The notes below the pieces were generated by a model, which did no database searches, was not told where the DNA came from, and saw only the letters and a program-made list of their open reading frames with translations. Both the position numbers and the translations under genes were made by a program. From Proteles cristata cristata (Eukaryota > Chordata > Mammalia > Carnivora > Hyaenidae): a stretch of 64,000 bases of DNA. Shown here one piece after another: positions 1 through 64,000 of the stretch. The stretch is from the NCBI GenBank assembly GCA_017311185.1, contig JAESUZ010003171.1, positions 620,001-684,000 on the forward strand, written 5' to 3'. Within the stretch, counting starts at the first letter, position 1. The number at the start of each line of letters is the position of its first letter.

Positions 1-122
1 TGGATTTTTGCCCAAAAGCTTCATGAGTAACAAGATAGTAATAGAGCCTTTAGAAATCTAAGGGATCTTGGGAAAACTACTTAACTTTTCAGGCCCTCCA
101 CAACAAGAATAGCTACGATACC

Positions 123-700
123 TTTTATTAGTTTTTTACTGCTGCATAGCAACTACAAGCTTAGTAGGTTGAAAAATACCCATTTGTTAACTCATTGTTC
201 TGTAGGTCCGCAGTTCAACAGGACATGGCTGGGTTCTTGCTTAGGGTATCACTATGCTGAAATCAAGCTGTCAGCCTAGTCTGGGAAAAACCCACTTCCA
301 AGCTTATTCTTGCTATTGACAGAATTCACTGTCTTGGGATCGTAAGATTGAGGTCTCCATTATCTTACTGGCTGTTAACATGAGGCTGTCCTTTGTTACT
401 GGGGGAGGGCTGCCTACATTCCCTGTCATGTGGTCCCTCCATCCTTAGGCCACGGAAGCCACATAGACTTCTTTTCACGTTTTAATTCTCTGATGACTTC
501 CCCTACTACTACCCAGAGAAAGCTGTCTGCTTTAGAAAGGCCCATGTGATGAGAGCAAGCCCATCTACGTAATCTCTCTATGTCAACTGATAAAGTCAAC
601 TGATTTGGGACCTTAATTATGTTTGAAACATCCCTTCACAACAGTACCTAGCATAATGTTTCACCAAATAACGGGAAAAGGTGGGTGTACTCCAGGAGCC
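123..700 (+). repeat. MaLR/MLT-like LTR relic
   Basis: The stretch follows the familiar order of an old mammalian LTR: a 'ctgcatagcaact' opening, a hydrophobic middle with 'ctgtaggtc' and 'ggctgggttctt', and a late part with 'gggaccttaatt' and 'cccttcacaac'. It is highly diverged and has no clear ends. The family name is from memory and could be another mammalian-wide LTR. Confidence 0.45.
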
Positions 701-809
701 GAGAATCTGGGGGATCTTTGAGAATTCTACCAATCACATACCTACTCCAGAGGGTCTGTATTAGATGAGATGATACACGGGTAAGCAGTATATTAAAGGT
801 GAAGTTTTG

Positions 810-1028
810 GGGCATCTGGGTGGCTCAGTCGGTTAAGCGTCCGACTTCGGCTCAGGTCATGATCTCGTGGTTCGTGGGTTTGAGCCCTGCGTCGGGCTCT
901 GTGCTGACAACTCAGAGCCTGGAGCCTGCTTCGGATTCTGTGTGTGTATCTCTCTCTCTGACCCTCCCCTGCTCTCGCTGTCTCTCCCTCTCTCAGAAAT
1001 AAATAAAACATTAAAAAAATTTTAAAAA
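810..1028 (+). mobile_element. CAN-SINE (SINEC), full length
   Basis: tRNA-derived head (ggtggctcagtcggttaagc, A box; gggtttgagcc, B box), CT-rich body and AATAAA/A-rich tail. A perfect 11-bp TSD lies at 799-809 and 1029-1039, so the boundaries are secure. This SINE type is what identifies the genome as feliform carnivore. Confidence 0.95.
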
Positions 1029-1039
1029 GTGAAGTTTTG

Positions 1040-1380
1040 TGACATCTTTCTCTGACTGACTTATTTCCCTTAGCATGATTTCACTCATATGTGGAATTTA
1101 AGAAACTCAACAGAGGAACACAGAGGAAAGGAAGGAAAATAAGATAAAAACGGTGAAGGAGGCAAACCACAAGAGACTCTTCAATACAGAGAACAAACTG
1201 AGGGTTGCTGGAGAGGAGGCAGGTGAGTGATAGGCTAAATGGGTGATGGACTTTGAGGAGGGCACTTGTTGGGATGAGCCCTGGGTGTTATAGGTAAGTG
1301 ATGAATCGCTGGGTTCTATGCCAAGACTACACTGTATGTTAACCAACTTGAATTTTAAAAAACATTAAAAAATAAATAAA
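1040..1380 (+). mobile_element. L1 3' end fragment with short inverted 5' piece
   Basis: From about 1076 the sequence is L1 3'-terminal sequence in plus orientation (gaggcaaaccacaagagac, gggcacttgttgggatgagc, actgtatgttaac, then an A-rich tail). The first 35 bp or so (ctctgactgacttatttc) instead match the end of L1 ORF2 read on the minus strand, as at 4250-4270. That fits a 5' inversion formed during insertion (twin priming). Confidence 0.75.
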
Positions 1381-3314
1381 AGCAAAGTTTTAATGGAAAC
1401 ACCAAGAAGTATGCATGATTTTCTTGATCTGCTGATTCACTTCATTAGCATGAAGCAAAAGCTAAGCCTGCCATTAACTGGTTCATCTTTCCCTGACTCC
1501 TCCTCCAGCTTTTCTGACTCCTGAACATGTGTGTTTCTAGCTCTGTGATGAAGGATTCTTTCTGCAGAATGCGGACAAGAGGCGACAAGATCTGACATGA
1601 GGTTCAGTTCATTCTTGTGGGGTTCCAGCCTGTGCTCCTGGGACCCAGCCCGTCGGTGCCTTGCTATGTAGCCACATCTCTAGCTTGTCTAGGGCTAGGA
1701 TCATAGTAGTGGCTGCATTTTTATGTTGCCATCTTGTGTTCCACTTCCTGTCTGTCAGCACATTGACAGAATAGACCTCATTACTTGGCCAGGTAACTCC
1801 AACCTTTATTGGTTAGAATGGGGGCCCTCGGTGATACTATCATTGTGAAGTTGCCATGGTTTTCTATGACTATGGAACAAGGGAATAATAAGAGGGGCAC
1901 TAGTAAATTCCGGAATTCAAAAATACACCTTCTTATACATGCTATGGAATAGAAACCCAAATTCTCTCTGGTAATCAGGATTGGTGACAATAGCCAGGGG
2001 CTCCTTTTCTGCCTGCTGGTTAACTAGCATAAGGAGTTCCAAAAGGCCAGGATACTATCTCAGCTTTCAGTGCATTAGAACTATTACCATGTTTTGTAGT
2101 AGATGCCTTCTTCCCTTGGACATTAGGACCTTAAAGCCCATCAGGTCAAGGTAGCAGGGATGAGAAGCAAATGTAATTTGGTAAAATAGGGATGGCGTCA
2201 CTCCCCTCAATCACCCCATTGGTTACCCGCTATGCATTCCATGTATTCTGGCTATGGCCCTGACGGCATATGTATTGGTTGCCAGTTTAGGGCATTTGTC
2301 ACACCCCATAAGAAAGAACCCCAACCTCACAGTGACAGTTTCCCAGCTGGGGCCATGACAGAGCTTTCTGGAGACTATCTCACCTAGGCAGCTGCTTCCT
2401 GGTGACAGGACGCAGGGTAACATCAAGGAATTCCACTGTCATGTCATGAGCCCATTGTTATACTTAGCTTACCTCCAACTTGGCCCCTGATTACTGGGAC
2501 ACTATGACAGTGAGTAAGGGAGCAATGAGGCTTGATGGAACAGGTAATGCGTCTGCTATAAACTGTCATTCCAGTCTCCTCAAAGGCTGGTCCTCCACAG
2601 GAGACAGTGGCTTTGATATAAGACACAAATGCCTTCACATTCTGTGCCCATTCATTAAGGACCATGCATATACTTCTTCCTAGACCTCATTGTCACCAAT
2701 TTTCTAATGGCGATGACACAAATCAGGGCATATCTGTGACTCATTTTTCCTTTCACATTACAAAGACAATAAAAACGCCACCTACATACCTGACCCTGGG
2801 GTATTTCTCTTCGCCACCATCTTTCCTGAGCAGTTTTATGTCTGGTTTAAACAAATCAGGTTATTGATTTTTCTTCCTTCTTTAATTGGTCATAAGAAAT
2901 TCCCATCAAGCTACAAACATGTGTTAATGGATAAAAGGCAGAGCAATGGAATCAGTCAACATCGGGTCAACCTCCTTGTGAAGCTGACTTGGAGCCTGCA
3001 TTCTGTTTGGACCCCAAGTGCTATTTGCCTGTGGTCGATTGTTGCACTAATGTTTCCCAATGGACCATGCCTTTAGGTACCCAAGCCCTTGTGTTCTCCA
3101 CTCTCACACGGACTGTGCTTGGCCAGGTGACTTGCACAGGTTAATGGGACATCAGCAAACATGATACATGTTTGCGTACTGGGGCAAAGCCATCTGGAAT
3201 GCTTAAGAGAAGCATTCTCTAGGCCTCCCTGAGAATGAAAGACCACAGTGAGAGAGACCCAACTCTGTCAGTGGTCTTGGTCTAGCCCAGCATCAGGTGG
3301 CCCCTTTAGCTTAC
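1381..3314. other. no recognised feature
   Basis: Mostly unique-looking sequence. The short open frames here (60-73 codons, both strands) overlap each other, lack similarity I recognise and have no splice or promoter context. I see no gene. Confidence 0.5.
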
Positions 3315-3326
3315 AAAGGAAGGAAA

Positions 3327-3549
3327 GGGGCACATGGGTGGCTCAGTCAGTTGAGCGTCCGACTTCGGCTCAGGTCATGATCTCCCAGTTTGTGAGATCG
3401 AGCCCCGTGTTGGGATCTGTGCTGACAGCTTAGAGCCTGGAGCCCGCTTCAGATTCTGTGTCTCCCTCTCTCTCTGACCCTCCCCAGCTCACTCCCTGTC
3501 TCTCTCTGTTTCTCAAGAATGAATAAACATTTAAAAAAAATTTTTTTTA
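3327..3549 (+). mobile_element. CAN-SINE, full length
   Basis: Head ggtggctcagtcagttgagc, B box and CT-rich body, ending in AATAAA and an A/T-rich tail. A 12-bp TSD (aaaggaaggaaa) lies at 3315-3326 and 3550-3561. Confidence 0.94.
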
Positions 3550-3984
3550 AAAGGAAGGAAAAACCAGCATGAGAACCAATCGTAAGAAATCAACAGAATT
3601 ATAAGAGACAATAAACCACTGTGTTACATTTGTTTGTTTTGATTTAAGCCTCTATGTTCTGGGGTGGTTGTTATATAGCAACAGATAACTGAGAGAAAAA
3701 TCAGTACCTACTAGTGGGGGAGTTCTACATAAAAACCTAAAACATGAAGGATCGACTTTGGAACCAGGCAATGAGCACAGGCTGGGAGGTGAGGAAATTG
3801 CCGTTGGAGACTGGTAAGAGCACAATGGAAGGCCTTGTAGCCAGGAAGCAATTTGCAAATCTGTCACCAGTAGTGGCTTAGAAGATAGAAAATGTATCTG
3901 CACTTAAGGACCTCACTAAGATTTCCAGGTAGAATGTTGGAAATACCCATCATTTCCTTTAGCTGTGTTTAATAAGGAAATGTT

Positions 3985-4967
3985 AAGTTTTTTCTTAAAT
4001 AGTTTATTATCAAGTTGGTTTCCATATAACACCCAGTGCTCATCCCAACAAGTGCCTTCCTCCATGCCCATCACCCCTTTCCCCTCTCCCCCACCCCCAT
4101 CAGCCCTCAGTTTGTTCTCAGCCTTCAAGAGTCTCTCATGGTTTGCCTCCCTCCCTCTCCCCAACTATTTTTCCCCTTCTCCCTCAGGGTCCTCCATTAA
4201 GTTCCTCCTAATCCACCTATACATGCAAGCATATGGTATCTGTCCTTCTCTGCCTGACTTATTTCACTCAGCATAACACCCTCAAGGTCCATCCATGTTG
4301 CTACACATGGCCAGATATCATTCTTTTTCATTGCCATGTAGTATTCCATTGTATAGATAAACCATGTCTTCTTGATCCATTCATCAGTTGATGGCCACTT
4401 AGGCTCTTTCCATGTTTTGGCTATTGTTGAGAGTGCTGCTATGAACATTGGGGTCCATGTGCCCCTATCCATCAGCACTCCTGTATCCCTTGGGTGAATT
4501 CCTAGCAGCACTATTGCTGGGTCCTAGGAGAGTTTTTTTTGTTAATTTCCTGAGGAATCTCCACACTGTTTTCCAGAGGGGCTGTACCAGTTTACATTCC
4601 CACCAACAGTGTAGAAGGGTGCCCGTTTTTCCACATCCTCGCCAGCATCTAGAGTTCTCTGATTCGTTCATTTTAGCCACTCTTACCGGTGTGAGGTGGT
4701 ATCTCAGTGTGGTTTTGGTTTGTATTTCCCTGATGATGAGGGATGCTGAGCATCGTTTCATGTGTGTGTTGGCCATCTGGATGTCCTCTTTGGAGAAGTG
4801 TCTTTTCATATATTCTGGCCATTTCTTCACTGGATTATTTGTTTTCCGGGTGTGGAGTTTGGTGAGTTCCTTATAGATTTTGGATACTAACCCTTTATCT
4901 GATATGTCATTTGCAACTATCTTTTCCCATCCCGGCATTTGTCTATTAGTTTTATTGATTATTTCCT
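3985..4967 (-). mobile_element. 5'-truncated L1 (ORF2 end and 3' UTR)
   Basis: Read on the minus strand this is the last part of L1 ORF2 followed by the 3' UTR. Two overlapping open frames (4465-4938 and 4197-4511) carry the typical C-terminal ORF2p features: the Cys/His-rich [16 protein letters not shown] block and the later EYYMAMKKND and LSEISQAEKD segments. They are separated by a frame change near 4480-4510. A 12-bp TSD (taaggaaatgtt) at 3973-3984 and 4968-4979 marks one insertion event. The protein is not functional: it is truncated and frameshifted. Confidence 0.92.
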
Positions 4968-4979
4968 TAAGGAAATGTT

Positions 4980-5490
4980 TAATAAGAGAACAAACTGTTC
5001 CATTTATAAGCAGAATTTAGGGGAAATTCAAGAGACAGAACCCACTGTTGAAAAATGAAAGTTTCTCATCTCTAGTTTTTCCTACCAGTGAATGAGTCTC
5101 AAACTAGTAAATAGTCACAGGGCAGAGATCTAATGAGGGATATCGCTGCCATAGGAGCTCTGAAATATTCAAGATGGCACCTAGTTACTTCTTCAGCTGC
5201 CAGAGGGCTTTTAAATTATCTTAAGGACATAATCCTCCAGCAGTTCTACACAAAGCTCCAAGTAGAGAGGGATATGTCTTGAAAGAAATTATGGTTTGAG
5301 CTCGGGGTATAGGGTGAATCCCAGTCACTCTGTTGAAAGCTCATAATGTTTTTAAATGAGTTTTCCAATGTGAACTAAAAGAGACAGAATCCATTTAAAA
5401 TGTGAAGAGGTTCTGGATCCCCCAACTTTTTATGGGCAGGAAATGGGCTGAGAGGCTACTCATGTACAAACATGAGACATTTCTCAAGTG

Positions 5491-5522
<32 letters not shown>

Positions 5523-5835
5523 ATGCGGTGGGGGGAGGTGGAGACCTCTGAGAGGGTAAAGCTAAGACTCCCTGAGAGAGGATCAAAAGATCATCAAGAA
5601 TTGCTAGAGGACAGAATTAGGTTTTAATCATGGCACAGTTTTTGTCCTTAGGGAGTCCTGACATGTTTCTGTATGTATTCTGGAATTTCTGTGGACCAAA
5701 GCCTGTCAGATACCTCTCCTTACTTCATTTTTAAATGGGAGTATTGATTGCAAATATCCTCTTCTTATCTCAACATTGTATATCAGGTGTATGGGGATAG
5801 ATAACTTGATTTTTTGGTTCCTGGGTATCTAGATT
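4980..5835. other. unique sequence with a (TG)15 microsatellite
   Basis: A (TG)n run lies at 5492-5521, followed by a G-rich segment. Nothing else is recognisable. Confidence 0.6.
5492..5521. repeat. (TG)n microsatellite
   Basis: Uninterrupted alternating TG, about 15 units. It is likely polymorphic. Confidence 0.98.
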
Positions 5836-5851
5836 AAGAGTTGATGATCTT

Positions 5852-6074
5852 TTTTAAAAAGCTTTTTTAAGTTTATTTATTTTTGAGAGAGAGAGAGAGA
5901 GAGAATGGACATGAGCAGTGGAGGGGCAGAGAGAGTGGGAGGGAGAGAATCCCAAGTAGGCTCCGTGCTGCCAGCACAAAGCCCAATGTGGAGCTCGAAC
6001 CCATGAACTATGAGATCATGATTTGAGCCAAGAACAAATCAGACGCTTAGCCAACTAAGCCACCCAGGTGCCCC
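5852..6074 (-). mobile_element. CAN-SINE, full length
   Basis: Reverse-oriented: T-rich start with (GA)n, ending in gccacccaggtgcccc, which is the complement of the SINE 5' end. A perfect 16-bp TSD lies at 5836-5851 and 6075-6090, indicating a recent insertion. Confidence 0.96.
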
Positions 6075-6090
6075 AAGAGTTGATGATCTT

Positions 6091-8640
6091 AAGGAGTCTT
6101 GTCTATATCTGACTTTAATGCAGATAAAGAGATCATGGGCCTCTAGCTTGATGACATGATTGGGTGAGACTTTAGAAGGCTTGGAAGGGGTGAGTATGTT
6201 TTGCATATGGGAAACAAGAATCATTGGATTGGAGGGTGAGGTGGAGAGGCAATGGACCATTTGTCATGCAGAATTCCCCATGAAGCCTTAAGTGTGAAGT
6301 GGTGAAGAGTAGTGTTAGCTATCAGACTAGGTTTGGCCACTTACTAGGGCAGATTTCTCATACTTTCCATTGGACTCATTTTACATATACCCATGGTACA
6401 CTGTTACACCAATGATCTCCAGTGAGCCACATCGTGCCGTTATAAAACCAGGGGACAGGCATAGCATTGGATAGCTGATGCAGTGCCATTTGCATTTTAC
6501 AGTGAAAAGCTACTATGAACATCCAGTTGGGGATGGTTCAGTGAATCAGGTAACTTTCAGTTAATGAGGAATGGTTTGAGTGGTCACTTGGTGATCCATA
6601 GTGGACATTCTGTCTTTACCAGAGCCCAAAATTAAGGAGTTGCTTTCCAAATGGAAAAATTCTGTTAGCAGAAGAGACACTGGCTTTACTCTTAAAGCCT
6701 AAGTTCCATTCTGTGATTCTCCTACAGGAAATTTCCAGTCTCCATGTACTTCCCTGTAGTCACACCATAGAATCCTTCCTCACAGAACCCGACCATCCTC
6801 TCTTCATCACATGGCTCCGGGTCTACAGCGACTAGGTCTGGGGACTGGACAGACCTCTGTGAATCCCCACAAAGGTAACTTGAGTTAGGACTAGATCCAC
6901 CCTTCAGATTAGAGTTTTTCTGATTTTATAGGCAGAGAAAGAACCTTAGGAAGAAGCATCTATTTCATTTCTAGGGATACCATCACCGGTCAGATCCCTG
7001 CAGGTCAAACCGCTGACCACCACCAATTTCCTGAGGCTTATAATGGAATGGGAAGTCAGCTTATGGCTTCCAAAGCACTATTATATCAATGTAAGGTTAG
7101 GATTTGTTTATCTTGGATTCTTTTTTATTATTGGATTCTGGGAACTCTAGACAACTTGATTACCTCAGAAAAAACAGAAGGGATCTTGGAATAACCAGTT
7201 ATTAATTATAAAATGACTCACTCAATAGGCAAAAACAAAGTTACAAATATCAGGAGACATTAGGTGATTAAGTCTATTACAGTAATATTGGAAAAGCTGA
7301 AGTTTGTGGGGGGGTATATCAGATTCATGCATCTGCAAAAGCAGCTAGACCTTTTTTCTTGGTAGGTCAGTTTTTACAAGTGTGCCTTGCTATTTGTTTG
7401 TTTATTTATTTCTATATTTGTTAGACTCCTTATTTCAGAATTTAGAGGAATAAGGTAAATCTACTTTTTTTTTCTATAAGCACAATTCTTGTCTCAGTGT
7501 GGGACATCAAAGGGTATTCAAATTATAATCATCAACTAATAAATTCTGACAAATGGGAATAGCTTATACTAATGTAAATAATTGTGGAGCATATTTATTT
7601 GAAGGAAAGTGAGAAGGAAACAAGCCCCCTCAATCTTTTACATAACTGTTTATAAGCCAAATAAAACATGAAGTAATTTGCTGGAGAGTAAAGTGTCCAG
7701 TGGACCCAGACTTGCATCATTAAGTGACTTTCACTCATTACTGACTTGCAAGGATCCAGAAACCAAGACCAAGTCAAGTGTGTGTCTTGTTGCAATGACA
7801 CCACAATTGAAGATCTCAGACTCCAGATTGTTGCTGTCACAGCGACACAGAGTCAGACTGCCCAGCTCCTGGAGGAAACATAAAATTAACTTTCTGCTTT
7901 TTATTTCTCTTCTGATTTACGTCTTTTTTCTTTAGACACTGACTTCATGGCCAGAATTATATGATTTTATTTGAAACATTGTTATCCATAAACCCATGGA
8001 TTTACAGAAATGAGGAATTCTAGTTTATATTTCTTTTTCCTTGAAATGAAATAAATCATACACTGTTCTAGTACCTTTAATGATAAATTCTGTTAGAACA
8101 GCAAAGAACTTAGAGCTATTCATCGGTCTATTGAAATATTCATGGTGTTTTAGGGTGAAAAAATATACTCAGAGGATGTATTTTTAAGCAGCTATATGTT
8201 CCAGGGAATTAAAAAAGCAACATAGTTAAAAAAATAAAAAACTAAACAAACCACACAGACTCAGAAGTTTCCCACCCCCTCAAGCAATTGACTATAATCC
8301 ATCAAGCAATATTTTCAGGTGGAATTTGGGTGCTGTTACAATGTTATATTTTTACCTGAATTAATAGGGCACATTGTTTCCTTCTCTCCAATTATAACTA
8401 TGTAGAGCCAAGGGCCTTGGATAAGAATTTAAGCTGTTATTAGAAAGGTCCTTTCAGGGGGTGACTTGTGCAGTAATGGGGCAATTGAACACTGTGGATG
8501 TGGAGCTATTCTTATTCTGCAAAACCCCAGATGGAAACCAGCTTAGTGATTTTGGAGAAGGAAATCTTTCAGATTGTTAGAGAGTTTCTTTCCTCACTGT
8601 GTATTAGCATTAGTCCTGAGAATGCATGCTTGGCTCAGAG

Positions 8641-8686
<46 letters not shown>

Positions 8687-9928
8687 TATTGCTGCAAGAG
8701 ACATATGTCAATGATAGAAACAGATATGTCTTCAACTTGAGCTGGATCCACCCTAAACAGCCCCCTCCCCCAGGCCTAATGCTTGGGGGCCTCCCATCCA
8801 TCTGGAACCTGGAAGGTTGAGAGGCAATACTAGCATCTGGCTAATACTAAACCCCAGGGTCAATGACTCAAGTTTAGGAAATCCACTCATGGTGAGAAAG
8901 GACTTGATGATGGTCTGCTGGGTTTTGTGTGTTAGGTGAGTCCCTCTGGGTAAGGCTGATGTTCTTCAAGAAGTGGAAGGAGATTTGGGAGGGGAAAGCT
9001 TAGCGAGAAATTTTGGAGAAAGGCACGCTTCTGATGGCAAACGAACCAGCTGGGTGGGAATCACTTAGGATGTCACTGTTGTGAGCACACCGTATGTGCT
9101 TTCCCTGTGAATTTGGAAGAGTCTTATGTAACCCCTAGCTTCCCCCTTTCCTCCTCATGTATATTATTTTCTTTTGTAAATTTTCCCAGCCTTTCAGTAG
9201 AAATTCATATATGCAGGCATAGGCATTTCAGTCTCAGGCAGATGAAAGTGACTTTTGACCATGAAAACGGTGGCCTGGTCTACCTCTTTTGACATCTGTG
9301 GAGAAGAGAGCAATTTCCTGCTACAGATCATTCTCCTGGTCCCAGAATTCTACATGATAACTGACAGCACAGGTACAGTGGCCCCGAAGAGTGAACTTGC
9401 AGTGTCCAGGGATGGCTTTCAAATGGACAGTCCAAGAAAATTCAACATGTATCCTTCTGCTTCCCAAACCAGACATATGAAGACACTGGGATAAAAAGAT
9501 ATCTTTCCTTTCTATCCAAAGGAATTGAGAACGGGCAGTAGATTGGCCGATGTCCAGGTTATACCTAAGGTAACTGAATCGGTCAGCCATTGTTGCAAAA
9601 AAACCTAATTGATACAGATAAACTAATTAATTGATGCTGATAAATGTGTGGTCAGAAGAAAACCTAGGTGGGTAAATTCATAAACCTGTTAACCATAAAA
9701 AAGTTAAGTTTGAATGCGGATTTTTTTTAGAACCAGATGGCAAAGCATCATTTTTTTCATATTTGGAATAACGATAGCTGTGCTAAACAATACAATGTAC
9801 ACCAATATCACCAGGCCAAGCTTTTAATTAAGTAAAATGTTATCCACTCTCAGGAGAATTTTATTCTTTTCATTAGTATACTCATGTTGCAAAAAAAAAA
9901 AAAAAAAAACTGCACTCAATTATTAGTA
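6091..9928. other. unique AT-rich sequence, no gene seen
   Basis: The 3.8 kb holds a (TG)n run at 8643-8685 and an A-run near 9892-9909. Open frames of up to 89 codons (e.g. 9321-9590 minus, 9255-9494 plus) overlap on opposite strands and resemble nothing I know, so I read them as chance. Confidence 0.5.
8643..8685. repeat. (TG)n microsatellite
   Basis: About 21 perfect TG units. Confidence 0.98.
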
Positions 9929-10559
9929 CAGGTATGCCTTGAAGATATATGTGTTTGGTTCCCAATACCACAAAGAAGCAAATATCGCAAACAAAGTGAC
10001 TCAAATGACTTTATTGGTTTCTCAGTGCATATAAAGTTATCTTTATAGTCCACAGTAGTCTATTAAGAGAACAATAGCATTATGTCTAAGAAAAAATCTA
10101 CACACCTTAATTTAAAAAATAACATATTGCTTAAAAATACTAACCACCTGGGGTGCCTGGATGGCTGTCATTGAATCTCCAACTTCAGTTCAGCTCATGA
10201 TCTCACAGTTTGTGAGTTCAAGCCCTGTGTCAAGCTGGGTGCTGTCAGCATGGAGCCTGTTTCAGATCCTCTGTCCCCATCTGTCTCTTCCCCTTTCCTG
10301 TTCATGCTGTCTCAAAACTGAATAAACGTTTAAAAAAATGCTAACCATCATCTGAGATTTCAGTGGCTTATAATCACTGACCAAAGATCACCACAGCAAT
10401 TGTAATAAAAAGTCAAAAGTTTGAAATATTGACAAAATTACCAAAATGGGACACGGAGACATGAAGTGAGCCAATGTTGTTCGAAAAATAGTCCCAATAG
10501 AGTTACGTGATGCAGGGTTACCACAACGTCATTGTGCAAAATAAAACGAGATATGCCTG
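9929..10559. mobile_element. Tigger1-like DNA transposon, internally deleted, split by a SINE
   Basis: The ends are inverted repeats (caggtatgcc at 9929, complement atatgcctg ending 10559) flanked by TA dinucleotides (9927-9928 and 10560-10561), the Tc1/mariner/pogo target. The interior matches the Tigger1 outer regions as I remember them (tagtctattaag, atagcattatgtctaag, gacacggagacatgaagtgag). The transposase core is missing, so it is a MITE-like copy. A SINE sits inside (10149-10338). Confidence 0.88.
10149..10338 (+). mobile_element. CAN-SINE inserted in the Tigger element
   Basis: Diverged SINE with head ggtgcctggatggctgtcat, CT-rich body and a short A tail. The target is duplicated imperfectly around 10138-10148 and 10339-10348 (actaaccacc / gctaaccatc). 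It is younger than the Tigger element and older than SINEs with perfect TSDs. Confidence 0.85.
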
Positions 10560-10675
10560 TATTATATTTTGAATTTTGTCAATAAAACTTTTGTAGAAAT
10601 TTGTTTTCTCTTATGTCAGTAGCAACATAATACCTTTGATTTTGCTTCTTGCTGCTCAAGACACACAGTATTTTG

Positions 10676-10768
10676 TCTCTGTCCCTCTCTGTCCGTCTCT
10701 CTCTGGCCCTCTCCCGATCATGCTCTGTCTCTCTGTCTCTCAAAAATAAGCAAAATGTTAAAAAACAT
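10676..10768 (+). mobile_element. CAN-SINE 3' half
   Basis: Only the CT-rich body and tail of a SINE (ccctctctgtccgtctctct ... ctcaaaaataag) are present; the tRNA-like head is missing. It abuts a reverse SINE at 10769. Confidence 0.75.
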
Positions 10769-10982
10769 TAAAATTTTTTTTAACATTTATTTTTGAGAGA
10801 CAGAGAGACACAGAGGGCAAGTCGGGGAGGGGCAGAGAGAGAGGGAGACACAGAATCCAAAGTAGGCTCCAGGCTCTGAGCTGTCAGCACAGAGCCGACA
10901 CAGGGCTCCAACTCACGAGCTGTGAGATCCTGACCTGAGCTGAAGTCGGATGCTTAACCGATTGAGCCACCCAGGTGCTCCT
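10769..10982 (-). mobile_element. CAN-SINE, full length
   Basis: Reverse-oriented SINE from the T-rich tail to gccacccaggtgctcc. It lies tail to tail with the partial SINE before it, so the A and T tails form a short inverted repeat at the join. No clear TSD. Confidence 0.88.
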
Positions 10983-11507
10983 ATTGATTTTTGTCAAAGA
11001 TGTCAGGGGGGATATGCAAGTCTTTTCAATAAAGAATGATGGAATGACTGGATATCTGTATGAGGAGAAAGTACCTTGATTGTCACCTTACACACACATA
11101 AAATTAATTCAAAATTTATTATAAACTGCTATATTAAGACCAAAGCCTTTGGTGTTAGACATGCACTTTACTACTTTTATTCCTTATTGACTCTTACTTT
11201 ACATGCGATCCTAACAAACTGGCTTATTTAGACTGCCAACCCACAGCGAGTGAGAATGAGTGGAGCTTGGGGAGAACACCTACTAACAGCAGAAATATTG
11301 TTGATAAAAATCCCCACAACACTGTATTTATTTACTATACTATATTCAATAACCATGATTCATCATTAACAGTGCAAATTATGTTCATTGTTCTTTTTTA
11401 AGAAAGATGGAAACTATGCTGTGTATTTTAGGATCATTTTCACTAAAATAGCTCAATAATTTAAATTAATTATTATGCTAGAAAGGAAGTTTTCTTTTAT
11501 TATTCTT
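10983..11507. other. no recognised feature
   Basis: AT-rich unique sequence between SINEs. No open frame of note. Confidence 0.5.
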
Positions 11508-11524
11508 AAAAATTAATTATTTAA

Positions 11525-11730
11525 GGGCGCCTCGGTGGCTTAGTCGGTTAAGCGTCCGACTTTCGCTTGGTTCGTGATCTCGCGGTTCGTGGGTTCGAGC
11601 CCCGCGTCGGGCTCTGTGCTGACTGCCAGCTCAGAGCCTGGAGCCTGTTTCAGTCTGTGACTCCCTCTCTCTCTGACCCTCCCCTTCTCACGCTGTCTCT
11701 CTCTCTCCTAGAAATAAATAAAAAACATTA
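11525..11730 (+). mobile_element. CAN-SINE, young subfamily
   Basis: It carries the GACTGCCAGCTCAG body variant and a CCTAGAAATAAATAAA tail shared with the copies at 16414, 18151, 22669, 47466 and 56724. A perfect 17-bp TSD lies at 11508-11524 and 11731-11747. Confidence 0.96.
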
Positions 11731-11799
11731 AAAAATTAATTATTTAATTTGCTTTTTAATTTGCATCCAACTTAGCATAGAGTGCAATAATAATTTCAG

Positions 11800-12187
11800 G
11801 AGTAGATTCCAGTGATTCATCCCTACGTATAACACCCAGTGCTCATCCCGACAAGTGTCTTCCTTAATGCCCCTTGTGCATTAGCCCAACTCCCCTCTCA
11901 CAACCTTTCCAACAATCCAATTGTATTCTCTAAATTTAAGAGTCTCTTATGTTTTGTCCCTTCCCCGTTTTTATATATTTTTTGCTTCCCTTCCCTTGCA
12001 TTCATTTGTTTTATATCTTAAATTCCACATAAGAGTGAAGTCATATGATATTTGTCTTTCTCTGACTGATTAATTTCGCTTAGCATAATACCATCTAGTT
12101 CCATCCACGTTGTTGCAAATGGTAGGATTTAATTCTTTTTGAGTGTCAAGTAACATTCCATTGTATATGTGTACCACATCTTCTTTT
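11800..12187 (-). mobile_element. L1 3' region fragment
   Basis: Minus-strand L1 3' UTR and the end of ORF2: cacccagtgctcatcc, taagagtctcttatg, then the complement of the ORF2 terminus (tgattaatttcgcttagc, catccacgttgttgcaaatg). Diverged, with no intact frame. Confidence 0.8.
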
Positions 12188-13009
12188 AGATGAGGCAGTT
12201 TTGATTCTCTGGAGATAACTCATATATAAATAGAAGCTGATAATGCCAAATGACCAAGGTATTAATGTAGGACCAGGATATTAACGGAGGATGGCCTCTC
12301 TTTCTCCTCCTCTGTAAACATTTTAGTTTGTTCATGTTGTTCAATTTCTTTGCCCAACATGGGTCTGCCGTTAGAGCCAAGATTCTGGAAAGTAGTTTTC
12401 ACAATAGCAGGTGTTTTTGGGTCTTCTGCAGAGAACTCCCTCTGACAGTATATGGAGTTTGAACTAAAATCGTTTCTAGAAAGTCATCGTTCCTGATTAA
12501 AAAATTCCAACCTGAGAAGGGCTTTTGTTCAGGATACAGGATGGGGAATCATACTCAGCCTAGACGCGATTAACCATTGTAGGCATCAAGGTAACGTGTG
12601 ACAGACAAACTGTAGTGCCCACCTGACCAGTTCCTGTCCAGTAATGGAGCATAGGTATCGCCTTCCTGTACATGAATAAATGATTCCAACAATGTAAAAC
12701 TGAAGCAAGATTCTAATCAGACGGGTATGTGCCACAGTTACTGAGTTGGTCATCGAATATGGGCCACTCCTTCCCCAGGTGATTAAAAACATCGATCTTA
12801 TAATCACACCCACTCTCTACCACCGTAGTCGAGTGAGTCAGGCAAGTGCATTCATATCTCTGATTCAAGTAACACCCATGTTTAAAATGTGGTTCGCAAT
12901 AGCACCTACCCATGGGGTTGTTGTTTGAGATTAAAAGAGAGAATTTGTTAGCAAGTTCAAGCACTTAACCCAACGTGTGGCACAGAATAAACATCTACTC
13001 CATGGTGGG
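12188..13009. other. no recognised feature
   Basis: Unique-looking sequence. Overlapping frames of 60-83 codons on both strands at 12586-12964 have no recognisable domain. Confidence 0.45.
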
Positions 13010-14600
13010 AGATGTCTAGTTATGTGTGGGTCTAATTCTGGATCCTTTAGTCTGTTTCGTTTTTCTTTGCCTTTACAGCAATACCATGTTGTTTGGGTTG
13101 CTATTGTTTTATAACATTTCTTGAAATCAGGTAGCATGAGCTAACTTTATTCTTTTCTTATTCTTATTCCAAGTTGTTTTGTCTGTTCTAGGTTCTTCAG
13201 ATTTCCATACAAAGTTCAGGATCAGTTTATCAGTTGTTGCAAAAAGAAAGCTTTTGGATTTTGGTTGTGATCGCACTGACTCTATCGATCAATTTGGAAG
13301 AAATTTACATTTAAATATTTTTAACGTTTTTATTTATTTTTGAGAGAGAGAGAGAGACAGCATGAGCAGGGATGGTCAGAGAGAGATGGAGATACAGAAT
13401 CTGAAGCAGGCTCCAGGCTCTGAGCTAGCTGTCACCACAGAGCCGGACAAGGGTCTCGAACCCACGAATGGTGGCATCATGACCTGAGCTGAAGTTGAAC
13501 GCTTAACCAACTGAGCCACCCAGGAGCCCCTACATTTTAATAATATTGTATAAAAGAGCTTTATCCTTCCCTTGATTTATGTCTTTCATGTCAGCAATGT
13601 TTAATGGTTTTCAGTGTAGAGGTTATTCATACCTTTTGTTTTTCTTATTGTTCATTGCTAATAGATAGAAGTGCAGTTGACTTTTGTGTACTGTTCTTGT
13701 GTCCTGAAGACTTGCTAAGTTTACTTATTAGCTCTCATAGCTTTTCTTGTATGTTCCATAGGATTTTCTGTGCAAAAGATCGTGTCATTTGTGAATAAAC
13801 AGTCATACTTCCTCCTTTCCAATCCAAATGTCTCTTGCTTCCTCTTTCCTGGTTGTGCTGGCCAGAACCTCTAGTCCAATGTCAACTATGAAAGTTGAGA
13901 GTGGACACCCTTGTCTCATTCCTGATTGTAGGGGTAAAAGCACCTTGACTTTCACCATTAAGTGTAATGTTTAGTGTGGGATTTTTTTTCATACATTCTT
14001 TTATCAGATGGAAGTTTTCTTCTGTTCCTAGATTGCTAAAAGTTTTTTTTTTAAACCAAGAATGGACGTTGGAGTTTGTTTAAAGCATTCTGCATCTATT
14101 GAGATAGTCATCTGGTTTTTCTTTTCTTTCTTTCTTTTTTGAATTAGTTAATATGGTGAATTCCATTGTTTTTTGAATATCAAATCAATATACATTCTAG
14201 GGATAAATCCCACTTTATCATGATGTGTTACACACTTTATATATTATTGAATTTGAGGCACCGAATTAAAAAAAAAGAAAACTTCCCTGCTTATTTATGA
14301 GGGACCTTGGTCTACAGTTTTCTTCTTTTGTGATGTTCTTGTCTGGTTTTAATATCAGGGGAATGTTGGCCTCCAAAACTGTGTTGGGAAGAGTTCTCTT
14401 CTCTTCAATTTTCTGGAAGAGTTTGTGTTGAGTTGGCATTCTTTATTCCCTAAATGTTTGATAGAATTTACTAGTAAAGCCATCTGGGCCTGGAGGATTT
14501 TTCTGTAGGGAGATTTAAGACCCACAATTCAGTTTCTTTAATAGATGTGGGGCCATTTAAATGGATTCAGATCCTTTAAATTGTTTGCTACGACTTCCTA
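13010..14600 (-). mobile_element. old L1 ORF2 relic, split by a SINE
   Basis: Minus-strand L1 ORF2 sequence covering the reverse-transcriptase and downstream region. Recognisable landmarks are the complement of the 'full of CPLSPLLFN'-type region near 13900-13930, the tatctgagatag/ttgatatc area near 14090-14190 and the C-terminal side near 13030-13260. It is full of stops and indels. A SINE interrupts it at 13317-13530. Confidence 0.7.
13317..13530 (-). mobile_element. CAN-SINE nested in old L1
   Basis: Reverse-oriented SINE ending gccacccaggagcccc. The L1 target is duplicated imperfectly (tacatttaaat around 13306-13316; tacattttaat after 13530). Confidence 0.9.
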
Positions 14601-15601
14601 CATCTTGCCCCCAGCCTGGCGAACTGGAAGATTCTAGTTTTTCCAGGGTGAGGATTATCCCTAATTCTCCCTGGTTCTCTTTGACTGGAATCCCGAGATG
14701 CTTTATTCATATGTCTTTTCTAAGATGTTGCAATGGGAATGCCCAGGATTGATGCTGTTTCTCTTTAATCTGTGATCTTGTTTGTATTTGGGCCCAACTG
14801 CTTTTGCTTGAGTTTCTGGGGTTTTCTGATTTCCACACAAGCTCTGCTGTTTTCTGGGGTCCGAAGATCCAGAGAGAAAATTGGAGCTCCCTTATGTTAG
14901 AATCCACTGTCACTGGGTATCAAGAATCTTGATCAATCCCAAAATGCAGGAAATGAAATGGTAGCTGGTCACTCTTGTCTACTTAATATGCAAGAGGGTG
15001 GCTGGCCTTGAAGAGAAAGTGAGCAAATGAGTTCGTCCTAGCTCTCTTATTATCTTCTTTGGCTGTAATTCACCTTTTCAAGGACTCTCCTCATTGATCA
15101 ATATGACAAGACTCTGATGGTCGGCAAGCGACGGGGATATTATAATTGTTTATCTTGTAATCCAGTGGTTCTCATCTCTAATGGTCATCAGGATTGTCTG
15201 AACATCTCAGCAAGACAGATTGCCGGGCCCAGTTCCAGAGGTTCTGATTTATTGGGTTCAGGGTGGGGTCTTCCCGGGGGAGGAAGAAAAGGCTGCAGGA
15301 CTGTCAAGTGCCTGAGACCACGGACTGCCACGAGCCACAGCAACCTGTGGAACAAGGTCTTTAATACGTGAAGCTGTGCGGGCTTCCTTCTGGGTAACCA
15401 TGGTTACCGTGGGCTCTGTCTCTCGGGCCCTTTCAGGAAAGCACAAGGAGAAAAGCCTCAAGCCAGAGGAGGGATCAGCAAATAGGCATGGAACAGCCTC
15501 CTCCAGCTTCCCGGCGGGAGGTCTGGGCCGGGGCTGGAGGGAGAGCCAGCGAAGTAGGCACGGATGTATCCTGAGATCGTGAATTAAAGGTATGGTGCTC
15601 A
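14601..15601. other. no recognised gene; a GC-richer block at 15230-15600
   Basis: The stretch 15230-15600 is GC-richer than its surroundings, and frames of 67-84 codons are open on both strands. There is no CpG-island density, start context or recognisable protein. The 14600-14900 part may continue the old L1. Confidence 0.4.
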
Positions 15602-15770
15602 GGGGCTACCTCGGTGATTCGGTGGCTTGAGCATCTGACTTCGGCTCCAGTTATGATCTTGCAATTCGTGAGTTTGAACCCAGTATATGTGGCTCACTGC
15701 TGTCAGGCCGTCAGTGCACAGCCCACTTGAGATCCTCTATTCCCCCACTTATGCTCTCACCCCCAAAAAT
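15602..15770 (+). mobile_element. old diverged CAN-SINE
   Basis: Weak but colinear match: cggtggcttgagcatctgac, ttatgatcttgcaattcg and gtgagtttgaaccc, then a degraded CT-rich body. No TSD or tail remains. Confidence 0.65.
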
Positions 15771-16413
15771 ACGTGGCACTCAGATGCAGACATGATCCCT
15801 CTGTCACTGCCGCTTCCTGTGTTGACACCCAGTTGGTGGCTGGGTGCAAACAAATGCTCATCCATGCACACTGCCTCCTCTAACCTTCTGGTGGCAGGGG
15901 AGGAAATCCCAGCACTGGGGGACAGCTGGATCCCTTGGTCCAGCCCTGGGAACTCAGAGAACTGGCTTGAGCCCTTAACGCTTGTTACAGCCTGCTACCT
16001 CTGGTCCTTGTTGGCACAGAGAGGGTGGAACCTCTCCTCTACCCTGGGGGGGGGGTGAGTATAGGTGGATAGGGAGCCCTCAGAGCACCTTGCTGAGTGG
16101 GGAGGCAGGTGGGAGATCCTTGGGTCAGCAGCCAGTCTCCTCTCAGCTGGTGGCCGCCACCACGAGCAAGACTCCACACAGCTCTGGAATGTTCCACCTG
16201 GGCCATGATGCTGTTCTTGACTGGCTCCCTTTACCACAGATACTATCTGTTTCTGCTTTTAAAAACTAGGAACCAATTTCCCATTTCCCTTCTGCCTGTG
16301 AAATGTTAAAAATCAAAGGAAGTATTTCTTCTAAAAGAACTTACTCCATATACTTAAAAAGAAATCCTCTTTACTCTGAAAACAAAGGTCAACCTTTGTT
16401 GACCTAAAAAAAG
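15771..16413. other. no recognised feature
   Basis: The longest frame (15687-16058 plus, 123 codons) begins inside the old SINE and overlaps three other frames on both strands. I treat it as chance. Confidence 0.45.
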
Positions 16414-16641
16414 GTCTTTTTTTATTTTTATTTTTTTTTAATTTATTTCTAGGAGAGAGAGAGAGAGACAGTGTGAACAGGGGAGGGTCAGAGAGAGAGG
16501 GAGATACAGACTCTGAAATAGGCTCCAGGCTCTGAGCCGGCAGTCAGCACAGAGCCCGACGCGGGGCTCGAACCCACGAACTGTGAGATCATGACCTAAG
16601 CGAAAGTCGGACGCTCAACGGCTAAGCCACCCAGGCGCCCC
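16414..16641 (-). mobile_element. CAN-SINE, young subfamily
   Basis: Reverse-oriented, with the TTTATTTCTAGGAG and GGCAGTCAGCACAG signatures of the young subfamily and an intact head complement (gctaagccacccaggcgccc). Confidence 0.93.
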
Positions 16642-18136
16642 TACCTAGGTCACTTTCTTAAGTTACCTGGAGTTTTCTAAAATTTTCAATTCTTTCCCAG
16701 TTCATTCAGGAAGCCCTTACTGAGGGTCTGTAGTATACTTGGATACTGTGTTGGGATACTATTTGAGAACTAATGAAATGTCCATGACCTTGGGGAGCTT
16801 AGGTAGCTCACATCCAAGCCAGAAACTGGACCATGAATGAATATTACCGTAATAGGTAGGAACTATAATAGAAGTTGAGTTCAGGGTCCTCTGGGAGCAC
16901 AGAGGAAAATCTAACCCATGCAGGAGGGCTTCTTGGAGAGGGTGGTTTCTGAGATTAGCCTGGAAATAGAAACAAGATTAGCTAGTCCACAATGGGGCCA
17001 AGATATGCCAGGAAGAGGGAAAAACACAAAGCCATAAAGGCAAGAAACAATCACGTGGGTGCCACAAGCACACATGCACGCGTATTGGTGTGTATGTGCA
17101 TATGTGCATGTGTGTGTGTGTGTGTGCATATGCTCTTGTGTGCATGCGTGTTTGTGTGAGTGCACGTGTGAGTGTGTGCTCATGCGTTTGTGCATGTAAC
17201 TGTGCAAGCGTGAGTTTGTGCATGTGAGTGTGCGTGTATGTGTGTAAGCTCACGCAAGGCTATGTGGGGGGATTGCCACAGAAGGGGTGGGGCTAGAGAG
17301 TATGAGTGAGCCCACATTTCTGAAGGAAAAGTACAAGAAGTAGCAGGAACATAAAGGTGGAATGAGATCATTAAGGCCCTCAAACAACACATCAAGGAGA
17401 CTGGCTTTGGGATAATCTTCCAGGGAGTTTTTCCATCATAATCAGGGCATGTGATGGGAACAAGACAGGGCAGGTAGCTTCTTATGCCTTTGGGGATGGG
17501 CTGGATTCTCCAGACATAGAGCGTAAGGCAGGGATCTAGGAGCCCTGGTCCTTAGAGGTTATGTTCTCAGGAGAGGGAGACAGGACAGAGCAGGGGAGAG
17601 ACGCTAAGGAAGGCAGTGGGCTAAGCTAGAGGCCCCCTTTGGCCTCCTTCTGAGGTAACACCACAGAATCAACCCCGCCTCCTGGAGAGGAGGTGGCTCT
17701 TGATCCTGGTGTCTGTCAATCATCAGCTGCAGGCTGGGGAGGGGAGAGTGGCCTGTGTCAACCATCTAGAGAAGGGGAGCTGTGGGCACTTACTGGACCA
17801 CACCTGAGGGACACGCACATTTACTGGATGACAGGGATCTGTCCAGGCCCGGCACCGACAGCATCTACTACCGGTGATATTTTTATAAATTCTCTGAGCA
17901 GTTCTAGAATTGGGGGGCTGCTTCAGTGTGATGGAGATTGCTTTCATTAGAACAACGTCCTTCTTTAGTATTCTCTGGGAGCTAATGTTCTTGATATTAG
18001 TCATCTTTGTAGAATATTTCTCAGCTCCATGCTGGGTTTCTAAATTCTTAGATTACTGATCGTTGCCATTGGTTTTAGCCAAAGAAATTGCTTCTAGATA
18101 GAAAACAAACATTCTTTTTATTCCAAAGCTTTAAAA
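16642..18136. other. no gene; contains a TG/CG-rich tract
   Basis: Unique-looking sequence with an imperfect TG-rich tract at 17060-17250. Open minus-strand frames through the tract encode only His/Thr-rich low-complexity sequence. Confidence 0.5.
17060..17250. repeat. imperfect (TG)n/(CG) purine-pyrimidine tract
   Basis: About 190 bp of mostly alternating pyrimidine-purine steps (tgtgtg, tgcatg, cacgcg) broken by short interruptions. Such tracts can adopt Z-DNA. Confidence 0.85.
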
Positions 18137-18150
18137 ACACTTTCAAATTG

Positions 18151-18376
18151 GGGCACCTATGTGGCTTAGTCAGTCAAGCGTCTGACTTTCGTTTAGGTCA
18201 TGATCTCATGGTTCGTGGGTTCGGGCCCTGCGTCGGGCTCTGTGCTGACTGCCAGCTCAGAGCCTGGAGCCTGTTTCAGTCTGTGACTCCCTCTCTCTCT
18301 GACCCTCCCCTGCTCACACTGTCTCTCTCTCTCTCTCCTAAAAATAAATAAAACACTTAAAAAATTAAAAAAAACA
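18151..18376 (+). mobile_element. CAN-SINE, young subfamily
   Basis: Full-length SINE with the GACTGCCAGCTCAG variant. A perfect 14-bp TSD (acactttcaaattg) lies at 18137-18150 and 18377-18390. Confidence 0.96.
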
Positions 18377-18390
18377 ACACTTTCAAATTG

Positions 18391-19084
18391 AATAAGATAT
18401 GTTTGAATTAATAAAACCTCTACCTGAGAGGCCAGAAGCATCTGGTACAGACTCTTCTGTTTGGTATTGGCACAGAGCTTTGACACACGGCTTCCGTGTC
18501 CATAACTCATGAGGGAAAGAATAGTGGGAAGGGGGCCAACCATTAAACTAAAGCGTGGCTACTCTTAAAGAGAAATTATTCTGAGACCTGTTAAAATGGA
18601 AAGGGAGATTTTATGGCAATAGGGGAGAGAGACTGAACCCATTCCAAATACAGGAAAGACACTTGGGCTGTATGATCAATGAGCAGAGGGAGGGGATCAG
18701 TGGATGGAAAATTGCTAGTGGAGCCACCCTGGGGAGGGAGATTCTTGGTAAAGGCAGGACAAGAATTTAGACATCAAGGGGGAAGGATGAGAACTATGAT
18801 CAGATAGCAAGGGGTGGGGACTCACTAAACTGACATAACAAGTGTAGTAATTACGTTTTTAATTTTCTTAGGAATCTTGCGATGTTGTGACATCCCTCAG
18901 GGATTTGCTGCCAACAACCCACATTCCAGAAGCTTAGACAGCACTGCCCTCCTGGTCTGAACAGAGGCCCAGCTCCTTAGGGAAGATTTCCCACCACTTG
19001 TGGTCATCTAGAGAAGGCCTTCCCTGCAGGTAGAAGCCCCTTCTGTGAGTGGTGGCTGGGGCACTGCCGCCGGTACACTGCAAC
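18391..19084. other. no recognised feature
   Basis: Unique-looking sequence; no open frame or repeat that I recognise. Confidence 0.45.
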
Positions 19085-19180
19085 CATCCCGCGCTCATGG
19101 ATTGGAAGAGCAAATATTGCTAAAATGTCTATACTACCCAAAGCAACCTACACATTTAATGCAATCCCTATCAAAATGGC
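19085..19180 (+). mobile_element. short L1 ORF2 fragment
   Basis: About 95 bp of L1 ORF2 (gctcatggattggaagagc, cccaaagcaacctacaca, gcaatccctatcaaaatgg). It repeats, with a few differences, the segment at 19870-19965 in the neighbouring L1. Confidence 0.8.
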
Positions 19181-19239
19181 ATAAGCAGGGGCAGCCAGTA
19201 GGCACCTGGCTCTGGCTTTGTTGGCCTTGAACCAATTTC

Positions 19240-19546
19240 CATCAAGGATTTGAAGGCTATGGGATCTTCGGTTGGGTTTATTCCTAGGTGTCTTATTGGT
19301 TTCGGTGTAATGGTGAATGGGATCGACTCCTTGATTTTTCTGCTGCATCGCTCGCCATTGGTGCAACAAATTTCTGCATGTTGATTTTATATCCTACAAT
19401 TTTGCTGAATTCAAATAGCAAAGTTTTGGTGGAGTCTTTTGGGTTTTCTACATAGAGTATCAGGTCATCTGCAAATAATGAAAGTTTGACTTTTCTTTAC
19501 CAACTTGTATGCCCTTTCTTTCTTTCTTTTCTTTCTTTTTTCTTTT

Positions 19547-19602
<56 letters not shown>

Positions 19603-19654
19603 TTCCTTCCTTCCTTCCTTCTTTCCTTCCTTCCCTTCCTTCCTTCCTTCCTTC

Positions 19655-19701
<47 letters not shown>

Positions 19702-19794
19702 TTTTGTGTGGTTGCCAAGGCTAAGACTTCCAATACTATTTGGAATAGAAATGGTGAGAGTGGAACACCTTGTTTTGTTCATGTTAACTAAAGA
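19240..19794 (-). mobile_element. inverted 5' part of an L1 (RT domain region)
   Basis: Minus-strand L1 ORF2. The complement of 19456-19490 encodes the reverse-transcriptase FADD catalytic motif. At 19795 orientation flips to plus at the point where ORF2 would continue, the usual outcome of twin priming. A CTTT/CCTT tract splits it. Confidence 0.82.
19512..19705. repeat. (CTTT)n(CCTT)n(CTTT)n tract
   Basis: About 190 bp of pure pyrimidine on the plus strand: CTTT units to about 19600, CCTT units to about 19655, then CTTT again. It lies inside the inverted L1 segment, at a T-rich spot of ORF2, and splits that sequence. It is able to form triplex (H-DNA). Confidence 0.95.
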
Positions 19795-21042
19795 GGTAAA
19801 AGATCTCTACTCAAAAACTATAGAGCACTTGTGAAAGTAATTGAAGAGGACACAAAGAAATGGAATGGCATTCCATGCTCATGGATTGGAAGAACAAATA
19901 TTGTTAAAAAGTCTATACTACCCAAAGCAATCTACACATTTAATGCAATCCTTATCAAAACATGACCAGCATTTTTCACAAGGCTAAAATAGACAATCCT
20001 AAAATTTATATGGAACCACAAAAGACCTCGGATAGCCAAAGCAATCCTGAAAGAGAGGAAACAAAATGGAAGGAATCATGATTCCGGATTTCAAGCTATG
20101 TTACAAAGCTGTTGTCGTCAAGACAGCATGGGACTGTCATAAAAACAGACACATAGATCAGTGGAACAATATAGAAAATCTAGATGATGTTAGGAAAACT
20201 GGACAGTTTTATACAGAAGAATGAAACCAGACCACTTTCTTATGCCATATACAAAAACAAATTTTAAATGGATGAAAGACCTAAATGTGAGACAGAAAAC
20301 CATCAAAATCCTAGAGGAGAACATAGTCAGCAACCTCTTTGACTTTGGCCAGAGTAACTCCTTACTGGATGTGTCACCAAAGACAAGGGAAGTAAAAGCA
20401 AACATAAACTATTGGGACCTCATCAAGATAAAAAGCTTCTGCACAGAGAAGGAAACAATCAACAAAACTTAAAGGCAGCCCACGGAATGGGAGAAGATAT
20501 CTGCAAATGACATATCCAAATCTATAAAGAACGTAGTCAAACTCTGCACCCAAAAAACAAACAACAAACAACCCAGTTAAGAAATGGGCAGAGGACATGA
20601 ATAGACACTTTCCCAGAGACATCCAGATGGCTAACAGACACATGAAAAGATGCTCAACATCACTCACCATCAGGGAAACACAAATGAAAACCACAATAAG
20701 ATACTACCTCATGCCTGTCAGAATGGCTAAAATTAAGAACACAAGAAACAAGTGTTGGCCAGGATGTGGAGAAATAAGAAGCCTCTTATACTGTTGGTGG
20801 GAATGAAAACTGGTGCAGCCCCTCTGGAAAACAGTATGGAGGTTCCTCAAAAAACTAAAAGCAGAACTACCCTCTGATCCAGCAAGTGCACTATTCGGTA
20901 TTTACCCAAAGGATATAAAAATACAGGTTTGAAGGGGGGTACACACACCTCAGTGTTTATATAGCAGCATTATCAACCATAACCCAACTATGTAGAGAGA
21001 CCAAATGTTCACACCAGCTGATAAATGGATAAAGAAGATGTG

Positions 21043-21048
<6 letters not shown>
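19795..21048 (+). mobile_element. L1 ORF2 3' part, plus orientation
   Basis: Continues ORF2 downstream of the inverted segment: the aactaaagaggtaaaagatc region, then the thumb and C-terminal domain. The frame at 20597-20806 includes the CWPGC...LLYCWWE Cys/His block. Several stops break it. It ends at a TG run (21049-21082), before the usual 3' UTR. Confidence 0.88.

Positions 21049-21082
<34 letters not shown>
21049..21082. repeat. (TG)n microsatellite at an L1 edge
   Basis: About 17 TG units where L1 sequence stops. Many carnivore L1 copies have a short TG run at this place, so it probably grew from the element. Confidence 0.95.
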
Positions 21083-21087
<5 letters not shown>

Positions 21088-21239
21088 TTAAATAAAAAGT
21101 AAAGTCTCTGGGATCCCTGCATGCCGTGATTAGCAAATGCTTTCTGAGATTCTAAGTCTCTTGTGCATCTTAGGTAGTGGACGGGTGGGAAGAGGGAAAC
21201 AAGCCATTTTGTTCAGGGAAGGAAGTGATTTTTTTTTTT

Positions 21240-21720
21240 GTATATGTATATTTCATGCAGTATTTGGGACATATTCATACTAAAAATATTTTTGTTGATA
21301 TCCAAAGGACAAACTGGTTGTTGCCAAAAGTGTTTATTCTGATGAAGCACAAAGGCGAATTTGTTCTTATGTGTTGTTTTATCTAAGAAATCTTTGCCTT
21401 AGTCACAAGGATCTGGGTCATGCATGTAGGTCTGAGATCTATTTTAGGTTAATTTTTGTGTATGGCACAGGCGCAAGTCGCATTTTCTGTTTTTGCATCT
21501 GGAGATCTGATGATTCAGCACCACTTGGTCAAAAGGGTATCTTTTCTTCACCCACTTGGCCTCACCCCTTTGTCAAAAATCAGTTGTCCATTTATGTGTG
21601 GGTCTGATTTTGGACCCTCTGTTCTTCTGTGTTGTTTTATATGCCTGATTGTCCACCAATGCCATCCTGGCTGGTTCTTGTAGTTTTACACGAGTTCTTG
21701 AATGCAGTGAGATTAGCCCT
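21240..21720 (-). mobile_element. old L1 ORF2 relic
   Basis: Minus-strand L1 ORF2 sequence (ctttgtcaaaaatcagttg, tgtgtgggtctgattt, tgccatcctggctggttcttg). Diverged, with no useful frame. Confidence 0.65.
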
Positions 21721-21854
21721 CTGACTAAAGCAGAGAATTGATGCCTTCAGGGTTTGGGGGCCCTAAACATCAAGTGGTCCAGTACTTGGTGGTCTTTAGA
21801 AGGGAATCCTGAATTCCAATTTGCGTTTAGTTTTTTAATGTTTTCTTTAAAAAA

Positions 21855-21957
21855 AAAAACATTTTTTTTTGAGAGAGAGCATTCGTGTGCACAAGCAGAG
21901 AAGGGGAGAGATGGGAGGGGTTGGACAGAAGATCTGAAGCAGGCTCTGCGCTGTCAG
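21855..21957 (-). mobile_element. CAN-SINE, 3' half (interrupted by a solo LTR)
   Basis: Reverse SINE from tail to ctgcgctgtcag. It continues at 22535 after the LTR. Confidence 0.88.
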
Positions 21958-22534
21958 TGCTGTGCCCGAATCGCGAGTCCCAGAGACCTCCAAGGAGCCG
22001 GCACCGATGCAAGTACAAAAGGGTCTTTATGACAAGCTCGAGCAGGGGCTCACACCAGACTACCGGTGTCATGGCAGCAGGGTGAAGCGAAGAACGATAG
22101 CGAACAGGGTTTTTAAGGAGTAAGGGATGCGGGTGTTACAGTACGTGTAGCATCATCACATAAGCACCAATTACAATTGTCCAGCACCCATGGCAACAGC
22201 TTTGACCATTCAGCATCTGTGAGGTGTTCATTCCTTTTGTTGGGACCCAATCATGACTTTTGAGAATCCTTTGAAAATGACCAATTATGAGGTGAGTTCA
22301 AAGGGCCCACGTGGGGTTCAGACAAGCGGTGAGAAATTAGCTAGTTTGTATCTGCAGTTCCCAGCCTTGACTCAGACCATAGGAGTGTTTCTTTTTACTT
22401 TGTGATTAGCCGATCTGAGGGCGGTGGAGGATGGCTTTAGCCTTGAACAGTCTGAGGCTTTTCCTGGGACTGAGACTGGGGCTACGTGCCGTCCGAGGTT
22501 TCTCTTAATGGAGGCCTTAATTTTTGGCTCTTCA
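21958..22534 (-). mobile_element. gammaretroviral-type solo LTR inside a SINE
   Basis: 577 bp with TG...CA ends and a 4-bp TSD (tcag) at 21954-21957 and 22535-22538, the duplication length typical of gammaretroviruses. On the minus strand it has a CCTTAAAAACCC TATA-like site, a CATAAAG poly(A)-like signal and a class I-type 3' end (gaggtctctgggactcgcg). No internal retroviral sequence remains, so the two original LTRs have recombined into one. Confidence 0.9.
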
Positions 22535-22638
22535 TCAGCACAGAGACCGCCCAATGCAGGACTCAAACTTATGAGCTGCGAGATCATGACCTGAGCCAAA
22601 GTCTGATGCTTAACTGACTGAGCCACCCAGGTGCCCCT
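22535..22638 (-). mobile_element. CAN-SINE, 5' half (continues from 21957)
   Basis: tcagcacagagaccgcccaa through gccacccaggtgcccc completes the SINE interrupted at 21957. Confidence 0.9.
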
Positions 22639-22668
22639 GTAGTTTACATTTAAGAGAACAAAAGGTTA

Positions 22669-22886
22669 GGGGCGCCTGGGTGGCTTAGTCGGTTAGGCAT
22701 CCGACTTTCACTTGGGTCATGATCTCACGGTTCGTGGGTTCGAGCCCCGCGTCGGGCTCTGTGCTGACTGCCAGCTCAGAGCCTGGAGCCTGTTTCAGTC
22801 TGTGACTCCCTCTCTCTCTGACCCTCCCCTGCTCACGCTGTCTCTCTCTCTCTCCTAGAAATAAATAAAAATATTAAAAAAAAAAG
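22669..22886 (+). mobile_element. CAN-SINE, young subfamily
   Basis: Full length, close to the subfamily consensus. A perfect 16-bp TSD lies at 22653-22668 and 22887-22902. Confidence 0.97.
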
Positions 22887-23000
22887 AGAGAACAAAAGGT
22901 TAACAAGGTAGGACTGGCCCAACGTGCTAGTATATAATGAAGAAGATTCTAGAGCCCAGCTTTCCTTCTTATCAGAACCTTAGCAAAATTCTCTTCTTTT

Positions 23001-23216
23001 TAAAAAAATTTTTTAAATGTTTATTCATTTTTGAGAAAGAGAGAGAGACAGAGTATGAGTGGGGGAGGGCAGACAGAGAGGGAGACACAGAGTCCGAAGC
23101 AGACTCCAGGCTCTGAGTTGTCAGCACAGAGCCTGATGCAGGGCTTAAACTCATGGAACTGAGAGATCATGACCTGAGCCAAAGTCCGATGCTTAACCAA
23201 CTGAGCCACCCAGGCA
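23001..23216 (-). mobile_element. CAN-SINE, full length
   Basis: Reverse-oriented, ending gccacccaggcac. Flanks show an imperfect duplication (attctcttct / atttcttcta). Confidence 0.92.
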
Positions 23217-23233
23217 CAGAATTTCTTCTAATG

Positions 23234-23478
23234 ATCAAATAATAATAAGGAGAGCTATCATTTTTTGAGTACTTGTTACAGCGCAAAGCATTTTGCATGT
23301 AGTATTTCACGTAACTGCGCACATGTCTTTGATGGAGTCATCTTATTCTGTATTTGTGGTAGGTGGGGAAACTGAGGCACAGAGAGGTTGAGTCATGTGT
23401 GCAAGGTTGTATAGCTGCTAGCTGAGCTGAGGTACAAATCCAGGGTGGCTCAGGGTAAAGCCTGCACTCGAAGCCAGT
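23234..23478 (-). repeat. MIR element
   Basis: Complement of the MIR core is clear (gtggggaaactgaggcacag, agaggttgagtcatgtg, gctgctagctgagctg). Ancient mammalian-wide SINE. Confidence 0.85.
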
Positions 23479-23799
23479 GGTTTTCAAAGTGAAGTCCCAG
23501 AACCTGCAGCATTAGCTTCTAACCAGAGGAGTTTGTTAGGAATGCAAATTGTTACCCCTGCAATATTCTGATGCCAGTTACAGTCAGAACTGCTGAAGAG
23601 ACAAGTCCTTCTATTCTGCCAGCAGGCAGCTCCTCTGCGCTAAAGTCTTCACTGGGTGATAAATAATCGCAGAGGCTGGGGTGTGTGTGTGTGTCTATGA
23701 TTCTCTCTTTTGGTCTTACTCAATGGCCATGACTTTGGAGGAAGGAGTAATGCATGCAGAGAGCAAGGGTCACACACACATGAAGTGCACGGGCTTGGG

Positions 23800-23945
23800 G
23801 GGCTTGGTCAACTGATTTCACCTCTCTATGCTTTCATTTTCCTCCTCTGTGGCCTGGTGATAACCATAATAGCAGCCTCCTAAGAGGGCTCTCAGCATGA
23901 ACGAGACAAGTCAGGGAAAGTACTTAGCATAGGATTCTGCCCATT
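23800..23945 (+). repeat. MIR-like fragment
   Basis: Weak plus-strand MIR core (ttttcctcctctgtggcc, gtacttagcataggattctg). Confidence 0.5.
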
Positions 23946-24390
23946 AAAAAACAAAGACTCAATCAGATTATATTTCTGATCATTATTGGTGAGAAAGCAT
24001 AAGGCAAACTGAGGGCAAAATACAAGCAAGCCCCCCCCCCCCAAGATGGGATGTGTGTGATCTTCCTCAGTTTCTCCTGGCTGTCCAAGAACAAAGGAAA
24101 GGAAAAAAAGCAAAGGGCCAACTGATAGAGAACACAGTCAAACAGGACAGGACCTCCATCAGTTTGCAAATGCCTTAGTAAATTACACAGAAAAGGCAAG
24201 CTTATCAATAGCCTAATCTTCAGAAATTTACAAACTCAGTTTCCTGGAGCCCCAACATCACCCTCCCCTGCATAGTGATGTGGGGAACAAAGGCAAGGAG
24301 GAAATGGCAGGTAAGATTACATTTCCTTATAACCCTCAGCCCATTGACAAATACTGGAGGCAAATGCAGAGTAGGAACCCCCTGCCTTCT

Positions 24391-24410
24391 TTTTTTTTTT
24401 TTTTTTTATT
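24391..24410 (-). mobile_element. tail-only (poly-A) retrotransposition insertion
   Basis: Twenty bases (17 T then ATT) flanked by a perfect 12-bp duplication (cccctgccttct, 24379-24390 and 24411-24422). Copy 2 of the LTR lacks both. This is the signature of an L1-type insertion that copied only the poly(A) tail. Confidence 0.75.
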
Positions 24411-24637
24411 CCCCTGCCTTCTTAATGCTGATGACTTACTAGAGAGAAAACAACCTTGACCTGACAGTAGCAAGGCCTCCTCTTTAGCATATGAAAGTCT
24501 CTCTGGAGGCCTTCGTTTTGACTTTACCTCCTCCACTTCCCTAGTATATTACCAGTCACTCTTCACAACACCCCCTCCCTTGCAGCTCTTTCTATCAATG
24601 GGTCCTGTCCCCCTGCTTTAATAAATTCATCTTTTTG

Positions 24638-24851
24638 GGGGCACCTGGGTGGCTCAGTTGGTTAAGCATCCGACTTCGTCTCAGGTCATGATCTCACGAT
24701 TCATGGGTTCAAGCCCCGCATCGGGCTCTGTGCTGACAGCTAGCTCAGAGCGTGCATCCTGCTTCAGATTCTGTCTCTCTCTCTCTCTGACCCTCCACGG
24801 CTCATGCTGTCTCTCTCTCTCAGAAATAAATAAAATATTTTTTAAAAAAAT
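24638..24851 (+). mobile_element. CAN-SINE inside LTR copy 1
   Basis: Full-length SINE with a perfect 18-bp TSD at 24620-24637 and 24852-24869. Confidence 0.96.
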
Positions 24852-24939
24852 AATAAATTCATCTTTTTGTACCAAAGACGTCTCAAGAATTCTTACTTGG
24901 CCATCAGCTCCAAACCCCAACCATTCCCAAACCCCATCA

Positions 24940-24997
24940 GGATCATGACCTGAGCTGAGTCAGACACTTAACCCACTGAGCCACCCAGGAGCCCCAG
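24940..24997 (-). mobile_element. CAN-SINE head only
   Basis: The first ~58 bp of a SINE in reverse (ggatcatgacctgagctgag ... gccacccaggagcccc). It stops at the same SINE position where the headless SINE at 25941 begins. Confidence 0.85.
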
Positions 24998-25222
24998 TTG
25001 AAATGCATCCATATAGCAAAAACAGTTAAATAATGTATGTCCCAAATATTGCATGAGACATACTGCTGAAAAATTACTTTTATCTGAAACTTAAATGTAA
25101 CTGGGGATCCCGTATTTCATTGAGCAACCCCAGCAGGCAGAGAGATGCACACAATTACCCTGGAGAGGCTGCATTCGGTGGTTAGCCTTTGAGGTAAGTG
25201 TCTAAATGGACTTAAGTAATAA

Positions 25223-25940
25223 TGAAGAGGGTTTTGGGGATGGTGGTGGAAGAGTCTGGAGCCGATGACTAAGAAAGAATTCTTGAAGACGTCTTTGGTG
25301 CAAAGAGATGATTTTATTAAAGCGGGAGTGGGGGGTGGGGAGCAGGACCCATTGGCAGGAAGAGCTGCACTGGGGTTGTGAAGAGTGTCTGGTAATGTAC
25401 TAGGGAGTTGGGGGAGGTAAAGTCAAAAGGGAGGCCTCTAGAAAGACTTTGATATTCGAAAGAGGACTCTTTCGAGTTGCCTGAGGCCTTGCTACCGTCA
25501 AGCCAAGGTTGTTTTTCCACTAGTAAATCATCAACATTAGTATGGCAGGGAGTTCCTGGAGATATGCTCTACTCTGCATTTGTCTCAAGTAATTGTCAAT
25601 GGGTTTTGGGTTATAAGGAAGTTTAATCTTACCTCTCATTTCCTCCTTTCCCCACATCACTATGGAAGGGAGGGTGACATTATGGCCTCCAGGAAACTGA
25701 GTTTGTAGGTTTCTGGAGATTAGTCTATTGATAAGCTTGCCTTTTCTGTGTAATTTACTAAGATATTTGCAAACTGATGAAAGTCATGCCCCGAATGACT
25801 GTGATCTTTATCACCTAACCATTTCTTTCCCCTTTCCTTTGTTCTTGGGTAGCCAGGAGTACCTGAGGAATATCACACAGACCCCACCCAGGTCAGGGAG
25901 CTGTTTGGGGGTGTCGGCATGCCTTATGCTCCCTTATCCA
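25223..25940 (-). mobile_element. LTR, copy 2 of an inverted pair
   Basis: Same LTR family as 23990-24939 in the opposite orientation, about 717 bp. The AATAAA complement (ttttattaaagc) is near 25311. Edges were set by the alignment and by tg/ca ends and may be off by a few bases. Confidence 0.8.
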
Positions 25941-26056
25941 TCTCACAAGCTTGTGAGTTTGAGCCAGCCCCATGCCGTGCTCTGCACTGACAGCTCAGAG
26001 ACTGGAGCCTGCTTTGGATTCTGTGTCTCCCTCTGTTTGCCCCTCCCTTGCTTGTG

Positions 26057-26088
<32 letters not shown>

Positions 26089-26105
26089 AATAAATAACTG
26101 ACACT
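25941..26105 (+). mobile_element. CAN-SINE lacking its head
   Basis: Begins at tctcacaagcttgtgag in the middle of the tRNA-like part and runs through the CT-rich body ((CT)n at 26059-26085) and A-rich tail. The missing head matches the reverse fragment at 24940-24997. Confidence 0.85.
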
Positions 26106-27765
26106 AAAAAAAATAAATGTACTGGACATCTTGTAATTTTATTTGGTAAATCTGCCACTCCTACTACCTGCACAACACGAGTATTTCAGGAAGGAATTGG
26201 CTCTGCGTAGCGGAGGAAGGCCTCCTGTACTGAATCTAAGTCGCGTCCCCTTGCTTTTGGGGTGGCGGCTTGGGATGTGTTTATGACACCTGGAAAGAGG
26301 CAGCATGGCCAGAGACTAGCAGGGCTCCATTTCCTCCCTCTGTTACAATATTCAGCCACATGCTGTGAAACAACCCAGACAGGTTGAAAAGCATAGGGGG
26401 GTTCAGAGACCCACACAAAGTGGCTACAACTGGCACGGCTCCAGCTGAAAAACCAAAGCAAAGAAATCGGCTGCTTTTTGTGGGAGATAAAGACAGAAAA
26501 AAAATCTCCCTGCCAGCAAAACAAGCCCAAACTAGCCCCACACAGACATTTAATCAGAAGTAGATTTGTTTGGTCTTCTGTAACATCTTCATGTGAAGCT
26601 GGCTGTCCTGTTTTATAAATCTGAATTGCACATAACTCGCACTGCACCGATGAGAACGTGGAAGATTTATGGGGTGGTTCAACGGCATTAATTGCAGAGC
26701 AGAACAGTAGTACTCAACCCAAGAATGTGGGCTTTTGTTACAAATCCACCTCTTCCATCCAGGTGAGCCTGTGTTCCCAGAACAGCAGAGCTGTAAACAT
26801 TTAAAGGATGTAAATTATTAAAGACAATCATCAGTGCTTCTGACAAGCAGCGAACTGGGTGACCGAATCGGAAAGCCAAGGAAGTTGGACAGCATTTGGT
26901 CGGTGTAGATGGAGATGTTCAGAGTACAGCGGAATAGGGCAAGTTCTTTCCCAGAACCACAGACCATGGAGTGAGACCTAGTGCCAGCTGTCCCTACGGG
27001 CTGGCCTGTGTCCTTTCTCCCTGTCTTCCCTGTGCGTCCCCAGGCTACATCCGTACCCTGGTCCTCAGCCTCTACTCAGGTCACAGGCAGCCGAGGAAAG
27101 TGGGCATCTGAGCAGAAGCCCCTCCAGGCAGAAATGAAAATTTCACTGGGGACATCTTGCATTGCAATCTCACTTATTCTTTCTCCTCCCTATTTAAACG
27201 GGGTTTTGTTTTTAATGCTGACTTCCTCCTTCTTCCCTGGGATTGTCCTAGGTAATTTTAGCTGGTGGAAGAGCTGAACTTAATTTGATGGAATGAAAGG
27301 AAATGTGCCTTTGTTTTCTTAAAAAGAACGAATGTTTCCCATTGCTTATTTATGGACACAATAAACCCGGCTCTGCTGGGGAGACACGTGGCGGGGGAGG
27401 AGCAGATGCATGGAGAAAAGGACATGATGTTTATAACACTGTGAATGAAACATGGCAAACGGGCGGATTAAAACAATCGTTCAGCAGAAGGCACAAATGT
27501 ATTGCTTGGAACTCACATGGACATGTTCCAACTTCTTTGCAGTCACATTCAATGTCGAGCTAATTGGTAATGGCAGAATTTGACGTGAAACTGGTGTTTT
27601 TAAAGGAAGTGTTACGTGTGCTCACACACAAGTAAAACGGAGTGAGGAAACTGTGGTGTCTCACTTCTGGAAGCTTTTGACTCAGAAAAATGCCGTTCTC
27701 GACCTGTCTCATGGGGGATATTATGTCAAAAGGGAGGATGTTTTGACTTTAAAACATAACGTGCA
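26106..27765. other. unique sequence, no gene seen
   Basis: The longest frame (26186-26647 minus, 153 codons) is Trp/Cys/Phe-rich, overlaps another frame and has no recognisable domain. I treat it as chance. Confidence 0.45.
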
Positions 27766-27769
27766 ATCC

Positions 27770-28083
27770 CCCACCTCCATGTTTCCCCAGAGCAGTGGAA
27801 GCACATATCCACACAAAGACTTGCTCGAGAATGTTCATTACAGCCAAAACCCAAGACATGACTCAAATGGCCATCAAGTGGGGAATGGATGGGTAGCTTG
27901 TATGTTGGTTCGGTGGAATATTACTTGGCAGTGAAAAAGAAACAGACTGTTGACAACTAGAAAAGTGTGGTTGAATCTTAAAAAAAGTATGCTGAGCAAG
28001 TGAATTCAGACGTATTGTTGCGGAAATCTGGTCTGGATCACTGGTGGAAGAACCAAGCGGCACTTGGATATCTTGGAAGGAAG
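27770..28083 (+). mobile_element. old L1 3' region
   Basis: Diverged ORF2 end in plus orientation: agaatgttcattacagcc, tcaaatggccatcaag, gtggaatattacttgg, then a degraded 3' UTR. Confidence 0.7.
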
Positions 28084-28710
28084 TGTAAGGACACAAGTCT
28101 AAACGTCTAAACCAAACTGACTCCATGACAGGCTTTAAGTTTCCCCTCTAAGCTAGAAGGCTTAAGTTCCAGCTTCCCTGAAACTATCAGGCAGTGACAC
28201 ATTGCCCAAGGCAGGAGAAACCACCCTTGCAACACCCAATCAGGAAAGGCCAGCGACCACCCTCCACATTACTGAGAGAGAGGCTTAGAGATAGAAACTA
28301 TAGATAGGACCTGTTACCTAATGTTAAAGTTAACCCGTTAGTCGCCAAACAAGACCCTAGGCTCGCTCTGTAATTGGTTGAATTTAAAGGTACTCTAAAT
28401 GTTGTAATTGGATCCCGCCCAAAGTAACAAATACTCTAGACAATGTGTATGGTTAAACCCTCTGTCAATAATGTTGAATAATTATGATTGGATCACTGTT
28501 CCCATGTCACAACTTCTGTAACTCCCCCGTCACAAACCCCATAAAAACCCTACTCTGCCTTTGCTCAGGGCTCTCAGCACAGATCCACTGCGTTGGTGAG
28601 GTCTGGGAGCCTGGGCTTAAGCCCGAATAAATGCCCTTTGCTTTTGCATACGTGACTCGGACTCCTTGGTGGTCTTGTGATTTTGGGGAGATCGCGATCT
28701 GAGCATAACA
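28084..28710 (+). mobile_element. gammaretroviral-type solo LTR
   Basis: About 627 bp. It has a TATA-like site (ataaaaaccc, 28541), an AATAAA signal at 28626-28631, and a class I-type end (cctggtggtcttgtg-like, finishing gagcataaca). Flanking bases gaag / gaac are a possible decayed 4-bp duplication, so the 5' edge is provisional. It resembles the LTR at 21958 in layout but not closely in sequence. Confidence 0.75.
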
Positions 28711-29545
28711 GAACGAGGTTTATTTTACACCGGTGGGCTCAGAGGAGATCATTCTCCAGAGGTCTGAGCCCAGAGCATCAGCAGAGGGAGTAATTTATAA
28801 CTTCTTTTTTCCACATTCCTCATTAGTACATGAGACAACAGTGTGGGAAGAAGAACCTGGAAGAGGGAGTCTTTGATTAGGAACAGGTATTTCCTTATCA
28901 GTCCTGTTGGCTACATCTTATAACAGATTTTTCCCTATCAGTATGCCAGATCTGGAAAGAATTCATTCAAGAGGATGTTGCAAGGGGTAGTGGTCAGTGC
29001 CATGGGGAGACCATTCTGACCCTAAGATCAGCGAGGGTGTCAAAGGGTAGGCATAAAGGATTTTTCTTGATTGGGAGGAGTGAACAAAGCCAGAAGGAAG
29101 CTGGTGTGGGAAAGTGTGGTGAAGGGGAGTGGCCGGAGAGCAGAGTGAGAATGTTTAGCCTTGAAGCCAGCCTGTGTTTAGGAGAGGCAATGTAGTCCCG
29201 GCTGTGTTTCTGGAAGGGGCTGTCTGCTGGCTCGGGCTGACCGGGGTGGACAGAGTTCACATCCCCAGGAAGGAAAGACTCTTAACTCATGTTTGATTAA
29301 CAAGCATTTTGTTCTGACCCATTAGTGGGACCAAGCAGTCCAGCTAATCATTTAAAAAAAGAAATGGGCATTTGTAGGGTCTGTGTCTGGCCCTGTCTTA
29401 CATAAACAAGAGGGCATCTCTGAGTCTTATTAAGTCATTTGAGGAGGGGTGTTCTTTGTAGGAAGCTTCTGTCCAGAATACAGAAGTGCAGGGAGTTTTC
29501 TGAACTCCTGCTGTTTTCCAGGAGCCCAGGGTTTGGGTAAAATCC
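28711..29545 (-). repeat. possible older LTR
   Basis: The first part reads on the minus strand like an LTR 3' end (ggtgtaaaataaacctcg, with AATAAA). The rest is unrecognised and the edges are unknown. Confidence 0.3.
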
Positions 29546-29605
29546 CACCTTGTTTTATTAAAAAGTGTCATTCCATTTACACAACATTCTAAAAAAGGTG
29601 AAACT

Positions 29606-29898
29606 GGCGTGTCTGGGTGGGTCAGTCGGTTAAGTGTCTGACTCTTGATTTTGGTTCACAGGTCATGACCTCACGGTTCATGAGACTGAGCCCCGCATCA
29701 GGCTCTGCGCCTATAGTGTGGAACCTATCTGGGAGTCTCTCTCTGTCTCTCTCTCTCTGCCCCTCCCCTGCTCATGCACATGTGAGCTGTCTCTCTCTTT
29801 CTCTCCCTGTCTCCCTCTGCCCCTCCCCTATTCATGCACTTGTGAGCTCTCTCTCTCTCTCTCTCAAAATAAATAACGAAACTTAAAAGAAACTAAAA
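29606..29898 (+). mobile_element. CAN-SINE with duplicated CT body
   Basis: Head ggtgggtcagtcggttaagt. The CT-rich body occurs twice (around 29757-29795 and 29815-29860; cccctcccct...catgca...tgtgagct), making the element about 290 bp. A near-perfect duplication flanks it (aaaaggtgaaac / aaaaaggcaaaac). Confidence 0.85.
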
Positions 29899-30486
29899 AG
29901 GCAAAACTAAGGTACAGCTATAGAATGCAGATGGGCAGCTGCCTGGGGCAGTGGTGAGGTGAAGACTGGCTGCAAAAGAACACCAGGAAAGTTCTGGAGG
30001 TGACAGAAATGTTCAGGACCTTAGCTGTGGTGAAGGTTGCGTTGTACATACATTTCCTGAAATTCATGGAACTGTGCACTTAACATGGGTGCATTTCACT
30101 GTATGTAAACTATACTTGATAAATTTGATTTGAAAAATGGAGGGTGGTTAGCTAACCGTGGTCATGAGCTCAGGAGCAGGCTTGAACACCAAATCCGTCC
30201 CTTGCTATGGCAGTTATGGGACAATTGCTTATTCTCCTTAAGCACCATTTTCTCCACTCATTCCCATATCCTGAGTGCTCAGAGCATCAAAGCCACACAC
30301 CTAGCAGGAGCTCTATCATATTAGCCATTATTCTGCAACAACTGTGACTCCATTTTCCTTCCTTGGTATGTCCTGGGCTGTGTGCCATCTTGAAGAGAAA
30401 ATGGAATTTCATGGCACCGTATCCAGGCTGCGAGTCCCTTAGCTTCAGTATCTTTAGATGTTAAATCTCTGCCTGAGTCCCACTCT
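29899..30486. other. no recognised gene
   Basis: A possible degraded L1 3' end lies at 29920-30130, and a weak MIR-like core near 30200-30260. Confidence 0.4.
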
Positions 30487-31152
30487 TGCAGGGCTCAGGG
30501 GTCCCTGAAGGATGGACAGTGTCAGCGAGGGAGAGTGGGAGAGCCACGAGAATCTTTCTGGTCACCAGGCAGGCATCTCTGCTCTGATTGGGGCTTAACT
30601 TTATTTTATCATTAAGTGTTTGGGGGATGGCACAGAAGTGGCATTTGCCTTAGACAATGATTTCTGATGACAAACTTCTTTGATATGTAAGAATTTTCCA
30701 GAACATAGATTTGTAGAAGACTCCTGCATAACCTTTGTCAATAGTGACTGAGGTAGGTGGTTTAGATGCTTATCCTATGGGGAAGTAGGTATCTTTCCCA
30801 TACAGGACAATGTTTTTAGCATAAAAAGGGTGAACTTAGTTTTTTGTAATATTGCTTAAGGGGAAGTATTAAGAAAAACAGGTCTTTCAGGAAACACAAA
30901 TGTTTGCTCTCATAATCACAAAAGAAGTTCCTACAAAACGTTCCTTCACAGGGTGCAATCAGCATATATTCAAGGCCAGAATAAGTCACTCCGAATACTG
31001 ATCACAAGATGCCTTAGGGGTCGGTGCTCAAGCACAAACAATTAGGTGGGGGTGGATATGGTCACCATCTGATCGGTAAGCGTCCGTGCAACTCACCTTA
31101 ACCTCATCGGGAGTTTTTTCTCAACCTATGAGCTCAGAAACGGCTCCCAACA
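30487..31152 (-). mobile_element. solo LTR distantly related to the 34-42.7 kb provirus
   Basis: The first ~110 bp (ggggtccctgaaggatggac and on) match the LTRs at 34038 and 41759, including the reverse AATAAA (30600-30605), and the end (cggctcccaaca) matches theirs. The body differs, so it is another subfamily of betaretrovirus-like LTR. No clean TSD. Confidence 0.75.
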
Positions 31153-33380
31153 AATCTCTGCTCAGCTATGTTACAGTGTCTCATGAAAATTAGATGGGAA
31201 AATGGATGGGGAAGCATTCATAAGCTAAAGCAGTTATTGTTAAGTGCTAACGAGCTAATAAATGGCAACGATCATGAGTTTTCTTTTTCTTCATTACGCC
31301 TCTGTCTTTTCTGATTTCTTTTTCATAAAGAAGATGGATTATCCTTATAAGCAGAAGAAATTTATAATTTCCACCCAGAACAAGATGCTGTAGGCCTGGA
31401 ATAAGTACTTAAATATTTATTTGAAGACGAGGTGATTATGTAATTTATCTTCTAAGGCCACTTTTGAAAGAAGGTGCTGTCACTAATGACACCACATGAT
31501 GGAGATGCTGGACAGCTCTTTGTCTGGTGACCTGAACGAACGTCCCCAATGAGTAGCAGTGGTCATTCTGTGTCTCCAGATGTGACCCCCCTCCCCCCCC
31601 CGAAGGACAAATCTTTACCATGTAGAATTCTAGCCAGGGATGTACTAACTGAATGTGATCATGAGGAAACATCAAAGAGACCCACTTTGAGCAATTCATT
31701 CAAAAACAAATGACCTACATTCTCCCCAGATGGGAAGGTCATGACGGAAGGAGAGGCCAGGGAAGTGTCCTAAGTCAAAAAGTCTAGAGACGTGACAAAT
31801 GAATGAATACAGGATCCCAAACTGGGTCCTGTGCCAGACGGAAAATTGCATGTTGCATTTTCAGATGATTGGTCACATTGAAATACGGTCTGAATTTAGG
31901 CAAAAGTATTTTACCGACGTTAATTCTCCTGAACCAATAACTAACCTGTATATTTTTCAAAAGAGAATATCCTTGTTCATAGGAAATCACACTGAAATAT
32001 TACTAGGCACAGAGGCATGATGTACGATATCTACTCTCAAAAGATCTGGAGAAAATAAGTTGTGTGTAGGGTGTGTGTGTGTACAAAGTCAGTTACAGAG
32101 ACCTTGAGAGAACATGATAAAGCAAATATGGCCAAATATTAAGAATGAATGAATCTGAGTAAAGGGCCCGGGGGGAGGGCACTCTGAATTTGCAAAAATA
32201 CTTGCGAATACATTTGTAAATTTAAAATTATTGTGGAATAAAGGTTTTTAAAAGTTGGGGAAGGTGCTGCATGGTGCTGAATAAATAAAAGCCCCCAGGA
32301 CGGAGCGTCAGGCTGTCACAAAGCCCGAATGGAAAAGAAGCTGCTGTGGGGATGAGCTGGGGACAGAGAAGCTGACTGTGGTTTGGAGGGACAAGAGGAA
32401 AATGAGGACCCACATTTCCCTTTTGTTGCTGTAATTTGCACTTGTAGCGGTCGCTGGGGCTGACAGCACGGAGGACGAGAGGTACGGGGGTGGTCAGTGC
32501 CGCTAAATCTGGCTCTTCTTGTAACGGAGCTTGCTGGAAGACTCAGACTGTCCAGTAATGGGTCACCGCCTCCCCAGACGTAAGTACTTCATGCATTATA
32601 ACACCACACAAAGAGGCCGAGTCATCACCACAGTGGAAGGCATCCTAGAGCAGTCTTTCCAGAATCAGACTCAAGTCAGGATTCCAGGCTGAGCACGGGG
32701 AAACACGGCATGCTAAAGCGTCTGAAGAGGTGCTGGGCATTGAGGTGGACAATTAGGACAATGAGATGAACTGAAGGTGACAATCCAGAGTGGTTCTCTT
32801 CCTGGAACGGTACATGCAAGAGGCAAAAAAGAGGTGCTGACTCCCCGGCATTCTATTCCTCTATCGGACAGCCGCAGGCAAAGGTCAGGTGCGTGGGGGA
32901 CAATAGTCTCACTACTGAGAGGCTCCAAACTACTGGCTGCTGCCTCGTTATGGAGGGTACGCAGTCGGGGTGGACAAAAGCTCCTTAGCTGAGGACCCCC
33001 ATGAGCAGGTCTTGGTGGAGGCTCTGGGCCAGGAATGCAGACGTCTGATGAGTGTGGCCAAGTTGGCAGAGCTCTGGCCTTGACTGCAGAGCCCTCCCGA
33101 AAACCACGATGCACGGCTGTGGCCCAAGTGAGGTGCGAGGGCTGCAGTCTTCCTGCTGAGGCTGACCGGCCAATGCCTTGTGTCAATCAGGTTCTTCAGA
33201 GAAACAGAACGAACAGGATTTCTGAGAAGTCCAAGATTTGCGGCTGGTAGGTTGGAGACCCGGGACACCCATGGCATTATTTCAGGCTACGCTGGAGTCC
33301 ACAGGCAGGAGAAGACCAGTGTCTTAGCTGGAAGACAGTCAGGCAGACAGCTAGCATTGGGCACGGAAGGTCATGCACAC
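31153..33380. other. unique sequence, no gene seen
   Basis: Frames at 32713-33186 (157 codons, minus) and 32948-33277 (minus) lie in a GC-richer part, but they are mutually overlapping and have no recognisable domain. Confidence 0.45.
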
Positions 33381-33384
33381 GATT

Positions 33385-33765
33385 TTATTTTTTAAGTTTG
33401 AGTACAGTTGACACACAATGTCATTAGTTTCAGGTGCACAACACAGTGATTCACAACATTCCAGGGGATGCCATACTTGCCACAAATGTAGCTACCCTCT
33501 GTCACCGTACTGTGCTGCAACCATACCATCAGATGGCCAGGGACACGTGAAAAGATGCTCAACATCACCCATCAGCAGGGAAATGCAAACCCAAACCACG
33601 GTGTGATACCACCTCACACCTGTCAGAATGGCTAAAATCAAAAAGACAAGAAATAGCACGTGTTGGCAAGGTTGTGGGGAGAAAGAAAACCCCGTGTCCT
33701 GTTGGTGGGGATGCAAACTGGGTGCAGCTGCCATGGAAAATGGTTAGGAGGGTCCTCAACAAATT
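33385..33765 (+). mobile_element. L1 fragments in two orientations
   Basis: 33385-33530 reads as L1 3' UTR in the minus orientation (agttgacacacaatg, tttcaggtgcacaacac, gtagctaccctctgtcacc). 33530-33765 is ORF2 in plus orientation (acgtgaaaagatgctcaac, cctgtcagaatggctaaaat). They are either two insertions or one rearranged copy. Confidence 0.7.
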
Positions 33766-34037
33766 AAAGATGGACTCCGTGCATTCCTTGAGGAAGAAAA
33801 CCTGAGTCAGGTTGGCGACCGCTCTCCTTCAGGGGGTGCTGGGTTGCACTTTCTCCTTGTAGGGGCCCAATAAGGATCTTGGGGACCGCAGTTGGAACAC
33901 CCAGCCCAGGCCATCTCTGTCCATGAGAGCAGGCTGTGCGGGTGGCAGACTGAAGCGCCATGTTGGTGCTCCACATGCTGGTGGCTACGTGAGTGTCTCC
34001 CGGCTTCTGCAGGACAAAGCTTGCCGTGACACTTCAG

Positions 34038-34971
34038 TGCCGGAGGCCGCGCCGGCTCCGACAGGTCCAGGGGTCCCTGAAGGATGGACGGTGTCGGCGA
34101 AAGAGAATGAGAGAGCCCCGAGATTCTTTCTGATCACCAGACAGGCGTCTCTGTCCTGTCGGTTTTGGTGTCTTTATTTAAAGGTTCAACAACCATATGA
34201 GGTCAGAGAAAAGGAATTTCTTACAATGAGAGGTCTTTTGTGATATCAATTACAGAAGTATCCCAGTCATGGTGAATTTACAACCAAGAAAATAACAGGA
34301 TGCTCTTAGTGAAAGACAGGATAACATAAAGGTTAGGTTGTATATAGATAAGCTAGGAGTCATTCTGTCTGGCTCTCAAGAGGATGAATGATTCTGAATT
34401 GGTTTGTGTGTGGAAACCATCATGAGGGCCCTAAATGTGTCCATCTTGGCACCTGGGTTTATGTTTTAGCTACTCTTATCTATCCTCATCCCAGTTGCCA
34501 GTGTAAGGGAGGGTGTTTGTGGAATGTAGGCCCTGAGGAAGCGACTGCCATACATCACCAATTAGTAAGTTAAGTTCGGTACTTATCTGTACTTTAACTA
34601 TAAATTAGGCTCTTCTGATATGGGGCCAGGCTCAATAGTAACTCTTGTGTTCTTAACCCCCTTTATTATCTAAGTCTTGGATCTGCAAGGCCCATAGGAA
34701 GAGCCTTTTGACAATCGCCCATAGAGCTTTCATCTAAAGTCTCTTTCGTAAAGGCAGGAATATGCTTTTCCTTATGAGGTATCTGTATTCCAAATATGGG
34801 TCTGATATGGAATATTGGGAGGCCTAGTCAATACCAGCAGGCTCATTTCCAACATGAACCAGTAGTAGCAGAAGGAGATACTAGTCTTCGTTTCTCATGG
34901 CAGAAGCTGTGCAAACATTGCCATTTCCTTGCTGTGACTGCCATCCAGAGAGGCCGGTGCGGCTCCCGGCA
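34038..34971 (-). repeat. 3' LTR of the provirus
   Basis: 934 bp, TG...CA ends. The minus-strand AATAAA lies at 34173-34178. It is about 98% like the other LTR except for a strongly different block at roughly 34540-34685. Confidence 0.95.
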
Positions 34972-34973
34972 TA

Positions 34974-34985
34974 TCCCCCTTTTTT
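34974..34985 (-). other. polypurine tract
   Basis: On the minus strand reads AAAAAAGGGGGA, two bases from the LTR. It is the plus-strand DNA primer site and confirms the element's orientation. Confidence 0.9.
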
Positions 34986-35249
34986 ATTATATATTTTTTT
35001 AAAGGACTGGAAGGAGACAAAGGACAATTAATGTGGCTATAAAAAGAAAGCTACGATTACTGACAAAATTATGGAATCCATCTAGAAAGGACATTGCTAT
35101 CTGGGAAGGAAAAACAAAAGGTAGTAGAATAGGGGAAATATCAAGGAAGACAGGACCTGCAGCAGACAGAGGTCTGTTCCCATAATCACAAAGGGAGAGG
35201 TGCAATAGGAGGCTGAAAAATCAAACCTATGCCCAGTAATCATGTATTC

Positions 35250-35760
35250 TATTCTGGCATGCAATTTAGGCCAGACACGTACGTGGGCCCATTGGACTTT
35301 TCTTACGTCATCTAGCAGGCGCTGATCTTCAACCTCGGTAGTCACCTGTGTTTGGAGGTTGGGAATGATGGGAGGGGTCATCCCAAACATGATTTCAAAA
35401 GGAGTTAACCACATCTGATAGGAGGAGTTGCCCACCCTATAGAGTGCAAAGGGGAGGGGAGCCACCCAGTTTCCTCCAGTCTCCAAGGTCAATTTAGTTA
35501 AGGTCTCTTTTAGGGTTCTAATTATTATTATTATTTTTTTTTTTTGTCCTGAACTCTGGGGTTTGTACACACAATGTAATTTCCAATTAATCCCCAGGGC
35601 CGTGGCTAAATTCTGGCTTACTTTGGACACAAATGCAGGTCTGTTTTCTGACCCTATCATCTGAGGAAAGCCATACCTTATGAAGATGTCTTTTAGGAAT
35701 TATTTTGGCCATGATTTGGGCAGTCTCATGTTTGGCTGTGAGCCCTCGGCGGGTGGTGGT
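35250..35760 (-). pseudogene. pol: gammaretrovirus-like integrase remnant (pol)
   Basis: Integrase joins viral DNA to host DNA. The minus-strand frame (within 35097-35660) shows RPAFVSKVSQ, then PQSSGQ and TLKETLTKLTLETGG, and LTPFEIMFG, in the order of the catalytic core and following region of gammaretroviral integrases. A frame change near 35690 separates an ETAQIMAKI segment upstream. The usual Asp-Asn before the Gly-Pro/Arg-Pro site reads Glu-Asn here, and the Glu side of the active site falls in a low-complexity insert near 35520-35540 (AAT/T runs). The zinc-binding N-terminus and C-terminal domain are missing. It is much closer to gammaretroviruses than to the betaretrovirus-like gag of the same element. 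Confidence 0.85.
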
Positions 35761-35774
35761 TTCTCAGCCCCTTG

Positions 35775-36104
35775 GTAGGCGTTCTTCTTTATCAAGGGCC
35801 GTTACTTTACTGTGGAGATCCCGGAGTTAGCCATCCGCAACGATGAGGAGCTCAACAAGCTGCTGGATCCAAGGTTAAATCCCGCATTTGGTGTCAGTGG
35901 CGTTTCAGGCAGGCCATCAAGTGCTTGGTGGTCGGCGATGGGTGAGTGTGCCGCGCAGAGGCTGCAGGTTGGGCGATGGCCCCGGAGATCTTGCCAGGGC
36001 TGGGCACACAGCTCCGAGGACGTGGGAGCGGCGGGGGTGCGGGAGCCTGCTCGCGGCTGGGCAGGGCGGCCCTCACGCCCTGACATCCCTAACGCACGCT
36101 CCTT
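35775..36104 (+). other. host-derived patch: H2A and RAC exon fragments
   Basis: GC-rich block of about 330 bp on the strand opposite the retroviral genes. 35824-35866 encodes ELAIRNDEELNKLL, the C-terminal helix region of histone H2A. 35907-35941 encodes RQAIKCLVVGDG, the start of a RAC-family GTPase (normally Met at the first position) up to the P-loop. It is followed at 35942 by a good splice donor (gtgagt) at the place where RAC exon 1 ends, then ~160 bp of GC-rich intron-like sequence. The 40 bp between the two fragments is unidentified. Neither fragment can make a protein. Confidence 0.75.
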
Positions 36105-36320
36105 AGAATGTTGAGTCCAGTGTCCATTAGGAACTTAATGGATTTCCCTTTTAATTTTAGGGTTACCCTGGGCTTGGGGAGGGCTGCCGAACCCCATTTC
36201 CCTTAGTCATTGTCATCTCCCATTACTAGAGTGGGAGCTTTAGACTTTTTCTTGGGGCAATCTTTAGCCCAATGTCCTTCTTCTTTGCAGTAGGTGCATT
36301 GATTTTTGCCCAGGCAGGGG
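36105..36320 (-). pseudogene. gag-pro: gammaretrovirus-like nucleocapsid and protease start
   Basis: Minus strand: one CCHC zinc knuckle ([15 protein letters not shown], near 36255-36300), an acidic stretch, a stop, then the protease N-terminus RVTLKLKGKSI...FLMDTG. The active-site Asp-Thr-Gly is present, but the next residues are not the usual ones and the sequence stops at the patch (36104). A single knuckle distinguishes it from the two-knuckle betaretrovirus-like gag at 39.9-41.6 kb. Confidence 0.8.
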
Positions 36321-36880
36321 CGCCCTTCGAGCCGCTGAGAGTTCTCCTTACCTTCTTCTCTTGAAGCCAACTGCCTGAGGCGTCTTTTCGGGTCCTCTAG
36401 CTTAGCAGTTGCCCGAGTAGGATCTTGGCTAGACCTTGGTTTTATCTCTTTTCAGCTTTTATCTGTTTATCCTCTGCAATTTCCCTGTTGCTCTATACCC
36501 TTTCTGCCACGGCCACTAGATCTTGAAGGCTCTTTTTCTTTTTCTTTTTCTTTTATTTTTTATATTATTTATATATTTTTTAGGTGATCTAATTTCTGAA
36601 GTTTTCTCCGAATGTTGGGGGCAGACTGATAAAAGCCATGGCCATTGCAGCTAGGTTTGCTGGGGTCTCAGGATCCATAGGGGTGTACTGGCGGAATGCC
36701 TCTATTATACTCTTAAGGAATGTTGCGGGGCTTTCCTCTGGTCCCTGACTGACAATGTAGGCTTGCGAGCCGCAGCCTCGAGACCTGCCAATAGAGTCTG
36801 GCGGTAGACTAAGAGACTCTCCTTACCTTCAGCCTGGTTGTAGTCCCAATCCAGCTGTGCCAGGGGAAACCTAGCATCAA
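36321..36880 (-). pseudogene. gag: gammaretrovirus-like capsid C-terminal part
   Basis: Minus strand, in two or three frames: LDWDYNQAEG...LLVYRQTLLAGL, a major-homology-region-like QGPEESPATFL, then EAFRQYTPMDPETPA, which are characteristic of gammaretroviral capsid. Further down, a charged linker leads to the zinc knuckle. Frameshifts near 36780 and a T-rich insertion at 36530-36590 break it. It adjoins env sequence at about 36885, an order no intact retrovirus has. Confidence 0.8.
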
Positions 36881-36887
36881 TTCAAGC

Positions 36888-37600
36888 CTAATAGCCCTTG
36901 CAAAAAGGAGGTTGCAACCTGTGAAAGAGAGACAAAGGTAGAGGATGCATTAATAGCCTGAATCTGTTCATGAAGGGTTTGGACATCAATGCTAAGATTA
37001 GAGTGATTCCAAATACCAAGTAGATGATTTTGGATATTCTCCCAAGTGTGGGTGGTATCATTATGTTGGAGGGGAGTAACATAGATCCAACTATACTCCT
37101 AGTGACATCGAAGAGCCAAACGAGATTTTAGAAAACTTGATTCATTTCCGATAAACAGTACTGCCTCTTCTAAGGCATTAACTTAGTGTCTAATTTCCTG
37201 TCAATTATTTCTTGAGTGGCCAATGCAAAAGAGACATTTCTAGTTAACTGGTCAACGTGTTGGGCTGTATGTACTTCCTGATCAAGGGAGACAGTGGAAG
37301 TAGCCAGAGACCCTATGATGGCAATCAGTGCAGTAATACCCAATATTTGGCATGTGAGAGCATAATTGATCTCCTGCAAGACCTGTAACTCACAATCATC
37401 ATACTAAGGAAGGGTTAGGTTAACAGAATCTTCCATTGAAAGTGTGTTGCTTTTACAAACTGGGTCTAGATTAGAGACAATACCAACAGAACATAAGAGG
37501 AAGGTTAGTATAAAGAGGAATTTTTTGCTGTTTCCCCAGCTTTCTGAACAAAGAGTAAGGACAGTTTATCTTATCAGACCGGTGATTCCTCAAGCTTCTG
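36888..37600 (-). pseudogene. env: betaretrovirus-like env remnant (leader joined to TM ectodomain)
   Basis: Env fuses virus and cell membranes. Here the minus strand shows a signal-like hydrophobic stretch (FLFILTFLLCSVGIV, near 37500-37540), a short linker, then TM subunit features: a hydrophobic GITALIAIIGSLA fusion-peptide-like segment, a heptad-rich region (37170-37300), an LALRCH cysteine region and a downstream helical segment to 36888. Nearly all of the surface subunit is absent, and a stop lies near 37400. It cannot encode a working envelope. Confidence 0.7.
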
Positions 37601-38060
37601 CGGTGGTGCGTAGACCAGCCAGCTTCCTGGGTGTGGCTGGAGCATGGCTGGAGATCTCAGGGGTCAGTGTCCTTTTGAGGGTCAGTTTAAGCTGGTTGAC
37701 TGGATCTGGATCACCTCACCAGGCTGACCGTTCATCTGAGTTGGCCTACTTAACTCCAGAGCGAAGGGTCCATGGGGTGATGCCTGAAACTTTAAGAGCT
37801 GAATCCTTTGGTTATATATCTGAAGTACACCTGTAAGTCTTTGAAAGGGGTGAGTGACCCCCATCCTTCGAATAAACCAGATATCCTGGGTTTATTTGGG
37901 GTGGGTTTAGGGAGGATATCGTTTGCATATTTAAAGATACACCCAGTTTTCCTGTTGTTTCATGCATTCCATTTGGAAACAGGAGGGGGAGGGGAAGGCA
38001 GAAGAGGCAAGGTGACAGCAGGAGGCAGAGAAAAAGAATTAGCAGTTTAAAATTTTGTGA
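37601..38060 (-). pseudogene. pol end/env start region, degraded
   Basis: A 60-codon minus frame (37682-37864; HPFQRLTGVLQIYNQRIQ) resembles the overlapping pol-end/env-start zone of betaretroviruses. The rest is stop-ridden. The assignment rests on position more than on motifs. Confidence 0.4.
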
Positions 38061-38965
38061 GCTCAGAGGGAGGAGTAGACTTCAGGTTTCTTTTGTTTTG
38101 TTTTGTTTTGTTTATGTCAGTAGATTTTAGGCAGTCCGTGTCAGTCTGGAGAAGATAAGGAATTTCCCCGAAACAAAAGCAAAAGGAGTTTCGGCAGCTG
38201 CTTGGGAATATTCCTTAAAGTCCCCCGTCCCGAGGTAGACTAGCCACAGTTGGCTCCAATTATAGCCATTAATCTGGGAAATGAATGAGTGAGAAGCCCT
38301 TACATCTATTAGGCAGAGGAACAGACAGTTAACATCTCCTTCAGTCTGAATTTACCTCAGCCAGACCAATAAGGTCCCCTTCATGAGGTTTTTCCGGATG
38401 TTGGTTGGGCACTCTTTCAGTGAGGCAATGTCACAAAGACAGACAAAGGGTGGGGGGTGCCCCCTCTAATGAGGAGACCAGTCAGATGCCAGTTTGGTCA
38501 TGTCCCAAAAGAACTTAAGGGATGCTTAGCTGTAGGGGTCTCAGCTTTGGAAACTATTCCGATGCCACCATAGACTGTATGCCGTTCACCGCAGAATCAG
38601 AGACAGGCACATTTAGACTCCGTAGGCTTTTGGGACCTTAAGGGTGCCCACCGGTGGAGCCACAGAGTTGAACCCAGCAGGCAAGCCAGACCGAATTGCA
38701 TATTCACACTTACATACATACCAGAGGTTATTATATTTCCTCCCACAGAAATCCTACAGATAAGACTAACAACGACAATGACAATGACAAACAGGACAAA
38801 ACAGATACAGAAGTGGCCACAAAACAGGTTTATGAGTTTGCTGAAGGGCCAACCGACGTCTCTGTGTGCCCTGGGGGAGGGAAATAGCTGCGTCCAGCCT
38901 TCCATTTAATCCCCCAGACAGAAGCACATGCGCATTTAGAATCCAGATGATAAGTTGATTTACCT
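38061..38965 (-). pseudogene. env 3'-like segment and unassigned retroviral sequence
   Basis: The minus frame 38597-38905 has a 20-residue hydrophobic stretch (CICFVLFVIVIVVVSLIC) like a TM membrane anchor. It lies upstream of the TM ectodomain piece, so the order is scrambled. 38061-38560 has an open stretch (VYLGTGDFKEYSQAAAE) that I cannot place. Confidence 0.4.
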
Positions 38966-39185
38966 CCTTTTTTCCCTAATAACAAAAATGGGAGTATTCA
39001 TGGATTATCGGAAGGCTCGCTATGTCCTTCTGTAAGCTGTTGTTCCATAAGTTGTACTGCTGCTATTTTTTGAGAAGGGCCACTGTTCTACTCAAACAGG
39101 AGTATCTGATTTTTAAACTATTGGGTCAGCAGCAACAGGAACAATGGCCCCTTTTACAAGTGTGGTTAGCCAATCCCTTTTTTGG
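38966..39185 (-). pseudogene. pol: reverse transcriptase N-terminal remnant
   Basis: The minus strand carries, across frames, VEQWP, QLMEQQLTEGH and NPWNTPIFVI-like pieces, the opening of a betaretroviral RT. It is broken by a frameshift near 39070 and stops before the catalytic palm, so the polymerase active site is absent. Confidence 0.7.
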
Positions 39186-39970
39186 GTTTTATATTTATGG
39201 AAGTTATTATACCCTGTTGTGTCTGGTCTAACCTTTTGTTGGGATGAAGCTGCATTTGTAACATCTGATTAGTAGCCTTGTCATTTGGGGTGGAAAGTAA
39301 CATTCTCATTTGGGATAAAATATCTCGTCCCCATAAAGAAAAAGGGATGGAAGGAATAACATAAGGACAAAAAGTTCCTGAATTGTTTTCCTCATCTGAC
39401 CATTTTAGGATTTGAGAGCTTTTTGCCACATTAGAAGCCTGTCCTATGCCCACGAGAGTAGCAGGAGCTTTCTGAGTCGGCCAAGTTGAGGGCCAGTCTT
39501 TTCCTGCAATGCAGGAGACATCTGCTCCAGTGTCTAGGAGCCCTTGAATAGGAATTCCCTGAACCTGCAATACTTTCATGGGCCTAGAGGCTTTAATCTC
39601 CTGTATCCAAAAGGCCATATCGCTAGAGCCAAAGCCTCCTTCTCCTCTGGGTGCATCAGTGGCATCCTTTCCTATGTGATAATAAGGCAATAATAGTAAC
39701 TGGGCAATTCTCTGATCCTTAAAAATTTGCTTGGTGGAAGAAGGAGGAGAGACCAGCACTTTGATCTCTCCCTGATAATCAGCATCAACCACCCCAGGGA
39801 TTATAGTGATCCCCTGAAGGGAGATGGAGCTCGTCCCAGTATTAATCCCACTACCCCAGGGGGCAGGGGCCCCTTTACACCAGTAGGAATAGTTACAGGA
39901 GGTGAATCAGGGGTTAGTATTGTGCTGGTGGTGGAACGGAGGTCCAGTCCTGCGCTGCCTGGGGTTGCTC
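39166..39970 (-). pseudogene. pro: dUTPase-protease (pro), frameshifted
   Basis: In betaretroviruses pro encodes a dUTPase fused to the aspartic protease. dUTPase signatures run from about 39965 (AGLDLRST), through PPGVVGLILGR, to VVDADYQGEIKVLV and RIAQLLLLPY, ending with a Gly-rich GGFGSSD. A frameshift near 39830 splits it. The protease follows in the 39166-39792 frame with its active site (GLLDTGAD, about 39522-39545) and a late GRDIL motif, so its catalytic signature is preserved. The 5' end overlaps the gag end in another frame, as expected where ribosomal frameshifting would have been used. Confidence 0.85.
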
Positions 39971-41593
39971 TATAGAGCTCGGAGACTGACTGAAATTGGT
40001 GAATGGGTTGAGCGGGCTGAGGGATGTTGCCCCAATTAGTGTCGTGGCCTGGGGCTGGCCCCTCAATCCGTTTCCCTGGTCCTGAGATTTTTGGAGATTG
40101 GTTCCCAGTGGTTGGCCATTTTTGTGAAATTTAGATTTACAATCTTTGGCCCAGTGAAAGCCCTTTTCACACTTAGGACATATAGTCCTGGGTCTGTTGA
40201 TATTATTTATCACCTGAGGAACAGGTGCAGTTGGCAGAGAGGTATTTGCCTTTTTTTGTGGGGCAGTCCCTACTGAAATGACCCATTTGCCCACAAGAAT
40301 AACAATTAAATCTTGAGGAAGGTTTTTCACTCTTAGTACCTCCTGACTGCCCTAAGGACCTGACATATTGAGGGTATGTTTCTCCCTTTAAAGCTGCTGC
40401 GATGGCCACACCCTGGATAAAGGCAGGACTTACATCTGCACATTGTTTGACATAATCAGTTAAGGTGCCAGTTTTCCTTATGGGTCGTAATGAAGACTGG
40501 CAGGTAGAAGAGGCGTTTTCAAATGCTAGTTGTTTAATGAGAATGTCCGCTGCCTCATCATTAGTTATCACTCTTCTAACAGCTTGTATGAGTCTAGATA
40601 CAAAATCCTCATAGCTTTCATCCGATCGTTGTCGGATTTCACCCAAGGTAGCGGCCCTGCCTGTTGCAATTGGCAAAGCTCTCCATGCGTTATAGGCACA
40701 ATCAGTGACCTGCTGTAAGGTGGCTTTGTCAAGATACATTTGAGCTTGAGCAGTGTAATAATCACCCTCACCTAGGAGTTTATCGAGGGTAATGTCTCTC
40801 CTATTTGTTCTTTTATTTATGGCCACCTTTTTTCTAGCGAGATCATCATATTCTGCTTTCCATAGCAGGTATTGGCCTCCTGACAGGCATGCTTTTGCAA
40901 CTTGAATTCAGTCATAAGGTGTCATCCAGCGGGATATTAGGGCCTCTAGCAATGTAAGTGTATAGGGAGCAAGTGAACCATATTCGGTACAGGCAGTTTT
41001 TAGTTCCTTAAGAATCTTATAGGGAAGAGGTTCCCAAGAAGGGTCCTCATCAAATTCTCCCCCAAGAGCAATGGGGAAGCAGCGAACAAAATCTGTATCT
41101 CCCTCTTTTTCTGCCTAACGGCGGCTCTGAGCCCTACTCCTTTTGAAGGTGGCATGGGAGGAAGTGGCCCAGATGGAGAGAAGTTCCCTGTATTCTGAAC
41201 AGGGAAAGCCCAGTTGTTTGATGTTAAATTTGAAACCTTCCTAGTGGTGGAATCAGGGACAGTCCCTGAGTCCACCTTATTATCATTTTGGGGGGCGCTG
41301 GGCTTGAAGATTCCAGAAGTATCTTTTGAGGTGTCCAACGCCCCCTTTATAATGGTCAATAGAGAGAGAATTTCAATCGGGATTGTTTGAGGACATTGTT
41401 TAATTTCATCCTCAACTTTGTTCCAGATCTCTATATTAACAGTTCCTTCATCAGGGAACCAGGGGCACAGTTTTTGAACAAAATGTAAAAATCGAGCAAT
41501 TTGTTGAGAAGATGCCTTTGCCCCTTTTTTTGTAAGCACATTCCGTATCACATCTATAAAGAGCCTCCTTTCCTTAGACTCTTTATGGCCCAT
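39914..41593 (-). pseudogene. gag: betaretrovirus-like gag, broken
   Basis: Gag forms the virus core. The start is set by ATG at 41593 with MGHKES, a myristoylation-type N-terminus. Matrix runs to about 41240 and includes the CPWFPDEGTV motif. A Pro-rich linker (PLPPMPPSKG) follows, then capsid with a WEPLPYKIL region near 41030 and the major homology region (SDESYEDFVSRL, near 40610). Nucleocapsid has two CCHC knuckles, CYSCGQMGHFSRDC (about 40250-40300) and CPKCEKGFHWAKDC (about 40130-40180). Breaks: a frame change near 41110, a stop near 40905 and a frame change between the two knuckles. The family is closest to MMTV/HERV-K-like (class II) viruses. Confidence 0.88.
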
Positions 41594-41737
41594 AACTTCT
41601 CAAAAACAGTTCTTTGATTATCCACCAACTAACCCTACTTATCTTATGCAGGGGGGTCCACGGCACCCTATGGTGGAATCCTAACCGTCCCGACTAATGC
41701 AACAAAAGAAACATAATTTAAAGAGATTACCTTCAGG

Positions 41738-41755
41738 TCCACTCTTCGGGCACCA
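41738..41755 (-). other. primer binding site, lysine-tRNA-like
   Basis: On the minus strand TGGTGCCCGAAGAGTGGA, three bases inside the 5' LTR. It most resembles the tRNA-Lys3 site with a few changes (position 4 and the middle). Lys primers are usual for betaretroviruses. Confidence 0.7.
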
Positions 41756-41758
41756 CTA

Positions 41759-42679
41759 TGCCGGAGGCCACGCCGGCTCCGACAGGTCCAGGGGTCCCTG
41801 AAGGATGGACGGTGTCGGCGAAAGAGAATGAGAGAGCCCCGAGATTCTTTCTGATCACCAGGCAGGCATCTCTGTCCTGTCGGTTTTGGTGTCTTTATTT
41901 AAAGGTTCAACAACCATATGAGGTCAGAGAAAAGGAATTTCTTACAATGAGAGGTCTTTTGTGATATTAATTGCAGAATTATCCCAGTCATGGTGAATTT
42001 ACAACCAAGGAAATAACAGGATGCTCTTAGTGAAAGACAGGATAACATATAGGTTAGGTTGTATATAGATAAGCTAGGAGTCATTCTGTCTGGCTCTCAA
42101 GAGGACGAATGATTCTGAATTGGTTTGTGTGTGGAAACCATCATGAGGGCCCTAAATGTGTCCATCTTGGCACCTGGGTTTATGTTTTAGCTACTCTTAT
42201 CTATCCTCATCCCAGTTGCCAGTGTAAGGGAGGGTGTTTGTGGAATGTAGGCCTTGAGGAAGGGACTGCTATGCTTCACCAATTAGCAAAGATATATGTA
42301 GTAACTTATGTTCTGCCCTGAAATAGGCTGTTTGTGTCAGGGCCAGGCTCAGTTGTAACTCTTGTGTTCTTAACCCCTTAAGTCTTGAATCTGCAAGGCC
42401 CATAGGAAGAGCCTTTTGACAATCGCCCATAGAGCTTTCATCTAAAGTCTCTTTCGTAAAGGCAGGAATATGCTTTTCTTTATGAGGTATCTGTATTCAG
42501 AATATGGGTCTGATATGGAATATTGGGAGGCCTAGTCAATACCAGCAGGCTCATTTCCAACATGAACCAGTAGTAGCAGAAGGAGATACTAGTCTTCATT
42601 TCTCATGGCAGAAGCTGTGCAAACATTGCCATTTCCTTGCTGTGATTGCCATCCAGAGAGGCCGGTGCGGCTCCCGGCA
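41759..42679 (-). repeat. 5' LTR of the provirus
   Basis: 921 bp, TG...CA ends. The minus-strand AATAAA lies at 41894-41899. It pairs with 34038-34971. Confidence 0.95.
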
Positions 42680-44832
42680 CTCATGCACATGCATATAAGC
42701 ATAGATACAGTAGAACTCATCAACAAATTGGGGAGCACAGGTAGGGAATCCTTGGATGTCTGCTTTGATAGATCCCAGAATAGGAATGCCTGGTGCAAGG
42801 GTGAACTATATGGTGACCCAGATACATCATCACCCCACCACAGTAACAATTATCATAATAATGACCCCTGGTTGCTATGAAAGATTAAACCATGTCTTTT
42901 GTCCTTTCTTAAGAAGGCAGGTAGATGGGTGATTCCTTTGTTGGTTAGAATTTTCAAATAAAGTAACCTTTTCTTTAATTAAGTTCTATAGAATAAACTT
43001 TAATGGTAAAAATGCTATTTATTACAATGACCGTTTACTCCTTGACAGTAATTAAGGAACAGTTGTAAAATGAAAGACCACCTGTCCAGAGTTACCTTCT
43101 GCATGTGGGAGGCTTACAGCAAGGAGCTATTCTGCAAATTCTACCACCTCCTCTCATGAAGTCAGAATGCCCTGCATGGTTTAGGACTGTACGCATTTCT
43201 GAGAAATATTAAATTGCTCCACACTCTACCAGTAACATCTTGAAATATAGTATTTCTCCATCCCCTTCCTCATCACATGCACTACCTGAGACCTCATCAT
43301 CAAAGAGGAATTTGATTGGAGTCTGAATTTCACATAATCATAAATCTCTTTTTGTAAAGATGAGAAAACAGAGGCTCTAAAGAGGAAGGGTAGTGATTCT
43401 CCTAAATCTCCAGTAAGCATGATATTGGAAATGAAAGCCAATCCAGTGCTCTCAGACTCAAACCACTGGGAGTACAGTTCCCTGGGATTTAGCAAACCTG
43501 TGGTAACTGCTTTCAGGCGGAAAGCAGACTGAAAACAACATTATTGACCTCTGTTAGAGAAAAGCCTGCTCACAGATCTAACAAAAGTTCATGTCTAATG
43601 GATGTGTTCTTCAGTGCCTCTCTGTAAGGCAAGATGCCTTTAACAGCATCTTTGAAATTATAGTACTTTGTTCTAGTTTCACAGTAAATGCTCCGATGGC
43701 TGTGTAGGCTCTCTTGGGTTTCTTCTTTCTTTGCTGTGCTGTGAAAACACACACTGCATATACATTGTTATTATCATTGTTGCTAAGAAGGAAGAGAGCA
43801 TGAGTTTCTACCCCATCATCTGTGCAGAGCAGAGGCAGTGAATCCTACTGGAGCATAATAACAATCTATAAGTAAACCAGTCATGGTAAAATCTATCAAA
43901 AATGTGGCAATTTACGAAAATATGTCCCTCAAGCACACCAAAGTTGTCATCAAAGTGAGTTAGCTGCCAATTAACTTCTACATCTTGCACAAAGGGCACA
44001 GAATTCTAGTGTAAAAATAAAACCAGTTAATGCATATCTGCTGTCTATGAACAATAAATCAGAAACAAAAATGAACATACCACTTGGCGCTTTTTCAGGA
44101 TGTTACCATCTTATGGACTGCTGCTTTTCAGGCTTCTGATTTAGAAAGATTAGTTTCAAAGATGACAATAATAAAGATATTTTTGTCTAAAAACTTGAAC
44201 TCCAAAGTTCAGCCATTGAACACTTAATTGGGTGCCAAATATGTTCTAGGCACTGGCTCACAAAAAGCAGGACAGTTTGTTAAAAACTCTTAGCACTGCT
44301 ATTCATTTCTGTCACAGATTATATTCAGTGTATTTATAGTTTCAACAAATCATTCCATTTTCACATTGAGCATTCAGTTAATTCACTTCTGGAAAATTCA
44401 CCTATAACCCAAATAGTGTGTAGAGGATGCTACATTTGCCTTAGAGATGGAGGGGGAGTGGGAGAGGGAGAGAATGAAATGGTCAGGAAAGGATATATTT
44501 GTACTGGCCCTTGAGGGATACTTAGGTTTCTATCATTCCCAGCCAACCTATTAGTGTGTTCTTGTTCTGCTTCACTGATTCAGCTGAATTCTCTCAAAAA
44601 CAAGGAAATAAACAAAAATAATAACAACTATCTCTGTAACCTGCCTCCCAATCCTGAGCTTACTCACTCTGATGAGTTTCTGCAACACTACTGTCTGTAG
44701 CACAAAAGGTTGCACATCTTACCAGCAACCTTCCATTATCCCAGTATCGTGGGGAGTCTCTTGAAGTTTTATGACTGACTCTAATATAAGACTTTCACAT
44801 CACACTTTGCTTGTAAGCAAAGCATGTAGTCA
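42680..44832. other. unique AT-rich sequence
   Basis: No gene seen. Weak MIR-like (43355-43420) and L2-like (44205-44270) traces. Confidence 0.45.
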
Positions 44833-45045
44833 CTAAGGATACAGAGTAATTTTCCTCTGCCCACATTCATCCACCCAGTTCTCAGCCAACCATTTACTCA
44901 TCTTGATGGTGACACCATGTCTGATAGGCTCTTTGAGGAAAGCCTCTACACACTCTGGTACATCTACTATCCAGTTTACCTCAAACCGTCTGTGACCCTT
45001 TGTGTCTTTCAAAGTAATGCTCTCACCTAAAATCTCATCACTCAT
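44833..45045 (-). other. unexplained open frame
   Basis: A 70-codon frame from ATG at 45045, open upstream to about 45110 without a stop. The product is not low-complexity and has balanced, protein-like composition (ITLKDTKGHRRFEVNWIVD; KMSKWLAENWVDECG; ends LYP). I do not recognise it. It could be an exon-like or processed-pseudogene fragment of a host or transposon gene, or chance. An old L2-like repeat adjoins it at 45090-45330, and no polypyrimidine tract or promoter is evident. Confidence 0.2.
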
Positions 45046-45089
45046 CAGTTTTACTTCTTTTACACTTAGATCATTTTCTTCATGTAATT

Positions 45090-45330
45090 GATGATATAAG
45101 TCAATAAATATATATTGAGAGTACTGTATTGTAGGTATTGTGGAAGCTTTGAAAGAGCACTGAATTAAAAACCAAAGATCTTTGCCCTCTTTGAATGTAT
45201 AGTGTATTGTGGGGAATGAGATGATAGACAGATAACTAGCATATATTGTAATAAGTGCTCTGGAGAAGACTAAACTACAACAGAGAGAAGGAGTGCTTGA
45301 GTCCCATGAAGTAGGAAAGAGAATGTAAAG
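45090..45330 (+). repeat. L2-like relic
   Basis: Colinear but weak match to the L2/MIR-type 3' region (caataaatatatattgagag, gataactagcatatattg, taagtgctctggag). Confidence 0.5.
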
Positions 45331-47096
45331 AGTAGTAAAGGGGATGTTTCATAGAGAAGGGAATATTCAAGCAAAAATCTGAAGGGGTATAATTAGACAA
45401 ACATTTATCAAGTAGCTGTTGTTTTACTACTCTTTAAGAGTGTAAAATAAATATATGATAGGTAGATAGATCAGTCTCTTGTCTCTCTGTATTTCAATCG
45501 TACATTAGGCATTGAACAGCTTGAGACCTATTCATTACTTTTATTGTTAGCATCCATTATAGAATCGGGTACTTAGTGCTTATGAAAAGAATGAAGGAAT
45601 AGTTGAAAGCATGAGCAAATAAATGCTGATCTACATTTTCTAAATTCTTTAAGTCTTAGTCCCCCTCCCCAAAAAATGTTATGGAGGATTCAGCAAAATA
45701 AATCTATTATTTCATGAGCTCCTCCATTTTTACCACCCCCCTTTGCAGTTAGCAGGGACAGATGACTGGCTTTATCCAACAAAATACAAGCAGAAGTGAA
45801 ATGTATCACTCCTAAGCCAAGGCATTTAGGAGACAATGCATGACCCTACAACATTCTCTTCCCTTTATTTTGGAGATTTTAAAGTCTACATGTTAAAAAG
45901 AGATTGTAAAAAATAGAATATCATGGGTCAGTGGATGGAGAAGAGTCTGATTAGCTTGAAGCAGATTTTAGGAGTGAGAAATAAACTATTTTTCTAAGTT
46001 TCTAACATGTTATAGATTATTTGCTATCAGAACATTGTCTAGTTTATTATCAAATGAGTATAAGGACATCATCATTTGGAATATGTAATCAATCTTTTAG
46101 ACATCACTGAAAATATTAGCAGAAATAGGACTGAGTGCACTAAAAGTTCTCAATAATTATGTTGATACACTTTGGTTATTTGAAAGTCATAATATTAGTG
46201 TCAGATCAGTTCTAGAAAGGTGAGGGGCTTTTCTAAAGATACTCATGTGGCATCTGGAGGCCCTATAATAATAAGACCCCCCCCAACTAAGTTTCTTTAG
46301 TTGAGTGTTTAGTTGCTATTCCACCCTCCCTAAGTTGCATGGTAGAAGGGTCAAGAAATAGGCTTATTTAGGCTTATTTAAAATTCTGAAGTGCTCCCAG
46401 GGTAAAGAGTGGATATGAAGTGTAGAAACACTTATTGCCTTGGGAAGGCTCATGTTGAGTGTATGTGCTACAGATGACAATGTATTCTCATGGTTTCCAC
46501 CAGACTACTTTGTTGTACTGTGAATTCCTGGATAACAGGAACTTTAATCTGTTATTTAGCCACATTGAACATCACTGAACCAGAGAAGGATCAATAAATT
46601 ACTGATAACTGTATTTAGTTAGTTAATCAGTTGGTTCCTTACTTGGGTAGTTGGAAATCAATGAAAAAAATAAAAGAAAGAGACAAGGCTAGTGAGAACA
46701 CAAATTTCTTTTACATTATTTAGATACCTGAGTTTGAATCTGGGGTTCTCAAATACTAAATTGATTGCTCATTTATCTTTCATTTGTCTAGATGTTGAAG
46801 ACCAAAATATCAGTAAGTATACTCATTTGCAAACAGATTAACTCTGGATAATTTAAGCAGAAAAGACACCTAGGATAAAGCCAAGAGCACACTTAAATCA
46901 CCTTCAGACCTGATATGGTGAGGATACCAACACCAGGTATCACACTGGGCACTAAGCACTACGGTTTATGCCACCAATACTCCCAGCCCTGGACACTGGA
47001 AGGCACATCCAGCATCATGCCAGTGCTGCCTGGAAGGCTATTCTTCCTGTAACCTCCTTCTCTCAAAGCCTATTTAACATCTCTTTTGTGTTCTTT
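45331..47096. other. no recognised feature
   Basis: AT-rich unique sequence; no frame of note before the SINE pair. Confidence 0.5.
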
Positions 47097-47110
47097 ATAG
47101 TCAGTCTTCT

Positions 47111-47329
47111 TTTTAATTTTTTTATAGTTTATTTATTTTTGAGACAGAGAGAGACAGAGCATGAGTTGGGGAGGGGCAGAGAGAGAGAGAGGAAGACACA
47201 GAATCTGAAACAGGCTCCAGGCTCTGAGCTGTCAGCACAGAGCCCGATGCAGGGCTCGAACCAATGAACCATGAGATCTGACCTGAGCCGAAGTTGGACG
47301 CTCAACCAACTGAGCCACCCAGGCGCCCC
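47111..47329 (-). mobile_element. CAN-SINE, full length
   Basis: Reverse-oriented. A perfect 14-bp TSD (atagtcagtcttct) lies at 47097-47110 and 47330-47343. Confidence 0.96.
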
Positions 47330-47465
47330 ATAGTCAGTCTTCTAAGTATACCATTCATTACACTCATTTTTTCACCTCACCTTCATTTTGCAGCCCCTCA
47401 TAATTGGCTTTCCGCTTCATCACTCCACTGATGCTGCCCTTTGGCTGAAATTTCAGTGACTTTCT

Positions 47466-47695
47466 TTTTTTTTTTTTTTAATTTTTTTTAATGTTTTATT
47501 TATTTCTAGGAGAGAGAGAGAGACAGCGTGAGCAGGGGAGGGTCAGAGAGAGAGGGAGTCACAGACTGAAACAGGCTCCAGGCTCTGAGCTGGCAGTCAG
47601 CACAGAGCCCGACGCGGGGCTCGAACCCACGAACCGCGAGATCATGACCTGAGCGAAAGTCGGAAGCTTAACTGACTAAGCCACCCAGGCGCCCC
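47466..47695 (-). mobile_element. CAN-SINE, young subfamily
   Basis: Reverse-oriented copy with TTTATTTCTAGGAG and GGCAGTCAGC signatures. A perfect 20-bp TSD lies at 47446-47465 and 47696-47715, the longest in the window and a sign of recent insertion. Confidence 0.97.
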
Positions 47696-47715
47696 TGAAA
47701 TTTCAGTGACTTTCT

Positions 47716-49539
47716 AATTAGCAAATGCAATGACCACTTCATCAAACTAAATTCTGATAGATTTAATACTCTTGATCATTCCCCTTGTCATCAGCACCTA
47801 TTTTCCTGCCCATGCTTCAAAACAGCAATATCTCAAGGGCTTAGTCTGCAACAGACAGGTCCACTCCCTATAAACTCCCCAGGGATCTCATCCACTCTTG
47901 TGATTTTAACAACTACCTATATGGTGATGGCACCAACATCAATGTTTCTTGACTCATCTTCTGAGCTTCAGACTTGCAAATGAAATGCTGGTAAACATCT
48001 CTAATTGGATACATCATAGGAACTTTAAAATAATGTATCTTAAATTTAACTTACCATGGACTTCCAAATATGATTGTATTTTTGTGTTCTTTGACTCAAT
48101 GAACGATACCATTATTTACCCAGGTTCCCAACCAGAAACCTAGTAGCCATCCTTTTTCATATTGCTTACCCCCAAAACTAAATCAAACAATCTCCTGTAT
48201 TTTAATGTTTTATTCTCTTGAATCTGTTTGGTGAAAACAAATAACCTCTTAGTTTACCATAATGTTCAATAACTTGTGCAGTGGTTCTGCTAGGTAGGAC
48301 ACATATTGCCAAATGGAGTGCCACTTGCTCTTCTTCTCAAGTGAAATCTTATTTAAAAGGCGAAAGATTTATGCTATCTGAAGAGAAACCAGAGTATAAG
48401 TGAAATCTTATTTAAAGAGGTAATATGGTTGAGATCTTTGCCTCTGTGAAACTGATTTCTCTGTCCATAACTACAGATTTGGTCTTAAAATTAGGCACTC
48501 CATGTTTACTAATTTACTGAAACAAGTTATACCTCTGGGCTAATTTACTAATTTGGTAAGTGTTGTTGGAGCATACACAGTAAGGAAGGGTGTATGCTTG
48601 ATCATTGGGGAAATATATGACAGTCCTTGCTATCAAACAACTTACTGTCAGTACAGCCAAGGACAGATACATGTAAATATTTACATATGATGAAGGCCAT
48701 AAAAGGGGTACAAGCAAAATACTATGGGAATTCTGAGGCAGGAAACCCACTGCCCCATTAGGATCAGGGGAAGCATTGTTGTGAAAGTGTCACTGTAAGT
48801 AGGGCCTAGGAAGATAGTGCTGAGTGGCTTACTGGGAAGTAGGCAAGCTTGTATGGAGTGGGCTTAACAAAGTTTGACTTGAACTTCAGCCCTTCCTAGG
48901 TCCATCAGCTTACAGTCCATCTCCACAAAAGTTCTGTATTCCCAATGATATTGGTCATTCCTCCGCCACCACTCTCAGCTCCATCTGCTCTCCCAGGAAC
49001 TCACAAACCCTATTTACTATCTAACAAATTAACAATCTTAAATGCCAAGTGGAATCGTATACATACACCAAGATTTGGCATTTGTTATAAATGCTAGAGA
49101 ATTATAAAAATGATTTAGGTGTTAGTCCAATAAGATATTATTATGGATTTGTGTAGAAAAGTTAAAAAGTGAAATGCATGGTTTCCAGAAATGATCTGGA
49201 TTTTCACACTGTCTTTCCAGCCACTCCTGTTTCTCTAAGACAAAGATGGGAATGGGGGTAGGAGGTGGCAATCTGAAACTGTAGCCAAGCTACAGCTGGC
49301 TAAAGTGTCTTGTTAATATATCTATACACACACACACACACACACACGTACCTACACATATATCCATTTTTAAATTTGTAAAATTATTTTCCTTAGTCAA
49401 AAATGTATTTAGAGAAGCTACTATTTACTCATTTATAAACCACAAAACAAGAAAAAAAATGTCCTTAATTGGACTTCCATTGTAATTAGGAAACAGGCAT
49501 TAAATATAAATATAATATGATATAATGTAAAATAACTTC
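47716..49539. other. unique AT-rich sequence
   Basis: A (CA)n run lies at 49326-49347. Weak L2-like trace near 48550-48740. No gene. Confidence 0.5.
49326..49347. repeat. (CA)n microsatellite
   Basis: About 11 CA units. Confidence 0.95.
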
Positions 49540-50480
49540 AAATGCTAATACATGCTATAAGAAATTTAATGAAGAAAGGTTATTTTAAATTAAGGATGTT
49601 AGGAAAGACCCAGAGGTAACATATGGGTAGAGGCATGAATTGAGAGTTAGCAGGAACTATGTGGAATGTGGAAACAAAGCAGAGTAGACAAAAGAAAGAG
49701 CTAGTAAAAATGCCCCAAAATGAATAATCCTGGTGTTTTGAGAAACAGCAAGAAGGCCAGGGGAAGGGGTGGGGGGGGGCTTAAACAGAATAAATCAAAA
49801 GTTAAGAAGGTGAGATATAATACATAGAAAAGGTCTAAATCACATGGGTCCTTGGAGGTCCATGATCAGGAGTTTATCATTTATTCTGAGTATTACCGGA
49901 AGCCAAGAGGGTCTTTAAGAAGACAGTAGTTAGTTTCTGTGAAGAAATGACTAAACTGGTCATGGGAAGGAACAAAAGTGGAGTGAAAGAGAACTTTAGT
50001 GGCATTGTGGCATCATGTAATCTTAAACTCAGTCACTGCATAGGAGAGAAGATGTAAATAAATTGAGGATATATTTTGAATGTAGTGTTGGAAATGGAAA
50101 TGAGGAGTGAGAGGGAAGAAAAGTAATTTACAGATGGCTCACTATGTATGACCTGAGCAGCTGGAGGAATAACGTTATCACTTTGTGATTTGGGGAACAT
50201 GAAAGGATGAACCAGGTTTTGGTGGATGCAGTAATGATGCATAGAGTAGATTCCTGTTTTGGTGTGTGTATGGTGGGGGAGAGGGGGATGGAATGTGAAA
50301 CATCCTTATGTTGATGTCAGGTTTACAGCTACAACTTGGGAAAAGGTAGGAGGAAATTTTAGAGTCATCAGACTATTCATGGTATTTGAAGACTGGGATT
50401 GGATGAAATCATCTGGGGAGTGAGCATACAGAAGTTCAAGGATTGGAATTTGAAGTATTTGATCATAGAAGGTACAGGGA
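49540..50480 (+). repeat. L2-like relic
   Basis: Degraded sequence in the order of an L2 3' region (tttattctgagtattaccgg, gaggatatattttgaatg, gaggagtgagaggg, tgacctgagcagctgg). No coding capacity. Confidence 0.5.
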
Positions 50481-50888
50481 CATTTCTGAAGTCATTTGAG
50501 TTTAATCAAGTCTTCCAAACACCTTTGCGATATGTGTAATTTATATTAGCAATTAACCTTGCTTCCCTCTTTTGTATTCTTCTCTGAACTCCAAGGGCTG
50601 ATGCCTAAGGAATGCTTTGTAAACAGGCTCCCTGGCTCTCTTGCTTGAGTTTGGATTTCACCATTAGGTGGAATCAACAGGAAACCGGAAGGAGAAGGAG
50701 GTTGGAGTATTAATTTCCCTTGCTCCCTCAATACAAGAGTTCTTGGCTGTGATAAGTGGCTATTCAGAATTGGAGGTAACTAATTCCCATATATTTGCTA
50801 TGATATTAACTAACCCCACATAACTCCAAAGTCACATGTGAAAACATGTTAAAAGGTCAAAGCATTTGTCTCTGCTTAGAAGTTGAAG

Positions 50889-51085
50889 GGGAGCCTGGAT
50901 GGCTCAGATAATTTAGCATCCAACTCTTGATTTCTGCTTAGGCCATGATCTCCTGGTTTGTGAGTTCCAGCCCTGCATCCAGCCTGCTTGGATTTCTCTG
51001 TCTCCCTCTCTCTCTGCCTCTTCCCACAACACAGGCATATGCTCTCTCTCTCTCTCTCTCAAAGATTAAAACAAAAACATAAAAA
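50889..51085 (+). mobile_element. CAN-SINE, older variant
   Basis: Head ggagcctggatggctcag with the 'aactcttgatttctgctt' insertion of an older subfamily. A perfect 11-bp TSD (agaagttgaag) lies at 50878-50888 and 51086-51096. Confidence 0.94.
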
Positions 51086-51096
51086 AGAAGTTGAAG

Positions 51097-52437
51097 AGAA
51101 GAAACAAATTTTTTACTATCTTCCTCAGTAGCTTAAACATTCTGTACCAGCTGCTTCTAAGTATATTTGATGAATGAATGGATGTATGTCTTTAGTATTT
51201 TCCTGAGACTAAGAATTAAGATTCCCAGGGTGAAAAAGCAAGTGGGAACAGGAGCTAGAGTTAGGTGGGGGCAGTTCCTAGGAATTTGGAAAAAGAAGGA
51301 GAAATAATACCTCTGTGAAAACATCTCAGTAGCCTTCAGGAAGAAATAGCTCAGGGCTGCAATATGGTCTATAGATCTTGACTTGGGCTTCCACCTTCCT
51401 CTTGATTCTTCAGTGTTTCATGTGAAAAGAGCACTGGAACTTCTATTTGTTTTATTTTGAATCCAGTTATCTGAAGAATAAAAAAGCAATCTAAAGTCAT
51501 AGACTTGAATATTTTTCTGCTGCCTATGCTCATATAACCCTCCTGTACTATTTGGGTCATATTCCATGACAGGTCAGAAGTGCTGACTGAACTGACAAAA
51601 TCAGTTAAAGCAAGAGAATGTCCAGTATGAAGGGGTGGCCAGACAGTCTCCCTCCTGTCTAGTCTCATGCATTTCTCCTTGTATCAGGCTGATGCAAACT
51701 TGACCAAGTGGGAAAGGTTGAGAGACATTTATGTGTGTGTTTTACACTGGATTGCATGCCAGTGTAGCCTTGCAGCTCCCTGATGTCCAGTGATAGTTAT
51801 CAAGACCTTCTCCAGGAGTCCTGAAGTGACTGGGGATCAAACCACTCAGCCATGGGTTAGCACTAACAGACTCATGCTGATGGGCCCTGGCCTCCAGGTC
51901 AGAGGCTCTCCAAAACAGCACCGACTCCATTCCATTTCCTGACAGCTCCAAGGAGTCCCAGCTGTGCCTGTGATTGATTTCAACATGGCTTTCCAGCCAT
52001 ATTCATTCTGGCCAGTAGCTGATGTTCTTGTTCACCATCGTGTGTTAAATCCTCAGCACAAGAGAAGATGCTCTCTGTCTGAATGCAGGAAATAAGTTGA
52101 ATTTTTGAATTTAAGTAATTTCACAAAATGGATTATTAAGAGGATCATTTTTAGAATAATAGAAACTAGATATCTTGTTAGTTGTAAGTTTGTCCCAGGG
52201 CAGTGTTCCTTGAAGTTATTATTTAGGAAACAAACTAGTCCTGGGTAAAGTGAGTGAGATGACATTGAGCGAAGTATAAAATCTCCTCTTTGTCCATTTT
52301 ATAGAAGCTATGAAATAGCATCTGCAACAATCCGGCAGACTTTTGTTTGTGTATAAAATATACTTATATTGAATATTTAATTTTGCCAGTAGGCATAATT
52401 TGTTTATTTTTTATGGTAAAGATGCAGCAATAGTTTT
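51097..52437. other. no recognised feature
   Basis: Unique-looking sequence. The 99-codon minus frame 51369-51668 has no recognisable domain. Confidence 0.45.
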
Positions 52438-53095
52438 TTTCAGCCTTATTGACATATAATTGACATATAAAATTGTAAGATATTTAAAATATGTATATCA
52501 AAATGATTTTATATACATAAGCATTATGAGAAAGCTTTCTCCCATCTAGTTAATTATATTCATCACCTCACATATTTATCTTTTTTTTAAGAACATTTAA
52601 GTTCTAGCCTCTTAAAATGTTAATTATGCAATACAATGTTATCAACTATAGTCACCATGTTGTACATTAGATCCTCTGACCTTATTCATTTTATAGCTGA
52701 AAATTTGGAGCCTTTTATAATCCTCTCCCCAATTCCCCTAGCCCCCAGTCCCTTAGCAACCAAGTATCTGTTACCTGTCTGCTTTGTTTCACCTAGCATA
52801 ATGCCCTGAAGGTCCATCCATGTTGTTACAAATGGTGGGATTTCCTTCTTTCTTATGACTGAATATTATTCCATTGTATGTATAACTTCTTTATCCATTC
52901 ATTCACTGATGGGGACTTAAGTTGTTTTCTATTTTGACTACTGTGCTAAATGCTGGAATGAACAGGGGGGTGCAGATATCTCTTTGATATACCTTTTGGA
53001 TGTATATCCAGAAGTGGGATTGATGGAGCACATGGTAGTTGTTATATCTTTAATTTTTTGAGGACTCTCTATACCATTCTCCATAGTGGTGGCAC
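52438..53095 (-). mobile_element. old L1 3' region
   Basis: Minus-strand L1 3' UTR (cttattgacatataattgac, caccatgttgtacattag) running into the ORF2 end (cacctagcataatgccctg, tccattcattcactgatg). Older than the 3985 copy. Confidence 0.8.
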
Positions 53096-56000
53096 ATAGA
53101 AAGTTATTTATTTTTAACTAACTTTATATTTCAGTATTTCAAGGGAATCATCAAAAAATCTGCTAGCCCATTATAGAAGCAGAATGGAGGGGCTGGGCAT
53201 TGGGTTTAAGTTCTGCCTCTACTATGTCCTGGCAATGAGAGCATGCTCAAAGTACTCACTGTACTCATATATTAAAATTATTACATAACAACATGTGTAA
53301 CTTCCAGTAATTCACACTATTAAGTGTATGCAATGAGATATTCATGGAAAGCACTTTAAACATACTTTTTTGCAAATACTAAATCTTCTTTACATTAAAA
53401 AAACCTTGTTATTACAGTAGCAGTTTTAGATAAAACATTTGGCTACAAAAATACTTAAAGGGCTTCCTTTGTTCAATATTCAAAGCACAGTAATATGTAA
53501 ATAGAGGCAGGTTAAAGGAATTTGATGTTGATGGGCCAGAGAAATAATAACTTAAGGATTTTGGGGGTGACTGGATGAAAGGAATCCAAATTCTTTTAAG
53601 AATCTAAGGTTCACTAAGAACCTTAGTGGGGTTGGGGATGAGGGTGGGATAGGGCTCTTATCACAGCCTCAACATATCCATAAAGAGCTTTCGAGGCCAG
53701 CAAAGAAGGAATGCAGGGTTTTTTTGTTTTGTTTTGTTTTGTTTTAAGCTTGGGCTTTAATCTCTGACAAGACTGAGGACTTCTACATCACCTTTGTTAT
53801 CCAACCAGATGGCAGTGGTCTTGAGGACATGGCTCATTTCATCTGTTCTGAAGCAGAACAGTAGAAGGGACAAGATAGTTGTTTGATAACAACCTGTTGA
53901 TGGATTCTCTTGCTTCATTTCAGTTCCATCCCTAAATAGAATGCAAATTGCCATTTGATGCCTGAAACATAGCAACACTAAATATTTTTATAGATTTAGT
54001 ACCATGGGTCTTGTGATACGAGAAGCCAATAAATTGCTCTAAGGATACATTCCCATGCGGGACCGTGGGTCTGACCTGCTTTGCTGTGCTCCATCAGCAC
54101 AGATCCCTCCCATTCTCCAGCATCCGTGTTTATTAAAGATGGAAGAAATACCTCTTAGTGCTTATACCCAAACCTAAAACTGCTGCTGCACTGCACAATA
54201 ACTGTCTACTGTTCCTTATGCCTCTTCTTCTATTAATAATACATTAAACCTCAGTTATAAAAAAAAAAACTCAGAGAGAAAAGAAAAAGAAAAGATAATG
54301 ATTTCTTGACAGATCTTGAATGAAAGGCTTTAGCACAGCTTTAACTGAGCTTGACACACCATTTTTTAATGTGCACGTCCCTTCTATTTCCCAATCTCTT
54401 CATACTTAATTGAGAAGTCCCACTTAGGGATGAAGCAAAGAGTTTAATGAACCTCCTCCCTAAAATCATTAATTCAAAATATCTGATGTTGATTATGCAT
54501 TTTCTGGTGATAAGTACTCTCCCTGGTGATGTCTGCATAGAAATGGGCTGAATAACCATGTTTTGTGAATAGAACCCACACTGTTCAAATTGGAATGTTT
54601 TATTAATCACAGTTCTTAAAAGATATTGAACATTGGAGGGGGTAGATCAGGAAATAAATAATACATACTCTTGAAATGGCCCTGAGATGAGTAGCTGTTC
54701 TCTTTATAAATATTACAAACCTCACATAATCCCTTAGGTAAAGACACAATATTCAACACACATAATGATAAACAACAACAAAAAAAAAACCTTAGCATTT
54801 TAATTTGAACCAGAGTAGCCCTGGTTGTGGTTTGTTCATTCTGTTAATACAATATTCCCATAGGTCTTATTAACTAGGCTATTAGTAGCCCCAAATAATA
54901 GATGATTATCCTGAGATACAACAATCGACTCACATAGTAATACATTTGGTCACTGTCAGTGATTAAATTATATGAAATAGAAGAAATAATCCATATCCAG
55001 GGAAGAGGGTATCATTTTCTTATCATGCCTAGTACCCAATTTATGTTGGACATACATGTTTTTATAGCTTCCTTTAATCATTTACCTATAAAAGCAGAAT
55101 CTGGGTGTTGCTGAAATTTGGAAAACAGTTTTGATTGTATTTATTCTTTAGTAAGAATTATTATGGCATACATTAGCATTATGAAACTAATTGCTCTAAT
55201 TTGCAACTGCTATTGGGACAAACTAACATAGAATATTCTATTTTCTATAACTGTCATTAATAATATTTTTTAAAGAAGAAAGAAAAAGGAGTTTTCAAGT
55301 AACCATCATTTTTTCTTGGACCAGAATGACTCATGTCCCTTTCCCCCTGACTTTTGACTCCAGCTACTGAGATCAGGGATTGTACTGGGGTACCTTAAGT
55401 CCCTAGAACCCCTTCTTCCCAGCAGTTCTTACATTTCTGGCTTCTATTTTCAACTGATCTCCCATAATCTTTATAGCCAATTATCTGTTGACATATTTCA
55501 GGCTTGTCTTTTCAAGTAGAATGAGGGTGTCAGCTATGTCTAATTCATCTCTGTATGACCAATATTTGAGCCTGGGATAATGTCATTGTACAATATCTTT
55601 ACACAATAGTACATTCACAAAAACAGACAAGCTGGCTGGCTGTTATTTGAATGACAAATCAATTTAAGGATAAGCAAGAGTTTTTTTTCTTCTGAAAAAT
55701 CAGAAAAAAGTGTATCTGCTTATATTATGTTTAAGTACAAATGATGTATCATATTTGCAATTCCTGATTTTATTCCAATTGCAATAATGGCACAGATAGC
55801 CCTTCAAGTTTCTCTTACAGAGAATCATACTTATGATAATATTCTGCACTATTTTACTAAAAATTTTTGAGGACCTACTATGATCAAGCCATTGAGGACG
55901 CAAAAGTGAGTAAGATAAGGTGCTGTCTTCAAGGTACAGTTTGGAGAACACAGATAAAGATGTATGATGGAAGTAAAACATATATGATACAATGAAAAGA

Positions 56001-56710
56001 ACTTTAAATAAGCACACAATAAACATGCTATTGTCTGAAATAAAGTTGTTACACACCTGTTGAACTCACAAGCTCCTTGACTATAAGATGTATTTTTTTA
56101 ATGTCTCAATTCCCAGCAAGTCCTACAAAGAAAATCATATTATTAGACATTTATCCCAAAAGATATTCTCTAGAAATTTCTCTTCTGCTATTCTTTGTTG
56201 TCATTTTATAAGCTAGTAACTGGCTCACATAGTCAACTCCTGTGGTAAGATTAACAGATTTATATTTTCCTTCTCATTGTGTGACTGGTACCTCAGTGGG
56301 AAATAACACATGAGGTCAAGAGGCAGATGTTCTCTTACAAATTGCTCAGCTTGTTCAAAAGGAACAAGGCATTTGGCAAGGGAAAAAGTCAATTTAATAA
56401 TAATTTATTTAATACTACTCTGAATATTTTATCTGAAAATGCTTTATTTTCAAATAACTTGAGAGTTCTACAAAAGTAAAATATAGTCACAAATTGAATG
56501 AGTGATTGGAGAGAGAAATACTCTGTGTCATGTATAAGAGTCGACAACAACAGCAGACAGGAAATAATTACAAAAGTGAAATGAACTTTGATTAATTTGC
56601 TGCCAAATTTGCATATCTGTCTTGCTTTTTTATTGGGGCAGGGAAAGAGGATTGCATGTTGGAAATGTGGGGGTTTAAATGCAGTTACAATAGTATGGCA
56701 AACGTCAAAA
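53096..56710. other. unique AT-rich sequence
   Basis: An L2-like trace is possible near 55855-55960 (gaggacctactatgatcaag). The 118-codon minus frame 55700-56056 overlaps it and is Phe/Ser/Ile-rich; I treat it as chance. Confidence 0.45.
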
Positions 56711-56723
56711 ATCAGAGTGCTTT

Positions 56724-56938
56724 ATGGGGCACCTGGGTGGCTTAGTCGGTTAAGCGTCCAACTTTCACTTGGGTCATGATCTCGCGGTTCGTGGGTTCGA
56801 GCCCTGCGTCGGGCTCTGTGCTGACTGCCAGCTCAGAGCCTGGAGCCTGTTTCAGTCTGTGACTCCCTCTCTCTCTGACCCTCCCCTGCTCATGCTGTCT
56901 CTCTCTCTCTCCTAGAAATAAAACATTAAAAAAAAAAA
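56724..56938 (+). mobile_element. CAN-SINE, young subfamily
   Basis: Full length with the GACTGCCAGCTCAG signature. A 13-bp TSD (atcagagtgcttt) lies at 56711-56723 and 56939-56951. Confidence 0.96.
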
Positions 56939-57604
56939 ATCAGAGTGCTTTTTTCTGAAACTGGTCACTGGTTGGTCTTTGGCAAGGTTCTCATTTCCAA
57001 GCACTTCATACGGATTTCTGTGTTTGAGCTGGTTGAAATCCTTCTCTCATCCCATATGTATGTGAGTATATGTGATATAGGGTGAGCAAACCCTTCCCAG
57101 GAGCTAAGATAAAAGGATTAGACAGAGAAACTCTGCCCAGAGAGTGGCAGAAGCCTCTAGAAGGTACTGTGTTTCATAGTAAGTTAAAATGCATCATGGT
57201 AACTGACAGCCTAGCAAATCCCCACATGGTTTGCTCTTTTATAGAGTGAGTGCTCCCTGGGAATGTGAAAACTTATCCCCAAATCTTTTGTTAAACTCTC
57301 CTTGGGTTGTGCTTAAAAAATAGGATATGGGTGTCTGTTCTTGAGTTTTTTTGGTTTATGTATTGAGCTGAGAACTAGGAGATCCAGGCAAGCCACTCTC
57401 CTCCCCTGCATTAGAGCACATTACTTTCTGTAGACTCTAGTGACATGCAAACCCTCTCTCATTGCCTCATGAAGCCCTTAACATCTTCAAGAAAAGTTTT
57501 CATTCGTGTTCCCACAGTGAAGAAGTCAAGGAATGGAACCCTGAGTTTGTTTTGATTCGTGTATTCAAATGTCCACAGCACTACAAATAAACCTAAGTCT
57601 TTGC

Positions 57605-57690
57605 TGACAATTGCATGCAGCCATCACAGTGATCCTGCACAAGTTACCAAACCTCCCTGTGCCTCAGTTTACTCATATGCAAAGTGGATG
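57605..57690 (+). repeat. MIR core fragment
   Basis: Clear core (caagttaccaaacctccctg, tgcctcagtttactcatatg). Confidence 0.8.
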
Positions 57691-60600
57691 GTAAGGGCCG
57701 AGAACATGTTCTGACAAATACCGAATATTCCCTATATCTAAGGCATGCTGCTGATCCTGCTTCCAGGGGCCCCTGAATGGAGTCTCTTGGAAATCCACTG
57801 TGTCACTGTAGGAATGCATCTGAGAAATCTCTGCACCCTTGGATTCCTGATCTGGAGCTTGACAAACACTTTCTTACCCTTCCTTCATTAAAGGGCATCA
57901 TTCTCATCTCCAGTTATGTAATAGGGGGTAGTGAACTTGTCTTCTCCAAGCCACATTGTTCTTTTCTCCCTGTTCCTCATGCAGGTACCCTGCACAGCTC
58001 ACCACATCCCTTCTTACAGGGTCCCTGTGCTTCTTCCCTGTTTTCCCATTTAGGCTGGAGTCCCCACAACTCCTTGGTATTTTAGTAACTTGAAATTCTT
58101 CAACGTTACAGTTCATACATGCAGAGTAGATTGGGGCTTGTTAAGCCAGTATCTGGTGGGAAATACATTTGTGTGTGTGAGGGGTACTATGGGGGGCATA
58201 TTAGTCTTCTTACCAGTGTGGGCACCAGAATTCAATGGTAATTGCACGTTGCACCTTCCATGCCCTAAAACCTATATTTAGCAATCCCTGAAGGGTCTCT
58301 CAGAGCTGTACATAAAGGCAATAAAGATTAAGGAACAATGGCTAAGCCCAGTTTATGGAAATAACTCTGTGTAGTTTTCTAACTTAGCATAATTATGTAG
58401 TTAGCAAACTATAAATTGATGTTGGAAGTGTGCAGAGATGTTTCTTTCATTGTTAAAGCACTGCAGAGGCTTTGAAACTACTTCATTCTATTCTATTTTT
58501 AATATATTATTTATTTTTTATCTACATGCCTCTTTCTTCTAACAAAATCTTATGCAGAGAACCAAGTACACACACAAAAGAGAGAAAAAGAGGGAGCGAT
58601 GAGTGTGTGAGAAAGAGCGAGTAATGGAGAGCTGCTCTCTTAAAAGAAAGAGCATGGGTGGCAATCCTAAGGCCTCCTCAGTCATCTCCTGGGCACGGTC
58701 CATGGATATTTAGGGAGCAGTGGAGCTGACCAGCGTTAAAGAGAATGAGCTGTGGGATGGGACAAGTCTTGGTACTGCCTCATGCATGTAAGAAAATTAT
58801 CAAATGATTACGTTACAGGAACAAAAGCACAGTGTAAGAAACGACACTGTGATAGCACTGTGTAGTGAAAGACAGTAGCTACCCTTATGGTGAGCATAGC
58901 ATAACCTACAAACTTGTGGGGTCACTATGTTGTGACCTGAAACTAATGTAACATTGTGTGTCAAATATACTAAAAGAGTTAGAAAAAAGTTATGGGAAAG
59001 TCTTTTGACATCAATGAGCCACAAGATGAAGATAATAATAATATATTACCCTTAAGAATTATAAGAATCAACTAATATGTGGTGTGGGATATAGTGTGTC
59101 CTCTTACAAGGTAGGTACATACTATTATTCTTTCTTGTGTTTCATGTCACTGGAAGCCTTAGCTCATGTTGAAATGGCTGCTTCCTTCCACAGCATGATT
59201 GCATAGGCCCTAGTGGAGGAGACAGAAAGAGATCCATCACCACTTATACCTGATGCTCATTGTTCCTAAGTCTCCATCTGCTTTACCACAGCAAGTCCAC
59301 AAAGTACAGACTGAGAGATCTGTGAAGCAAAGGTGTATCCCTGGTTGGTGTTCTCCTGAAGGTGTTGACAAAGTAGTGCTACACATCCGTACCTCTGCTC
59401 AGTCACTCTCAAATTTCCTTGCCATTGAAAACATTCCTTAGTTGATGATGAAAGCACACTACAAATGGTCCTCAATATAAGAGAAAATTTTCAGTACCCA
59501 AGCAAAGGGACGCATATAGTTTTTCATTACTGCTTTTGACTGGAGTTCTACAGAAGATTTGCCTAAATTGGTTAACAGTCATTATTGACATGGCCTGATG
59601 ATCCAGGTAGCTCAGGGACTCCTGGCCACGTTTGGAGATGCCCAGGCAGGTCAGAGTTGTGCATTCATCATCACTGGTGCTCTATACATCTACCTGCCCT
59701 GCTGATTCAGGAAGTGAGTAGAACGGTGTGTGCCTTGGCCGAGCTCAGACAAGAATCAGTCCTGATGACACTTGAAGGTGTCATTACACTGAATGATGCA
59801 GCTTTTTCAATGGCCACGTACAGATCTCTCCTTCTGGGTACACAGAGCCAGCTGGAAGGATCTGAATGACTTCTGGCATAAGGTATATACTGAGTACTGG
59901 AAATGCAGTCACTGTTTGATATGGACTACATCATTATTTGATAATTTTCATTAAGAGTTCTTACACTCACTGTTGTAGAGTACATGGTTCCTGAGTAGGG
60001 CACACAGCACAGCTCACTTAGGACTTAAGAATGGATGGACCACATTAAATATGACTCTCAAGTGTGCATTGCCTGTAATTAGAAATGCTTCGGGTGAAGT
60101 TCCCTTCCCACTTTCTCAGGATTTTAACTGGGAGGGAATTTGGGTGGTCTACAAATTGCATCTGCCCTCATTTCCTATTTTCTTATAAATTCCTAAATAG
60201 AGGTTTCGCACCTTTGGACTTGTTGGTAACCTTGGGGCTCTGCCAGGGTGAAAAGAGGGAGATTAGCTCAGAGTTCTCCCCTGGCAACCAGGAATAGTTT
60301 GCTGAGATGCAAGGGTGGGCAGAAAGTCATTCTGGGCCCCACAGTCCATCCTATTTCCATTGGGCCCTTCTTTTCTGACTGCAATTTTCACCTCACCCAG
60401 GTGTGAAAACCTTTCCTGGGGGAAGGAAAACGCAAGGTTCTCTATCAGCAGCAGGTTGAAGTCACTGTCCTCCTTGTTACTGAGGAAGTAGGTCTGTGGC
60501 TTGGCCTCTACTTTTGCTCAGACACTTGAACTATTCATACTCTATTAGACACATATGAAGGAAGGAAATTGGACTTTCTCAGGTTGCAGATGTATCAGCA

Positions 60601-60769
60601 GGGATGTACGACTGAAAATTAATTCCCTGACACAGACTGATGAAGACAGCAGTTTCCTGAAATACTGAGATTCATTTTATATTTTTATAACACATGATCT
60701 CAGTGTTACATATTTTCCCTAGTTCAAAGCGGTATTGATATTTTGACAATGGGACCTGGAATATTCTAT

Positions 60770-60772
<3 letters not shown>

Positions 60773-60813
<41 letters not shown>
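60773..60813. repeat. (CA)n microsatellite
   Basis: About 20 perfect CA units. Confidence 0.98.
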
Positions 60814-60817
<4 letters not shown>

Positions 60818-61969
60818 CTTTCTTGTTAATTAGTCAAAATGTCAAGAGATTGGTCAGTGTGTCTCATAATGAAAATACTTTAATGATATCTATGGATCTT
60901 TTAATGAATACAGAATGTCACTTATAAGCTGCTAGATGAACTAATGCCTTGTTAGGTACAGAGTTTTAGCTACAACTTGGTGTTTTCATTTATTTCTAAA
61001 ATCCTACTTTTCACCTATGATGTTTTTCTCATCCCTCATACAGTAATAGTGTAAGCATCGCTAATCAGTCAAGATTCTTTCATGGTGAGTGCCATTCTTA
61101 AGCCAACCTTGCTAATTTTTGAATGTGATCTGATTTGGTTTTCATTTTTACTCTTACTTCCATGCTAAAACTTCATAGGAGATCTCTGGTCATTAAATTT
61201 TACATGTCACTGTTATCCATGGCTTCCAGAGTAAGTCCCTTTATTTTCCTGATCCCTTGTCCACTTTCTTGAAAGAAAGTAGCATCTGCTTTATTTCACA
61301 TGGTTGTTTTGATGAAGAAACTGCTGATGTATTTTAGAGAACTTCAAAATCTATGAAATATTATACAAATTTGTAAGACTATTACTGTGTTATTATACTA
61401 ACCCATATTGTGCTTTGTAGCACAAGCAATAATCTGATCAAGATGATTAAAATCTATACCAGGGAACAGCATCCAGAGGATGCTCAATATATTGACTGAA
61501 AGATAAGACTGAAGGGTTTAATGAAAGTTGGCAGGATTCTCTTGACTGTGCATCGAAGCCAAATAATTGGGATCTTTCTATGGCACAAATACTGGACATC
61601 AGAAAGGACTTTTAGAAACCAAGAACCATGTTGTAGAAAAAAGGCAGAAACAAAGAATCAACAAGACACAAAGCTTATAGACATCTCCCAAAATGCATCT
61701 GAGAATAGTTTCTCATCAACTCAAGCAACAGCCCATGGCAGAGCTGAATTCAGAGATAAAAAGCAATAGTTCTTTAAAATACTGACTAATATTGGAAATG
61801 TGAGCCTTGTGGTCACCTATCAGCCAGATCCCTGCATCTCTCTGAGTTTTAAACAAATTACTTTGCAGATGGAGTCTTGAAAGGGATTTGAGCAGACCAG
61901 CCAATCTTACTACAAACATATGAAGCAGCTCATTGTTCTCTCAGTAATGGCTTTTCAGAACTGATATTG

Positions 61970-61971
<2 letters not shown>

Positions 61972-62011
<40 letters not shown>
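61972..62011. repeat. (TG)n microsatellite
   Basis: About 20 perfect TG units. Confidence 0.98.
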
Positions 62012-62013
<2 letters not shown>

Positions 62014-64000
62014 GTCAGTCCATGCCTGCATGGGTGTTTCCTTCTAAAAACCAGAGACATTATAACCATAGGCTAGTGTTTCTGAAACAACTCAATTCAT
62101 TTTGTTGAAGATAAAATCTGGAATAGCAATTAAACAAAGAACCCTGTAGTTTTTGGAACAATCACAGGTTACTTACATTGTTGGTGGATAGAATCAGGAG
62201 AGAAACTGTGACTAAATAAAGCACCAATGATTTAAAAAAGGTAGGAAGTAACTGATACCATTCTGACTTTAGAGTGTGTTATTTCTGGTTTGGAAGGATC
62301 ACTGGGAGAAGTAATAGAAAAAGGTGGGGGATGGTTGCAGTGGAATCCAGAGGAAAAGGTCATCTTTGGGAATATTTTTAGATACTAAGGTACTTACTCA
62401 TTTGTTAGAATATGGAGACTTGCAGTGCAATGGCCACTGAAGGCTTTCGGAGTTCATGACCCCTTCAAGCTTTAGCCTGTGTGCCATTTGGGGTTGAGGT
62501 TTCATTCTCCCTCCCTGTCCTACAGGAAGGAGCCATTTGGACATTCTGAAAGCAATCTCCTACATACAGGCAACTCCTTATTTGTTCTCTTTCTCTGTTT
62601 AACCTGTTAATATGAAAACAGATATAGAAAATATAGTAACAGTTTCATATATGTCCAAACATGAAGTAAGCTTTCTTGAATCTGTCTATTTCTGTTTTGT
62701 GCTAGGTATATAGCACCATACTTGGAGATGTATGCTATAGTAACAGTGTAAGAATATATTCCATGTCTTGAGCTTGAGGAATTAATGTTTTTGCTGAAAT
62801 GTGTGCATATATGGTAAAATAAAAGGGGGCGGATGCTACAGTATCTACTACAGATATAGTACCTAACAGCTAGTAGGGCTTAGAGTCAGGTATGTGAGGA
62901 GAAGCCTGATAATGCAGACTCCAATTCAGTAAATGTATATTAAATACCTCTCTTCTCTTCGTAAGCACTTAGGAAGGACATCAAGATGAGTCCATCATAG
63001 CCCTTGTTTTCTGCTTGCTTATAGATTTTTTAAAAAGAATTGGGCACATAGGAAAACAAAAATAAAAGTATACTTAGTAGTTGGGCTATTATTTTTTATA
63101 TGGGGGAATTGGAAATTAGTCTTCCTACAACATTTTAACACTACTGTCATTGCTTTCCTAAATCAAAAGTCCAAATTGCCCAGTATTTCATATACTGAAA
63201 GTTGGGAAAGAAAAGGGCTGGGTCAGCTTGATCTGAAAACTAACTTGATATTCTCTCCAATGTTCTCAGTCATTTTGAAATCTCATTCCTATGGGTTGAG
63301 ACATTCTGGAATGCTTTTTGTGTCATTACTCTAAAGACCTTTTGTTCATAGAGGGCAAGAATTGGAAAGAATGAGTTTGGAAATCTCACTGTAGTGGAAA
63401 CCAAGACCTACGATTCCTCTTCATTTTCCTTCACTTGACATGCCAACAAAGTATTATTAAGCTCTATTTCTCAGAGAAGTGAGAAATCATGCTTGGATTT
63501 TATATCAGGAATGACTTTAAAGAGTACTTGGAATTTGAAAAGAAATCTAAATACAGAGTAAGATTTTCATGGGAGACAGAGTAGAGAAGCCATTTCACTT
63601 ACAGAGAATATGAATGGAGATACAAAGATAATAGTGTGAAGCATGATAGGGACGTGTGTAATCACATTTTGTAGAAACTTAACCATATATTGATGAAAAA
63701 AATGAAGTAAATTCTGGAATGTAGGTGTCAATTGTGTTTTGCATAGTTTTAAATGCTAAGATGTGTATAAAATCCAACAGACAGTGGGAGAGTCATAGAG
63801 GTTCTGTTGGAGATAGTAACATGGTTAAAGTTTATCTTCAGAAAATAAGTATGGCTGTCATATGAGAATTATCTAGAATAAGGCAAGTAGGTGTTAGAGA
63901 AACCAATTAATGAGCTATTTAAAAAGCCAAAGCAAAATACAATAAATGTCTAATTAATTAGACGGCAGTGGGTAGGGAGAGGAGTGGGTAAATGAGATGA

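Follow-up and report, generated by a model that had tools for sequence, protein, structure and literature searches.

Host-like H2A and RAC sequences inside an endogenous retrovirus of Proteles cristata

The window (the whole 64,000-nucleotide stretch of Proteles cristata cristata DNA that was analyzed, contig JAESUZ010003171.1, positions 620,001 to 684,000) contains an element at 34038-42679 that we read as a class II (beta-like) provirus on the minus strand. Its ends are a pair of direct repeats, each about 0.93 kb long, which match at 93.7% identity: the 5' LTR (41759-42679, minus strand) and the 3' LTR (34038-34971, minus strand). With gaps set aside, 38 of the 916 aligned bases differ between the repeats (K2P 0.043), and with assumed rates of 1.5-3e-9 this corresponds to an age of about 7-14 million years. 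By eye, there is no evident 6-bp target-site duplication beside the LTRs (34030-34037 and 42680-42690). Remnants of Gag and of a dUTPase-protease (39166-41599, minus strand) match Gag_p10, Gag_p24, Gag_p24_C, zf-CCHC, zf-CCHC_5, dUTPase, and RVP, and all of these Pfam matches exceed the curated cut-offs. A remnant of the env transmembrane region (36877-37403, minus strand) has two frames that match Pfam GP41, one at E = 1.3e-8 (above the curated cut-off) and one at E = 7.7e-5 (below it). No beta-type reverse transcriptase (RT) was recognized by eye among the frames of the window. Three frames between the protease and env match no retroviral Pfam family, and neither does a putative env tail frame (34999-35220).

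A gammaretrovirus-like fragment is inside this provirus, which the original prediction had overlooked. The fragment adjoins the env remnant of the beta-like provirus and has the identical orientation. From the fragment to the 3' LTR, the sequence looks env-like by eye, and the fragment may lie inside env. (We dropped an env-like duplication on either side of the fragment as a sign of its entry, as 13 of 300 shuffles scored equally.) The fragment reads in the order Gag_p30, zinc knuckle, protease start, then a foreign patch, then integrase core. The capsid, zinc-knuckle, and protease-start remnants occupy 36105-36881 (minus strand), with Gag_p30 in two frames (E = 8e-12) and zf-CCHC (E = 4.5e-7). 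Within them, the protease remnant (36202-36105, minus strand) aligns with 3nr6, a protease of the XMRV type, as far as the DTG motif (E = 0.0017), and it matches Pfam RVP at E = 0.011, which is below the curated cut-off. The integrase remnant (35225-35755, minus strand, both edges approximate) matches PFV integrase (E = 1.5e-6), Pfam rve (E = 0.0008, which misses the curated cut-off), and other proteins. Taken as a whole, 34038-42679 is a beta/gamma mosaic: a class II provirus with a gamma fragment that runs from capsid to integrase and has most of pol missing.

In the protein search with the integrase remnant, 140 of 226 candidates had E <= 0.001. The 120 matches listed include three POL1 proteins of Crocuta crocuta, with identities of 78% (44% of the query covered), 72% (50% covered), and 45% (62% covered), and among the matches listed are also four named felid proteins with 52-59% identity over 73% of the query. 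The lowest E-values belong to unnamed proteins. In a further protein search (34/513), a Hyaena hyaena protein had the highest identity (87% over 29%), yet it ranked 33rd by E-value. Two felid models, P0005 (Prionailurus viverrinus) and P0011 (Panthera leo), have a gamma gag p30 part fused to an integrase part, skipping protease and RT; these are possibly gene-prediction artefacts or pol-deleted copies. A SINE is repeated in the window, and its consensus, built from 8 copies, is presumably of the carnivore CAN-SINE type. We dropped the idea of a bat Helitron capture because of this presumed CAN-SINE likeness and because hyena proteins are among the matches.

Between the protease start and the integrase remnant lies a CpG-rich patch at about 35756-36104. 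It contains a fragment of histone H2A and then a piece of RAC exon 1, which continues at a donor site into intron-like sequence. Both host pieces are on the plus strand and the viral genes are on the minus strand, so both pieces are antisense to the provirus. This is the arrangement that had been predicted (a GC-rich patch with host-like pieces on the opposite strand, between gamma-like protease and integrase remnants), and it is borne out by profile and sequence matches; at this level, we consider it confirmed that this endogenous retrovirus contains host-like pieces of H2A and RAC. The GC content (71.6%) and CpG count (15) of the patch are reached by 2 of 3192 windows of 162 bp, both of which are on the patch. 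Its CpG observed/expected ratio is 0.73, versus 0.26-0.41 in the six proviral stretches that were measured. Other searches gave little: with Rfam, there were 4 matches in 35700-36160, all well under the gathering scores; the plus-strand frame of the patch had 13 candidates in the protein search, none with E <= 10; and the frame at 35779-36114 had no match in Pfam.

Viral homology ends at the DTG motif of the protease and restarts in the integrase core. On the right, the minus-strand protease homology extends to DTG and the bases just past it still look gammaretroviral by eye, which puts that edge at about 36105. On the left, an alignment of relatives reads EAHPTKHETAQ or EAFPTKNETAQ, and the minus strand here has KHETAQ with frame damage beyond it, so we place the left edge at about 35750-35756. 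(The frame at this edge, 35763-35587, has no integrase match of its own in PDB or Pfam; the reading of KHETAQ is taken from the alignment.) Hence, of the predicted extent of 35775 to 36104, the end holds and the start is nearer to 35756. The roughly 350 bp of foreign sequence occupies the place of the remaining protease, the RT/RNase H region, and the first part of integrase, a stretch that we take to be about 2.7 kb by MLV sizes. Within 35730-36125, neither A nor T occurs in a run of at least four. No direct repeat of at least 9 nt, the length to which the search was sensitive, flanks the patch, whose edges may be blurred, within 35700-36160; the single 9-nt repeat found is internal to the patch.

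The H2A fragment (35803-35866, plus strand) corresponds to codons 58-65 and 85-98 of H2A.J. Against the human H2A.J coding sequence as printed in PMC5436145, the downstream arm matches at 34 of 37 bases and the upstream arm at 20 of 24, both ungapped. The 60 nt of H2A.J that would separate the arms are absent, with the reading frame preserved. In H2A.J, this stretch is bounded by AGCTGGC and AGCTCGC, as slippage at a short repeat would give. Among 2000 simple shuffles, a single one did as well as the upstream arm, whose reverse complement fell short of the shuffle mean; the arm reads YFTVEIPE versus YLTAEILE in H2A.J. In the downstream arm, LAIRNDEELNKLL is identical in many H2A proteins in PDB; just 1 of the 161 matches at E <= 10 had E < 0.001 because the query has 13 residues. 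By chance, an exact 13-residue match would be expected about 1.6e-5 times in the window, if the proteome is assumed to have 1e7 residues. The prediction of 14 residues of H2A was thus right about the identity of the piece and wrong about its extent: it is longer, it has an internal in-frame gap, and the E in ELAIRN is part of the upstream arm.

The donor is likely a cluster H2A gene. AACGATGAGGAGCTCAACAAG (35839-35859) agrees at all 21 bases with a HIST1H2AI primer printed in PMC7181647, and the H2AX reagents given in PMC3093362, PMC9051074, and PMC8152012 have GAC where the window has GAT. The GAT could alternatively stem from CpG decay. For both host pieces, the donors are assigned from published sequences of human and mouse.

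The RAC piece (35909-35941, plus strand) opens on the G of the start codon, 42 bp past the H2A fragment, and extends as far as the exon edge; this spacing is near the 40 bp that had been predicted. The prediction of a RAC N-terminus that is followed at the exon edge by a donor motif was upheld: QAIKCLVVGDG is encoded at 35910-35942 and GTGAGT is at 35942-35947. We take RAC exon 1 to end at this position and the piece to differ from the gene at one residue, where it has L instead of V, and at one synonymous base. At the DNA level, GCAGGCCATCAAGTGC (35909-35924) is identical to 16 contiguous bases of a published Rac3 guide, versus 15 contiguous bases for the Rac1/2 guide (PMC7348743 gives ATGCAGGCCATCAAGTGTG as the Rac1/2 target and ATGCAGGCCATCAAGTGCG as the Rac3 target). 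The Rac1 and Rac2 primers printed in PMC4728208 carry TGT. With TGC at this place, the piece is of the Rac3 type, on one base.

How surprising is this match? In 64 kb, with both strands counted, chance should give about 1.3 matches of 10 of 11 residues to some protein, so the RAC match would not be convincing alone; in 330 bp, the expectation is about 0.007. (These estimates again assume 1e7 proteome residues.) The 22-residue RAC frame, a query too short to be informative, had no match in PDB. Similarly, GTGAGT occurs 28 times on the plus strand of the window, so that it is informative only through its place. If we require both the 10/11 match and a correctly placed GTRAGT donor, the chance expectation falls to about 3e-6. 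Past the exon edge, the sequence that opens with GTGAGT is rich in GC and CpG and intron-like by its donor motif and composition (35942-36104, plus strand). The 162 bp past the donor are the richest in GC and CpG of any stretch of that length in the window. They are composed as a CpG-island intron would be, and we consider them a candidate RAC intron. With the donor motif retained and the run-on into CpG-rich sequence, the RAC piece looks unspliced.

The left spacer (35756-35802) was considered as H2A.J or as proviral sequence, and both were rejected: its matches to H2A.J and to the rest of the provirus were no better than those of shuffles. In the middle spacer (35867-35908), AAGGTTAAATCCCGC (35871-35885) matches codons 14-18 of H2A.J at 13 of 15 bases. 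As 2 of 100 shuffles did equally well and this was 1 of 12 comparisons, it is a weak hint of a second H2A piece, out of order.

We propose that the patch is probably filler from the repair of a double-strand break, that is, a class 2 templated sequence insertion, which is now a fossil. A double-strand break or a broken fork in gammaretroviral DNA would have led to the loss of much of pol, and filler from two unrelated host genes, either copied or captured as fragments, would have closed the break. The donors would be an H2A gene and a RAC3-type gene, the latter at the boundary of exon 1 and intron 1. We infer DNA repair as the cause, with either RNA or DNA as the template. We would place the event either in the present provirus or, earlier, in a gamma provirus that was later copied into the beta one. 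In the sections of PMC5110952 that we drew on, experimental insertions at breaks are 73-414 bp and are enriched in transcribed sequence, and class 2 events lack target duplications and poly(A). Also, one break can capture several fragments of mixed origin (as described in part of PMC11724301). On the other hand, the gamma fragment is oriented as the beta provirus is, which suggests that viral recombination was part of the history of the element and counts against repair alone.

The original prediction offered two origins: repair filler, or template switching onto co-packaged RNAs during reverse transcription. A host transcript that is acquired by a switch during minus-strand synthesis should give a sense insert. 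We favor filler over such a switch because the host pieces are antisense, the RAC piece appears unspliced, a stretch of pol is missing, and there is no poly(A). The argument from orientation is a modest one, as two random pieces would both be antisense 1 time in 4.

A broader form of the switching idea is retroviral patch repair, in which reverse transcriptase changes templates between beta, gamma, and host RNAs packaged together and a non-homologous junction is bridged by the host parts. The provirus is indeed a beta/gamma mosaic in a single orientation, and patch repair with host sequences is documented for retroviruses (in the parts of PMC4997597 that we used). However, besides being antisense and, for RAC, seemingly unspliced, the host pieces are within the gamma fragment and away from the beta/gamma junctions. 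A plus-strand switch could yield antisense inserts, but this is an extra assumption, and overall we consider patch repair unlikely. A more elaborate version is that beta RNA, gamma RNA, and two host templates (H2A and unspliced RAC3) were combined in a single reverse transcription, and that the chimera then spread to other loci. A plus-strand switch would account for the antisense host pieces, and we still find this version rather improbable.

Returning to repair, the break could have been in a separate gamma provirus, whose RNA, with the patch, later recombined into the beta provirus, so that copies would share the patch. This fits with the gamma sequence on both sides of the host pieces, but we found no second copy in viral contigs (0 matches) or in the window. 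Neither is a fair test, and we give this history only a small chance of being correct. An assembly error that joined unrelated reads seems most improbable: the window was assessed from one assembly, but it contains no N, and the short host pieces diverge from the published genes at some bases, which suggests age (a species difference could also explain this). Finally, LINE-1 copies cellular RNAs to new sites (the class 1 events of PMC5110952, in the sections that we used), but we can practically dismiss the idea that LINE-1 inserted host transcripts into this retrovirus, given the lack of A or T runs of at least 4 and of flanking repeats of at least 9 nt, the viral sequence that is missing at the site, and the intron-like sequence that is retained. 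A LINE-1 event would be expected to bring a poly(A) tail and a target-site duplication of 5 bp or more.

The patch looks real and of an ordinary, known kind. If it is repair filler, then it is a readable germline case of a templated insertion from two genes, and it helps to ask which loci serve as sources of filler in germ cells; in this case, the donors would be two GC-rich genes, one of them caught at an exon/intron edge. If instead several proviral copies share the patch, then host sequence entered a retrovirus antisense to its genome, which, if true, is not predicted by the usual model of minus-strand template switching.

Among titles and the beginnings of abstracts, we recognized nothing about this locus or about such an insert in a hyena retrovirus, and no paper matched a RAC3 DNA string or the RAC protein start. 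As for known systems, our comparison with host-gene transduction relies on details of acute transforming viruses that we take as given. Unlike in transduction, the host sequence here is antisense, tiny, and partly intron-like, with no host frame that the virus could use. The likeness is that host exon sequence is present in a provirus, as in the acute transforming viruses that are mentioned in PMC4997597. Compared with retroviral patch repair, as described in the sections of that paper that we used, the locus is similar in having host scraps in a mosaic provirus, and it differs in that the pieces are antisense and one is apparently unspliced; patch repair by template switching onto a host transcript in minus-strand synthesis would be expected to give a sense insert. 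A third close system is the class 2 templated insertions of Onozawa and Aplan (PMC5110952). In the parts of that paper that we drew on, these have some hundred bp of filler from transcribed, distant loci, without poly(A), in a repair-type setting. The patch is similar in size, and its source loci and setting are probably of the same sort; its lack of poly(A) fits class 2 rather than the LINE-1 events of class 1. They differ from it in that the patch has two source genes (with donors inferred from human and mouse sequences) and lies inside an endogenous retrovirus, and in that a class 2 insertion is expected to show repair-type junctions, with microhomology, a microdeletion, or added bases, whereas the loss of viral sequence at the patch is far longer.
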